Shown here: piece by piece, positions 1-49,654 of the stretch
Layout of the letters: every line of letters begins with the position of its first letter
Position numbering within the stretch: the first letter of the stretch is position 1
Assembly: GCA_030620155.1 (NCBI GenBank)
Contig: JAUXFF010000003.1
Span: 1-49,654, forward strand
Length of the DNA stretch: 49,654 bases
Direction: 5' to 3'
DNA from: Candidatus Cloacimonadota bacterium
GTDB taxonomy: Bacteria; Cloacimonadota; Cloacimonadia; Cloacimonadales; TCS61
Program-made: the position numbers and the translations under genes
The notes under the pieces: generated by a model
Database searches by the model: none
Seen by the model: the letters and a program-made list of their open reading frames with translations, nothing else
Told to the model about the DNA's origin: nothing

Positions 1-1
1 A

Positions 2-190
2 AAATACCTGCATGGAAATTTTGGAAAGGGAACTTTCACATTTTACGGAGGACATGACCCTGAGGATTATCAGCACAGGATAGGAGATCCTGAAACAGTG
101 CTTGAACTTCACAAACAGTCACCTGGCTACAGGTTGATTTTAAATAATATTTTGTTTCCTGCAGCGGAAAAGAAGAAGTTGAAGACTTGA
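2..190 (+). CDS. C-terminal fragment of asparagine synthase (glutamine-hydrolysing)-like protein, truncated by window start
   Basis: Frame 2 reads KYLHGNFGKGTFTFYGGHDPEDYQHRIGDPETVLELHKQSPGYRLILNNILFPAAEKKKLKT* ; resembles the C-terminus of FCB-group asparagine synthetase B-like proteins (from memory). Confidence 0.5.
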   Translation, partial: KYLHGNFGKGTFTFYGGHDPEDYQHRIGDPETVLELHKQSPGYRLILNNILFPAAEKKKLKT

Positions 191-306
191 TTATTACTGA
201 TGTTTAACGATATGTATACCACGTTCCATTGGGGACACGTTGTTATATGATGAAATCGGGCAATGAATAAAAAATTATACAACTAAAGGAATACTTCATA
301 AATATA

Positions 307-2148
307 TTATTTTACCGAAAACCTCATTCTTTTACTTAATAAAACCATATCTCTTAAATAATGAATATCTTCAGCATTCAACCATTTTTCTTCGAAATCA
401 TCTTGTTGAACAAGAGTAGCAATAGCAGCTAAAGTTTTCAGATGAAATGCTCTATCTTCTTTTGTCCCGATAAAAGCAAATACAGCTTTTACTGAATTTT
501 CTTTTGAAGTGAACTTAATACCTTCTTTACACCTGATGAGCATTAAGAAGAAATGACCACTACCTTCGATTATTATATGAGGAATGGCAATAAAAGGTGA
601 TATGGCAGTATTGCAATCTTCCTGCCTGTTTTTTAAAAGAGTAAAGATTTCTTCTTTATCTATCTCAATTTCTTTAGAAATATTTTCAGAAATTATTTCA
701 AAAAGCTGATCCATTTCAAGAGGACCATTTAAATCCAGAATTTTTGCAGTTTTAACCAGGTTATCAAATTTATCAGGTTTTATATTATCTCGATCACATA
801 AAATATCTCTAAATTCGGATTCCAAAATATGATCTGTCAACCTGTTATCCGTTATTCTTTTCAGCAAATGTAAAAGTGCATATTCACCTGCATATTTCTT
901 TCTACCGTAAAATAGATAAAAACTTACACTTATTAAAAGAAAAGCAACACTGATCTCGATTGCTTCGAGTCCAAGATCGATAATGAAAAATGAGAAAACT
1001 ATAATTCCAAAAATTTGAAGCCAGGGATATAAAGGTGCTTTAAAACTTGGTCTGTAATTCTTCAGCTTACTTTCTCTTAATATAATTACTGCAAGATTAG
1101 TTAAAACATAAGTAGTTAAAATAACAACAGAAGCTGCTTTTACCAGCATTTCCAAAGGTAACTGTAATGCCAGAACAATAAATAAACCGGTTATGAAAAT
1201 TGAGTGAACAGGTGTTTTAAATCTTTTACTGACTGTGCTGATAGCATCTGGCAGAAGATTATCTCTGCTTAAAGCTAATGGATAGCGGGATGCTGACATT
1301 ATTCCTGCATTTGCAGTTGTGATAAAAGCTAATAAAGCAGCAATCGAGATGATGATGAAGCCGGGTGTTCCGGCAATATTCTTTGCTGCATCCGCAATCG
1401 GTGTAAGTGAACCGGAAAATGTAGATGCTGGTAAAACCCCAACTGTCACTATAAGAATTAGAGTATATAGTATTGTAACAGTAATTACAGAGACGATCAT
1501 CCCAAGAGGAATATTCTTTTTGGGATTTTTAATTTCTTCAGAAACACTTGCTACTTTCAATAATCCACCAAAAGAAATGAAAATAAAACCTGTTGTTGCA
1601 AAAATCGGATTAATTCCTTTAGGAGCAAAAGGATAAAAATGAAATGTATTTATTTTAGAAAATCCAAAGATTATGTATAAAACCATTAAAATTAATAAAA
1701 CAGATACAAGTGAGACTTGAAATTTGGCAGCTTCTTTTATTCCAATCATATTCAATAAAATGAAAAAAATACAAACAAGAATTGAAGAGATCAATACAGG
1801 AAATCCTGTAACGATAAAAATTATCCCCGATATACCAAATATGGCAAAAGCACTTTTCAATGATAATGCAAACCAGCTTAAAAAACCGGAAATAGTTCCA
1901 ATAAACGGACCTAAACTTCTATTGATAAAATAGTAATCACCACCGGCTTTGGGCATAGCAGTAGAAAGTTCTATAATACTGAAAATTCCTATCAGAGCAA
2001 AAATTCCTGCTAAAAAATATGAAATAATTACTGCCGGACCTGTTCGAGCAAAAGCAAGTCCGGGTAAAATGAAAATTCCGGAACTTATCATCGCGCCTGT
2101 TGCGATGCTGAATACATTGAAGAAATTTAATTCTTTTTTTAGTTTCAT
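307..2148 (-). CDS. APC-superfamily amino acid permease with C-terminal PTS EIIA-like domain
   Basis: N-terminal GAMISSGIFILPGLAFARTGPAVIISYFLAG typical of APC permeases; C-terminal AISPFIAIPHIIIEGSGHFFLMLIRCKEGIKF... resembles PTS EIIA (fructose/mannitol type) fold. Confidence 0.85.
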   Translation of the reverse strand: MKLKKELNFFNVFSIATGAMISSGIFILPGLAFARTGPAVIISYFLAGIFALIGIFSIIELSTAMPKAGGDYYFINRSLGPFIGTISGFLSWFALSLKSAFAIFGISGIIFIVTGFPVLISSILVCIFFILLNMIGIKEAAKFQVSLVSVLLILMVLYIIFGFSKINTFHFYPFAPKGINPIFATTGFIFISFGGLLKVASVSEEIKNPKKNIPLGMIVSVITVTILYTLILIVTVGVLPASTFSGSLTPIADAAKNIAGTPGFIIISIAALLAFITTANAGIMSASRYPLALSRDNLLPDAISTVSKRFKTPVHSIFITGLFIVLALQLPLEMLVKAASVVILTTYVLTNLAVIILRESKLKNYRPSFKAPLYPWLQIFGIIVFSFFIIDLGLEAIEISVAFLLISVSFYLFYGRKKYAGEYALLHLLKRITDNRLTDHILESEFRDILCDRDNIKPDKFDNLVKTAKILDLNGPLEMDQLFEIISENISKEIEIDKEEIFTLLKNRQEDCNTAISPFIAIPHIIIEGSGHFFLMLIRCKEGIKFTSKENSVKAVFAFIGTKEDRAFHLKTLAAIATLVQQDDFEEKWLNAEDIHYLRDMVLLSKRMRFSVK

Positions 2149-2592
2149 TCTAATCCTTTTAAATAACCTGAAAAATAATGTCCATTACTATGATGTAATA
2201 TCTTTTATAACATAATATAATTTGCCCTATAAAATTATGTAAAATTTTTTCTTTTTGAATCCATATTCCTGTTCCTATTTTTATTTTTGCTATTTGAATT
2301 GCTTCTTTCATAAAATATGTTTCCCAAACTAAAAAAAGTATGCATTAACTCTACCTTCAACTTCTTCATTCAACTTTTTCTTCTTCGATTTTTTAACGTA
2401 ATAAAAACATATCCAACATGGTAAATTTTAGCATTGTCACATCAATGAGACCACCTGGTCATGTATATACGATTATCTTTATGAGTTTATCAGGGAAACT
2501 TTCTTCTGCTTTATCTTTTTTACATGAAAAAAAATTAACATTAAGATGAGACATAGAGAAAACGTTTTTTCGTTGATTTTATCCTTTATGAA

Positions 2593-3645
2593 TTAATGAA
2601 AAAAAACATCCTGCAAGAAAACATTCTGCATAAAGAATAAAGCAATATAGGAAATTATTGCTGAAGCAACAGGAGTGGCAACCCAACCAATGCTGATCCG
2701 CCCCAGAACCTTAAAGTTTATATTTCTGGATCCCTTTGCCAGACTGATTCCTATTACTGAACCTACTACTGCCTGTGAGCTGGAAACCGGAACAAGCGGA
2801 AAGGAAGGTAAACCATTTGAAACAAGGAAATGTTTTAAACCCTGTGAGGCAAAAAGGAACAGAACAATTGAACTTGCTAAAACAACAACAAAAGCTGTAA
2901 TTGGAGATAGCTTGAAGATACTTGAGCCAACTGTCAGCATAACCTTTTTTGAATATGTAAAAACTCCTATAGCTATGGCAATACCTCCTAAAAGAAATAA
3001 TTGTTGTACGGAGGATAATTGGATAAAATTCCCAATTTGAATGTTATTGAAGGATGATGAGTTAATAAAAACACCCATTACATTTCCAATATTATTTGCT
3101 CCCAGACTATAAGCCCCAAATGCGCCAACAAGTATTAAGGCAATTCTTGTTAAAGAATCTAATCTTATTAAGTGGATTTTTGAATGTTCTACAAGATACT
3201 TTACAATATGAAACAGGAAGAAAGCAAATATGGCAGAAAGGATTGGCGAAAACACCCATGTTCCTACTATTTTTGTTAAGGAACTAATCCCTGTTGCTGT
3301 TTTTGAGAAAAAATTCCATCCGATAATTGCTCCAACAATTGCCTGGGAAGTTGAAACCGGTAATCCGGCTTTAGTCATCCACAATACAGTTAAAGCTGCG
3401 GAAAGTGCCACAATAAAAGCTCCTGCCAGTTCGTTCACAGTACCTAATTTTTCCAATGTGTGGGAAGCTCCTGCTCCACTTACAACAGCTCCGATTATTA
3501 TGAAAACGCTGCAAATTATAGCAGCAGTTTTGAATCTGACCATTTTAGTGCCAACTGCAGTGCCAAAAATATTGGCTGCATCATTAGCACCAAGAGACCA
3601 ACCTAAAAAAAGTCCACTTGATAAAAAAAATAAAATTCTCAACAT
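2593..3645 (-). CDS. Inorganic phosphate transporter, PiT family
   Basis: GANDAANIFGTAVGTKMV and GANNIGNVMGVF duplicated PiT signatures, ~10 hydrophobic segments. Confidence 0.95.
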   Translation of the reverse strand: MLRILFFLSSGLFLGWSLGANDAANIFGTAVGTKMVRFKTAAIICSVFIIIGAVVSGAGASHTLEKLGTVNELAGAFIVALSAALTVLWMTKAGLPVSTSQAIVGAIIGWNFFSKTATGISSLTKIVGTWVFSPILSAIFAFFLFHIVKYLVEHSKIHLIRLDSLTRIALILVGAFGAYSLGANNIGNVMGVFINSSSFNNIQIGNFIQLSSVQQLFLLGGIAIAIGVFTYSKKVMLTVGSSIFKLSPITAFVVVLASSIVLFLFASQGLKHFLVSNGLPSFPLVPVSSSQAVVGSVIGISLAKGSRNINFKVLGRISIGWVATPVASAIISYIALFFMQNVFLQDVFFH

Positions 3646-3671
3646 TAATTTATACTCTTAACATCTTTTTA

Positions 3672-4322
3672 TTATATTCTTCTTTTTATTGCATATATGG
3701 ATAATCTTTCTGCCACTGATTCTGCTACGTCGGAAATAAGAGCTATTTTTTCCGCAAAATATCGCAAATGAACTTTTTTACTGAACTGTTTTGTTTCACT
3801 TTTAAAAACTTTTCGTTTTAATTGTTCTTCCACATCATCAGCTTCATGTTCATAGAAGTGGACTTTATTTACGTAGTCATTTACCATACTAGGTTCTTTG
3901 AAAAAAGCACGTGCAGCTTTCACAACTTCTTCTACAGTTTTGGATGAAAGTTCAGCCAGGTCAAGAAAATCATGTTTTAAAAAATCAGGGATCTCAGGTC
4001 TCTCAATAGAGAATTGCTCTAAAACCTTTTCCGCTACATCAACAACATCATCCATTGTTTCCAACAAACCAAGCACATCTCCCCTGGACTCTGGTATCAG
4101 CATGTATGTATATAACTTATATTTGATCTCTCTTCTTACTTTATCAGCATCTGATTCCAGTGATGTGATATTCTGATATTCTTTTTCAAATTTATCAAAT
4201 TTTCCATTTACATACGCCTTAATACCTTCAAGGAAAATAAGTCCTGAATTTCCAACTCTGTCAAGATAAGCGTCAATATTGGCTTCCAGTTCTTTCGTCC
4301 TGCCCGTAAAAAATTTTATCAT
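3672..4322 (-). CDS. DUF47/PhoU-like phosphate transport accessory protein
   Basis: Helical, ESDADKVRREIKYKLYTYMLIPESRGDVLGLLETMDDVVDVAEKV is DUF47-like; immediately upstream of the PiT gene. Confidence 0.9.
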   Translation of the reverse strand: MIKFFTGRTKELEANIDAYLDRVGNSGLIFLEGIKAYVNGKFDKFEKEYQNITSLESDADKVRREIKYKLYTYMLIPESRGDVLGLLETMDDVVDVAEKVLEQFSIERPEIPDFLKHDFLDLAELSSKTVEEVVKAARAFFKEPSMVNDYVNKVHFYEHEADDVEEQLKRKVFKSETKQFSKKVHLRYFAEKIALISDVAESVAERLSIYAIKRRI

Positions 4323-4436
4323 TTTTTTTCTCCCAATATAATTTTAATAAGAAATAAATCGATCATATAATAATCCGTGTCTTAATCACTAAGTCCGGGT
4401 CCGCATGCTCAAGTCCAGCCTTATTCATTCTTATGA

Positions 4437-4796
4437 TTATCCTTTGTTTTTATTTAGTTCTTCGATCTTTTTCTTAGCTTCCGCAATCTTTTCCCAATTA
4501 TCTTCCCACTTGTTATATAATATTAGCGAGCCCAATTCAAGAATGTCTTTTAGCTTTGGCTCCTTAATGGAATAATTTATGTTTCTCCAATTCTTAGATT
4601 TTGATATGTATCCACCATCGTATAAGATTTTTAAATGTGCTGATAAAGTGTTCTGTGCTATTCCAATATTTTTTGCTAATTCTGTTACAGTCATACTTTT
4701 ATTTCCCATTAATGAGTAAATAATTTTAATCCGAATTTCATTAGAAATAATCGTAAATAATTTTGATAATTTTCTAATCACAAATTCCTCAATCAT
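4437..4796 (-). CDS. ArsR-family winged-helix transcriptional regulator
   Basis: IISNEIRIKIIYSLMGNKSMTVTELAKNIGIAQNTLSAHLKILYDGGYISKSKNWRNINYSI, classic ArsR wHTH. Confidence 0.85.
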   Translation of the reverse strand: MIEEFVIRKLSKLFTIISNEIRIKIIYSLMGNKSMTVTELAKNIGIAQNTLSAHLKILYDGGYISKSKNWRNINYSIKEPKLKDILELGSLILYNKWEDNWEKIAEAKKKIEELNKNKG

Positions 4797-4810
4797 ATTC
4801 TTCTTCCTCT

Positions 4811-4834
4811 CATATGATAAAAATCTGATATGAT
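4811..4834. promoter_or_regulatory. Candidate operator: two ATATGAT direct repeats between ArsR gene and divergent S1 gene
   Basis: cATATGATaaaaatctgATATGATg, 16-bp centre-to-centre, 15-38 bp upstream of the ArsR ATG. Confidence 0.25.
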
Positions 4835-4981
4835 GAGGTTATGTGTCAAGCGATTTTTTTTATATGCCTTACTTATTTAAGTATTTTAATATATTATAGT
4901 GATTTCGGTCTAAAAATAATTCTGGACAAACAATATGAAGTTATCTTTTTGACACAAAAATTATTCGTCAGGGAGAAGCTG

Positions 4982-6781
4982 GTGGGAAAAAATGATGATA
5001 AAATTAAAATAAAAGAAGATATTTTGGAAGAACCAGATATTGAAGTTGAAGATACAGAAAAAGAAGCTGAAAAACAAGTTGAAATATCTAATTCTGAACT
5101 GAAAGAAATAGCTCAGGATCAACAGGAAAAAATTCAGGAAGAAGTAAAGCAGGAAGATGTGATTTCTGAAGAAGTTTCAAAGGAAGAAAAAGAAATCGGA
5201 AAACCTGAAGTAGTCCAATCTGAAATTGAAGAAACCGATAGTGTTGAGGACAAGAAAGTCTCTGAAGAAGCCCAAATAGAGATCAAAGAAACCGAAGGTA
5301 TTGAGGATAAGGAAAAAACTGAAGATGATCAAGTTGAATTTGAGAAACCCGGAGATGTGGACGTGGTGAATGAATTTCCCGAATCGGAAGATATGAAAAG
5401 TTCTCAATTTGAACAATTACTGGAGGAATCACTGGTTAATATCAAGAATCTGGAAATTGGTGATAAAGTTGAAGGAGAGATCATCAATATTACCGATTCC
5501 TATATTTTTGTTTCTTTAGGTGGTAAACGTGATGCTTATACTGAGAAAATAGATTATCTGGATAAAGATGGTAAATTACCTTTTAGGGTTGGAGATACTC
5601 TCTCCGGGTATGTAGTAAAATATACGGAAACAGAGACCTGTATTGCTAAAAGCCTGGTTTCAGTTAGTAAAAGAGTACTCAAAGAAGCTTTTGAAGAACA
5701 AATTCCAGTAAGTGGAAAAGTGGTTTCTTTTACAAAAGGTGGATTTATAATTAATATTTCAGGTGTGAGAGCCTTTTGCCCCAAGTCCCAGATGGACTTG
5801 AAAAGAATTCAAGATGTAAAGCAATACCAGGGGAAAAATTACGATTTCATAATTATGGAGTTCAAGAATAATGGAAGAGATATTGTAGCCTCTCGAAGAA
5901 TTATCCTGGAAGTTGAAAATGAAAAAATCAAAAAAGAAATTATAGATAAACTTGAAATTGATTCTGTTATAATGGGTAAAGTGACCCGTCTTACAAATTT
6001 TGGGGCTTTCATCGATCTGGGTGGCATTGAAGGATTACTTCATATTTCACAATTTTCCTGGGCACGTATTGATTCTCCTTCTGAAGTCCTGAATATTGGT
6101 GATATGATCAAAGCTAAAGTAATAAAAATGAGTGGCGAAAAAATTTCATTGAGTATGAAAGCATTACAGGAGAATCCATTTGATATTGCGTTAAATGAAT
6201 TAAAAGTTGGCGATATAATAAATTGCCGGGTATTAAGAAATCTTCCATTTGGTTCATTTGTCGAGATAAAACCAGGTGTTGAAGGATTGATCCCAATTTC
6301 CGAATTAACTATGGGGCGCAGAATAACTCATCCGTCTGAGATTGTGAATGAAGGTGAATTTATTGAGGCTCAAATAATGAAAATCAATCCTGAAGAAAGA
6401 AAGATATCACTCTCCCTGAAAGCTTTGCAACCAGACCCATGGGATGATATTGATGAAATTTTTACTGAAAATGATATAGTTTCCGGCACGATCGAAAATT
6501 CAGCGAATTTCGGGATTTTTATAAAATTAAAAGAAGGTCTTGTGGGGCTTATGCCATCCTCTAAAATTAAACTTGCTGGGATTAAACTTGATAAATCAAA
6601 TGTTGGTGAAGAATTCAATGTTAGAATTGTCAGAATCGATAAAGATAATAGAAGAATATCTCTGGAACCTACAAATCTACCTGAATCTGTTGTTGAAGGA
6701 AAAGATGATTGGCACAAATACAAAAGCCAAAAAAAGAAAAAGAAAGTAATAGACGAAGATAGCCCCTTTGCTAACCTCTAA
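4982..6781 (+). CDS. rpsA: 30S ribosomal protein S1 homologue (five S1 domains) with acidic N-terminal extension; start re-assigned to GTG at 4982
   Basis: Repeated S1 motifs (KVTRLTNFGAFIDLGGIEGLLHISQFSW, RVLRNLPFGSFVEIKPGVEGLIPISEL, ...). AGGGAG lies ~6 nt before GTG 4982; the track start at 4841 adds a hydrophobic segment that looks like translated promoter/leader. Confidence 0.85.
   Translation: MGKNDDKIKIKEDILEEPDIEVEDTEKEAEKQVEISNSELKEIAQDQQEKIQEEVKQEDVISEEVSKEEKEIGKPEVVQSEIEETDSVEDKKVSEEAQIEIKETEGIEDKEKTEDDQVEFEKPGDVDVVNEFPESEDMKSSQFEQLLEESLVNIKNLEIGDKVEGEIINITDSYIFVSLGGKRDAYTEKIDYLDKDGKLPFRVGDTLSGYVVKYTETETCIAKSLVSVSKRVLKEAFEEQIPVSGKVVSFTKGGFIINISGVRAFCPKSQMDLKRIQDVKQYQGKNYDFIIMEFKNNGRDIVASRRIILEVENEKIKKEIIDKLEIDSVIMGKVTRLTNFGAFIDLGGIEGLLHISQFSWARIDSPSEVLNIGDMIKAKVIKMSGEKISLSMKALQENPFDIALNELKVGDIINCRVLRNLPFGSFVEIKPGVEGLIPISELTMGRRITHPSEIVNEGEFIEAQIMKINPEERKISLSLKALQPDPWDDIDEIFTENDIVSGTIENSANFGIFIKLKEGLVGLMPSSKIKLAGIKLDKSNVGEEFNVRIVRIDKDNRRISLEPTNLPESVVEGKDDWHKYKSQKKKKKVIDEDSPFANL
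5219..5389 (+). repeat. 57-nt (19-aa) imperfect in-frame tandem repeat in the S1 N-terminal extension
   Basis: SEIEETDSVEDKKVSEEAQ / IEIKETEGIEDKEKTEDDQ / VEFEKPGDVDVV... (third copy degenerate). Confidence 0.6.
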
Positions 6782-6819
6782 TAATATTTTTAAAGAATTG
6801 TATTATTGAATTCGAAAAG

Positions 6820-6845
6820 CCTGCTTTATAGCAGGTTTTTTTATT
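6820..6845 (+). terminator. Rho-independent terminator after S1 gene
   Basis: CCTGC-TTTATA-GCAGG followed by T-run. Confidence 0.75.
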
Positions 6846-7132
6846 GATAAAAAGAGAAGGAAATTTCACGCTGCCCCATATATTGAAACTCTAAAAAATT
6901 AGAATGTCTTTAATCTTTTTTACCATATCTGTTTTCAATTGTTTAAATATGATATAATTTAAATATTACCTAAAAAATATCTGCTTAATTATTAGAGAAA
7001 TATAAGAGGCACTTAGCCTTTGAACTTAAAAACACATATTTGTATTATTCCTTTTGATAATAATGAAATGTATCGGTTATTTATTACTAAATTAGTAAGG
7101 GGCAGTTTTGTTCCATCTGGATGGATATATTG

Positions 7133-8626
7133 CTATTTTAGAATCAGACATTTTTTTGTTTGTGTAAAAGCACCTGCCTGAATACGATAAAAGTAAATTC
7201 CGGAAACTAGATCTTTAATATCTAATTTCGTTTGATAACTACCCGGAGAATGAAATTGTTCAACCAAAACAGCAACTTCCTCGCCAAGGATATTGTAAAC
7301 TTTTATCGTCACCATTGCAATAACAGGAATATGATAGTTAATGGTAGTGTGACAATTAAAGGGATTAGGGTAATTTTGTGATAAATAACAAGAATGGAGT
7401 CCTTGTTCATATAAGGGGAAAACTTCTGATGGAGTTAAACTCTCTCCACTTTGGATATGATAAATATCATAATTTCCTGTATTCCCTCCTGTATTACATC
7501 CTATATGACCAAAACCCTGGTTATCAACTTTGAAAGAGGGATAAAAGTAATCACCACTTATAACAGAAGACACTTGCCAGTTGCCACTTTCCTCTTTATG
7601 GGAATAGAAAATGTTACCAGTATAAAAGTTACCACTTGTCTCCATCCATATTATGTGGGGATTTCCATTAGCATCCAGAGCAATAGAAGGATTTACAGCA
7701 CTATAAGTTAAAGAACTCAGTTCATAAGGTTCCCAAATTTGTCCATCTGGTTGATATAGATAATATACTCTTCCCGGGAATCCCCACCCGTCATTACCGC
7801 TAACAGCTAAATGTAAGTCACTATCATCTTCAATAACCAAAACAGATGAAAAATCATTAATATTACCGCTTACTATGATTTCATAACTCCAATTGCTTCC
7901 ACCGTAAGAGTCATTCCATGTATGATGAATATGATAGTCCCCATAGGTGCCACCTCGATAAACTATATGAGCAATTCCTTGAGAAGAAACAGCAATGTAA
8001 GGAGATGCTCCAGTTCCGTATGGTCCTAAATTACTTCCTACTAGTGTCTGAATGTCCCAATTAGTAGTATCGCCAAAAGCATATGCGATTTTATATTCTC
8101 CGGTATCCAGATCATCGGTTATCCAGGCTAAATGTATATTTCCCAAATTATCTACAGCAATTGTGGGGGAACAGTCCAATTGGGCATTGTAGGTTACTTG
8201 TTGTCTTTGCCATATCGATTCTGACTGATAAGCAAAATAAATCTCTGATTCCTGCTCAAAAACAATAAAAGGCTGAAAGGAAATAGACGAGAAGGCTAAA
8301 GCTGGAGAAGAAGATGATTGAGTCGAATCACTTACCTCTTGAGGAGGTAACCACACTCCAGTCGGACTATTAGTTGAATAATAAATATGCCAATTGTTAT
8401 CTTCTTGCATCTGTTTCCATACTAAATGAGCATAATCATTAGAGTCCAGATCTAAAGATTGAATTACTGTTTCCTTTCGAATTTGAGTGTTGGTGATGGT
8501 CTCGATAGTAGCATTTTCCCACTGTGCCCAAACTGGAGAAGTTCCTATTAAGAAGATGATGAAAATAATAAAACTCCTTAATAATCTAAAACTATGAACA
8601 TTATTAAAAACTATCCATATTTTCAT
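7133..8626 (-). CDS. Secreted beta-propeller-like protein with T9SS type A C-terminal sorting domain
   Basis: N-terminal signal-like segment; repeated PTIAVDNLGNIHLAW / PSIALDANGNPHIIWM blades; C-terminal QNYPNPFNCHTTINYHIPVIAMVTIKVYNILGEEVAVLVEQFHSPGSYQTKLDIKDLVSGIYFYRIQAGAFTQTKKCLILK. Confidence 0.85.
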   Translation of the reverse strand: MKIWIVFNNVHSFRLLRSFIIFIIFLIGTSPVWAQWENATIETITNTQIRKETVIQSLDLDSNDYAHLVWKQMQEDNNWHIYYSTNSPTGVWLPPQEVSDSTQSSSSPALAFSSISFQPFIVFEQESEIYFAYQSESIWQRQQVTYNAQLDCSPTIAVDNLGNIHLAWITDDLDTGEYKIAYAFGDTTNWDIQTLVGSNLGPYGTGASPYIAVSSQGIAHIVYRGGTYGDYHIHHTWNDSYGGSNWSYEIIVSGNINDFSSVLVIEDDSDLHLAVSGNDGWGFPGRVYYLYQPDGQIWEPYELSSLTYSAVNPSIALDANGNPHIIWMETSGNFYTGNIFYSHKEESGNWQVSSVISGDYFYPSFKVDNQGFGHIGCNTGGNTGNYDIYHIQSGESLTPSEVFPLYEQGLHSCYLSQNYPNPFNCHTTINYHIPVIAMVTIKVYNILGEEVAVLVEQFHSPGSYQTKLDIKDLVSGIYFYRIQAGAFTQTKKCLILK

Positions 8627-8644
8627 AAGGACCTCCTTTAATAT

Positions 8645-9439
8645 TTAAACATCTAGACCTTTAATTAAAGGTAACTCTATACCAACGATTTTCTTTATAC
8701 TCTCTTTCCATTTAATTTTATTATTAAGCTTGTATTTTTTATAGAGAATTAATATGTTTTCATCTTTTTGCCACTCAATTAATTGTGTAGCCCTTTTTAT
8801 TGTTTCAAAATCATTTATTCCATTCAGTTTTAATCTTCGTAATAGAAAATTTGCTTTACCCAACCATATTGCATCAGTAACAAAAGGTAATATTATTTGT
8901 ATTAAATCTTCAATGTTATTATCTAACATTGGTTCACATGAAATACTTGTATTAAAATTATTATTATAAGCGTATTTAACTGATTCGAGTCTTTCTTTAA
9001 AATCTGGTGCACCAGGTTCCCAGAATTTTAAAATTTCAGAATTACTAGAACCAATAGTAAATCTGAATAATATTTTTTGTTTATAGTTATTAAATTTTCC
9101 ACAAATTTCAGTAATGCATTCTAAGTGAGGTTTAGTAACTATTAATACTTTATTTCCGGGTTCTAAAAGATGTTCCAGATATTGAATATTTTCTTCTAAA
9201 TGTTCAGGATGAATATCATGAGATGAAGGATACATAAAAGTACCAGAATGTTTGGAGAATTTCTTCTTTAATTGAATGTTTCTTACTTCTTCTTCTTTCC
9301 AGTTTTCAGGTGTTTTCCTTTTAAAACGAATTGCCATTTCTTTGCTGTAGCAGTACTTGCAATCATGTTTACAGCCATTTATAAAATTAGCTGTTTTATC
9401 TGCCCATTCATGAGTGCCAAAAACTTTCTTATTTATCAT
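8645..9439 (-). CDS. Radical-SAM-like three-Cys-motif protein (DUF5131-like)
   Basis: THEWADKTANFINGCKHDCKYCYSKEMA with CxxxCxxC; overlaps the TcmP gene by 4 nt. Confidence 0.8.
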   Translation of the reverse strand: MINKKVFGTHEWADKTANFINGCKHDCKYCYSKEMAIRFKRKTPENWKEEEVRNIQLKKKFSKHSGTFMYPSSHDIHPEHLEENIQYLEHLLEPGNKVLIVTKPHLECITEICGKFNNYKQKILFRFTIGSSNSEILKFWEPGAPDFKERLESVKYAYNNNFNTSISCEPMLDNNIEDLIQIILPFVTDAIWLGKANFLLRRLKLNGINDFETIKRATQLIEWQKDENILILYKKYKLNNKIKWKESIKKIVGIELPLIKGLDV

Positions 9440-10533
9440 TTTAATGATATCCTTGCATTTCCACTTACAGTAGATTTCCTTTGACGAGGCAATCTGTCAA
9501 TTTTGATTTTATTATCTTTCTCTAATTCTATCAGTTTTTGTTTTATAGTTTTTGAAACACCACATGTATTTTCATATGCCCATTCTTCGATTTCATTGTA
9601 TGTGATATTTTTAGTCAACTTAATTTTATCTAATAATAAATCTTTAAAATTTATTTCTTCAAATAAGTCAAATAAGCAAATATTATTTTCTTTTTTTCCC
9701 AATGCTTCCAATTTAAAATTTGTTGTACAAAAGTTATGCATTCTATCTTTCATTAATTTCAGCGCTATAAAATGATTTGAGAGATGAATTAAGTAAAATC
9801 TTGGTCTTGAATACATTCGTGGTGTATTTACTCTAAAAGGTAGTACATATTTAACATCAGTATATTTTTTCAGATTTTCGCAATATAATGATAGTAATTT
9901 TTCTTGTTTATTTTCTGGAATTGTATCAGTAATATCTGTAAAATTATTATCACCAAATAGTTTAGTTAAAGTATCAATCATACTTGTATTACCTGTTGCT
10001 CTTACAACATCATATATCATAAAATTTACAAATACTTCAGATATTGGATTTGTTAAAATATCTCTTATTACACTTATATCAATACTATAACCAAAAGGAT
10101 CAATAAAACAAAAAGTAGGAGGTAATTTTTTTTCATTAAGAATTTCATATATTTCATTTTCGAATAAATTCTCTCTAATATCCCAAAACTGTTTGTAAAT
10201 ATTTATATTATTAAGCTGAGGTTTTAGTAATTCTAAACATTTCGTATCTTTATCTATACAAATTATATTAAATATCCTTTCTCTATCTTCATGGATTAAT
10301 TTATTTGCTATCTTAGCAACAATTATTGGTGATCCATCAACTGTTTCAGATTTACTTTCATCTTTATAGTATATACCAGGGCCAGAAAAACCATCAATAT
10401 AAAGTAATTTCTGAGTGCATTTAATCTTTTTTGCTTGTTGAAATAGTATTGTCGCCCAGGGTGCTACATACTTTTTTAAAATATCTAGTTTCAGTTGAGT
10501 TTGTTCTTGAATTACCCATGGAATTTGTCTCAT
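9436..10533 (-). CDS. tcmP: Three-Cys-motif partner protein TcmP
   Basis: WVIQEQTQLKLDILKKYVAPWATILFQQ...LLYIDGFSGPGIYYKDE...GSPIIVAKIAN; CFIDPFGYSID; adjacent to CxxxCxxC protein as expected for the family. Confidence 0.85.
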   Translation of the reverse strand: MRQIPWVIQEQTQLKLDILKKYVAPWATILFQQAKKIKCTQKLLYIDGFSGPGIYYKDESKSETVDGSPIIVAKIANKLIHEDRERIFNIICIDKDTKCLELLKPQLNNINIYKQFWDIRENLFENEIYEILNEKKLPPTFCFIDPFGYSIDISVIRDILTNPISEVFVNFMIYDVVRATGNTSMIDTLTKLFGDNNFTDITDTIPENKQEKLLSLYCENLKKYTDVKYVLPFRVNTPRMYSRPRFYLIHLSNHFIALKLMKDRMHNFCTTNFKLEALGKKENNICLFDLFEEINFKDLLLDKIKLTKNITYNEIEEWAYENTCGVSKTIKQKLIELEKDNKIKIDRLPRQRKSTVSGNARISLK

Positions 10534-10541
10534 ATTTTCTC

Positions 10542-11090
10542 CTATTCCTTTACCTTTTCTTCCATCTTCTTCCCTAGAGCTTCCACAGTCTTCTTAAATC
10601 CAATCTCTTTCCTCTTCTTTACTGGTTTTTCCATTAATTGCTGTAAAACCTGAAAGACAATTTTGAATTGTTTATCATATTTCTTTTCTATTTTCTCTAA
10701 TTTCCTGTTTAATTCTTCATTAGTTTTCAAAAGTTCTCGTAATTTAACAAAAGCACGCATAATAGTAATATTCACTTTAATTGCACGTTCGCTGTGAAGT
10801 ACAGAGGAAAGCATGGCAATACCCTGTTCAGTAAATGCAAAAGACAAATATTTTGAATGTTCACCTCTTTTTAAGGTGCCAATTTGACTCCTTAAGAAGT
10901 TGTATTCATCTCTTGTTAATTCAAACATAAAATCTGGAGGAAATCGATCAATATTTCTTCGTACTGCTCGTTTTAGTTGTTTAGTTTCCACTCCATATAG
11001 CTGTGCCAGATCACTATCCAGCATTACTTTTTTACCTCTGATGAGCAGTATTTTATTCATTAAAGATTCTTTAGGAATATGGTCTTTCAT
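10542..11090 (-). CDS. ORF6N domain-containing DNA-binding protein
   Basis: IRGKKVMLDSDLAQLYGVETKQLKRAVRRNIDRFPPDFMFELTRDEYNFLRSQIGTLKRGEHSKYLSFAFTEQGIAMLSSVLHS is the ORF6N signature. Confidence 0.88.
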   Translation of the reverse strand: MKDHIPKESLMNKILLIRGKKVMLDSDLAQLYGVETKQLKRAVRRNIDRFPPDFMFELTRDEYNFLRSQIGTLKRGEHSKYLSFAFTEQGIAMLSSVLHSERAIKVNITIMRAFVKLRELLKTNEELNRKLEKIEKKYDKQFKIVFQVLQQLMEKPVKKRKEIGFKKTVEALGKKMEEKVKE

Positions 11091-11206
11091 CTTTTCTCCA
11101 TTTTCTCATTCAAAGCTTCCACAGCTTTCTTGAAGCCAATAAAACTGATAACCGAAACAACTCCTGCAAGTATATATTGTAATGATACTTTAACTATTTT
11201 TTTCAT
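11087..11206 (-). CDS. 39-aa single-TM microprotein translationally coupled (ATGA) to the ORF6N gene; not in ORF track
   Basis: MKKIVKVSLQYILAGVVSVISFIGFKKAVEALNEKMEKR*; stop overlaps the ORF6N ATG; C-terminus matches the ORF6N protein C-terminus IGFKKTVEALGKKMEEKVKE. Confidence 0.5.
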   Translation of the reverse strand: MKKIVKVSLQYILAGVVSVISFIGFKKAVEALNEKMEKR

Positions 11207-11240
11207 CAGATCAACTCAATGGTTAATATTTACATAGTAA

Positions 11241-12075
11241 TTATAAATCAAACTTAAGTTGAGTATTCTCTTTCATTTTCGGTGGATAAAATAAACCAAT
11301 TATCATAAAAGGATTAGGAGATCTTTTATTTTGCCATTTATAATTTGTTCCAACGAAAAAATGTAAATCTTTATGAAATGCAAAATCCTCAAAGTACTTT
11401 TTTCTTACGAGTTTAAGTGCCTTTTGTTCATTATTACAAACTGATTTTAAACAGTTCCAAAATAATGCACCTATTTTCCAATCAATTATTTCAATTTTTC
11501 TGGGATTATTATCTTCTTCAGTAATAAATTTATAATAGAATTTATATGGTAGTTTTCTTACAATTGATGAAAGATTTAGTTCATTAAAGAAATCAAGTTG
11601 CTGCAATTTACCTAACCATTTTTTAGGCCATTCTCTTATAAAAATCAATAATTTTTTTAGGTTTTAAAGTTGCTAAAGATATTTTCTCTTCTCCTAAAGA
11701 AAGTTCAATTAACTCATTAAATGAAGTAAATACATCTTTGAGAACAATTTCTTTTCTTAGTTGCCAATTATTTTCAGTTCCCAATTTGCTTAATATTTTC
11801 AAGTCCTGATCAACGTCACTTTTTGGACTATAAGTCTCAGGTCTGAAATCTGTTTTTCTATGTTTCTTTAAATCAATTTCTATCCAATTATATTTTTTAA
11901 ACTTATTGTACTCAGATAGAAGCCTGAATGGAACAGGATAAATCCTTACCCATTTTCCGTTATCGAGTAACCCTGCAGTGCAGACAATTTCACCATGAAA
12001 ATCCGATGGTTGGGGATATGTCTTAACGGTAATTAGCACCTTTGCTTTTAAGATTTCTCTTGGTAAGTAATTCAT
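11241..12075 (-). pseudogene. Uncharacterised protein apparently split by a frameshift (ORFs 11623..12075 and 11241..11648)
   Basis: First ORF stops soon after KPKKIIDFYKRMA*; the second, in an overlapping frame, continues REWPKKWLGKLQQLDFF... with no convincing start or RBS of its own. Confidence 0.65.
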
Positions 12076-12948
12076 TTATAGATGTTTAACAATAACTTTA
12101 TAATATGCTTCAAAATAATCAGATATTATGTGACGATGACAATAATTAAAATCTCTCTCAAAACAAGTTAAGGCAATTCTTTCTTTATTATTAAGTATAT
12201 CATATAGGTTTTTTAAGATATTTACATGATTTAGAAAGTTATTTTTTTGATAATGATCGAATAAATTTTTATAATCTTCTTCTGTCTCAAGTTTTGCTCT
12301 ACGATTAGATTCTATCCCAAGTTCAGGTATATGAATGTAATCAACATCAACTCTTTTAAGATGTTCCGAAAATTTCTTTTTTGCAAAATTAAATTTCATA
12401 GAGTATGGATTTTTTCTTACATCTATAATAGTATTAATACGATTTTGAATTAGTATTTGTAGATATTTATCAATTGTTTTACCTTCATAACCTATTGTAA
12501 ACATTGTTTTTTGATTTAATTTTCTATTATTGAGAATCATATTCTTTTCATCACCATCTAAAACATCATCTAAAATAATACTTTTTGAAGCATAAAATGG
12601 ATATTCAAGATAAGTTTTCCTTATTAATTGTTGATTTGTAAGTTTTTTATGTTTTGAAGAAAAATCCATTAAATTTTTACGATCTTCATTCTTAATTTTA
12701 TCAATGAATGAAATATTCTGTTTCAAGATGAAATTATTTTCAGAATCTTCTAAAAATCCTTTTTTTATTAAGATTCTTTTATCTTGATAACTTTGTAAGC
12801 TGAAACAACCATATTTGAAGGGGAAAAAATCATAATAATTATTATGTTTTTTTGAATAAAGAAAAAGTAATTTTTCAAATCTTGTATTACTTAAATTTTT
12901 ACCACAAAATTCAATTAATGATAAGAGAATTTTTCGACGATAATACAT
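12076..12948 (-). CDS. DUF488 domain protein with an N-terminal helical domain (Panacea/DUF4065-like appearance)
   Basis: TIGYEGKTIDKYLQILIQNRINTIIDVRKNPYSMKFNFAKKKFSEHLKRVDVDYIHIPELG...ALTCFERDFNYCHRHIISDYF is DUF488; N-terminus RFEKLLFLYSK...FFPFKYGCFSLQSYQD. Confidence 0.85.
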   Translation of the reverse strand: MYYRRKILLSLIEFCGKNLSNTRFEKLLFLYSKKHNNYYDFFPFKYGCFSLQSYQDKRILIKKGFLEDSENNFILKQNISFIDKIKNEDRKNLMDFSSKHKKLTNQQLIRKTYLEYPFYASKSIILDDVLDGDEKNMILNNRKLNQKTMFTIGYEGKTIDKYLQILIQNRINTIIDVRKNPYSMKFNFAKKKFSEHLKRVDVDYIHIPELGIESNRRAKLETEEDYKNLFDHYQKNNFLNHVNILKNLYDILNNKERIALTCFERDFNYCHRHIISDYFEAYYKVIVKHL

Positions 12949-13140
12949 TTATTTTTCCTTATTAATTCTTATACTAACTTATTATTATAATATTTTTTGT
13001 AAAGTAATACATTATTTTTATGAATAGAATAACATTTTTTTATTTTTATATTGTAAAGACAGATTGGTAACCTGCCCCCACAACATATTTTCTTTTGTTC
13101 GTTTTTTATTAGTGATAGTTAGTTGCTAAATTCTTATTCT

Positions 13141-14592
13141 CTACCACTCAAATTTCACATTTAACTGTCTCACAGCAAGAGTATCATCAACTCTTTTCAC
13201 AGGTGTGTTTATCGGTGCATTTTTTAAGACATCCGGATTTTTTTCACTTTCTTTGGCTATTTCGATCATAGCAGTAATGAATTCATCCAGGGTTTCTTTA
13301 CTTTCAGTTTCTGTAGGCTCGATCATCATTGCTTCGGGAACGATCAACGGGAAATAGATAGTTGGAGCATGAAATCCTTTATCCAGGATACGTTTGGCAA
13401 TATCAAGGGTTTTTATTCCATATTTTTCTTTCTGCCATTTACCGCTGGCAATAAATTCATGCATACAATAAGTATCTTTATGCGGAATGTAATAATAATC
13501 TTCCAATTTCTTCATAATATAATTTGCATTTATCACTGCATTTTCTGCAACTCGTTTCAAACCTTTCGCACCAAGCATTTTAAGATAAATAAAAGCACGA
13601 ACATTTACAGCAAAATTTCCAAAGAAGGATTGTACTTTTCCTATCGAAGTTTCTTTAAAAGAATGATCTAAGAAGAATTTATCATCTTTTTTTGTTATCA
13701 TTGGAACAGGAAGGAATTTAACAAGGTCATCACGTACACCAATGGGACCGGAACCCGGACCGCCGCCACCATGTGGCGTAGCGAAAGTTTTATGAAGGTT
13801 AAAATGCATAATGTCAAACCCGATTTCACCTGGTTTAACAATTCCCATGATTGCATTAAAGTTTGCTCCATCCATATACATCAAGCCATCTACACCATGA
13901 ATTATCTCTGCAATTTCCTCGATCTGAGATTCAAACAACCCCAGAGTATTTGGATTTGTGAGCATAAACCCGGCAGTTTCATCATCCACATGAGCTTTCA
14001 GGTCGTCAATATCCACCATACCTTTATCATTAGATTTGATTTCTACAACTTCATATCCTGTAAGGATAACAGTGGCAGGATTAGTTCCATGAGCAGAATC
14101 AGGAAAAATTATCTTTTTCTTGTGAGTATTACCTTTTAATTTATGGTAAGCTCTGATAATCTTTAGTCCTGTAAATTCACCATGAGCCCCTGCAACAGGC
14201 TGAAGGGTCACATTGGCAAATCCTGAAATTTCAGCAAGGTCATTCTGAAGCTCATAAAGGATATCCAACGCTCCCTGCACAGTATCTTCATCCTGAAATG
14301 GATGGAGGTTCATAAAACCATCATTTCTAACAAGAGTTTCGTTTATTTTGGGATTATACTTCATTGTACAGGAACCCAGAGGATAGAATCCCTTCTCAAT
14401 ACAGTGATTCATGTGACTGAGTTCAAGGAAATGGCGCATCACATCAAGCTCACTCACTTCCGGGAATTTAATGTCTTCTTCCCTGTGAAATTTTTCCGGA
14501 ATACATTCGCCCAGAGACACTTCTACATCATTTTTGGGTAACGTGAATCCTTTTCTTCCCTGTGAATGTTTTTCAAATATTGTTTTAGCCAT
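13141..14592 (-). CDS. gcvPB: Glycine dehydrogenase (decarboxylating) subunit 2
   Basis: NLHKTFATPHGGGGPGSGPIGV PLP-lysine motif and full-length match to the P-protein C-terminal subunit. Confidence 0.97.
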   Translation of the reverse strand: MAKTIFEKHSQGRKGFTLPKNDVEVSLGECIPEKFHREEDIKFPEVSELDVMRHFLELSHMNHCIEKGFYPLGSCTMKYNPKINETLVRNDGFMNLHPFQDEDTVQGALDILYELQNDLAEISGFANVTLQPVAGAHGEFTGLKIIRAYHKLKGNTHKKKIIFPDSAHGTNPATVILTGYEVVEIKSNDKGMVDIDDLKAHVDDETAGFMLTNPNTLGLFESQIEEIAEIIHGVDGLMYMDGANFNAIMGIVKPGEIGFDIMHFNLHKTFATPHGGGGPGSGPIGVRDDLVKFLPVPMITKKDDKFFLDHSFKETSIGKVQSFFGNFAVNVRAFIYLKMLGAKGLKRVAENAVINANYIMKKLEDYYYIPHKDTYCMHEFIASGKWQKEKYGIKTLDIAKRILDKGFHAPTIYFPLIVPEAMMIEPTETESKETLDEFITAMIEIAKESEKNPDVLKNAPINTPVKRVDDTLAVRQLNVKFEW

Positions 14593-14602
14593 TTATTCTC
14601 CT

Positions 14603-14783
14603 TTTATATATTTCTCGCAAAGACGCTAAGCTCGCAAAGAAATACTTATTTATAATTTTACTAAGTAATTAAAAACATTAAATAGATTCATAGTAGAGTT
14701 TCTAAGCAATATCGTTAGGTTAAGAAATTCTCTTTTAATCATATATTTGAGATCTTTGCATCCTTTGAACATTAGCGAGAGAA
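14603..14783. repeat. Direct repeat copy A flanking the GxxExxY gene
   Basis: tttctcgcaaagacgctaagctcgcaaagaaatactta...attttactaagtaatt...attcatagtagagtttctaagcaatatcgtt...tagcgagagaa; partner at 15177-15360. Confidence 0.9.
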
Positions 14784-14792
14784 AAATTTTTT

Positions 14793-15170
14793 TCATAATT
14801 TATTTACGATCCTTGTGATCCCATCTTTGATTAGATTTACATTGAAATTGATTAATAAACCTAGTTTTAATTCACTTAATTTCAAATAAGTTAGTAGTTG
14901 TTTCTTATGAACAGGTAAAATATCTTTGACTGACTTTAATTCAATTATTACTTTATTCTCAACAATAATATCAACTCTAAAGCCAAAATCAATAATCTTA
15001 TCATCATATTTTATCGGGACGCCCACTTGATTTCGAATATTCAATCCCATCTTTGTTAAATCATATATCATTAATTTTTCATAAACAGATTCAAGAAGAC
15101 CAGGACCAAACCTTTTGTGAATCCTGTAAGCACAATCGACAATAATTTTTGATATTTCGTTTTCTGTCAT
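14793..15170 (-). CDS. GxxExxY family protein (PD-(D/E)XK-like)
   Basis: CAYRIHKRFGPGLLESVYEKLMIYDL contains GxxExxY; FRVDIIVENKVIIELKSVKDILPVHKKQLLTYLKLSELKLGLLINF. Confidence 0.92.
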   Translation of the reverse strand: MTENEISKIIVDCAYRIHKRFGPGLLESVYEKLMIYDLTKMGLNIRNQVGVPIKYDDKIIDFGFRVDIIVENKVIIELKSVKDILPVHKKQLLTYLKLSELKLGLLINFNVNLIKDGITRIVNKL

Positions 15171-15176
15171 ATTTTC

Positions 15177-15360
15177 CTTTTTTATATTTCTAGCAAAGAC
15201 GCGAAGCTCGCAAAGAAATACTTATTCATAATTTTACTAAGTAATTAAAAAAAAATAAGTAAATTCATAGTAGAGTTTCTAAGCAATATCGTTGGGTTAA
15301 AAAATTTTCTTTTAATCATATATTTAAAATCTTTGCGTCCTTTGCGCCTTAGCGAGAGAA
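15177..15360. repeat. Direct repeat copy B flanking the GxxExxY gene; its edge supplies the gcvPA stop codon
   Basis: tttctagcaaagacgcgaagctcgcaaagaaatactta...attttactaagtaatt...attcatagtagagtttctaagcaatatcgtt...ttagcgagagaa. Confidence 0.9.
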
Positions 15361-16689
15361 TTCCTTCAGAGAATTAATTAACTCATCCAAATCCCATTTC
15401 CTCTTCTTCTCGGTTACCGCAATTAGCAGCATATTCTCATATCCGAATTGTTTTAAATCTACTCCCGGGAAAATATTCTTAGATTTTAATTTTTCAATTA
15501 TTTCTTTAGCGAGAACGGGAGTTTTAATTGCAAATTCTTTAAAGAAAGGAGCTTCAAATGCCAATGAAAATCCATTGATTTTACTTATTTTTCCTGCTAG
15601 GTAATGAGCCTTAGTTGTGCTTTGAATTGCTACTTCTTTCAGCCCCTCTTTTCCCATTAAGGTCATATAGACTGTGGCTGCCAAATTGCATAGAGCTTCA
15701 TTTGAACAAATATTGGAAGTGGATTTTGCCCGACGAATATGCTGCTCCCGTGCCTGCAGGGTCAAACAGTATGCTTTTTCCCCGTCAGCATCGAGAGTCT
15801 CTCCTACGATCCTTCCGGGTATGGTTCTGGCAAGAAAGAGTTTGCTTGCTAAAAATCCAAAGAGAGGACCACCGTAATTTTGAGCATTTCCCAATGCCTG
15901 TCCTTCACCTACAACAATATCAGCATTGTATTCAGAGGGAGAATTTAAAACTGCAAGTGAAATCGGATCGACAGCAACTATAAAAAGCGCCTTCTTGGAA
16001 GTATGAGTTATTTCCTCGACGGCAAATGCATCTTCGATATTCCCAAAGAAATTAGGAGTCTGTAGAAGAACGCAGCCTGTGTTATCATCTATAGCATCTT
16101 TTAAAGCCTCCAGATCGACCATCCCATTTTTGGAAGGAACATAAACAAGTTCAATTCCAATACCTTCCGTATAAGATTTAATAACTTCAAGATAAAGGGG
16201 ATTGATCGTTCCGGCGATTACAGCCTTAAAATTCTTGGTTTTCCTGGAAGCCATCAGGATCGCTTCTGCAGCAGCAGAGGCGCCGTCATACATACCCGCA
16301 TTTGAGATTTCCATCCCTGTCAATTCACAGATAAGAGTCTGGTATTCGTAGATATATTGCAAAGTTCCCTGACTTACTTCTGCCTGGTAGGGTGTATACG
16401 CACTGTGAAATTCAGGTCTGAGAACAATATGATCAACCGCAGCCGGGATGAAATGGTCATAGACACCGGCACCGAGAAATGAGATTGCTTTTTCAGTTGA
16501 AATATTTTTGGCAGCGAGTTCAGAGATCTTGCGTGTGATATCCAGCTCGGAATATGGTTCTTCCAAACTGCAGAGTTCTTTTAGGATGAATTTCTTCGGG
16601 ATATCGGTTAGCAAATCTTCAAATTTTTTCACACCGATTTCCGCTAACATTTCTTTCCTGTCTTTATCAGTATTGGAAATAAAAGGCAT
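15349..16689 (-). CDS. gcvPA: Glycine dehydrogenase (decarboxylating) subunit 1
   Basis: MPFISNTDKDRKEMLAEIGVKKFEDLLTDIPKK...FLGAGVYDHFIPAAVDHI...SAYTPYQAEVSQGTLQYIYEYQT. Confidence 0.97.
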   Translation of the reverse strand: MPFISNTDKDRKEMLAEIGVKKFEDLLTDIPKKFILKELCSLEEPYSELDITRKISELAAKNISTEKAISFLGAGVYDHFIPAAVDHIVLRPEFHSAYTPYQAEVSQGTLQYIYEYQTLICELTGMEISNAGMYDGASAAAEAILMASRKTKNFKAVIAGTINPLYLEVIKSYTEGIGIELVYVPSKNGMVDLEALKDAIDDNTGCVLLQTPNFFGNIEDAFAVEEITHTSKKALFIVAVDPISLAVLNSPSEYNADIVVGEGQALGNAQNYGGPLFGFLASKLFLARTIPGRIVGETLDADGEKAYCLTLQAREQHIRRAKSTSNICSNEALCNLAATVYMTLMGKEGLKEVAIQSTTKAHYLAGKISKINGFSLAFEAPFFKEFAIKTPVLAKEIIEKLKSKNIFPGVDLKQFGYENMLLIAVTEKKRKWDLDELINSLKEFSR

Positions 16690-16942
16690 AAATCTCTCCT
16701 TATTCTTTTAATTCTTATTCAAATTTTTTTAATAAAATATTCTGTCAAATGAAAAGCGAATATTGGTTTGTACTTATTACGAAAATTTTAACCCGTTGAA
16801 TAACATGTCCTGTTTCGTAACATAAAAAATTCAGTTTTAAAACTTATCATTATGACATTATTTGAAACAAATCCGGTTAAAATAGTATTCAAATAGATGA
16901 GTGAATCTTACTTAGGTATTTTTTAAATTTATTAATGGATTT

Positions 16943-17686
16943 TTATATCAATCTCAACCCTGAAATAATCGAAAGTATTCCCATAATCATCAGAAGAACC
17001 AGTGTGATTTTCCTGAATGATTCTTCTTTGATCTTTTTTGATAAAATATTTCCAGCTAAAACTCCTATTAATAAAGAAGGGAAAAATTTTGCTGAATAAC
17101 TTAAAACCTGAGTTGTGATAAGCCCATTCCAAAAATAAACCGGGATAGTAAAAATATTCAGGATGAAAAAATAAACTGCTAGATTTGCTCGAAATGTTTG
17201 TTTGTTCACTCCCTGATTTGAAAGGAACAGAATTACCGGTGGACCGCCCATGGATATACTTCCACTTAATATTCCACTGAATATTCCAATCGGAATCATG
17301 GATAGTTTTTCCCGTTTGATCTCTTTTCTGAAACCTGAAAGAAGAAGAATTCCAAAAATGGTAATAAATATTCCAATTATAAGTTTTATGATGTTATCAT
17401 CTAAAACAACAAGAAAATAAGCTCCTAATGGCATTCCTATTATTCCGAAAATCATTAAAAGCCAGATTTTTTTTATTTTAAAAGCTTTTCTGGCAGAAGA
17501 GAAGACAACAATATTGATAACAAGAGAGAACAAAACAAGTATTGGAACAACGATTTTGGGGGAGATAAAGAGCGTTATCAAAGGAACTGCCAGGATTGAG
17601 AAACCAAAACCGGATAAACCCTGAAGCATTGCAGAAAAGAAGATAATCAAAGAACCGAATATTATTATATCGGAGATTAAATTCAT
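16943..17686 (-). CDS. TauE/SafE family sulfite exporter-like membrane protein
   Basis: SAMLQGLSGFGFSILAVPLITLFISPKIVVPI and GILSGSISMGGPPVILFLSNQ motifs. Confidence 0.9.
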   Translation of the reverse strand: MNLISDIIIFGSLIIFFSAMLQGLSGFGFSILAVPLITLFISPKIVVPILVLFSLVINIVVFSSARKAFKIKKIWLLMIFGIIGMPLGAYFLVVLDDNIIKLIIGIFITIFGILLLSGFRKEIKREKLSMIPIGIFSGILSGSISMGGPPVILFLSNQGVNKQTFRANLAVYFFILNIFTIPVYFWNGLITTQVLSYSAKFFPSLLIGVLAGNILSKKIKEESFRKITLVLLMIMGILSIISGLRLI

Positions 17687-19833
17687 GATTTTTGTATTGC
17701 AGGAAGAGTGAACTTCACGGTAGTTCCCTTCTTTGGCTTACTTTCAACTTGTATTTCACTTTCATGCATTTCAACGAATTCTTTGCATAAGATTAATCCC
17801 AGACCCGAGCCTTTCTCTTTTGCAGTTCCGGTCATTTTAAAATTCTCATCTATCTTGAAAAGTTTGTTTTTATCTTCATCACTTATTCCAATTCCTTCAT
17901 CAGAAACAGATATTTGGATAAATTTTCCAATATTTTCTGATCTTATTTTTACTTTACTTTTCTCATAAGAAAATTTTATGGAATTATTAATAAGACTCTG
18001 TAAAATTGAATTCAGCATATTTTCATCGGCAAGAATTAAATCTTCTTCATCTGTTTCATTTATAAGCTTTATATTTTTTTGGGAAGCCATTCCTTCCATA
18101 AGAGCAATATTGTTATCAATAATATGTTTTAAATTTAATTCTTCCGGTTTATACTCCATTCTTCCGGTTTGCACTCTTGCCCATTTAAGAAGATTATGCA
18201 GTAGATTGAAAAGTTTTTCTGATGAGATTTTTAATTCTGATGCAAGTATCTTTACCATGTCTTTATCATAATTTTGAATATCATCTGATAAAAGACTTGA
18301 ACCCGCCCTAAAAGAAGTAAAAGCATTCTTCATGTCGTGAGCAATAATGGAAAAGAATTTATTCTTGGTTGCATTCAATTCTTCAAGCTCAGTATTTACT
18401 CTTTCCAGTTCTTCTTTTTGATTAAATATCTGTTTATTGGCATCAGCTAATTGCTTATTTGCTTTAATCTTAAGCCGATATCCTCTATATATTACAAAAG
18501 CTAAGATTAAAATAAATACCAATCCCGAAATTAAAAAAGTTACATACATTTGCTGGATTTTGTTTTGAATTTTTAAGTTACTAATTTCCTTTTCCTTTTT
18601 CGTAGTTTCATATTTTATATCAAGTTCCATAAATTTCTTAATGGTTTCTTCATTAAATATTGAATCTTTAATAGCTGCAAAAAGTTTATAATATACGAGT
18701 GCTTTTTTATATTCTTTAAGTGCAGCGTAGGCCCTTGAAAATAGCTCGTAATTATACTTTAAATCTTCTTTATTGTTTAACTCTTTAACCAGGATTAAAC
18801 TATTATTAAGATATTCAATAGCTTTATTATTATTCCCAGTTAAAATATTAATCTTACCAAGGTTAAGATATGTTCTTGCAATTCCTTCCTTGTCACCAAT
18901 TTCTTTGAAGTAATCTAAAGAATTCAGAATATAATCTTTTGCCATATCATAATTTCCCAGAGCCATAAATGCTTCTCCTGCTCCCTGTATAGCTTGCCCA
19001 ATATCTTTTTTACTCCCAAATTTTTCTGAAATCTTTAAACCTTTTAAATAATGATCTAAAGCTAATTCATAATTGTCTATAGTCATATAGAGATTACCAA
19101 TATTATATAAAGGAGTAATACACCTGAATTCGTATTCTTTTTTTTCAAAATATTCCAGTATCTTAAAATAATATCCTAAAGCCTTATCATAATTGTTCCA
19201 GGAGTGATAAACAGCAGCTATATTATTCAAAGTTTTGTAATATGATTCTTCATCACCCATCTCTTCAAAGAATGCCAATGATTTAAAATAATGATCCAAA
19301 CCTTTTTCATAATCTCCCAAACTTGCATACAAAGAGGCAATATTTAACTGTATCTTTGCTAACTCTATTTTATCCCCGCGTTTCTTCACAATTTCAAGTG
19401 ATCTCAAGAAAGTTTCCAAAGCTTTTTTAGAATCACCTTTATTAATATAAAGAACAGCTATTGAATTCAGACATCCGGAAATACCTTTTTCATATTTAAT
19501 TTTTTCAGATAGAGACAGACCTTTTTTAAAATATTCCTCCAAAGCAATATCAAAATCTCCGGATAATAGATAACCATTTCCGGTAAATATTAATGCATTT
19601 GCTTCCTGTTCTTTATCTTTATATTTCCTTGCCAGTTCTAAAGCCCTGGTGCCATACTCAATTGTTTTTTTAGGTGATATATACCAGTTTTCTTGTGCTA
19701 GTTGATTTAAAATCTCAGCTTTCTTCTTTTCCGGAACTTTTTTTAATTCCGATTCCAAACTATCAATCTTCGTTTGCGAAAGAAGAATACTACTTGCTAT
19801 GAATATAATTAGGGAAAAAAGAATCTTTTTCAT
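17683..19833 (-). CDS. TPR-containing membrane sensor histidine kinase
   Basis: Signal-like N-terminus, ~8 TPR units, TM segment near YVTFLISGLVFILILAFVIYRGY, H-box FFSIIAHDMKNAF, N/G boxes (LQSLINNSIKFS; GIGISDEDKNKLF; GSGLGLILCKEFVEMH). Confidence 0.93.
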   Translation of the reverse strand: MKKILFSLIIFIASSILLSQTKIDSLESELKKVPEKKKAEILNQLAQENWYISPKKTIEYGTRALELARKYKDKEQEANALIFTGNGYLLSGDFDIALEEYFKKGLSLSEKIKYEKGISGCLNSIAVLYINKGDSKKALETFLRSLEIVKKRGDKIELAKIQLNIASLYASLGDYEKGLDHYFKSLAFFEEMGDEESYYKTLNNIAAVYHSWNNYDKALGYYFKILEYFEKKEYEFRCITPLYNIGNLYMTIDNYELALDHYLKGLKISEKFGSKKDIGQAIQGAGEAFMALGNYDMAKDYILNSLDYFKEIGDKEGIARTYLNLGKINILTGNNNKAIEYLNNSLILVKELNNKEDLKYNYELFSRAYAALKEYKKALVYYKLFAAIKDSIFNEETIKKFMELDIKYETTKKEKEISNLKIQNKIQQMYVTFLISGLVFILILAFVIYRGYRLKIKANKQLADANKQIFNQKEELERVNTELEELNATKNKFFSIIAHDMKNAFTSFRAGSSLLSDDIQNYDKDMVKILASELKISSEKLFNLLHNLLKWARVQTGRMEYKPEELNLKHIIDNNIALMEGMASQKNIKLINETDEEDLILADENMLNSILQSLINNSIKFSYEKSKVKIRSENIGKFIQISVSDEGIGISDEDKNKLFKIDENFKMTGTAKEKGSGLGLILCKEFVEMHESEIQVESKPKKGTTVKFTLPAIQKS

Positions 19834-19975
19834 TTAAATCTCCAAGTGTACAATAAAATTTAAATTACAAAAAGATAACAATTAAATATATGTCAAATTT
19901 TAAAATGTTAACCTACATTAATTTAAAGAAGATCTCTATTATTTTAAACAATTAATAATAATTCGTGAAAATCCG

Positions 19976-20033
19976 TTTACCCCGTGAAATCCTGCGAAGC
20001 AGGAACAGCAAAGCTGTTATTTCACGGGGTAAA
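19976..20033. repeat. Perfect nested palindrome able to form a three-way junction
   Basis: TTTACCCCGTGAAAT | CCTGC GAA GCAGG | AACAGC AAA GCTGTT | ATTTCACGGGGTAAA: 15-bp outer stem enclosing two perfect 3-nt-loop hairpins, no leftover bases. Confidence 0.9.
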
Positions 20034-20035
20034 TC

Positions 20036-20091
20036 TGTGTTCTATTATACCTTCCTTGAAAGCTTGCCGAATACTTAAACAGGGGAGTGAA
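20036..20091 (+). repeat. ~55-bp intergenic direct repeat, copy 1 (upstream of LptD-like gene)
   Basis: tgtgttctattataccttccttgaaagcttgccgaatacttaaacaggggagtga; resembles 23322-23377. Confidence 0.7.
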
Positions 20092-20129
20092 TTTTACCTT
20101 TTCTTGACACAAATCAACTTTTTTTAAAA

Positions 20130-22604
20130 ATGCAAAATATGAAAAAATCTGTTTTGCGCGGGACTACTGTAAAATTACTTTTTATTGTTTTTTGTTGTTG
20201 GAGTGTTTTAATTCATTCCAATGAAAATAACAATGAATCCCGATTTCAGGTTGAAGACAGCCTGGAAATTGATTCTTTGAAAATTGTTGAATTTGAAACA
20301 GATTCTCTTTTTTATTCTGCCGACAGTGTATTTTATTTTTCTCTGGAAGATAAAATCAAACTTACCGGGAATGCAGCAATCAAATATGAAAACTCAAATA
20401 TTAAAGCAGATACTATTTCAATAGATCTAAAAAAAGAACAGGCTTTTTCCAAAGGACAATCTTTTTTACAGGATGGAACTCAAATTTTATTAGGTAGAGA
20501 AATCTATTATGATTTTAATCAGAAAGTCGGACTAATAAAACACGGTGCAAGTAAATTCGATAAGGGTTTCTATTATGGTGATGAAATAAGGAAAGTTGGC
20601 AAAAAAACTTATGATGTTGATAATGGAAAATTCACAACGTGCAGTTCTTTGAACCCCCACTTTTATATTCATGCTTATAAATTCAGATTGTATCGTAATG
20701 ATAAAATTGTTGCAAAACCGATTATTTTTTCGGTTAATCATTTCCCTGTTTTTATATTACCATGTGGGACTTTCACTGTTAAAAGAGGAAGAGAGCGAGG
20801 AATTTTAGTCCCTTCCCCAGGTTATAATAGTGTGGATGGAAAGTTTATTGAAAATATCGCTTTTTACTATCCTTATAAAAATTATGCTGATATTATTCTG
20901 GCTTTTAATTATTATGAAAAAACCGGCTGGGAAGTAGATTTTAACGGTATCTATAAAAAACGTTACTCTTATTATGGAAATTTCGATACCCGTTTTCAGA
21001 AAAAGATCCAGGGACCTGATGTTTCTAGACAGGAATGGTATATAAAAACAAAACACCATTCTGATCTAAGTAACAGAAAAACTTTTGATGTTAACCTGGA
21101 ATTTCTGAGCAGTACAAGAGTATTCGAAGGCAGTACTGATATTGATGAAAGACTGATCGAAAAAATTACTTCAAGCCTGGCTTATAAGAAACCTTTTTTA
21201 AATAGTATACTAAATCTTTCTGCGAAATATGTTGATAATCTGGAAGAAGAGAAGAAAGATATTACCTTACCTTCAATTTCTTATTCTTTACCTTCAAAAC
21301 CGGTTTATGAACTCTTTATCTCGGATGATGACAAAATACAGGAGGATTCCTGGTTTAAAGGATTCTCATTTTCTTATAGTTTTCTAGCAACTCACATAGG
21401 AGATATTAATGATCCGGATGCTAACTTTGAAGATGTGATCTATAAAACAAAAACAGATTCCCTGGGAAATCATATCACTCAACATAACGCAGGAGTAAAA
21501 CATTATGGAAGATTATCTTATACATATAAATATAAAGGATGGTTAAATCTCTCTCAATCCATCTCCGGAAATGAAGCCTGGTTCGATAGAGATACTTCTG
21601 GAACCAGATTCGTTCGCGGTTCGGATTATAAAACCAGCACAAATCTGTCTTTTTCTTTATACGGGGCTAAAGAAATTCCCAGGTTCTATATAAAAGCCGT
21701 AAGACATATAATTACTCCTTCTTTAAGTTTTTCCTATAGACCGGATTTTACTGAAAATTCAAAATATTACAGCTTTGGAGGTATCAGCTTAAATAGAGGC
21801 TCGAAACAAAGAAGTATAAGTATTTCATTAACAAATAAATGGCAGCTGAAATTAGCTGAAACAGAAACTAAAAAGGAAAGAAAACTCAATGATTTTTTCA
21901 AAATTAGCTCAAAATTGAGCTATAACTTTGAAGCTGAAGGAAAAGGATTCAGCAATGTAAGCCATACAATTAATTTAAATCCTAAAAGTATCTCATTTGA
22001 TTTTTTTAATTTGTCAATTAGACCATGGGGAACCTTAACTCAAGATCCCTATGAACTCAAATTTAACGATTGGGATCGTTCAAAATGGGACCTGGGAATC
22101 TCTAACTGGACTTTTAACCTGAATACAAAATTAACCCTCTCCGGTGATGCTAATTATATCGATTACTTCCCGGAACCTGAAAATGAATTTGTCACCGGCA
22201 GATTTTTCCAGGATGATACTCTCACAGTTGAAGAAGAAAGAATAATTACTACTTTGAAAGAATTGGAAGAACTCTCCAGGGATAAAAAAAACTGGTCCAT
22301 ATCATTTTCCCATACCTATAAAACCAATAAAACCAATTTTGAAAATAAAAATTATACAAGCGACCTGAGAATGTCTCTTTCAGCTAAAATCTCAAAAAAC
22401 TGGTCGGTTTCCTACAATAATTATATTAACTTAAAAGATAATGAACTCGTTTCACATAATTTTACTATTACTCGGGACCTTCACTGCTGGAAAATTGTGT
22501 TTAAATATACGAAACAGGGAGACTACTGGAATTATCAATTCAAATTGTTCAATATCAAACTCCCCGATGCATTGCAATTCAGAACCTCTGATCATAAAAG
22601 TTAA
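20130..22604 (+). CDS. lptD: LptD/OstA-like outer-membrane LPS-assembly protein
   Basis: OstA-like LTGNAAIKYENSNIKADTISIDLKKEQAFSKG plus long beta-strand-rich barrel region. Confidence 0.8.
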   Translation: MQNMKKSVLRGTTVKLLFIVFCCWSVLIHSNENNNESRFQVEDSLEIDSLKIVEFETDSLFYSADSVFYFSLEDKIKLTGNAAIKYENSNIKADTISIDLKKEQAFSKGQSFLQDGTQILLGREIYYDFNQKVGLIKHGASKFDKGFYYGDEIRKVGKKTYDVDNGKFTTCSSLNPHFYIHAYKFRLYRNDKIVAKPIIFSVNHFPVFILPCGTFTVKRGRERGILVPSPGYNSVDGKFIENIAFYYPYKNYADIILAFNYYEKTGWEVDFNGIYKKRYSYYGNFDTRFQKKIQGPDVSRQEWYIKTKHHSDLSNRKTFDVNLEFLSSTRVFEGSTDIDERLIEKITSSLAYKKPFLNSILNLSAKYVDNLEEEKKDITLPSISYSLPSKPVYELFISDDDKIQEDSWFKGFSFSYSFLATHIGDINDPDANFEDVIYKTKTDSLGNHITQHNAGVKHYGRLSYTYKYKGWLNLSQSISGNEAWFDRDTSGTRFVRGSDYKTSTNLSFSLYGAKEIPRFYIKAVRHIITPSLSFSYRPDFTENSKYYSFGGISLNRGSKQRSISISLTNKWQLKLAETETKKERKLNDFFKISSKLSYNFEAEGKGFSNVSHTINLNPKSISFDFFNLSIRPWGTLTQDPYELKFNDWDRSKWDLGISNWTFNLNTKLTLSGDANYIDYFPEPENEFVTGRFFQDDTLTVEEERIITTLKELEELSRDKKNWSISFSHTYKTNKTNFENKNYTSDLRMSLSAKISKNWSVSYNNYINLKDNELVSHNFTITRDLHCWKIVFKYTKQGDYWNYQFKLFNIKLPDALQFRTSDHKS

Positions 22605-22658
22605 ATGCAAATTTTGGCTTTTTTAAATTTTTTCTATATAAACAGAACTTTATCTCTC

Positions 22659-22728
22659 GTTCCCACGACAGCCACAACGCTATGCACAACGCCATGTGGC
22701 ATCGCGTGGAGCCCCTGCTTGGGAATGT
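22659..22728. repeat. Nested inverted-repeat element downstream of LptD-like gene
   Basis: CgTTCCCAcg...GCCACA...TGTGGC...CGTGG...TTGGGAAtG: complementary outer and inner arms. Confidence 0.55.
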
Positions 22729-22796
22729 TCAATATGTTTTAAAATAAATAATTGAGAATTTAATAATTTCTCCACTTCTTTTTATTTATATAGAAA

Positions 22797-23169
22797 GCTC
22801 CTCTGGAGCAACAGTCTGAATCCTGAAGGGGTGCCCACACCACCCTTAAAGGGTGCAATAATATAACCCGATATGTTAACATCGGAATTGACATACATAT
22901 CATCACCCACACCACCCTGAAAGGGTGCAATAATATAACCCGTATGTAAATGTCGGGATTAGGAGCAAACAAAATCCCAACCACGAAGTGGTGAAATAAT
23001 TTAACCCGATGTGTCAACATTGGAATTGACATACATATCATCACCCGCTCAATCCTGGAAGGATTGAATATTAATAGCCGCAGTAGAAACCTTTGGATAA
23101 AAATAACATATCGAATACAACCCTGAATGGGTTGAAAAAAACCAACATGAGCTCAAGCTCCAGAGGAGC
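22797..23169. repeat. Array of short hairpin repeats with covarying arms
   Basis: GCTCC-TCT-GGAGC (22797), CACCC-TTAAA-GGGTG (22841), CACCC-TGAAA-GGGTG (22913), ACCAC-GAA-GTGGT (22980), AATCC-TGGAA-GGATT (23051), CAACCC-TGAAT-GGGTTG (23118), GCTCC-AGA-GGAGC (23157); plus a longer direct repeat aacccgatRtgt[t/c]aacat[c/t]ggaattgacatacatatcatcaccc. Confidence 0.85.
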
Positions 23170-23285
23170 GTTCCATCAACCCATAACAGCATATTAAGGG
23201 GGTTCTTCTTAATTCGTGAAATCCGTGTTCTATAAAAATAAAATATTAAAAAATCCTTAATAATCCGTCTAATCCGTGTCATCCG

Positions 23286-23320
23286 CCTGCCAAGCCGTAT
23301 CCGGCAGGTGCCGGAGAAGG
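23286..23320. repeat. GC-rich palindromic insert in an AT-rich intergenic repeat
   Basis: CCTGCC-aagccgtatcc-GGCAGG followed by GCCGGAGAAGGC, embedded between 'aatccgtgtcat' and 'tgttctat'. Confidence 0.6.
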
Positions 23321-23321
23321 C

Positions 23322-23377
23322 TGGTGTTCTATATTCCCTCTCTTGAAAGTTTGCTGAATATTTAAACAGATGGTGAG
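23322..23377 (+). repeat. ~55-bp intergenic direct repeat, copy 2 (upstream of giant gene)
   Basis: tggtgttctatattccctctcttgaaagtttgctgaatatttaaacagatggtgag; resembles 20036-20091. Confidence 0.7.
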
Positions 23378-23629
23378 TTCAAAATTTCCTGAGGAAATAT
23401 AAATTTTTAAAATGTAAAAACACCAATTTTTTTTTTTAGTAAAAGAAATTGTAGGAACAAGCAGATACTTAATCTTTCCGGCTCAAAATAAAAAGATGAA
23501 AATATACAAATATTTCTTGACGATTGTTTTTGTATTCAACAATTTTGTTATTTGTTGGATATTGTATATGTTATGGAAACACATAACTTATTGTTTTTTA
23601 TAGAATTAAAAAAACAAACAGGAGTGTCT

Positions 23630-23698
23630 ATGGGTAGTTTTTATTATGTTTTTCGTTATTTTAATCAGTTATTTTTCCTTAACAAATCGAAATTTTAA
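23630..23698 (+). CDS. Candidate 22-aa leader ORF upstream of the giant gene
   Basis: AGGAG 5 nt before ATG; MGSFYYVFRYFNQLFFLNKSKF*; start context aggagtgtctATG mimics aggagtgttttATG of the giant gene. Confidence 0.3.
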   Translation: MGSFYYVFRYFNQLFFLNKSKF

Positions 23699-23796
23699 AC
23701 TTTTTATGTGAAATCTTTTAATCGAAATTGATGAATTTACGAATTTTTTTAAGAAATTAATAAAAAAAATTAGAAAATGTTAAAAAGGAGTGTTTT

Positions 23797-26700
23797 ATGA
23801 AAAACAGAATGTTATTTTTAGTAACGTTTTTGATGGTTTTATTCTCTGTTAATTTACTTTTCGCAGAAAGAGACATTACCGGAAGTACAATTACTTCATC
23901 TATTACTACTTATACTCCCGGCGCCTCTCCAACATTCGATTTTTATTTAGATGTTGTTGATCCTATGTTTACAGATGCAGTTACAGATGTATCTGTTAAT
24001 TTCCCACCCGGAGTTCAGGTTCTACCTACTGGAGAAGTTCCTTTGGTTCTAGATCCTTGGGATTTTATTGGTGCTTATGGTCCACCATTTGCATTGGATT
24101 TCACCGGGCAATTCGGATGGGGAGTTAATTTAACATGGTCTTCTTCTGTTGCTGGTTTTTTTCCTATACCTGAGTATGGTATTCCTGTACCTCCAGGTGA
24201 TGCTTCCTGTTTACCTGGAATACCGGTTTTTATTAGTCCAACTTTTACCGGGGCTTTAGTTATAGATTGGACAATAACCTCTATAGGAACAGGTGGCGGA
24301 TCCAACTATGAGACAGGTCAGATTGTTATTGGACCTCCTTATGGTTTAGATGAGATTAATATTATTGGAACAGGTGGTGCTCCTACAGGTAATGATAATG
24401 GTTTTGGTCCCACCTATATTATTGATGACTGCTTTGATATCGAGGTTATTACAATTGGTGAGGCAGATTCCATGTTCATTGACATTTCTGAATTTGGCGG
24501 ACCTGCCGCTCTACAACTTGTTAAAGATCCTTCTGACAGCCTTCGCTGGACTGGAAGCTACTGCATAGAAGATTGTACATTACCGGCGGTACCTTGTGTC
24601 GATGACAATTCTGCTACAGCGTATGCAACCGGATGGTGGCCGGGTCCCATATCAGCTAATCAAGCTGATGATAATTCCTACCCGGTTGATAATCAACCAC
24701 CATCTGTATCAGACTGGGGGTCTTTCACTGTTACAGACAGACAAACACCTCCGGACAGTAATGGTATTGCCGATTTTAACTTCGGTGATGGCATAGGTCC
24801 TGATAATGATGAAGTAACTTATAATCCCGGTGCTGAAGGTACAGGTGACGGAATTGTCTGGTTCGTCGAAGTCGGCACAGAGTTTGCCGGAGATTTTGAT
24901 TCCTCAGTTCTTCTTACACAACCAACTCTTGAAGGTACATTGAACTGGCTTTACTGGGATCCTACTATCGAGGTTTCTGATAATGCCGGTAACACTGTTT
25001 ACGGAAATGCTGTGAATCCCGATAGTCTGGCTTATCTCGATAATGATCCTCCTAACGATCCTGACACAACGTATTTCGAAGTAAATCCAACTCGAGCTAT
25101 TCAGTATGCAGGTATCGGAGATGTTATCCGTGCTGTAGTTGATATGACAAGCTTACAACCAATTGCCAGCGGGATGTTCGATTTCTCCGCTCTTGATCCT
25201 GGTCCTCCCCCGGATGCAAACTATCAGATTCCAGGAATTATCGACGGCAACCTGATCTATGCAGATTATGAAGTTCAATCTGGTGATAATGAAATATTAA
25301 CACCTCCTGGTTTGATCGTATATGCCACACTTATTGATAGTGCAAGCAACTTCTCGGATCCTCCTATTGAAATTGGGGGAACCACCGGAGACTCACTCTT
25401 CGTTGATGGTACTGCCCCAATTGTTATTTTTGATATCGAAAATACAGGCTACCTTCGTTTCTCTCCGGATACTGATACTACCTTGGCAGATTATACAGAC
25501 TTAACCAATATACCGGATACTCTATTGATGTCTATTATGCTGGAAGACTGGGGTGAGATTGGTGGACCTGATGAATTCGTTATCAGGATCGAGCAGGAAT
25601 ATCTTACCAGAGATGAACCCAATCCCCATGCTTATAAAACATATCACATCGGAGATGAAGATGTCTGGTATGAAGAAACAGAAGGACCGAGAGGATGGTA
25701 CATGGTATACTTCTGGTGGGATGGCGTTATTCCTGTAGGTTCCACTTTTGGAACTCCAGGTGAACTGGCTCCCGAAGGAATTTATGGCTTCACTCTGTGG
25801 AGTGTTACTGACGGTGCCGGCAACGAGGGTGTTCTAGAGCATGTTGTAGAACATGATCCCTGGCCCTGGACACCTGGCGAGACACAATTAAACAGAATTC
25901 ATGGTGTTATTGACAATACTCCGCCTGAATACCTTCAGGAATTAGATGTTTATGGAGTTGCTACAGATGCTCATGTAGACACCATATATAGATATATTAA
26001 TGATGTTGATTATAGTGGCACTGTTAATGCAGGTGATATATTAATGGGTGTAGATCAAGTTTACTTCCAGTTTGGTGTTACCAGAGACTTCACCGAAAAC
26101 ACAGAAGCTCTGCGCCGCGAAAATGTAACTTACTGGATAGAAGTTGCGGGACCTGATACTATGCGTATCTTCTGGGGTGATGAAGATGGTAATGCATATC
26201 CTCCAGACCCATCCACTCAGGGTGTAGATCCTGGAACTTTTGTTGAGTATGATACTGAAGATGCCGTTTTATTTGGTACTATTCTTGATGTAAACGCAAT
26301 GGTTGGTCTTGGAAAAGATATCAAATGGATTGCTGATGATACCGGTGGTATGGACGACCTGTTATTCAAAGCAGGTACATATAATGTTACTTCAATGATT
26401 CGAGATAATGCAGGTAATATCAGAGACGGTTTACCAACCAGGGCTACAGTCGAACTTGTAGACATATTGTATACAGCTCCTACTTTAAACAGACTGGAAA
26501 TTGTTTCCTTCCATGATGACGGCTTACCACCTTATGATGCTAATGGTCATCATAACTTCTATCTCGATTCATCTTACGACACTTTACGTGTAGATTATTA
26601 TTATGATACAGATGATCTCATTACTGTTGAACTTGAGCTAGCAGATATTACTTATCTTGATTCAGTAGTAGTTGAGAACTTCTGGCCTTACTGGAATAAA

Positions 26701-29700
26701 TACTTTAACCAGGTCGAGCTTCCCACATATTTCCCGGGTGATTTTGTAGGTAATGTACTTACATTTTCTTATGATGCCAGCGAAATAGATGAAACCTTTG
26801 CCTGGGATTCTCTATATATTGTTGGTGATGTTCCACCTACTACTCCTGGTCTCGCTCTGAATGTCGAGATCTATGATACTATATTTGGACTGATGCCAGG
26901 TACTGCTTTGGCTGATTCATTCAACCTGATAAGACCCGAACAACCTGTATGGCCGGATTCTTCCTCTGTAACTCTTACTCTGTCTGATGACAGAATCTCT
27001 CCGGGATGGTGGTCACATTCTTATGATGCAGAAGACAATCCCGCCAGGGATCTTGAGCAGGATGACGTTGATATAGATATAGTATTCGACTTTAATGGCG
27101 AAGCTCTAACCGTTGATTTCGACTGGTTCCTCGCCATCGATACAGAACCTATTGACGACCCGATGAGGATGGCTTTCTCAGCCGCCAGATTCTCCAGAAC
27201 GGATTCTCTGGCTGCGGGAGATTCACTGTATACGATTCCAACAATTACATTCTACGGGTTGCAGAATAATATTACCTTACCTCCATTAGTGGATGAACAC
27301 TCAACTGAGGAATTATTTGTATCCGCTTATGCAATAGCTCAGGGTTATACCGATGGCGGTTATGTGGATCCTCCGGGAATGGGTGAGACAATTGTTGTCG
27401 AACCTCTTTGGATTGATAATACTAATCCCGGATTATTACAGAGAAATGGAGATCCACTTGTTAGCTGGGAAGGTGATGATAATTACTGGGGACACCTGTA
27501 TCCAACAGATGAAGATATGGCTGTTTCCTGGCAGACTACTAGTCTGACCATTGAATTCGAATCTGATGAACCGCTCCCGGATTCTCTCTGGCGTTTAGCT
27601 GTGGTTGATCTTGATGGTGATCCGATTGATCTTGGTTCAGGAAATCTTACAGCTACAATAGATAATGTAGCTGGAAGTGAAGAAGATACCATAGATGGTA
27701 TCACAGGATATACTCACTTCGTTATTGATTGTACTATTAATAATGTTCCTCAATACTCTCAATTCCTGGATGCTGTCCTGGTTGTTGTAGCTCCTGATGA
27801 TGAAGCAGGTAACCCGGAACATGAAAACGATCCACCTTATCCATATTCACTGGATCCGTTTGCAGCCGGTGATGCTTACCGCTGGGATTCATCTGAAGCC
27901 TATGTAAGATTTATGGTTCTTGAGGAAGAACCTTACATCCAGAGAATGGAATACTGGCATGAAAATACTTATGGAAAAATAGAATTAAACGGTATTGTAA
28001 CAGACTGGGGTTACATCAGTGAAGATGGTACATTTGATTTGACTATCCAACTTCGTGATGTGGCTTACCTTCCAATTGAGATAATAAGAGATATCTCCTC
28101 AGTTATTGATGTTGATTTCTCTCAGTTGGGTACTACTGCAGTAGCTCATGAAAATGACGCAATTATCGATACCACAGGTACTCCTTACGAATACAATATA
28201 ATCTGGGATGATATTCCCTTTGATGGTATTGATCTAATGACCAGGTATGCCGAGGGTGATACAATCTATATTCCTGCCCTTTTAAGCCTTGACTTTACAA
28301 CACCTGATGAAGGGCATGTTTACGAAGATTATCTTGAATTACCTATCATTGTGGATATCGTTAATCCAGCAGTTACAATACTTGATCCAACTTATATAGG
28401 ACCATATACTTCCAGAAATGACTTACTGGAAGGCTCCGAATACCTTGTACAGGTAGAAGTAATTGATGACGGTTCCGGTATCTGGGAACCAAGAGATACT
28501 CTTTATGTAATTAATGATGAAGGCGCTGGTATAATTGTTCAACGTGCTGGTGCTCCGCCACCAAGTGATTTACCATATCTGGAAGATTTTGAATCAGCGA
28601 GAGGTTGGTCAGATTGGACAGTTGCAGAAACTCCACCTAATGGTGACACATGGACACATACAACATCCCTGCCATCTGCCTGTGATTATGGCAGTGCAAC
28701 AGGATGGTTTGCAGCTTTTGATGATGATGGTTATGGATCTTCAAGTGATAATCCACTTGAGGAGTTAATCTCACCAGTAATTAACTGTACCGGTGAAACC
28801 GGTGTCACACTTGACTTCGATGGTGATTTCGAAGATATGGCGGGATATGGTCAATTTTGGGTACATGTAACCACCAATGGAAGCACATGGTATCAGGTAT
28901 TTTACGAAACTGGTGACGTTGATCCTGGTGGATTTGATAATCATCCAGGATTACCTATTGATATTTCAGCTTATGCTGATAATGAAGCTGCTGTCCAGAT
29001 AAAGTTCACCTATAGTGATGAAGATCCGGGATATGGTTCAGGCTGGGCATGGGGATGTTTGGTCGATAATGTGTCTTTAACAGCAACTGCCCGTGAAACA
29101 GCAATCTACGACTGGTCGGTTTTCGTTCCTGAAAATTATACCGATAGAATGGTAGACTTTGTAGCAGAAGCTTATGACAACGTTAATCATCTCGGAACAG
29201 ACATCAAGAACTGGGATATTGGATTTGTACCGCAACTAGCCATTTTGGACCTTTTTAATGCTGATTATCCTTATGGTGATGTTCCTATCCCAGCACCATG
29301 GCGTCTGAAAGATGGTGATGCTGCAGCGCTTATTATTGGTGTTGTAGATTTAGAAAGAATTGATACTGTTAGAGTGAAACTGAATACTAACTTTGAATAT
29401 GGTGCACGTTATACTTATGCTGCAGATGAATGGCTTATTTTAGACCATGACGCTTTCGCTTCATTACCAGATTGGGAAGGAGGCGGTAGAGGTAGAGTAG
29501 ATCAAACGCCTGTTTTTAAATATCTGGAACTGGGCAATGTTAATAATAATCCTCATGTTTTAAATGATGGTGAGGGAATAGTAGCCACAGTTGGAATCCA
29601 TCACCAATATTATGAGGAACTGGATTATCAGGAGGTTTCAACTCCTGTTGATTGCAATGCCTGGTTAGTAATTGATAATCTTGCTCCTACTATAACAGAT

Positions 29701-32700
29701 ATTACTTATACTATTGAAGATGCAAGACATGAAGCTGATGTTACGATTACTGCTATAGTACTGGATCCCATCCTTGGTTCTTGCCCTTATGATGGAGCTG
29801 GTGTTGATATAGGTTCACTTAACTTGGATCTGACAGGACTGAATGGTGACCCTGATGTTGGATGTAGTACTTATAATCCTGGGACAGGACTTGCAGAATG
29901 GAATCTATGGTGGGATGAAGATTTTGATTCAAATCCACTGGATATAGATGGACTATTAATGGGTGATCCTATTGATGGCTGGATTACAATACATGCCGAA
30001 GATTACATTGATAATGCTTCTTCAGCTGATGCGCAGATAGACACACAACCTGTTGTAGAAGATGTCAGGTTCTATGTTAATGACATCGAATCTGATGTTA
30101 TGTTCCCGGATGATATGGGTATTGTCAGGGTAGAGGTTGATGTTACAGCAGAAGAATTCCATATGGCATATCAATTACAGGATAGGGTGCACCTGGTTTA
30201 TACAGACAATATTGGTGGAACATTTGATTCAGGTCCTCCCTTTGATTTTACAGTATACAGAGATCGTGCTACAATGCTTTATACTTATGTATTCTATCCT
30301 GTTTTCGAGGATCTGAATGACCTTGAAATCGGATTTAGTGTGGCAGATTTCGATGTGTTTGCTATTAGTATTTATAATTACAGATCGGAAACTTACGATA
30401 AGGATATGATAATTATAGATTATCCTCGTGAAGATCTGCATGGTATAGTTGAAAGTACTAGAGAGCAAGGTGTATATGATGGTAATGATCCTACAGGATG
30501 GTTCGCTCCCGAGCATAACATCCATGGTGAATTGACCTTTTTCACACCAACCGAGCTTAATACAGATATAGTTATAGCTAACTTCGATTATGTTGGTGAT
30601 TTTGTAGACCCATGGTTGAACCCTGATGAGGTTATTACAGACCTTATAACTCCTGTAGTTCTAAATGGAGGAACACCTCATGAAATAACCATAAATATGT
30701 ATACACAACGTGCTATCTGGGAAGAAGTGATCACTGATGCTCAATCCATCTGGAGTCTCTATATTCCACCGTCATTACAATACCCTGGTGAAACAGCAAT
30801 GCAGGTAATTGACGGTTATCATATTCCAATTGAGATCATTGCTTACATGTTTGGATATGAAATGCTGCTGCCAACCAAATACATCCAGGTAGATATGAAT
30901 GATCCTGCATACAGTATGGCAGACGGTTGGGGTTTCTATACAGAAGAAATGCCAAGGCGTGTAGATCCAGAGACTGATGTGTTCGATCTTACCTTAAGCT
31001 GGTTCCCGGATACTATCCTTGAACCATTTGACTGGGGTGATACAGATTGGGATGCAGCTACTATGACCTATACTATTGAAATTCCGTATGAGTATCTGCC
31101 TTTCTCAGACCCGTTAGTATTGACTACTTATGCAACTGACTGGACTCCTACGGATGAATATCCAAGTATCGGTGGTGTAGATCCTCTCAGAATTGATGAA
31201 CCGACTTCCGCTGCATTTGTTATTATTCCTTATGCAGATGATGAATTTGGTTATTATGATAATGGTGCTTCCCCCTTACCTGATGATTCACTTTATTATG
31301 CTAACTGGCTGTTAACTCCTCTTGTCCGTCAGGGATTTGAACATGGAGATTCTGTAACTATCCAGTTAGGTCAGGTTTGGGATCAAGTTGCTCATAACGA
31401 AGGTGCTGCACCTGAAATTACTTTCCGCTTTGTTGCTGATTACGACGGTGTTGATACAGATGAATTACTGATCTACCGTTATGTAGAAACAGAACCAAAG
31501 AATGCTACGGTTGCTCCTTATGTAATGGCTGGTGGTAAATTCGGTCTTCAGATCCCTGTTGATCCTTACATGAGAGATACAAGTATCTTAACTGTAGAAG
31601 CATTTACCGCTATGCTGGAGAATTTTGTAACCTCCACCGAGGAAGCTGATGCAGTTCTTGGTTACTGGTGGGTAGGGTTATCAACTGATACTCTTGATGT
31701 AGGACTCTGGTGGCTTGATCAACAATTCAGCAATAAAGTAGTTCATCCGGATTATACTGATGGAACAGAACTTTATACCAAGATCAGAATCACTTATAAC
31801 AACGGTAGTGTCCAGGAAACAGGCTGGATCACAGCAAGAACAGAGAACTATGCGATTGTTGACGGTGTAGATCCTGTAATCCATGAATATGGTATTGAAG
31901 TATGGAGTGAAACTCTCGGTTACGATGGTGAAGAGGGTTATGTAGTTCCTGAAGATATCGATGGTAGATTAAGAATTACCTTCGACGATAATATTATGTA
32001 TTACGAAGAAGCTCCTGAAGGATATCCTGAAGTTCCTTCCATCTTAGTTACAGGTTTGGAAGATATCTTCTTCTATCGTATTGAAGATGGAGTTATAACT
32101 CCTGTAAATGATTATTTGATTCCCGCACAATACTTTGATGCTCAAAGAGGAGTCTGGGTAGCTGAGATCGACAGTATGGTAGTTAGAACCGATCTTCCGG
32201 AAGATGAAGAGACTCAGGAAACTATCTGGGTAAGCTTGTGGGATCCGGCAGGTAATGCTTATTACGGCAATCCTGCATCTAAATTCGTAGAAATAACTGA
32301 AGACGGACCTATCGTTCCGGTTATCTACGGTATGGAAGTAATTGCCGGTGACGGACTTGTTCCATGGCAGGCATTCGATAATATAAATAATATTTCAGGC
32401 ACCTACTTCAGTATTGCTGAAGGTGAGAATACTGAAATTACAATTAATGTTTATGTAAGAGCTAAATATAAAGCTTATATAGAAGAAATGTGGCTTGACT
32501 TAAGTACACTTAGCGGAGATGTTCATACAACTATTCCTCCATTTGATATTGTAAGTGTATCTGATCCTGATAGTAACCTATGGAGGGGTACTTATGTAAT
32601 GGAATCTCCTCTTCTAACACGCTCTGAAGAAGTGATTATTTCAGCAAATACTTTACGCTGGCCCTTCGGTGCACATGATGTCTTCACTGATATATTCGAA

Positions 32701-35700
32701 GTCACATTATTTGTTGATACAAATGATATCGAAATTATAGATACAATGGTTAGCACCATGGGTGTTGACTGGACAATTAATCCTGATGGCACTGTAGAAA
32801 TCTGGGCTACATTCACCGATCTTCTAGGTGATTATCCGGATAGTTTACACTGGTTACCAGGTGATCTGTATCCATGGTTCTCAGTTGAAAACGGAGCTGA
32901 TAACTTCTTTACTCCTGTTGATATTGTCATTCCACCTACAAATATTACTTTAGTTGGTGATAATGCAGAATGTTATTGGAATATTCCACCTGCAATGTTA
33001 CATGAAGACCTGCAAACCGATGCTGAAAATACATGGGTAAGCATTAACTTTAATGCCAGGAATATCTATAATGAAACCTATACATGGGGTTCTGATCCTA
33101 TACTGGTAGATGACCAGGCTCCGGGATTCAATGAAGCCGGTTCTTATACTTATGGAGAATACCATCTGGATAACCGTACAATAGTACCTTTCTACACGGA
33201 TGGATTAAGGCTTGGTCCTGTCTGGGATGAGTATGCATACCTGCACCTGGTTTACACAGATGTTTCAGGTGTTCTCGAAATTATAACTGACTGGAGTCAT
33301 TTCGGTGGGTCTAGCAGTTATCCTGTCTATCCAATGCGTGCTCAGGAAGAATTTGAATTCCTGTATGATGCTCAGATATATTGGCAATGGCCCCCTGTTT
33401 CTATGAATGGTAATGTAGTTATTTCTATTACTGATAATGTTGGTAATGTTAATGATGATAACAATAATGTAAATACTACATTTGTATTTGAAGAAAATGT
33501 CACTTTCGGGACCTATATCTACCCGAATGATGACTTTATGCAAGTAGGTCCATGGTGGTATACTGATCAAGAACCGACAATAGAAATGTATATGGAACAT
33601 ATTGTTATGGGCTTCGACCTTATCGATAATAATGCTGATGTCTGGGTTGATGAAGTGGGTGAAGGTCTGTTATTTGATCCTCTTACACTTCACGTAAATA
33701 ACCATGTAGATGATGAATGGTATCCGTTCCCGCATGACCTTACAGTGGTTAATGATACAACAGTCATTACCCTGGAAGGCGCATTCGGATTCTTCAGTGA
33801 AGGTAATTATCGTATCCAATTGAATACTGATAATATATTCGGACATCATTTAACTAATTATGTTAATTTCAATGTTGATCTCACTGCTCCTATGGTTACC
33901 GGAATTCAATTTGGTAGCAGTGGTAGTGGCTGGACACCTCCAGTATTTGATATGAATGATGTGATCATTTCCTATTCGGATTGGGATCAGATAAGGATCA
34001 GATTCGAAGATCCTGCCATTATAGGCACTATGATGCCTCCTCCTCCTATGCCGGGTGTTGGGGTATTGAAAGATACATTGTTCGCTGAAACTACAGCAGC
34101 TCTTTATAGAGAAGGTGTACTTATCACTGAGATTGTTCCATTACAATGGAATGTTAACTGGCTCACAATCGGTATTGAAGATCTTCGCTGGGCTGGTGAC
34201 AACCTGCTGCCAGGTTATTATGAACTTGAAATGACCGCTACTGACTTGCTCGGTAATACTGCAAATTACACCAAGTCATTCTTCTACAATCATCAAGCTG
34301 CAGAAATTACCCTGCACGTATTCGATAATAACTATGTAGAATTAACAGGCGGTGAAATACTTCATCTTAGTGATGAAATTGCTTATCTTGGTGCTACGGT
34401 TGATGATGAATTCGGCATGGTTATAAGAGTAGACTTTGAATTATGGTTTGATGAAAATAACAATAATATACTTGATCCGGATGATGTTCAATATTCCGAT
34501 ATTGAAGGTGATGTGCCGGTTGATAATCACTTAACCAGCACTCCGGACTTTGATGTACCATTTGAATGTACATGGCACCAGTTAGACCTCGAATGGTTAT
34601 ATGTTAACGGTGGTGAGGATGCTGTAAATGATCACATGGATGCTTATAACTACCGTCATGATGAGGGTGACTTCAACACAGCAATCCGTGACTGGTTTGT
34701 TGTTACTACAGCAACCAGCAACTCCGGACAGACCGCTCGCGATACTACTGCAGTTCCGATTATTGACGACGTTGGTCCTGCTCCTACAATTGATCATCTT
34801 ACATTAGATCATCATACTGGTCAGGATTCATATATCGATACAGAGGGTGTTCATCACTTCTTCTATAACTATGATTATGATAATTATATTGAAAACACCA
34901 GTATGATCTATTCTGTTTGCCAGTATGATTCAGATGGTGATGAAGAAGTTGATCACAACTGGCCTGATGCCTGGTATATAAATTATGAGATTTACGGACC
35001 TGATGGTTCTCTCAAATATACCATCTATGATTCCTATATGCAGATACCAACTGATTATTATATCGGGTACTGGGATTGGGGTTATGATGCACTCACAGAT
35101 CCTGGTCGATATGATATCTATGCCTGGGGTTACGACCGTATAGGAAATCAAGCATACAGCTTGAATCATATGGAGGTTGATGTCTTTACAGTCGGAAATG
35201 CATGGGCTTATCTTGATATGTGGAACTTTGATGTTCCGGGTTGGGATCTAATTAATCCAATTGCGGATGGATCCGAATTTGGTCCTATCAATCCTATTGA
35301 AAACATCCTGAATCTACGCCTTGATGCAACCATCTATCATATGCATGAAGTACAATATGTTGGCTTCTTCTATAATGTATATGATAATTCGGATGGCGTT
35401 CCTGTAATGATTGAAAGCGGTCTTCCTCTTCCGAATGACTCAGCAATTAATCCTGATTTCGGAGAATGGGCAGACCTTATTTATCCACAGGAAATGGAAC
35501 TATGGACTATTGCTGAGGGTGATAGCGGCAGAGTTCGCATTGTCATACCTGAAGACCTGTATAGAGGTCCTGGATTTGATGAAAATGACTACACCTATGA
35601 ATTCTACATGATGATAACTGATTACACAGGTGTTCCGTTCATGCACACAGGACATGTGGATGATATGACAGAAGGCTTCCGTGTAGATTATGTTGCTCCC

Positions 35701-38700
35701 GAATCTTTCATGGCTGATGTTGCTGATGTTCTTTCGGGTGATTTGATTGATGATATAACAGTTGTAGTTCCTGAAGAAGGAAATGCTGCTGATGAATGGG
35801 CTGAAGGATATGACCTTGCAGGATTCGATCATGTACCAACCTTCAAGTGGAGTTATGATGGAATGAGAACCTGGAATTACTTCGAGACAAATTATCCGAA
35901 TGTATGGCCTTATGATCCTGCAGAGCAAGTATTTGAAGATGGTAATACGAGACAATACTGGTACGATGATTGGAATTCTTATATTTTGGATCAACTGGCT
36001 GTTTACAACTATGAAGGCTGGGTATATGTTACTGCTGAAGTTCAAGACCGTAGAGGAAACTGGACTGATGCTACACCGACCCAGGTTTACGTAGATAACC
36101 AGTCTCCGGATGTTCCAATTACACAGGTAGCTTATCGTTTACCTCTGGATGTTGAAGTACCTGATCCGTTAGCTTATGCACAATGGCATACACTTGGTAC
36201 ATTTATGTATGAAGAAGATAATACTATCACAGCTGCTTATAATGTGGTGAATGGAGTTGGTCAAACAGAAGATGCATTCTTACGTATGAGAGTACATCAA
36301 TCTGAAATTCTGGATCTGTCTTACTATGATATTCCTCCTGGAGAATCCAGTGACCTTCAAATGCCGATTACAGTATACCATGCCACAGGTGAACAATTAT
36401 CCTCCTGGCATTTGTATGACCACGAACCTGATCCTCAAGGATACTACAGCTTTGATATTTTACTTGCTGAAGAAAATGATTTCTGGCCTGGGACTCATTA
36501 CTTTGCATTTGTTGCCTGGGATACAAGAAATAACCTGGAAGGTGATGAAGACCACAGCTACGACATAGATTATGATGAATTTATGGATATGTGGGATCTG
36601 CAGGTTATCCTTGTTCACGGTCAACCGGTTGAAACCGCAATAATATTCCCCGATTCATCCTTTATCATCGGGGAATGGGTTAACTTTGGTGCAGAATATT
36701 ATTTACGCTCTGAAGTTAATGAAATGACCTTCCAGTATTCTGAAACAGGACATTCTGATGAATGGACAGATATCGAAACTGTTGAATTCAGTGAAGAGGA
36801 AGCTCCTTACTTCTTCCATATCTTCCGTCATGAATTATGGCAATATGATGGATTACCATTTGTTCCGGGCGTTCATGTCTTCTATGAAGAGGTTGGCGAA
36901 CGTTGTGAAGGACTTTTATACGAATATAATCAATTCGAAGATGACTACATTGGTGAACTTACCTGGAATGGAGCAGATGCCTGGACTGGCACCTTTGACT
37001 TCCCGTTATGGGATAGAGACTATACTGAATACGATGTAGTCTTCGTTGCTGACCTCAATGATGATGGTGTAATTACCGAGCTTGACTATGATGTTCCATT
37101 TATTGGTGATAACGTATGGCCAAACTTCTGGCATCCTAATGATAAATTAAACGGTACTACAGTTGAAATCGCACCATGGATGCTTGCATTTAATACTATG
37201 GATGACCGTCTGGCAACAGGACTTTATTACTTCCGTGCAGTACCGGATGGTGACCCGAGAGCAGCTATGTCTACATCATTCTTTATTGATAATGACGCAC
37301 CTATAGCAGTTATTGATATAGAAGGTAATGATGAAGAAGTACCGGTATTTGACGTCTGGGATGGCAATGAACTTTCATTAGTTCCTCTTGTTACAGATAT
37401 AGACGGATTACTGGTTGCTGATGATGACCTAGTTATAGTATTCTACATGTACTCTTCAGAAGCTCCGGGAACAGAATTCCGTCACTGGTATGATTTTGAT
37501 TGGTCAATGGAGATGGCAGGTGATTACTTTGTAGAGTTCAACGTTCCTGATCCAATGACTGATAATCTCGATAATGATGGTGATGGATTTGTAGATGAAG
37601 CAGATGAAGCAAATGCTATCATGTATCTCCGCTCATTTGGTATGGATGTTGCCGGTAACTATGGATTTTCACAGGAAGTTATGATCGAAGCTGACAATAG
37701 TTGTGCTTATATGCATATTACCACGATCAATGGTCAAGTACCGGTTGGTCCTAGCTGGATAGTGGATATTCCTGAAGATGGGATTATGGAACTTGAAGCA
37801 AATGATATTACACCTGAGATTTACGATGGTGCAGTATTTGCTGACTTCTATATTGTTGAGGAAGTTGATGAAGTTGATGTTTTACATGAAATCGAATTAG
37901 GTGTTCCTGTAGATGAATTTGGTTATGCTTATGCAACATTAGACATGAATAACTTTGGCTTTGATGAAGGTTACTACCTGTTATATGTTGTTGGTGTTGA
38001 TCGTGTAGATCATGCTTGCGAACCTAACGTTATAACTCCAGTGATATTTAATGATGTTACCGGACCTAGTGCAATAATAACCAGTGTAGGTGCATATGAC
38101 CCGGCTGATCTGCTTGGGGTTGTGTTCACTAACTACGCTGAAACCTACGTGATAGAAGTTACAGTTGCAGACACCAATGATGTAGGTACTGTAACTTTAG
38201 AATATAGTACAGATGATACAATCTGGCATAATGTTGACACTCAGGTTTATGATGATTCGGATCCGGTTGTTACATTCAACTGGTCACCACCTGTAGAAGG
38301 TGATGCAACTTATTACTTGAGAGCATTACCTGAAGATTGGCAGGCTAATGATTCATATATTCCTGTAACTGTTCATATTGATGATACTGTTCCTGTCTTG
38401 GCTGCTGATCCTATTATAACAACAATCGTAGACATTACCATCTGGGATGACACAATAGTACCTGTACTGGATTACAGAGCAGACAGTGTTAGAACTATGC
38501 TTGAATATGCAGTCGATGAATATCACGGATTATTTGACATCGCTTCTGTTGATGTTGATTTAGTTCCGATTGTTTTCACTAGAACCTCACATTATGATTT
38601 AGGTGATAATTCTTATGTTGTAACAGGTGTTACAGGTGATAACTTTGAATATGATATGAATGATGATGATGCAATTAGTGATGAATATGAACTTGTAATT

Positions 38701-41700
38701 ACGCTAACTGACTTTGCAGGCAATACTGACACGTTATCTTACTACTACATTGTAATTGATAATGATGCACCTGGATTCATACCTGGCAGCTTAGAACATA
38801 TTACCGAGATGTATCAAACCGAATGGTATGATGTATCTGATGGTGAAGTTGTTCAGTTCGTTCTTCCAATGGGAGAAGAGGGAGGAACAAGAGCTCTGAA
38901 CTGGTGGGACGATGGAGTTCAGGATGACAACAGTTACTTCCTGGGTATTGAAACAGTCGAAATGAGATTGTATGCAGACGATATGGAAGATTTCGTAGAG
39001 GGAGTTATTGATGAGAATTATGATATCTGGTTTGACTGGATACCAGACGCATTAGCAGAATATCTCTATCATGATATCGATATTGATATCACCATGACTG
39101 ACTACTATAATAATTCAACAACTCAGACATGTAATTCGATACAACTCTACGATACAGAAGTATCCAAAGCCAGAATTCTGGAAGTTGATGATAATATGGT
39201 TGACTGGCAGGCTGAAGAGTACCCGGATGTTTGGGTAACTGGACATGATGCTTTAATAGAAACTTATGTTCCGGCAAGTGTTGATTACGCAGATAATGTA
39301 ATATTTGAATGGTTCGATCCTGAACTGGAAGACTGGGTAGAACTTGATGTTGATGGAAGTGGTGTATTAGTACCACAACCACCTTATGAATATCCTACTA
39401 GTTATCTGTATGAATGTAATTGGGATATAAGTGAACTTGATAATGGTGATTACCTGATCAGGGCTATTGCAATTGATATGGCTGGCTTATGGGATGATGA
39501 TCCCTGGGTTGTTCTCGTTCACAAAGATGACAACCAGGATTACCCGGAAGTTTATGTATGGGACGGTGATGTAGCTGCAACGGAATTAGTACGAGGTAGC
39601 TATTATAACTTAACAGCTACTTCAGAATATCCTGAAGTTATTGATGGCTTATCCTTCTTGTACAGATATGTTGACGAAGAAGGTGAAGTTGTTGGCGATA
39701 CCTGGTTTGATATAGGTTTTGACGCAGACAGTGAAGTACCTTACTATCTGAATGACTGGTTGATTCACAATACTATGGTTCCTGGTCTTGAAGTTCAGAT
39801 CATTGCCTTAGCAGATTACCTGGGTAATAGATATTATCAGCCAACAGAACAGGATATCTTCGACATGGGTCTCTTTGTTCAATTACCGTTAGTTGATATT
39901 ACTCCACCTGATATTCTTGATGTAACCTTCTATGAATTCATAAGAGATTACGAAGAAGAAGCTATTCCAATGTGGATCAATAATTCCATTACAGAAATGG
40001 TAGATTTAGTTCGTTCCAATATTGCTGCTGAATATTATGAACTGGGAGATAGAGATTATATCGAAGACATGAGTGATTTACACAGAATTATTCTTTCTTA
40101 CACTGATCTGGAACTTGAAGAACATGTCTTGGAAGTTGTTTGGTTTGATGATGAAGCTGAGGCTAACCCATACGAATATAATTACACGAATTATGAAAAT
40201 GGATGGGATATCAGCGAATTTGAAAACGGTGAATACGGAATCACTTTAGAGGCTTGGGATACAGCAGACAATACTTCACAACTGAGCATACCATTCTATA
40301 TTGATACTATGGCTCCTACAAGTGCACTTGAAATTACTGATTTAGGGGGCGCTCCGGTAGATTACCTGGAAAGAGGTGAAACATATCTCTTAACAGCAAA
40401 TGCAGAAGATAACATGATGATCGCCAGTTATGCTTATGTTTATACAGTTGATGGTGGCGCAGCAATAGCAATTGACGGTGATGCCGAACAGGTTGAATTT
40501 ACAGTTCCGGAAGGTATTAATTACGGTGCTGAATTGGAGTTCACAGTAACAGTAACAGATATGGTTAACTTAACTCATGAATCATCTGTAACTAAATTAG
40601 TATTTGATAGTGATATAACTGAAATTATAATAACTACCGTTGGTGGTGTTCCTTATGTACCTGGATTACATATCAACGGTGAAGCTGTTGGATTTGATAT
40701 CCTTTTACTTGGAAATGAAGAACCTGATCTTATCACTGACGTAGCACTTAAATATCGTTATGTTGGTGATGTAGAGTGGGAACTTTGTGATGAAGATAAT
40801 CCGGTTCTTATAGTAACCGGTGGTAATAATGATGAAGCTTACGGTACATGGGATGTTTCCGAACTTGATGAAGGTGATGTAGAAGTTGGTGCTGTCCCTG
40901 TATCTGATCCTGAAAATATCTGGGAAGAACCATTATACTGGGCTACCATGTATATCGATCATACACCTCCTGAATTAGGTATTCCGGATTATGTAATTCC
41001 TTCCTGTATAAGTGATGGTTTCATGATTAGGGTTGAATTTGCAGAACTTCCTGCAGACTTAGACCACACATTAGTAAGATTCGAATATGTAATTGCTGAT
41101 CAAGCTGATATACCGGAAGCATGGACAACATGGACAATTCCTCCATTCTTTGGATATGACAGTGGCTTCTGGTTCTTCGAATTTAATCCCGGAGAAGAAG
41201 ACTGTCCGTTCATTAACAGTGAGGTCTATGACTTCAGATTACATATTGCTGATGTGGCAGTTCCTGATCCGAATACAACCAAGGTTGATGAAATTGAGGA
41301 AGTTGATGGCGGAACACTATTTGACGATGAGGCTCCAATTGTATTTGTTAGCCAGATCGATGAATATGTTGCTCCATTTGCCGAACCTGTAGAAGTAGTA
41401 CTGTCAACTTCACCTACATTTACAGCATTGGCATTTGAACATCCTGAACAATATCCGTTTGTTTGCGGTGTTGAAAGTGTTGAATTCTACATTGATGGTG
41501 AATTGATTGATGTTGTCTTCGAAGAACCATATATGACAAATGCCTGGAACACTACTGGTCTGATGGTCGGTCCATATACTCTTTCTGTAACTGCATGTGA
41601 TTTCGCAGGCAATTGTGCTGAAGATGAAGTTGAATTAATGCTTGTACCATATATGGAACCTTATGCAGTGATAGTTGGATTTGACTTCGATTTTGAAGTT

Positions 41701-44700
41701 GAAAACTGGGATAAGATATATGCTGTTTCCAGAGACTGTCAGGATAGGCCTACAGAGGAAGTACACTTCCAGTTCTATGTTGGTGAAGAGTGGATAACAT
41801 TTGCTATTGCTCAGGCTCCAATGGGAGGCGAATCAGAAAATGGTATGGATCTGTGGATGGTTGAATTCAATGCTGATAATATGATCACAACAACACTTCG
41901 TGCAATTGCATATTATAATAACGCTTTGGATGAATTAACTGAATCCAGTATTAAACCTGAATTAGCAGTTCAATACTTATATACACCTGAACAAGGTGGT
42001 ATATTCGATCTTGCTGAAGGAACTACAAATGAAGATGTACATTTCTTCTACAGAGATTTAGTAAGAGCTACTATCCAGCAGGGTGAAAGAGTACCGTTCT
42101 TCTTTGGTATGAATGAAGTTAATGATAATAATGAACAATCTACAGAAGTAGAATTGTTTACTCCACATCAATTAGCTGATGATGAATTAACATTTGAAGC
42201 ATTAACTTGTGAAACTAACCTGTTGAATTTCATGGATGATGAATTCGGTAATGTATTAACATTGTGGTCTGCTTCAGTTGATCCTATGAATGGTTATAGT
42301 ATCAATCTGAACAGAGCTATAATTGATGTACATCCGATCACTGGACAGGGCAGTTTTGGTACTATGACTTCTGAAGACGGTGTAATGGATATAACTGTAC
42401 CCGCTAATGGCGGTGGCTCAGGTTGGATTTACTTCGAACCAGTGCTTGAAGAAGATGAAATCACCTATGATTGGGATATGATTCCAATCGCACGTCAGGA
42501 AGTTGTTCGTGGTGATATAGGACAAGCTCATGCAGAAAGTGACTTCAACATGTACTTCGTAGAGGGCTTCAGAGATATTGATCCTGATGCTCCGGTATAT
42601 ATGATCTGGTCACATGGACAAGGTGGCGGTGGTTATCGTGACACATGGGAATTCGAATGGGATGAAATACTCGAAGCTGAATTTATCTTTGAAGGTGAAA
42701 CTCCTATAGGTGCAAGTTGGTCATGGGATCTGGAAAAAGGATTTTATACCCTTATTCAACTGGTAGATCCTGGTTATGAAGTTGAATTTGTAGCAGTTGA
42801 TAATCAATATACTGATCCGATGGATCTTATGTGGTCATCATTTGCTCCAACAGGTTATGGACTTGCAGGATGGCTGCAAGAAATGATATTACCTGGTTGG
42901 GATGATCTTGATTTCTACTTCCGAACCTTTATGTTCTATAATTCTGAAACAGGTGAATATGAAGTTGATGATGATGTTGATATCGATGTTTACCTGGATG
43001 ACATTAGAATAGTTAATGATAATGAAGCTGATCCTACCTGGGTTGGTCATGATCTGGATGTTGACCCTGTATCAGGTATGTTTGAAATCGAACTGCTGGA
43101 TGATAATGAGGAATATTTCTTCGATGATCCCCCAGGAGAAGTTCATACAATAACAGTCTTTATATATCAGAACGGATTCGAAACAGCAACAGTAAGTCAG
43201 GAATTTGCTATTGATCATACTCCTCCTCATGTTGATAATCTGACAGGTGGTGGATATATCAGACATAATGTAACTCTGGCTGTTGATATTACTGATCCTG
43301 AAACACAAATCAACTCAGAATCTATCCAGGTAGCACTGATTAATCCTGAAGTTATTGAACTTGAACTGTTCATACCTATTATCATTGATGTTGGAAGTAT
43401 GGATATAACAGAAATTGAAAATGGTTATCATTGTGAATATACTATTACATTGGATGACCTTGGTATGATCATGAACCAAGGGTTCGAACCCTGGAATGAT
43501 GATGTGAATGAAGTTATGGTTGTCTGGTCGGCAATGGATAATGTCGAAATATATAACTGGATGGATCTTGGATTCAATCCCGCAATATATATTGTTGACG
43601 TTGCTCCTCCACAGGTATGGGCAATTTCACCTATCGGACCTCCAATCGATAATGATGGTGACGGTCTGTTTAATGAAGACCCGATCAACGGAATCAATGA
43701 AGACCAAGACTTCGATGATTGGAATAATAATGGTGTACAAGACGGTGAGTGGGTTATTGATGATACATTAGGTTGTTGGACTTGGGTAGGTGAACCACCA
43801 ATCGTTGATGAAGATCCATTCGATTATGGTCCAGACACCTTATTATACGGAACTGAGATAGTTGTAGCTATAGGTTATGAAGATATTCCTGGTGCTACCG
43901 TTGTAGATCCATGGTATACATGGTGGTCAGGTGCATGTGGTGTTGATACTGAAAACATACTTGTAACCCTGAACGGTGAAATTCTTCCGAATGAAGATGC
44001 TATCATCACCGAAGGTGTATGGCAATACGGATTCAATAGAGATCTCCTGACACCTGGACATTACGTAGTAATTGCAAGTGTACCTGATATGGTCGGTAAT
44101 GTCGGTAGTGTTAACTGGGAGTTCGAAGTACTTGGAGCAGCTCCGACAGTATCGTTTATTGAACCGGAAGCTGGCTGGTGGTTAACAACACATACAGATA
44201 ATACTCTCGAATTTACTGTAGAAACTCTGGAAGGATGCCCGGTTGCATTCGATGGTGTTGTAGCATATGTATGGCAAGAACCTAGCAATATAATCATTCA
44301 AGGACCTATGACAATCTCTCCGGATCCTTATGGTGTATACTCAGTGATAATAAATACTGGTATTGTGGGTGAAGATGAAACTGCAGTTGCATTACAAGTA
44401 TTCGCCGCTACAATTTGGGGTGATGAATCAGAAAGCTGGCAGTCCTACGGAATTGATAATACTGATCCTACTATCGAAATCGTTTCTCCGGAAGATGGTG
44501 AACACTTCGAATTGCATGAAGCTGTTCATATAATTGCTACTTATGATGATGTTCAATATGAACCGGAAAGAGATGGTAATTCTCCTGACGAGAATGCTCT
44601 TTCAATCAAAATAGGTGATATTTCTACCAGAGAAAATGGTTCGGGTATTGATTATGCTGAAGTTGTAATTACAGATCCTTTAGGTGGTATGGAAACCTAT

Positions 44701-47055
44701 ACCGGTGGTGATAACTATGTAGAACATGTGATCCTAGCAGGTGAATTGATCGCAGGTACTTATGTGGTTACAGTCAATGCTGAAGACATGGTGGGTAACG
44801 TGGGAGTTGAAACAATTGATTTCATAGTTGATTGTCCTGCACCTACTGTTCAATTCATTGAACCGGAAGCTGGTTGGTGGTTAACAACATACATAGATAA
44901 TACTCTTGAATTTACTGTAGAGACCCATGAACAGGGTCCGCTTGCATTCGATGGTGTTGTTGCTTATGTATGGCAAGAACCTATCCATGTTGTGGTTCAA
45001 GGACCTATGACACTTTCTCCGGATGAATATGGTGTATATTCTGTACACATAAATGCCGGTGTTATAGGAGCAGATGAGACTTTTGCAGTACTGCAAGTAT
45101 TTGCAACCACAATCTGGGATGATACTTCAGAATCTAATCAGGCTTATGCTATAGATAATGCAGATCCTACAATTGAATTCCTATCACCTGATGATGAAGA
45201 GATCTTCGGTTTGAATGAAGCTGTACATATCCTTGCAACTTATGAAGATGTTCAATCTGAACCTCAAAGAGATGACGCTACAATTAATATAGGAGATAGT
45301 TCTACCAGAGATAATGGTAGTGGTATTGATCATGCTGAACTTATAATTATAGATCCTACAGGAGCTTCGGAAACCTATGCGGGTGGTGATGGCTTTGTAG
45401 AACATGATATTCTAGCCGGTGAATTGATCGCAGGTACTTATGTACTTACAGTCAATGCTACAGATATGGTAGGTAACATAGGAGTTGCATCAATTGAATT
45501 CTATGTTGATGCTCCGTCACCTACAGTAACCTTCCATCCATTCAATGGTAGCTGGTGGTTCAATCCTGCATATAACACAGTACCATTTACCTTTGAAGTT
45601 CATTCTACCGGTGAAGTTCCAATTGCTGAAGACGGAGTTGTAGTTACATTCTATGGTGTTGTACCTGGTGAAGATATTATCTTACAAGGTCCACAAACAT
45701 TAGTATATTCAGAAAGTGGATTATATGAAATATGCCTGGGTGCAAATGTACCATCAAGTTGTACGGGTATAATCCTTGGAGTTGAAGTAACTAATGTTTA
45801 CGGCGTGTCTGTAGAATGCTTCCAGACTTATGGAATTGATGATGAAGCTCCGATTATTACCTTCGTTAGCCCGGAATACGGTGAATACTTCAGCTTAGAA
45901 GCTATTGTCAATGTTCTGGCAACCTTCACTGATACACAGGAAGGTGGTAGAGCTTCAGTTAGAACCTATGGTTCAGGAATACTTTCAGCCAACTTGAAGG
46001 TTGAAGATCCTCTGGGCAATATCGTTGTTGAAGTAGATGAAGGTGAAGATGTACAGCAAATTGGAGCTGCGGTTGCAGATCTGGTTATTGGAACATATAC
46101 AGTTACTGTAACTGTTACGGATAAGGCTTATAATACAGCTATTGCAACACTTCCATTCTACGTTAATGCTGATGCTGTAGGAATTACATTCAATGAACTC
46201 GGACCTGCAGGATGGTGGTATGGACCTCAAATGAATGTTCCATTTACATTCAACATTGTGGGAGATATTGCACAAAACGGTGTAATTGTGAACTTCTACG
46301 GAGCTCCGGATGCAGTCCTGATACAAGGTCCTCAGAGTGTATATGGTTCCCAAGGGTATTATTCTGTCTGGTTAGCTGCTGATGTTGGAGATTATACTGC
46401 TGTAATCCTGGAAGTTGAAGCTACAAATATTTCTGGTCAGGTGACCTATGGTAGCCAGACTTATGGAGTAGATTTGCTAGCTCCTGCTATTACAATCGAA
46501 TCTCCATCTGACGGTGATAAATTCACTGCTGCTGATCTGGTTGATATCCGGGCTTACTATACAGATGGCCAATCCGGAGTGAACACTTATTTACTTAAAG
46601 TAGATGGTGTGATAATTCCCGATTCCATTATGACATCCGTAAGCGAAAGCGGTCTGTTGTACTCAAGCACATATGCATTAGGTGAACATACTATCCAATT
46701 GATTGTAACAGACTTTGTTATGAATATCAATTCGGTAACCTGGTGCTTCTTTGTTTTGGATAAAGACCTTGAACTTACTTTTGAAGATGTTCATGTTTAT
46801 CCTAACCCAATGGATACTGAAGCTGGAGCAACATTCGTAATAGATGTTTCCAAGACAGCAGATATCGAGATTAAGATTTATGACTTTGCAGGAAAAGAAG
46901 TATGTACTCTCACGGGAAGTGACAGAAGTGTAATTACCTGGGATGGGTGTACAAACAAGGGAACTAAACTTGGTCGTGGTGCATACTTTGCTAGAGTTTC
47001 TGCAAATGACGGTAAATCGATCGTTGAAAAGATAATCAAGATAGCGATAAAATAA
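23797..47055 (+). CDS. Giant (7752 aa) secreted multidomain Ig-like surface protein with T9SS type A sorting domain
   Basis: RBS AAGGAG, signal peptide MKNRMLFLVTFLMVLFSVNLLFA, many 'D(N)xxxP' Ig/cadherin-like module starts and 'D.AGN' strand motifs, acidic and aromatic-rich, C-terminal VYPNPMDTEAGATFVIDVSKTADIEIKIYDFAGKEVCTLTG...GRGAYFARVSANDGKSIVEKIIKIAIK. Confidence 0.95.
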   Translation: MKNRMLFLVTFLMVLFSVNLLFAERDITGSTITSSITTYTPGASPTFDFYLDVVDPMFTDAVTDVSVNFPPGVQVLPTGEVPLVLDPWDFIGAYGPPFALDFTGQFGWGVNLTWSSSVAGFFPIPEYGIPVPPGDASCLPGIPVFISPTFTGALVIDWTITSIGTGGGSNYETGQIVIGPPYGLDEINIIGTGGAPTGNDNGFGPTYIIDDCFDIEVITIGEADSMFIDISEFGGPAALQLVKDPSDSLRWTGSYCIEDCTLPAVPCVDDNSATAYATGWWPGPISANQADDNSYPVDNQPPSVSDWGSFTVTDRQTPPDSNGIADFNFGDGIGPDNDEVTYNPGAEGTGDGIVWFVEVGTEFAGDFDSSVLLTQPTLEGTLNWLYWDPTIEVSDNAGNTVYGNAVNPDSLAYLDNDPPNDPDTTYFEVNPTRAIQYAGIGDVIRAVVDMTSLQPIASGMFDFSALDPGPPPDANYQIPGIIDGNLIYADYEVQSGDNEILTPPGLIVYATLIDSASNFSDPPIEIGGTTGDSLFVDGTAPIVIFDIENTGYLRFSPDTDTTLADYTDLTNIPDTLLMSIMLEDWGEIGGPDEFVIRIEQEYLTRDEPNPHAYKTYHIGDEDVWYEETEGPRGWYMVYFWWDGVIPVGSTFGTPGELAPEGIYGFTLWSVTDGAGNEGVLEHVVEHDPWPWTPGETQLNRIHGVIDNTPPEYLQELDVYGVATDAHVDTIYRYINDVDYSGTVNAGDILMGVDQVYFQFGVTRDFTENTEALRRENVTYWIEVAGPDTMRIFWGDEDGNAYPPDPSTQGVDPGTFVEYDTEDAVLFGTILDVNAMVGLGKDIKWIADDTGGMDDLLFKAGTYNVTSMIRDNAGNIRDGLPTRATVELVDILYTAPTLNRLEIVSFHDDGLPPYDANGHHNFYLDSSYDTLRVDYYYDTDDLITVELELADITYLDSVVVENFWPYWNKYFNQVELPTYFPGDFVGNVLTFSYDASEIDETFAWDSLYIVGDVPPTTPGLALNVEIYDTIFGLMPGTALADSFNLIRPEQPVWPDSSSVTLTLSDDRISPGWWSHSYDAEDNPARDLEQDDVDIDIVFDFNGEALTVDFDWFLAIDTEPIDDPMRMAFSAARFSRTDSLAAGDSLYTIPTITFYGLQNNITLPPLVDEHSTEELFVSAYAIAQGYTDGGYVDPPGMGETIVVEPLWIDNTNPGLLQRNGDPLVSWEGDDNYWGHLYPTDEDMAVSWQTTSLTIEFESDEPLPDSLWRLAVVDLDGDPIDLGSGNLTATIDNVAGSEEDTIDGITGYTHFVIDCTINNVPQYSQFLDAVLVVVAPDDEAGNPEHENDPPYPYSLDPFAAGDAYRWDSSEAYVRFMVLEEEPYIQRMEYWHENTYGKIELNGIVTDWGYISEDGTFDLTIQLRDVAYLPIEIIRDISSVIDVDFSQLGTTAVAHENDAIIDTTGTPYEYNIIWDDIPFDGIDLMTRYAEGDTIYIPALLSLDFTTPDEGHVYEDYLELPIIVDIVNPAVTILDPTYIGPYTSRNDLLEGSEYLVQVEVIDDGSGIWEPRDTLYVINDEGAGIIVQRAGAPPPSDLPYLEDFESARGWSDWTVAETPPNGDTWTHTTSLPSACDYGSATGWFAAFDDDGYGSSSDNPLEELISPVINCTGETGVTLDFDGDFEDMAGYGQFWVHVTTNGSTWYQVFYETGDVDPGGFDNHPGLPIDISAYADNEAAVQIKFTYSDEDPGYGSGWAWGCLVDNVSLTATARETAIYDWSVFVPENYTDRMVDFVAEAYDNVNHLGTDIKNWDIGFVPQLAILDLFNADYPYGDVPIPAPWRLKDGDAAALIIGVVDLERIDTVRVKLNTNFEYGARYTYAADEWLILDHDAFASLPDWEGGGRGRVDQTPVFKYLELGNVNNNPHVLNDGEGIVATVGIHHQYYEELDYQEVSTPVDCNAWLVIDNLAPTITDITYTIEDARHEADVTITAIVLDPILGSCPYDGAGVDIGSLNLDLTGLNGDPDVGCSTYNPGTGLAEWNLWWDEDFDSNPLDIDGLLMGDPIDGWITIHAEDYIDNASSADAQIDTQPVVEDVRFYVNDIESDVMFPDDMGIVRVEVDVTAEEFHMAYQLQDRVHLVYTDNIGGTFDSGPPFDFTVYRDRATMLYTYVFYPVFEDLNDLEIGFSVADFDVFAISIYNYRSETYDKDMIIIDYPREDLHGIVESTREQGVYDGNDPTGWFAPEHNIHGELTFFTPTELNTDIVIANFDYVGDFVDPWLNPDEVITDLITPVVLNGGTPHEITINMYTQRAIWEEVITDAQSIWSLYIPPSLQYPGETAMQVIDGYHIPIEIIAYMFGYEMLLPTKYIQVDMNDPAYSMADGWGFYTEEMPRRVDPETDVFDLTLSWFPDTILEPFDWGDTDWDAATMTYTIEIPYEYLPFSDPLVLTTYATDWTPTDEYPSIGGVDPLRIDEPTSAAFVIIPYADDEFGYYDNGASPLPDDSLYYANWLLTPLVRQGFEHGDSVTIQLGQVWDQVAHNEGAAPEITFRFVADYDGVDTDELLIYRYVETEPKNATVAPYVMAGGKFGLQIPVDPYMRDTSILTVEAFTAMLENFVTSTEEADAVLGYWWVGLSTDTLDVGLWWLDQQFSNKVVHPDYTDGTELYTKIRITYNNGSVQETGWITARTENYAIVDGVDPVIHEYGIEVWSETLGYDGEEGYVVPEDIDGRLRITFDDNIMYYEEAPEGYPEVPSILVTGLEDIFFYRIEDGVITPVNDYLIPAQYFDAQRGVWVAEIDSMVVRTDLPEDEETQETIWVSLWDPAGNAYYGNPASKFVEITEDGPIVPVIYGMEVIAGDGLVPWQAFDNINNISGTYFSIAEGENTEITINVYVRAKYKAYIEEMWLDLSTLSGDVHTTIPPFDIVSVSDPDSNLWRGTYVMESPLLTRSEEVIISANTLRWPFGAHDVFTDIFEVTLFVDTNDIEIIDTMVSTMGVDWTINPDGTVEIWATFTDLLGDYPDSLHWLPGDLYPWFSVENGADNFFTPVDIVIPPTNITLVGDNAECYWNIPPAMLHEDLQTDAENTWVSINFNARNIYNETYTWGSDPILVDDQAPGFNEAGSYTYGEYHLDNRTIVPFYTDGLRLGPVWDEYAYLHLVYTDVSGVLEIITDWSHFGGSSSYPVYPMRAQEEFEFLYDAQIYWQWPPVSMNGNVVISITDNVGNVNDDNNNVNTTFVFEENVTFGTYIYPNDDFMQVGPWWYTDQEPTIEMYMEHIVMGFDLIDNNADVWVDEVGEGLLFDPLTLHVNNHVDDEWYPFPHDLTVVNDTTVITLEGAFGFFSEGNYRIQLNTDNIFGHHLTNYVNFNVDLTAPMVTGIQFGSSGSGWTPPVFDMNDVIISYSDWDQIRIRFEDPAIIGTMMPPPPMPGVGVLKDTLFAETTAALYREGVLITEIVPLQWNVNWLTIGIEDLRWAGDNLLPGYYELEMTATDLLGNTANYTKSFFYNHQAAEITLHVFDNNYVELTGGEILHLSDEIAYLGATVDDEFGMVIRVDFELWFDENNNNILDPDDVQYSDIEGDVPVDNHLTSTPDFDVPFECTWHQLDLEWLYVNGGEDAVNDHMDAYNYRHDEGDFNTAIRDWFVVTTATSNSGQTARDTTAVPIIDDVGPAPTIDHLTLDHHTGQDSYIDTEGVHHFFYNYDYDNYIENTSMIYSVCQYDSDGDEEVDHNWPDAWYINYEIYGPDGSLKYTIYDSYMQIPTDYYIGYWDWGYDALTDPGRYDIYAWGYDRIGNQAYSLNHMEVDVFTVGNAWAYLDMWNFDVPGWDLINPIADGSEFGPINPIENILNLRLDATIYHMHEVQYVGFFYNVYDNSDGVPVMIESGLPLPNDSAINPDFGEWADLIYPQEMELWTIAEGDSGRVRIVIPEDLYRGPGFDENDYTYEFYMMITDYTGVPFMHTGHVDDMTEGFRVDYVAPESFMADVADVLSGDLIDDITVVVPEEGNAADEWAEGYDLAGFDHVPTFKWSYDGMRTWNYFETNYPNVWPYDPAEQVFEDGNTRQYWYDDWNSYILDQLAVYNYEGWVYVTAEVQDRRGNWTDATPTQVYVDNQSPDVPITQVAYRLPLDVEVPDPLAYAQWHTLGTFMYEEDNTITAAYNVVNGVGQTEDAFLRMRVHQSEILDLSYYDIPPGESSDLQMPITVYHATGEQLSSWHLYDHEPDPQGYYSFDILLAEENDFWPGTHYFAFVAWDTRNNLEGDEDHSYDIDYDEFMDMWDLQVILVHGQPVETAIIFPDSSFIIGEWVNFGAEYYLRSEVNEMTFQYSETGHSDEWTDIETVEFSEEEAPYFFHIFRHELWQYDGLPFVPGVHVFYEEVGERCEGLLYEYNQFEDDYIGELTWNGADAWTGTFDFPLWDRDYTEYDVVFVADLNDDGVITELDYDVPFIGDNVWPNFWHPNDKLNGTTVEIAPWMLAFNTMDDRLATGLYYFRAVPDGDPRAAMSTSFFIDNDAPIAVIDIEGNDEEVPVFDVWDGNELSLVPLVTDIDGLLVADDDLVIVFYMYSSEAPGTEFRHWYDFDWSMEMAGDYFVEFNVPDPMTDNLDNDGDGFVDEADEANAIMYLRSFGMDVAGNYGFSQEVMIEADNSCAYMHITTINGQVPVGPSWIVDIPEDGIMELEANDITPEIYDGAVFADFYIVEEVDEVDVLHEIELGVPVDEFGYAYATLDMNNFGFDEGYYLLYVVGVDRVDHACEPNVITPVIFNDVTGPSAIITSVGAYDPADLLGVVFTNYAETYVIEVTVADTNDVGTVTLEYSTDDTIWHNVDTQVYDDSDPVVTFNWSPPVEGDATYYLRALPEDWQANDSYIPVTVHIDDTVPVLAADPIITTIVDITIWDDTIVPVLDYRADSVRTMLEYAVDEYHGLFDIASVDVDLVPIVFTRTSHYDLGDNSYVVTGVTGDNFEYDMNDDDAISDEYELVITLTDFAGNTDTLSYYYIVIDNDAPGFIPGSLEHITEMYQTEWYDVSDGEVVQFVLPMGEEGGTRALNWWDDGVQDDNSYFLGIETVEMRLYADDMEDFVEGVIDENYDIWFDWIPDALAEYLYHDIDIDITMTDYYNNSTTQTCNSIQLYDTEVSKARILEVDDNMVDWQAEEYPDVWVTGHDALIETYVPASVDYADNVIFEWFDPELEDWVELDVDGSGVLVPQPPYEYPTSYLYECNWDISELDNGDYLIRAIAIDMAGLWDDDPWVVLVHKDDNQDYPEVYVWDGDVAATELVRGSYYNLTATSEYPEVIDGLSFLYRYVDEEGEVVGDTWFDIGFDADSEVPYYLNDWLIHNTMVPGLEVQIIALADYLGNRYYQPTEQDIFDMGLFVQLPLVDITPPDILDVTFYEFIRDYEEEAIPMWINNSITEMVDLVRSNIAAEYYELGDRDYIEDMSDLHRIILSYTDLELEEHVLEVVWFDDEAEANPYEYNYTNYENGWDISEFENGEYGITLEAWDTADNTSQLSIPFYIDTMAPTSALEITDLGGAPVDYLERGETYLLTANAEDNMMIASYAYVYTVDGGAAIAIDGDAEQVEFTVPEGINYGAELEFTVTVTDMVNLTHESSVTKLVFDSDITEIIITTVGGVPYVPGLHINGEAVGFDILLLGNEEPDLITDVALKYRYVGDVEWELCDEDNPVLIVTGGNNDEAYGTWDVSELDEGDVEVGAVPVSDPENIWEEPLYWATMYIDHTPPELGIPDYVIPSCISDGFMIRVEFAELPADLDHTLVRFEYVIADQADIPEAWTTWTIPPFFGYDSGFWFFEFNPGEEDCPFINSEVYDFRLHIADVAVPDPNTTKVDEIEEVDGGTLFDDEAPIVFVSQIDEYVAPFAEPVEVVLSTSPTFTALAFEHPEQYPFVCGVESVEFYIDGELIDVVFEEPYMTNAWNTTGLMVGPYTLSVTACDFAGNCAEDEVELMLVPYMEPYAVIVGFDFDFEVENWDKIYAVSRDCQDRPTEEVHFQFYVGEEWITFAIAQAPMGGESENGMDLWMVEFNADNMITTTLRAIAYYNNALDELTESSIKPELAVQYLYTPEQGGIFDLAEGTTNEDVHFFYRDLVRATIQQGERVPFFFGMNEVNDNNEQSTEVELFTPHQLADDELTFEALTCETNLLNFMDDEFGNVLTLWSASVDPMNGYSINLNRAIIDVHPITGQGSFGTMTSEDGVMDITVPANGGGSGWIYFEPVLEEDEITYDWDMIPIARQEVVRGDIGQAHAESDFNMYFVEGFRDIDPDAPVYMIWSHGQGGGGYRDTWEFEWDEILEAEFIFEGETPIGASWSWDLEKGFYTLIQLVDPGYEVEFVAVDNQYTDPMDLMWSSFAPTGYGLAGWLQEMILPGWDDLDFYFRTFMFYNSETGEYEVDDDVDIDVYLDDIRIVNDNEADPTWVGHDLDVDPVSGMFEIELLDDNEEYFFDDPPGEVHTITVFIYQNGFETATVSQEFAIDHTPPHVDNLTGGGYIRHNVTLAVDITDPETQINSESIQVALINPEVIELELFIPIIIDVGSMDITEIENGYHCEYTITLDDLGMIMNQGFEPWNDDVNEVMVVWSAMDNVEIYNWMDLGFNPAIYIVDVAPPQVWAISPIGPPIDNDGDGLFNEDPINGINEDQDFDDWNNNGVQDGEWVIDDTLGCWTWVGEPPIVDEDPFDYGPDTLLYGTEIVVAIGYEDIPGATVVDPWYTWWSGACGVDTENILVTLNGEILPNEDAIITEGVWQYGFNRDLLTPGHYVVIASVPDMVGNVGSVNWEFEVLGAAPTVSFIEPEAGWWLTTHTDNTLEFTVETLEGCPVAFDGVVAYVWQEPSNIIIQGPMTISPDPYGVYSVIINTGIVGEDETAVALQVFAATIWGDESESWQSYGIDNTDPTIEIVSPEDGEHFELHEAVHIIATYDDVQYEPERDGNSPDENALSIKIGDISTRENGSGIDYAEVVITDPLGGMETYTGGDNYVEHVILAGELIAGTYVVTVNAEDMVGNVGVETIDFIVDCPAPTVQFIEPEAGWWLTTYIDNTLEFTVETHEQGPLAFDGVVAYVWQEPIHVVVQGPMTLSPDEYGVYSVHINAGVIGADETFAVLQVFATTIWDDTSESNQAYAIDNADPTIEFLSPDDEEIFGLNEAVHILATYEDVQSEPQRDDATINIGDSSTRDNGSGIDHAELIIIDPTGASETYAGGDGFVEHDILAGELIAGTYVLTVNATDMVGNIGVASIEFYVDAPSPTVTFHPFNGSWWFNPAYNTVPFTFEVHSTGEVPIAEDGVVVTFYGVVPGEDIILQGPQTLVYSESGLYEICLGANVPSSCTGIILGVEVTNVYGVSVECFQTYGIDDEAPIITFVSPEYGEYFSLEAIVNVLATFTDTQEGGRASVRTYGSGILSANLKVEDPLGNIVVEVDEGEDVQQIGAAVADLVIGTYTVTVTVTDKAYNTAIATLPFYVNADAVGITFNELGPAGWWYGPQMNVPFTFNIVGDIAQNGVIVNFYGAPDAVLIQGPQSVYGSQGYYSVWLAADVGDYTAVILEVEATNISGQVTYGSQTYGVDLLAPAITIESPSDGDKFTAADLVDIRAYYTDGQSGVNTYLLKVDGVIIPDSIMTSVSESGLLYSSTYALGEHTIQLIVTDFVMNINSVTWCFFVLDKDLELTFEDVHVYPNPMDTEAGATFVIDVSKTADIEIKIYDFAGKEVCTLTGSDRSVITWDGCTNKGTKLGRGAYFARVSANDGKSIVEKIIKIAIK
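28573..29085 (+). other. Jelly-roll (MAM/cleaved-adhesin-like) domain within the giant protein
   Basis: PYLEDFESARGWSDWTVAETPPNGDTWTHTT...GWFAAFDDDGYGSSSDNPLEELISPVINCTGETGVTLDFDGDFEDMAG...AWGCLVDNVSLTA. Confidence 0.75.
44128..46770 (+). repeat. Four ~200-230-aa in-frame tandem repeats near the C-terminus of the giant protein
   Basis: Copies begin PTVSFIEPEAGWWLTTHTDNT, PTVQFIEPEAGWWLTTYIDNT, PTVTFHPFNGSWWFNPAYNT, VGITFNELGPAGWWYGPQMN; first two near-identical. Confidence 0.9.
46780..47055 (+). other. T9SS type A C-terminal sorting domain of the giant protein
   Basis: DVHVYPNPMDTEAGATFVIDVSKTADIEIKIYDFAGKEVCTL...LGRGAYFARVSANDGKSIVEKIIKIAIK. Confidence 0.85.
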
Positions 47056-47064
47056 ATTAATTCT

Positions 47065-47088
47065 GGGAAGGGGTTAATCCCCCTTCCC
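47065..47088 (+). promoter_or_regulatory. Intercistronic GC-rich stem-loop without T-run between giant gene and porV-like gene
   Basis: GGGAAGGGG-TTAAT-CCCCCTTCCC. Confidence 0.65.
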
Positions 47089-47110
47089 GGATCAAATTAT
47101 GGAGGAAAAA

Positions 47111-48061
47111 ATGAATAAAAAACTACTAGTTACATTGATTACCTTGATCCTGATAGGCATGTTTTCAACGGTCGCTGCTGAGAATAATCACCTTTTTCCT
47201 TGGATTAGGATGGGATTAGGTGCAAAAGCAATGGCTATGGGTGGAACAGGAACTGCATTTATGGACAATATTACAGCTACTTATTGGAATCCTGCTGCTC
47301 TTGCTAATGTAAAAAGAGCAGAATTTGCTACAATGTATACTGATATGGGATTGGACAGGATGCAAAATTATGCCGCCTTAGGAACAAGTTTTAAGTATGG
47401 ATATGTAGCCTTGAGCTGGATTAATGCCAGCGTTGTTGATTTTGAGGAGTATAGTGGAGTTGATGATTATGTAGGAGACTTTGACTACAATGCTCACAAT
47501 ATTGGCTTAAGTCTGGCTTTAGGTCCTGGTAAGTTCAAATTCGGTTTAACAGCGAAGATGTATATGGATAAAATGGCTGAGGATACTGAAAATGGATTTG
47601 GCTCTGATTTGGGAATATTATGGAACATCAATGAGTATTTAAGCATTGCTGGAATGATCAGGGATATTTATTCAGAAATGGATAAAGAAGAAGTTCCTCA
47701 TCAAGCCGTTCTTGGTCTCGCTGTACATCCGATTTACGGTCTTACTTTTGCTACAGATCTTAAAACCGTAAAACATTCAGATGAGTGGACTGTTCATATT
47801 GGAGCTGAATATTGGACAGGAATTGGGAGAGATACGGAGATTGGATCCAGTCATTCAGGTATAACTCTTGAAGAGAAGACCAAATGGGATGAAATAATTT
47901 CTAATACTCAAGCTGGAATTAGATTAGGTGTAAATAATGGTGATTTTACAGCTGGATGTGGAATCAGATTTAAGATGCTCGGATTGAACTATGCCTATAT
48001 ATCAGAATCAACACCAGGATTTGACGACTCCCATCAATTCACACTCATTTTAAAATTTTAA
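47111..48061 (+). CDS. PorV/PorQ-family outer-membrane protein (start re-assigned to ATG 47111)
   Basis: FPWIRMGLGAKAMAMGGTGTAFMDNITATYWNPAALANVKRAEFATMYTDM is the PorV/PorQ signature; GGAGG at 47101 precedes ATG 47111. Confidence 0.88.
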   Translation: MNKKLLVTLITLILIGMFSTVAAENNHLFPWIRMGLGAKAMAMGGTGTAFMDNITATYWNPAALANVKRAEFATMYTDMGLDRMQNYAALGTSFKYGYVALSWINASVVDFEEYSGVDDYVGDFDYNAHNIGLSLALGPGKFKFGLTAKMYMDKMAEDTENGFGSDLGILWNINEYLSIAGMIRDIYSEMDKEEVPHQAVLGLAVHPIYGLTFATDLKTVKHSDEWTVHIGAEYWTGIGRDTEIGSSHSGITLEEKTKWDEIISNTQAGIRLGVNNGDFTAGCGIRFKMLGLNYAYISESTPGFDDSHQFTLILKF

Positions 48062-48072
48062 GAAGAATTTAG

Positions 48073-48106
48073 AAGGGAGGATTAAATTTCTCCCTTTAAA
48101 TTTTTC
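48073..48106 (+). terminator. Terminator- or attenuator-like hairpin between PorV-like and PorE-like genes
   Basis: AAGGGAG-gattaaattt-CTCCCTT then taaatttttc. Confidence 0.5.
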
Positions 48107-48135
48107 TGAGGGCGAAAAAAAATTAAGGAGACCCC

Positions 48136-49654
48136 ATGAACAAAAAATATAAACTTCTAATAATTTTGATAGTATTTGTCTCTATTTTTCTCTACAGTGA
48201 GAATGAAAGATTTTTAGTTGAAGCTAAAAAGTATTTTGTACAGGGTGATTATGATAAGGCAGAACAATGGATTAAACTGTCTATGGAAAAAAGAACAGTA
48301 TTACCCGAGGATCACTATTGGCTGGGGAAAACTTATATAGCACTTCAAAATTACGATCTAGCTTATGAACACATGAAAATCTATTCTGAGAAAAATTTGG
48401 GAGTTGATAAAGAAGAAATAGATACAATACTTGAAATTATAAGTAACCAGATTGAGATGACCAAAGCAGGGAATAATATTTATACACTGGGAAAGATCTA
48501 TGGCTATGTTAATAGCGAGTATTCTGATTTTGCCCCGATCATCTTTGATAATGGTAATAAGATGTATTTTACATCTGCAAGATTAGCTGAAAAAGGGAAA
48601 GATAATATCTGGATGGTTGAAAAAGTAGCAGGTGAGTGGGTGGATCCTGTGCTTATAAATAATCTTTCTACTAATAGAAATGAATCATTGGGTTCATTTT
48701 CAGAAGATGAAAGTGTTGGATATCTTTTCGCTAACTATCTATCAGATTCCAAAATGGGTGATATTTACATGAGTAGAAAACATGATAAAGGATGGGAAAA
48801 ACCAGGTCTTGTTTCCGGTGTTAATACTGAGAAAATCGAATTACAACCTTCTGTTTTCGAAGATAGAATAATGTTTTTTGTCAGTAATCGAGATGGAGGT
48901 TTTGGAGAATTAGACCTGTATGTTTCGGAAAAAGTCGGTGGCTCCTGGTCAAAACCTGAAAATCTTGGACCTGTAATTAATACCCAGGAATTCGAAGAAA
49001 CTCCTTTCCTCGAATGGGATGGTAAAACTTTGTATTTTGCGTCGAACGGTCATCCCGGTTTAGGTGGTTTTGATATTTTTAAGTCTGAGAAAATTGGTGA
49101 GACCTGGCAGGACTGGAGTAAACCTGAGAATCTTGGGTTAGTTATAAACTCCGTAAAAGATGAGCGTTATTTTTATCGTTCACCTCTTTCAAATATAGCA
49201 TATATCTCATCCAATCGTTTTATAGGACTGGGTCATGAGGATATTTACCGTGTAAATATTACACCACCTGAGATAATTGAGGAAGAACCCCCTGTTTTAG
49301 TAGAACCAGAAGAGGATATAGTTCTTGAGGATTTGCAGGTAGATGAAGTTATCGTAATCGATAATATATATTTCGAATTCGATAAAGCAATATTATTGGA
49401 AAAATCCTACCCTACCCTGGATTACCTGGTTGGAGAACTGCTCAAGAACCCCCATTTAACTGTTGAGATAAGCGGACATACTGACGGCATAGGTTCTAAT
49501 GAATATAATTTGAATCTATCACTTGAACGTGCTGTATCTGTTATTGACTATCTGATTGAAAAAGGTGTTCCAGCAGATAACCTTATCAGTAAAGGTTATG
49601 GTGAAGAAGATCCTATTGCTGATAATAGCACGGATGAAGGAAGATCACAAAATA
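48136..49654 (+). CDS. TPR + PD40 beta-propeller + OmpA-like protein (PorE-like), truncated at window end; not in ORF track
   Basis: RBS aaggag, MNKKYKLLIILIVFVSIFLYSENERFLVEAKKYFVQGDYDKAEQWIKLS (TPR), propeller motifs DFAPIIFDNGNKMYFTSAR / ELQPSVFEDRIMFFVSNRDGGFGELDLYVSEK / EETPFLEWDGKTLYFASNGHPGLGGFDIFKSEK, OmpA domain IYFEFDKAIL...VEISGHTDGIGSNEYNLNLSLERAVSVIDYLIEKGV. Confidence 0.9.
   Translation, partial: MNKKYKLLIILIVFVSIFLYSENERFLVEAKKYFVQGDYDKAEQWIKLSMEKRTVLPEDHYWLGKTYIALQNYDLAYEHMKIYSEKNLGVDKEEIDTILEIISNQIEMTKAGNNIYTLGKIYGYVNSEYSDFAPIIFDNGNKMYFTSARLAEKGKDNIWMVEKVAGEWVDPVLINNLSTNRNESLGSFSEDESVGYLFANYLSDSKMGDIYMSRKHDKGWEKPGLVSGVNTEKIELQPSVFEDRIMFFVSNRDGGFGELDLYVSEKVGGSWSKPENLGPVINTQEFEETPFLEWDGKTLYFASNGHPGLGGFDIFKSEKIGETWQDWSKPENLGLVINSVKDERYFYRSPLSNIAYISSNRFIGLGHEDIYRVNITPPEIIEEEPPVLVEPEEDIVLEDLQVDEVIVIDNIYFEFDKAILLEKSYPTLDYLVGELLKNPHLTVEISGHTDGIGSNEYNLNLSLERAVSVIDYLIEKGVPADNLISKGYGEEDPIADNSTDEGRSQN

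Follow-up and report, generated by a model that had tools for sequence, protein, structure and literature searches.

Does a perfectly paired palindrome between two divergent genes serve those genes, or is it a piece of DNA that happens to have landed there? The question arises in the window (the whole stretch of 49,654 nucleotides of a Cloacimonadota contig that was analyzed), where a 296-bp gap separates a gene for a TPR histidine kinase (17683-19833, minus strand) from one for an LptD-like protein (20130-22604, plus strand). The gap holds a 58-nt three-way junction at 19976-20033. Below, we follow this element through its own genome, its phylum, and other phyla and ask which mechanism best accounts for its distribution.

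A three-way junction and its copies in the source genome

On the plus strand, sequence and fold define a perfect 15-bp outer stem, formed by the left arm TTTACCCCGTGAAAT (19976-19990, with the core CCCCGTGAAAT at 19980-19990) and the right arm ATTTCACGGGGTAAA (20019-20033, with the core ATTTCACGGGG at 20019-20029). It encloses two abutting perfect hairpins, CCTGC-GAA-GCAGG (19991-20003) and AACAGC-AAA-GCTGTT (20004-20018), both of which are evident from the sequence and from DNA and RNA folding. In total, 26 Watson-Crick pairs are formed and the only unpaired bases are the two 3-nt loops. The three-way junction is the minimum-energy fold both as DNA (-24 kcal/mol, z -8.35) and as RNA (-35 kcal/mol, z -6.96), and in neither case did any of 200 shuffled sequences fold as well. 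A chance origin of the fold is ruled out by these shuffles and by the reversed-pattern controls, which gave no matches. Thus, the original prediction had the coordinates, the complete base assignment, and the divergent gene context right.

The source genome is a draft MAG of 2.5 Mb in 243 contigs, an assembly that breaks at repeats. The 11-nt arm CCCCGTGAAAT occurs 22 times exactly, against none for the reversed control. A strict pattern in which only the arms are fixed and the interior is free, CCCCGTGAAATN{8,38}ATTTMACRGGG, retrieved 18 distinct elements (19 strand matches, as the window copy matches on both strands), again with none for the reversed control. The genome-wide search for the arms with a variable interior that had been proposed along with the prediction therefore uncovers a dispersed family with constant arms. 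With a 99-nt composite query consisting of the element and its flanking repeat, 47 matches were obtained, corresponding to roughly 18 elements that are nearly complete and to others that are partial, some of these lying at contig ends. Most copies combine CCCCGTGAAAT with ATTTAACGGGG or ATTTCACAGGG so that one pair of the outer 11-bp stem is mismatched, and the window copy, with its perfect outer stem, is an exception. Two elements, L012 and L018, carry their interior in reverse orientation with respect to the arms.

The window holds other repeats as well. A GxxExxY gene (14793-15170, minus strand, TIGR04256), one of five in the source genome, lies between two direct repeats of 88 to 94% identity (about 14594-14783 and 15170-15360, within 14594-15360) that carry CGCAAAGACGC motifs, an arrangement resembling a cargo gene between repeats. 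A further repeat family, with short palindromes (CACCCTGAAAGGGTGCAATAATATAACCCG), has two 91-nt copies of 81% identity at 22838-23080, 138 nt apart. A single open reading frame of 7,752 amino acids spans 23797-47055; by eye, it contains repeated Ig-like-looking sequence, and its C terminus resembles a secretion sorting domain.

Filled and empty sites

Most of the 18 strict copies sit inside a dispersed host repeat, aaatccgtgagaatccgt...gtcatccGTGTTCTAT. The flanks of the window element (...aatccg and tctgtgttctat) belong to this repeat: its left part, aattcgtgaaaatccg, occupies 19960-19975, the next base, t, doubling as the first base of the outer stem, and its right part, tctgtgttctat, occupies 20034-20045 (both plus strand). 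The source genome also contains the repeat without the element, e.g., aaatccgtgagaatccgtctaatccgcgtcatccGTGTTCTAT, next to filled forms in which TTACCCC...GGGGT stands between aaatccgtgagaatccgtcctatccgt and gtcatccGTGTTCTAT, so that filled and empty sites can be compared directly. Across the genome the insertion point within the repeat is nearly constant, and no direct repeat beyond about 2 to 3 bp was seen at the junctions of filled and empty host repeats. A second stretch of host repeat in the window (23206-23332, plus strand) lacks this element; its second unit is broken near the same insertion place by a different palindrome, CCTGCC (23286-23291)...GGCAGG (23303-23308). The 46 nt 3' of the element (gtgttctat...aaacag, 20037-20082) recur with 83% identity 3.3 kb away, at 23324-23369, a likeness that extends beyond the host repeat proper.

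Orthologous sites in other Cloacimonadota genomes behave likewise. In another genus of the phylum, the host repeat is filled in one genome (G111) and free of the element in two others (G114 and G108), where it adjoins the same conserved coding flank. G116 has 217 nt of inserted DNA, element included, that the corresponding site of G115 lacks. The claim that the element interrupts a dispersed repeat is thereby upheld, as empty repeats turn up within the source genome and also at an orthologous position in a different genus. Uniqueness and the lack of an empty site, named beforehand as grounds for giving up the prediction, were not what we found: copies and empty sites both exist. At a further orthologous locus, one hairpin reads AATCCCGATATTTCGGGATT in G108 versus AACAGCTTTACTGTT in G114, both of them paired, while the other hairpin and the flanks are conserved; the position is that of hairpin 2 in the window element. 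In the pair L191/L192, G120 has, within a CCTGCCCCGTAAGG... palindrome, an extra CCCAGTTGGATAATAAATCCAACGGGGTAAAC (about 32 nt) that is absent from G119, possibly a clean insertion of a related hairpin.

Not every copy need have arrived by transposition. Composites of element and host repeat stand in tandem, 108 to 194 nt apart, in the source genome, and comparison of G109 with G115 reveals a tandem duplication of the element. Composite duplication with the host repeat thus yields part of the copy number, which counts against our preferred explanation, since these copies need not reflect transposition of the element by itself. The main rival, recombination of the composite repeat, accounts for these tandem copies. 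In its full form it needs no dedicated enzyme: palindromes would arise and be perfected by strand switching at hairpins during replication and, carried along by the larger ATCCGTG...GTGTTCTAT repeat, would spread through duplication and gene conversion. The near-constant insertion point agrees with this, as does the lack of a linked transposase (see below), and the hairpin exchange and inverted interiors resemble recombination between copies. However, the arms recur unchanged in many phyla at sites that lack the host repeat, and amplified, genome-specific families with patchy presence look like a mobile element. We therefore regard template switching without an enzyme as a possible but somewhat doubtful account of the family.

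The same junctions bear on a MITE moved by a DDE transposase, in which the outer arms would be the terminal inverted repeats of an unseen autonomous transposon. Constant terminal inverted repeats around a variable interior are what such an element would have. Nevertheless, there is no target duplication beyond 2 to 3 bp, and 19 of the 22 exact arms in the source genome lie within short elements while the remaining 3 have no partner arm, so that no long autonomous copy is visible in this draft assembly. Moreover, an interior of 8 to 38 nt is very short for a paired-end complex, and the inner pairing would be left unexplained. All this makes a DDE MITE quite improbable.

Conserved pairing and spread across phyla

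A scan of GTDB species genomes with the strict pattern returned at least 116 matching stretches; the phyla among the matches listed are Bacteroidota, Patescibacteria, Cloacimonadota, WOR-3, Neomarinimicrobiota, Omnitrophota, Bipolaricaulota, and others. Viral contigs gave no strict-pattern match, and no similar sequence was found in phages or plasmids. General misbinning is an unlikely cause of this spread because several matches lie on long contigs (60 to 635 kb) and the interiors differ by genome; single short contigs could still be misbinned. Individual genomes appear to have amplified their own versions, with about 25 distinct elements in the Bacteroidota genome G125, 10 copies of one element type in G128, and 26 arm matches in the 0.8-Mb gracilibacterial genome G135. 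Coding matches in Verrucomicrobia (L081, L098, and L131) and a pair in Clostridia (L067/L133) are probably fortuitous or of another nature. Outside Cloacimonadota, some elements (L079, L090, L101, L119, L139, and L144) lie within a larger outer palindrome and have CTTG or CCTG tetramers as direct repeats on either side, an omnitrophotal example being CACGGG-CTTG-[element]-CTTG-CCCCGTG.

While the arms stay constant, the interiors change and yet remain paired. Among 26-nt interiors (n=16), 88.7% of the predefined 5-3-5/5-3-5 positions were paired, compared with at most 67.5% in 500 shuffles. For 28-nt interiors in a 6-3-6/5-3-5 layout (n=14), the values were 97.4% versus 71.4% in shuffles; this set was given whichever of two layouts suited it better, which introduces a mild bias. 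Counts of this kind are also inflated by related sequences. Many inner-stem pairs are seen as two or three Watson-Crick types across elements; the compensatory variants that the prediction had suggested looking for are thus present, and the inner stems, hairpin 1 of the window element included, covary. Among the at least 116 distinct elements listed, about one third fold into two hairpins, others into one, and some into none. The elements are also modular. In G125, a whole sister palindrome, GCTTG-CCCTGTGGAAT...ATTCCACAGGG-CAAGC, replaces the small hairpin GCTTCGC of another copy. The sister arms CCCTGTGGAAT, CCCTGTGTAAT, and CCCCGTTAGAT hint at a broader family, CCCYGTKNRAT. Perfect pairing had been taken to imply recent insertion or selection. 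Given that inner-stem pairing is kept across phyla, recent insertion is needless as an explanation, and structural constraint or correction accounts for the perfect stems at least as well.

Covarying stems and a very stable RNA fold, in copies that are mostly intergenic, might equally suggest a structured RNA or cis-regulatory element (an attenuator, mRNA stabilizer, or bidirectional terminator) selected at its sites. Several observations speak against this. There is no Rfam family (the sole weak match, off target, lay near the element and none fell on it), no T run follows the 15-bp stem, and neither a convergent-gene nor a strand preference is apparent, with 24 codirectional, 8 convergent, and 5 divergent contexts, small numbers in each case. 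No arm was found upstream of LptD orthologues in the family (one orthologue has no upstream sequence, and the DNA is too diverged to align), and no gene family neighbors the elements in common. We consider such an RNA role unlikely, and the effect of the element on the histidine kinase and LptD-like genes at the window site is probably incidental. An intrinsic terminator in particular is disfavored: the 15-bp stem is not followed by a T run, the contexts show no preference for gene ends, and the lone terminator-like match of the scan uses other pairs. The same indifference to gene orientation, strand, and convergence, within these small numbers, supports mobility.

A dispersed, intergenic palindrome could also help to organize the chromosome as a putative target of gyrase, an IHF-like protein, or another nucleoid or topology factor, similar to some REP functions reported for E. 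coli (PMC6006769). Here the distribution within the phylum is telling: elements occur in only 15 of 125 Cloacimonadota genomes, and their absence from most of them argues against a core chromosomal function. We hold a nucleoid site to be very improbable.

Proposed movement in trans and relation to known systems

The explanation that we favor, with middling confidence, is that of a non-autonomous, dispersed palindromic DNA of the REP/MITE type that is moved in trans, most likely by a Y1/HUH transposase. An outer stem of 11 to 15 bp (core CCCCGTGAAAT / ATTTCAC[A/G]GGG) would frame one or two exchangeable perfect hairpins, and the DNA, once single-stranded or cruciform, would adopt the shape of a hairpin or three-way junction. 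An enzyme acting in trans, most likely TnpA-REP-like, would then read the outer stem, cut the element, and re-insert it, leaving at most about 2 to 3 bp of target duplication and landing it in other repeats and palindromes. Inner hairpins might subsequently be exchanged or turned around, or give way to other palindromes, when copies recombine or insertions nest. A constant stem, interiors that are free but paired, the lack of a long target duplication, and landing in palindromes together fit a hairpin-reading, single-strand mechanism such as that of Y1 HUH transposases, which is established for IS200/IS605 and proposed for REPs (PMC6006769).

Candidate enzymes are at hand, though rarely next to the elements. 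The source genome has eight Y1_Tnp genes, and 9 of 10 element-bearing genomes tested contain genes of this kind, the exception being the Patescibacteria-type genome G130, which gave no Y1 match. None of the eight has an element copy within 1.5 kb; in other element-rich genomes, 1 of 30 Y1 genes has an element within 200 bp. Unrelated Y1 relatives lie 1.5 to 4 kb from a few element loci, and no flanking gene family is common to many of them. A relaxed arm gave 6 matches in 115 kb of Y1 loci versus 1 in 156 kb of LptD loci, the latter being the window's own copy, but these loci come from different genomes and 3 of the 6 matches overlap in one place. Several Y1 genes carry their own, different palindromes. 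At L256 (980-1960), for instance, a Y1_Tnp gene (1185-1637) has palindromes of its own on either side, AACCGTT.AAACGGTT and CCACCAACTAAAGTTGGTGG, after which comes a nested CCCCGTTAGAT palindrome enclosing a CCCCGTTGGAT one. At the foot of the window stem, neither GTAG or GT[AG]G nor CGTC is present (the feet read aatccg and tctgtg, complements included); other copies have tta, tca, cctg, or cttg. A likeness to integron attC sites (GTTAAAT/ATTTAAC) was dropped because the half-sites point the other way. Hence, of the proposal that this is a mobile cruciform, possibly serving as a REP/RAYT-type substrate, the behavior as an insertion is supported and the RAYT link is not. As no linkage to Y1 genes was found, an HUH enzyme is something that we infer, along with a single-stranded intermediate and horizontal transfer.

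Alternatively, and more tentatively, the elements may form a distinct, self-nesting, modular class of three-way junctions spread over many phyla, Patescibacteria included, in which the outer stem would be read and palindromes placed into hairpins with no need for a neighboring RAYT. In either case, the same arm across phyla, changing but paired hairpins, and filled and empty sites offer a concrete substrate for studying how palindromes move and for asking how distant phyla come to share miniature palindromes. They also carry a warning that such palindromes are not to be read as promoters or RNA regulators.

In conclusion, the element is real, dispersed, structurally maintained, and common to many phyla, and it is a new variant of REP/MITE-type miniature DNA. 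A literature search for the arm returned only unrelated papers, and the available text of PMC3733652 and PMC6006769 gives no account of a three-way junction combined with nesting. Like the REP, BIME, and REPIN sequences that these papers associate with RAYT (TnpA-REP, Y1 HUH), it is short, mostly intergenic, patchy, clustered, and present in many dispersed copies (18 strict ones in 2.5 Mb here and about 25 in G125); it is likewise taken to be non-autonomous and shares its genomes with Y1 genes. In contrast to them, it has two inner hairpins in a three-way junction, a constant outer stem, and nested modules, it lacks a GTAG foot, and no flanked RAYT gene was found. According to PMC3733652, GTAG- and CGTC-tagged REPs occur in eight phyla, and the CGTC repeats seem to have no dedicated transposase. 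Our elements resemble the latter as dispersed palindromes of several phyla, Bacteroidetes included, but differ in the missing CGTC foot and in forming a three-way junction where the CGTC repeats, as described there, form a single stem-loop. With bacterial MITEs they share small size, non-autonomy, conserved inverted ends (15-bp perfect arms here), and intergenic insertion, while being much shorter, with a paired interior, and showing neither a target duplication nor, among the 22 arms of the draft source genome, an autonomous partner. A further parallel may be the Bacteroidetes TnpA-REP subclass 2.6, whose Y1 genes have on their flanks atypical secondary structures that recur at other places in the genome (PMC6006769). 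With the same outer arms around interchangeable inner hairpins in many unrelated phyla, the family points to a type of miniature mobile DNA that has been little described.
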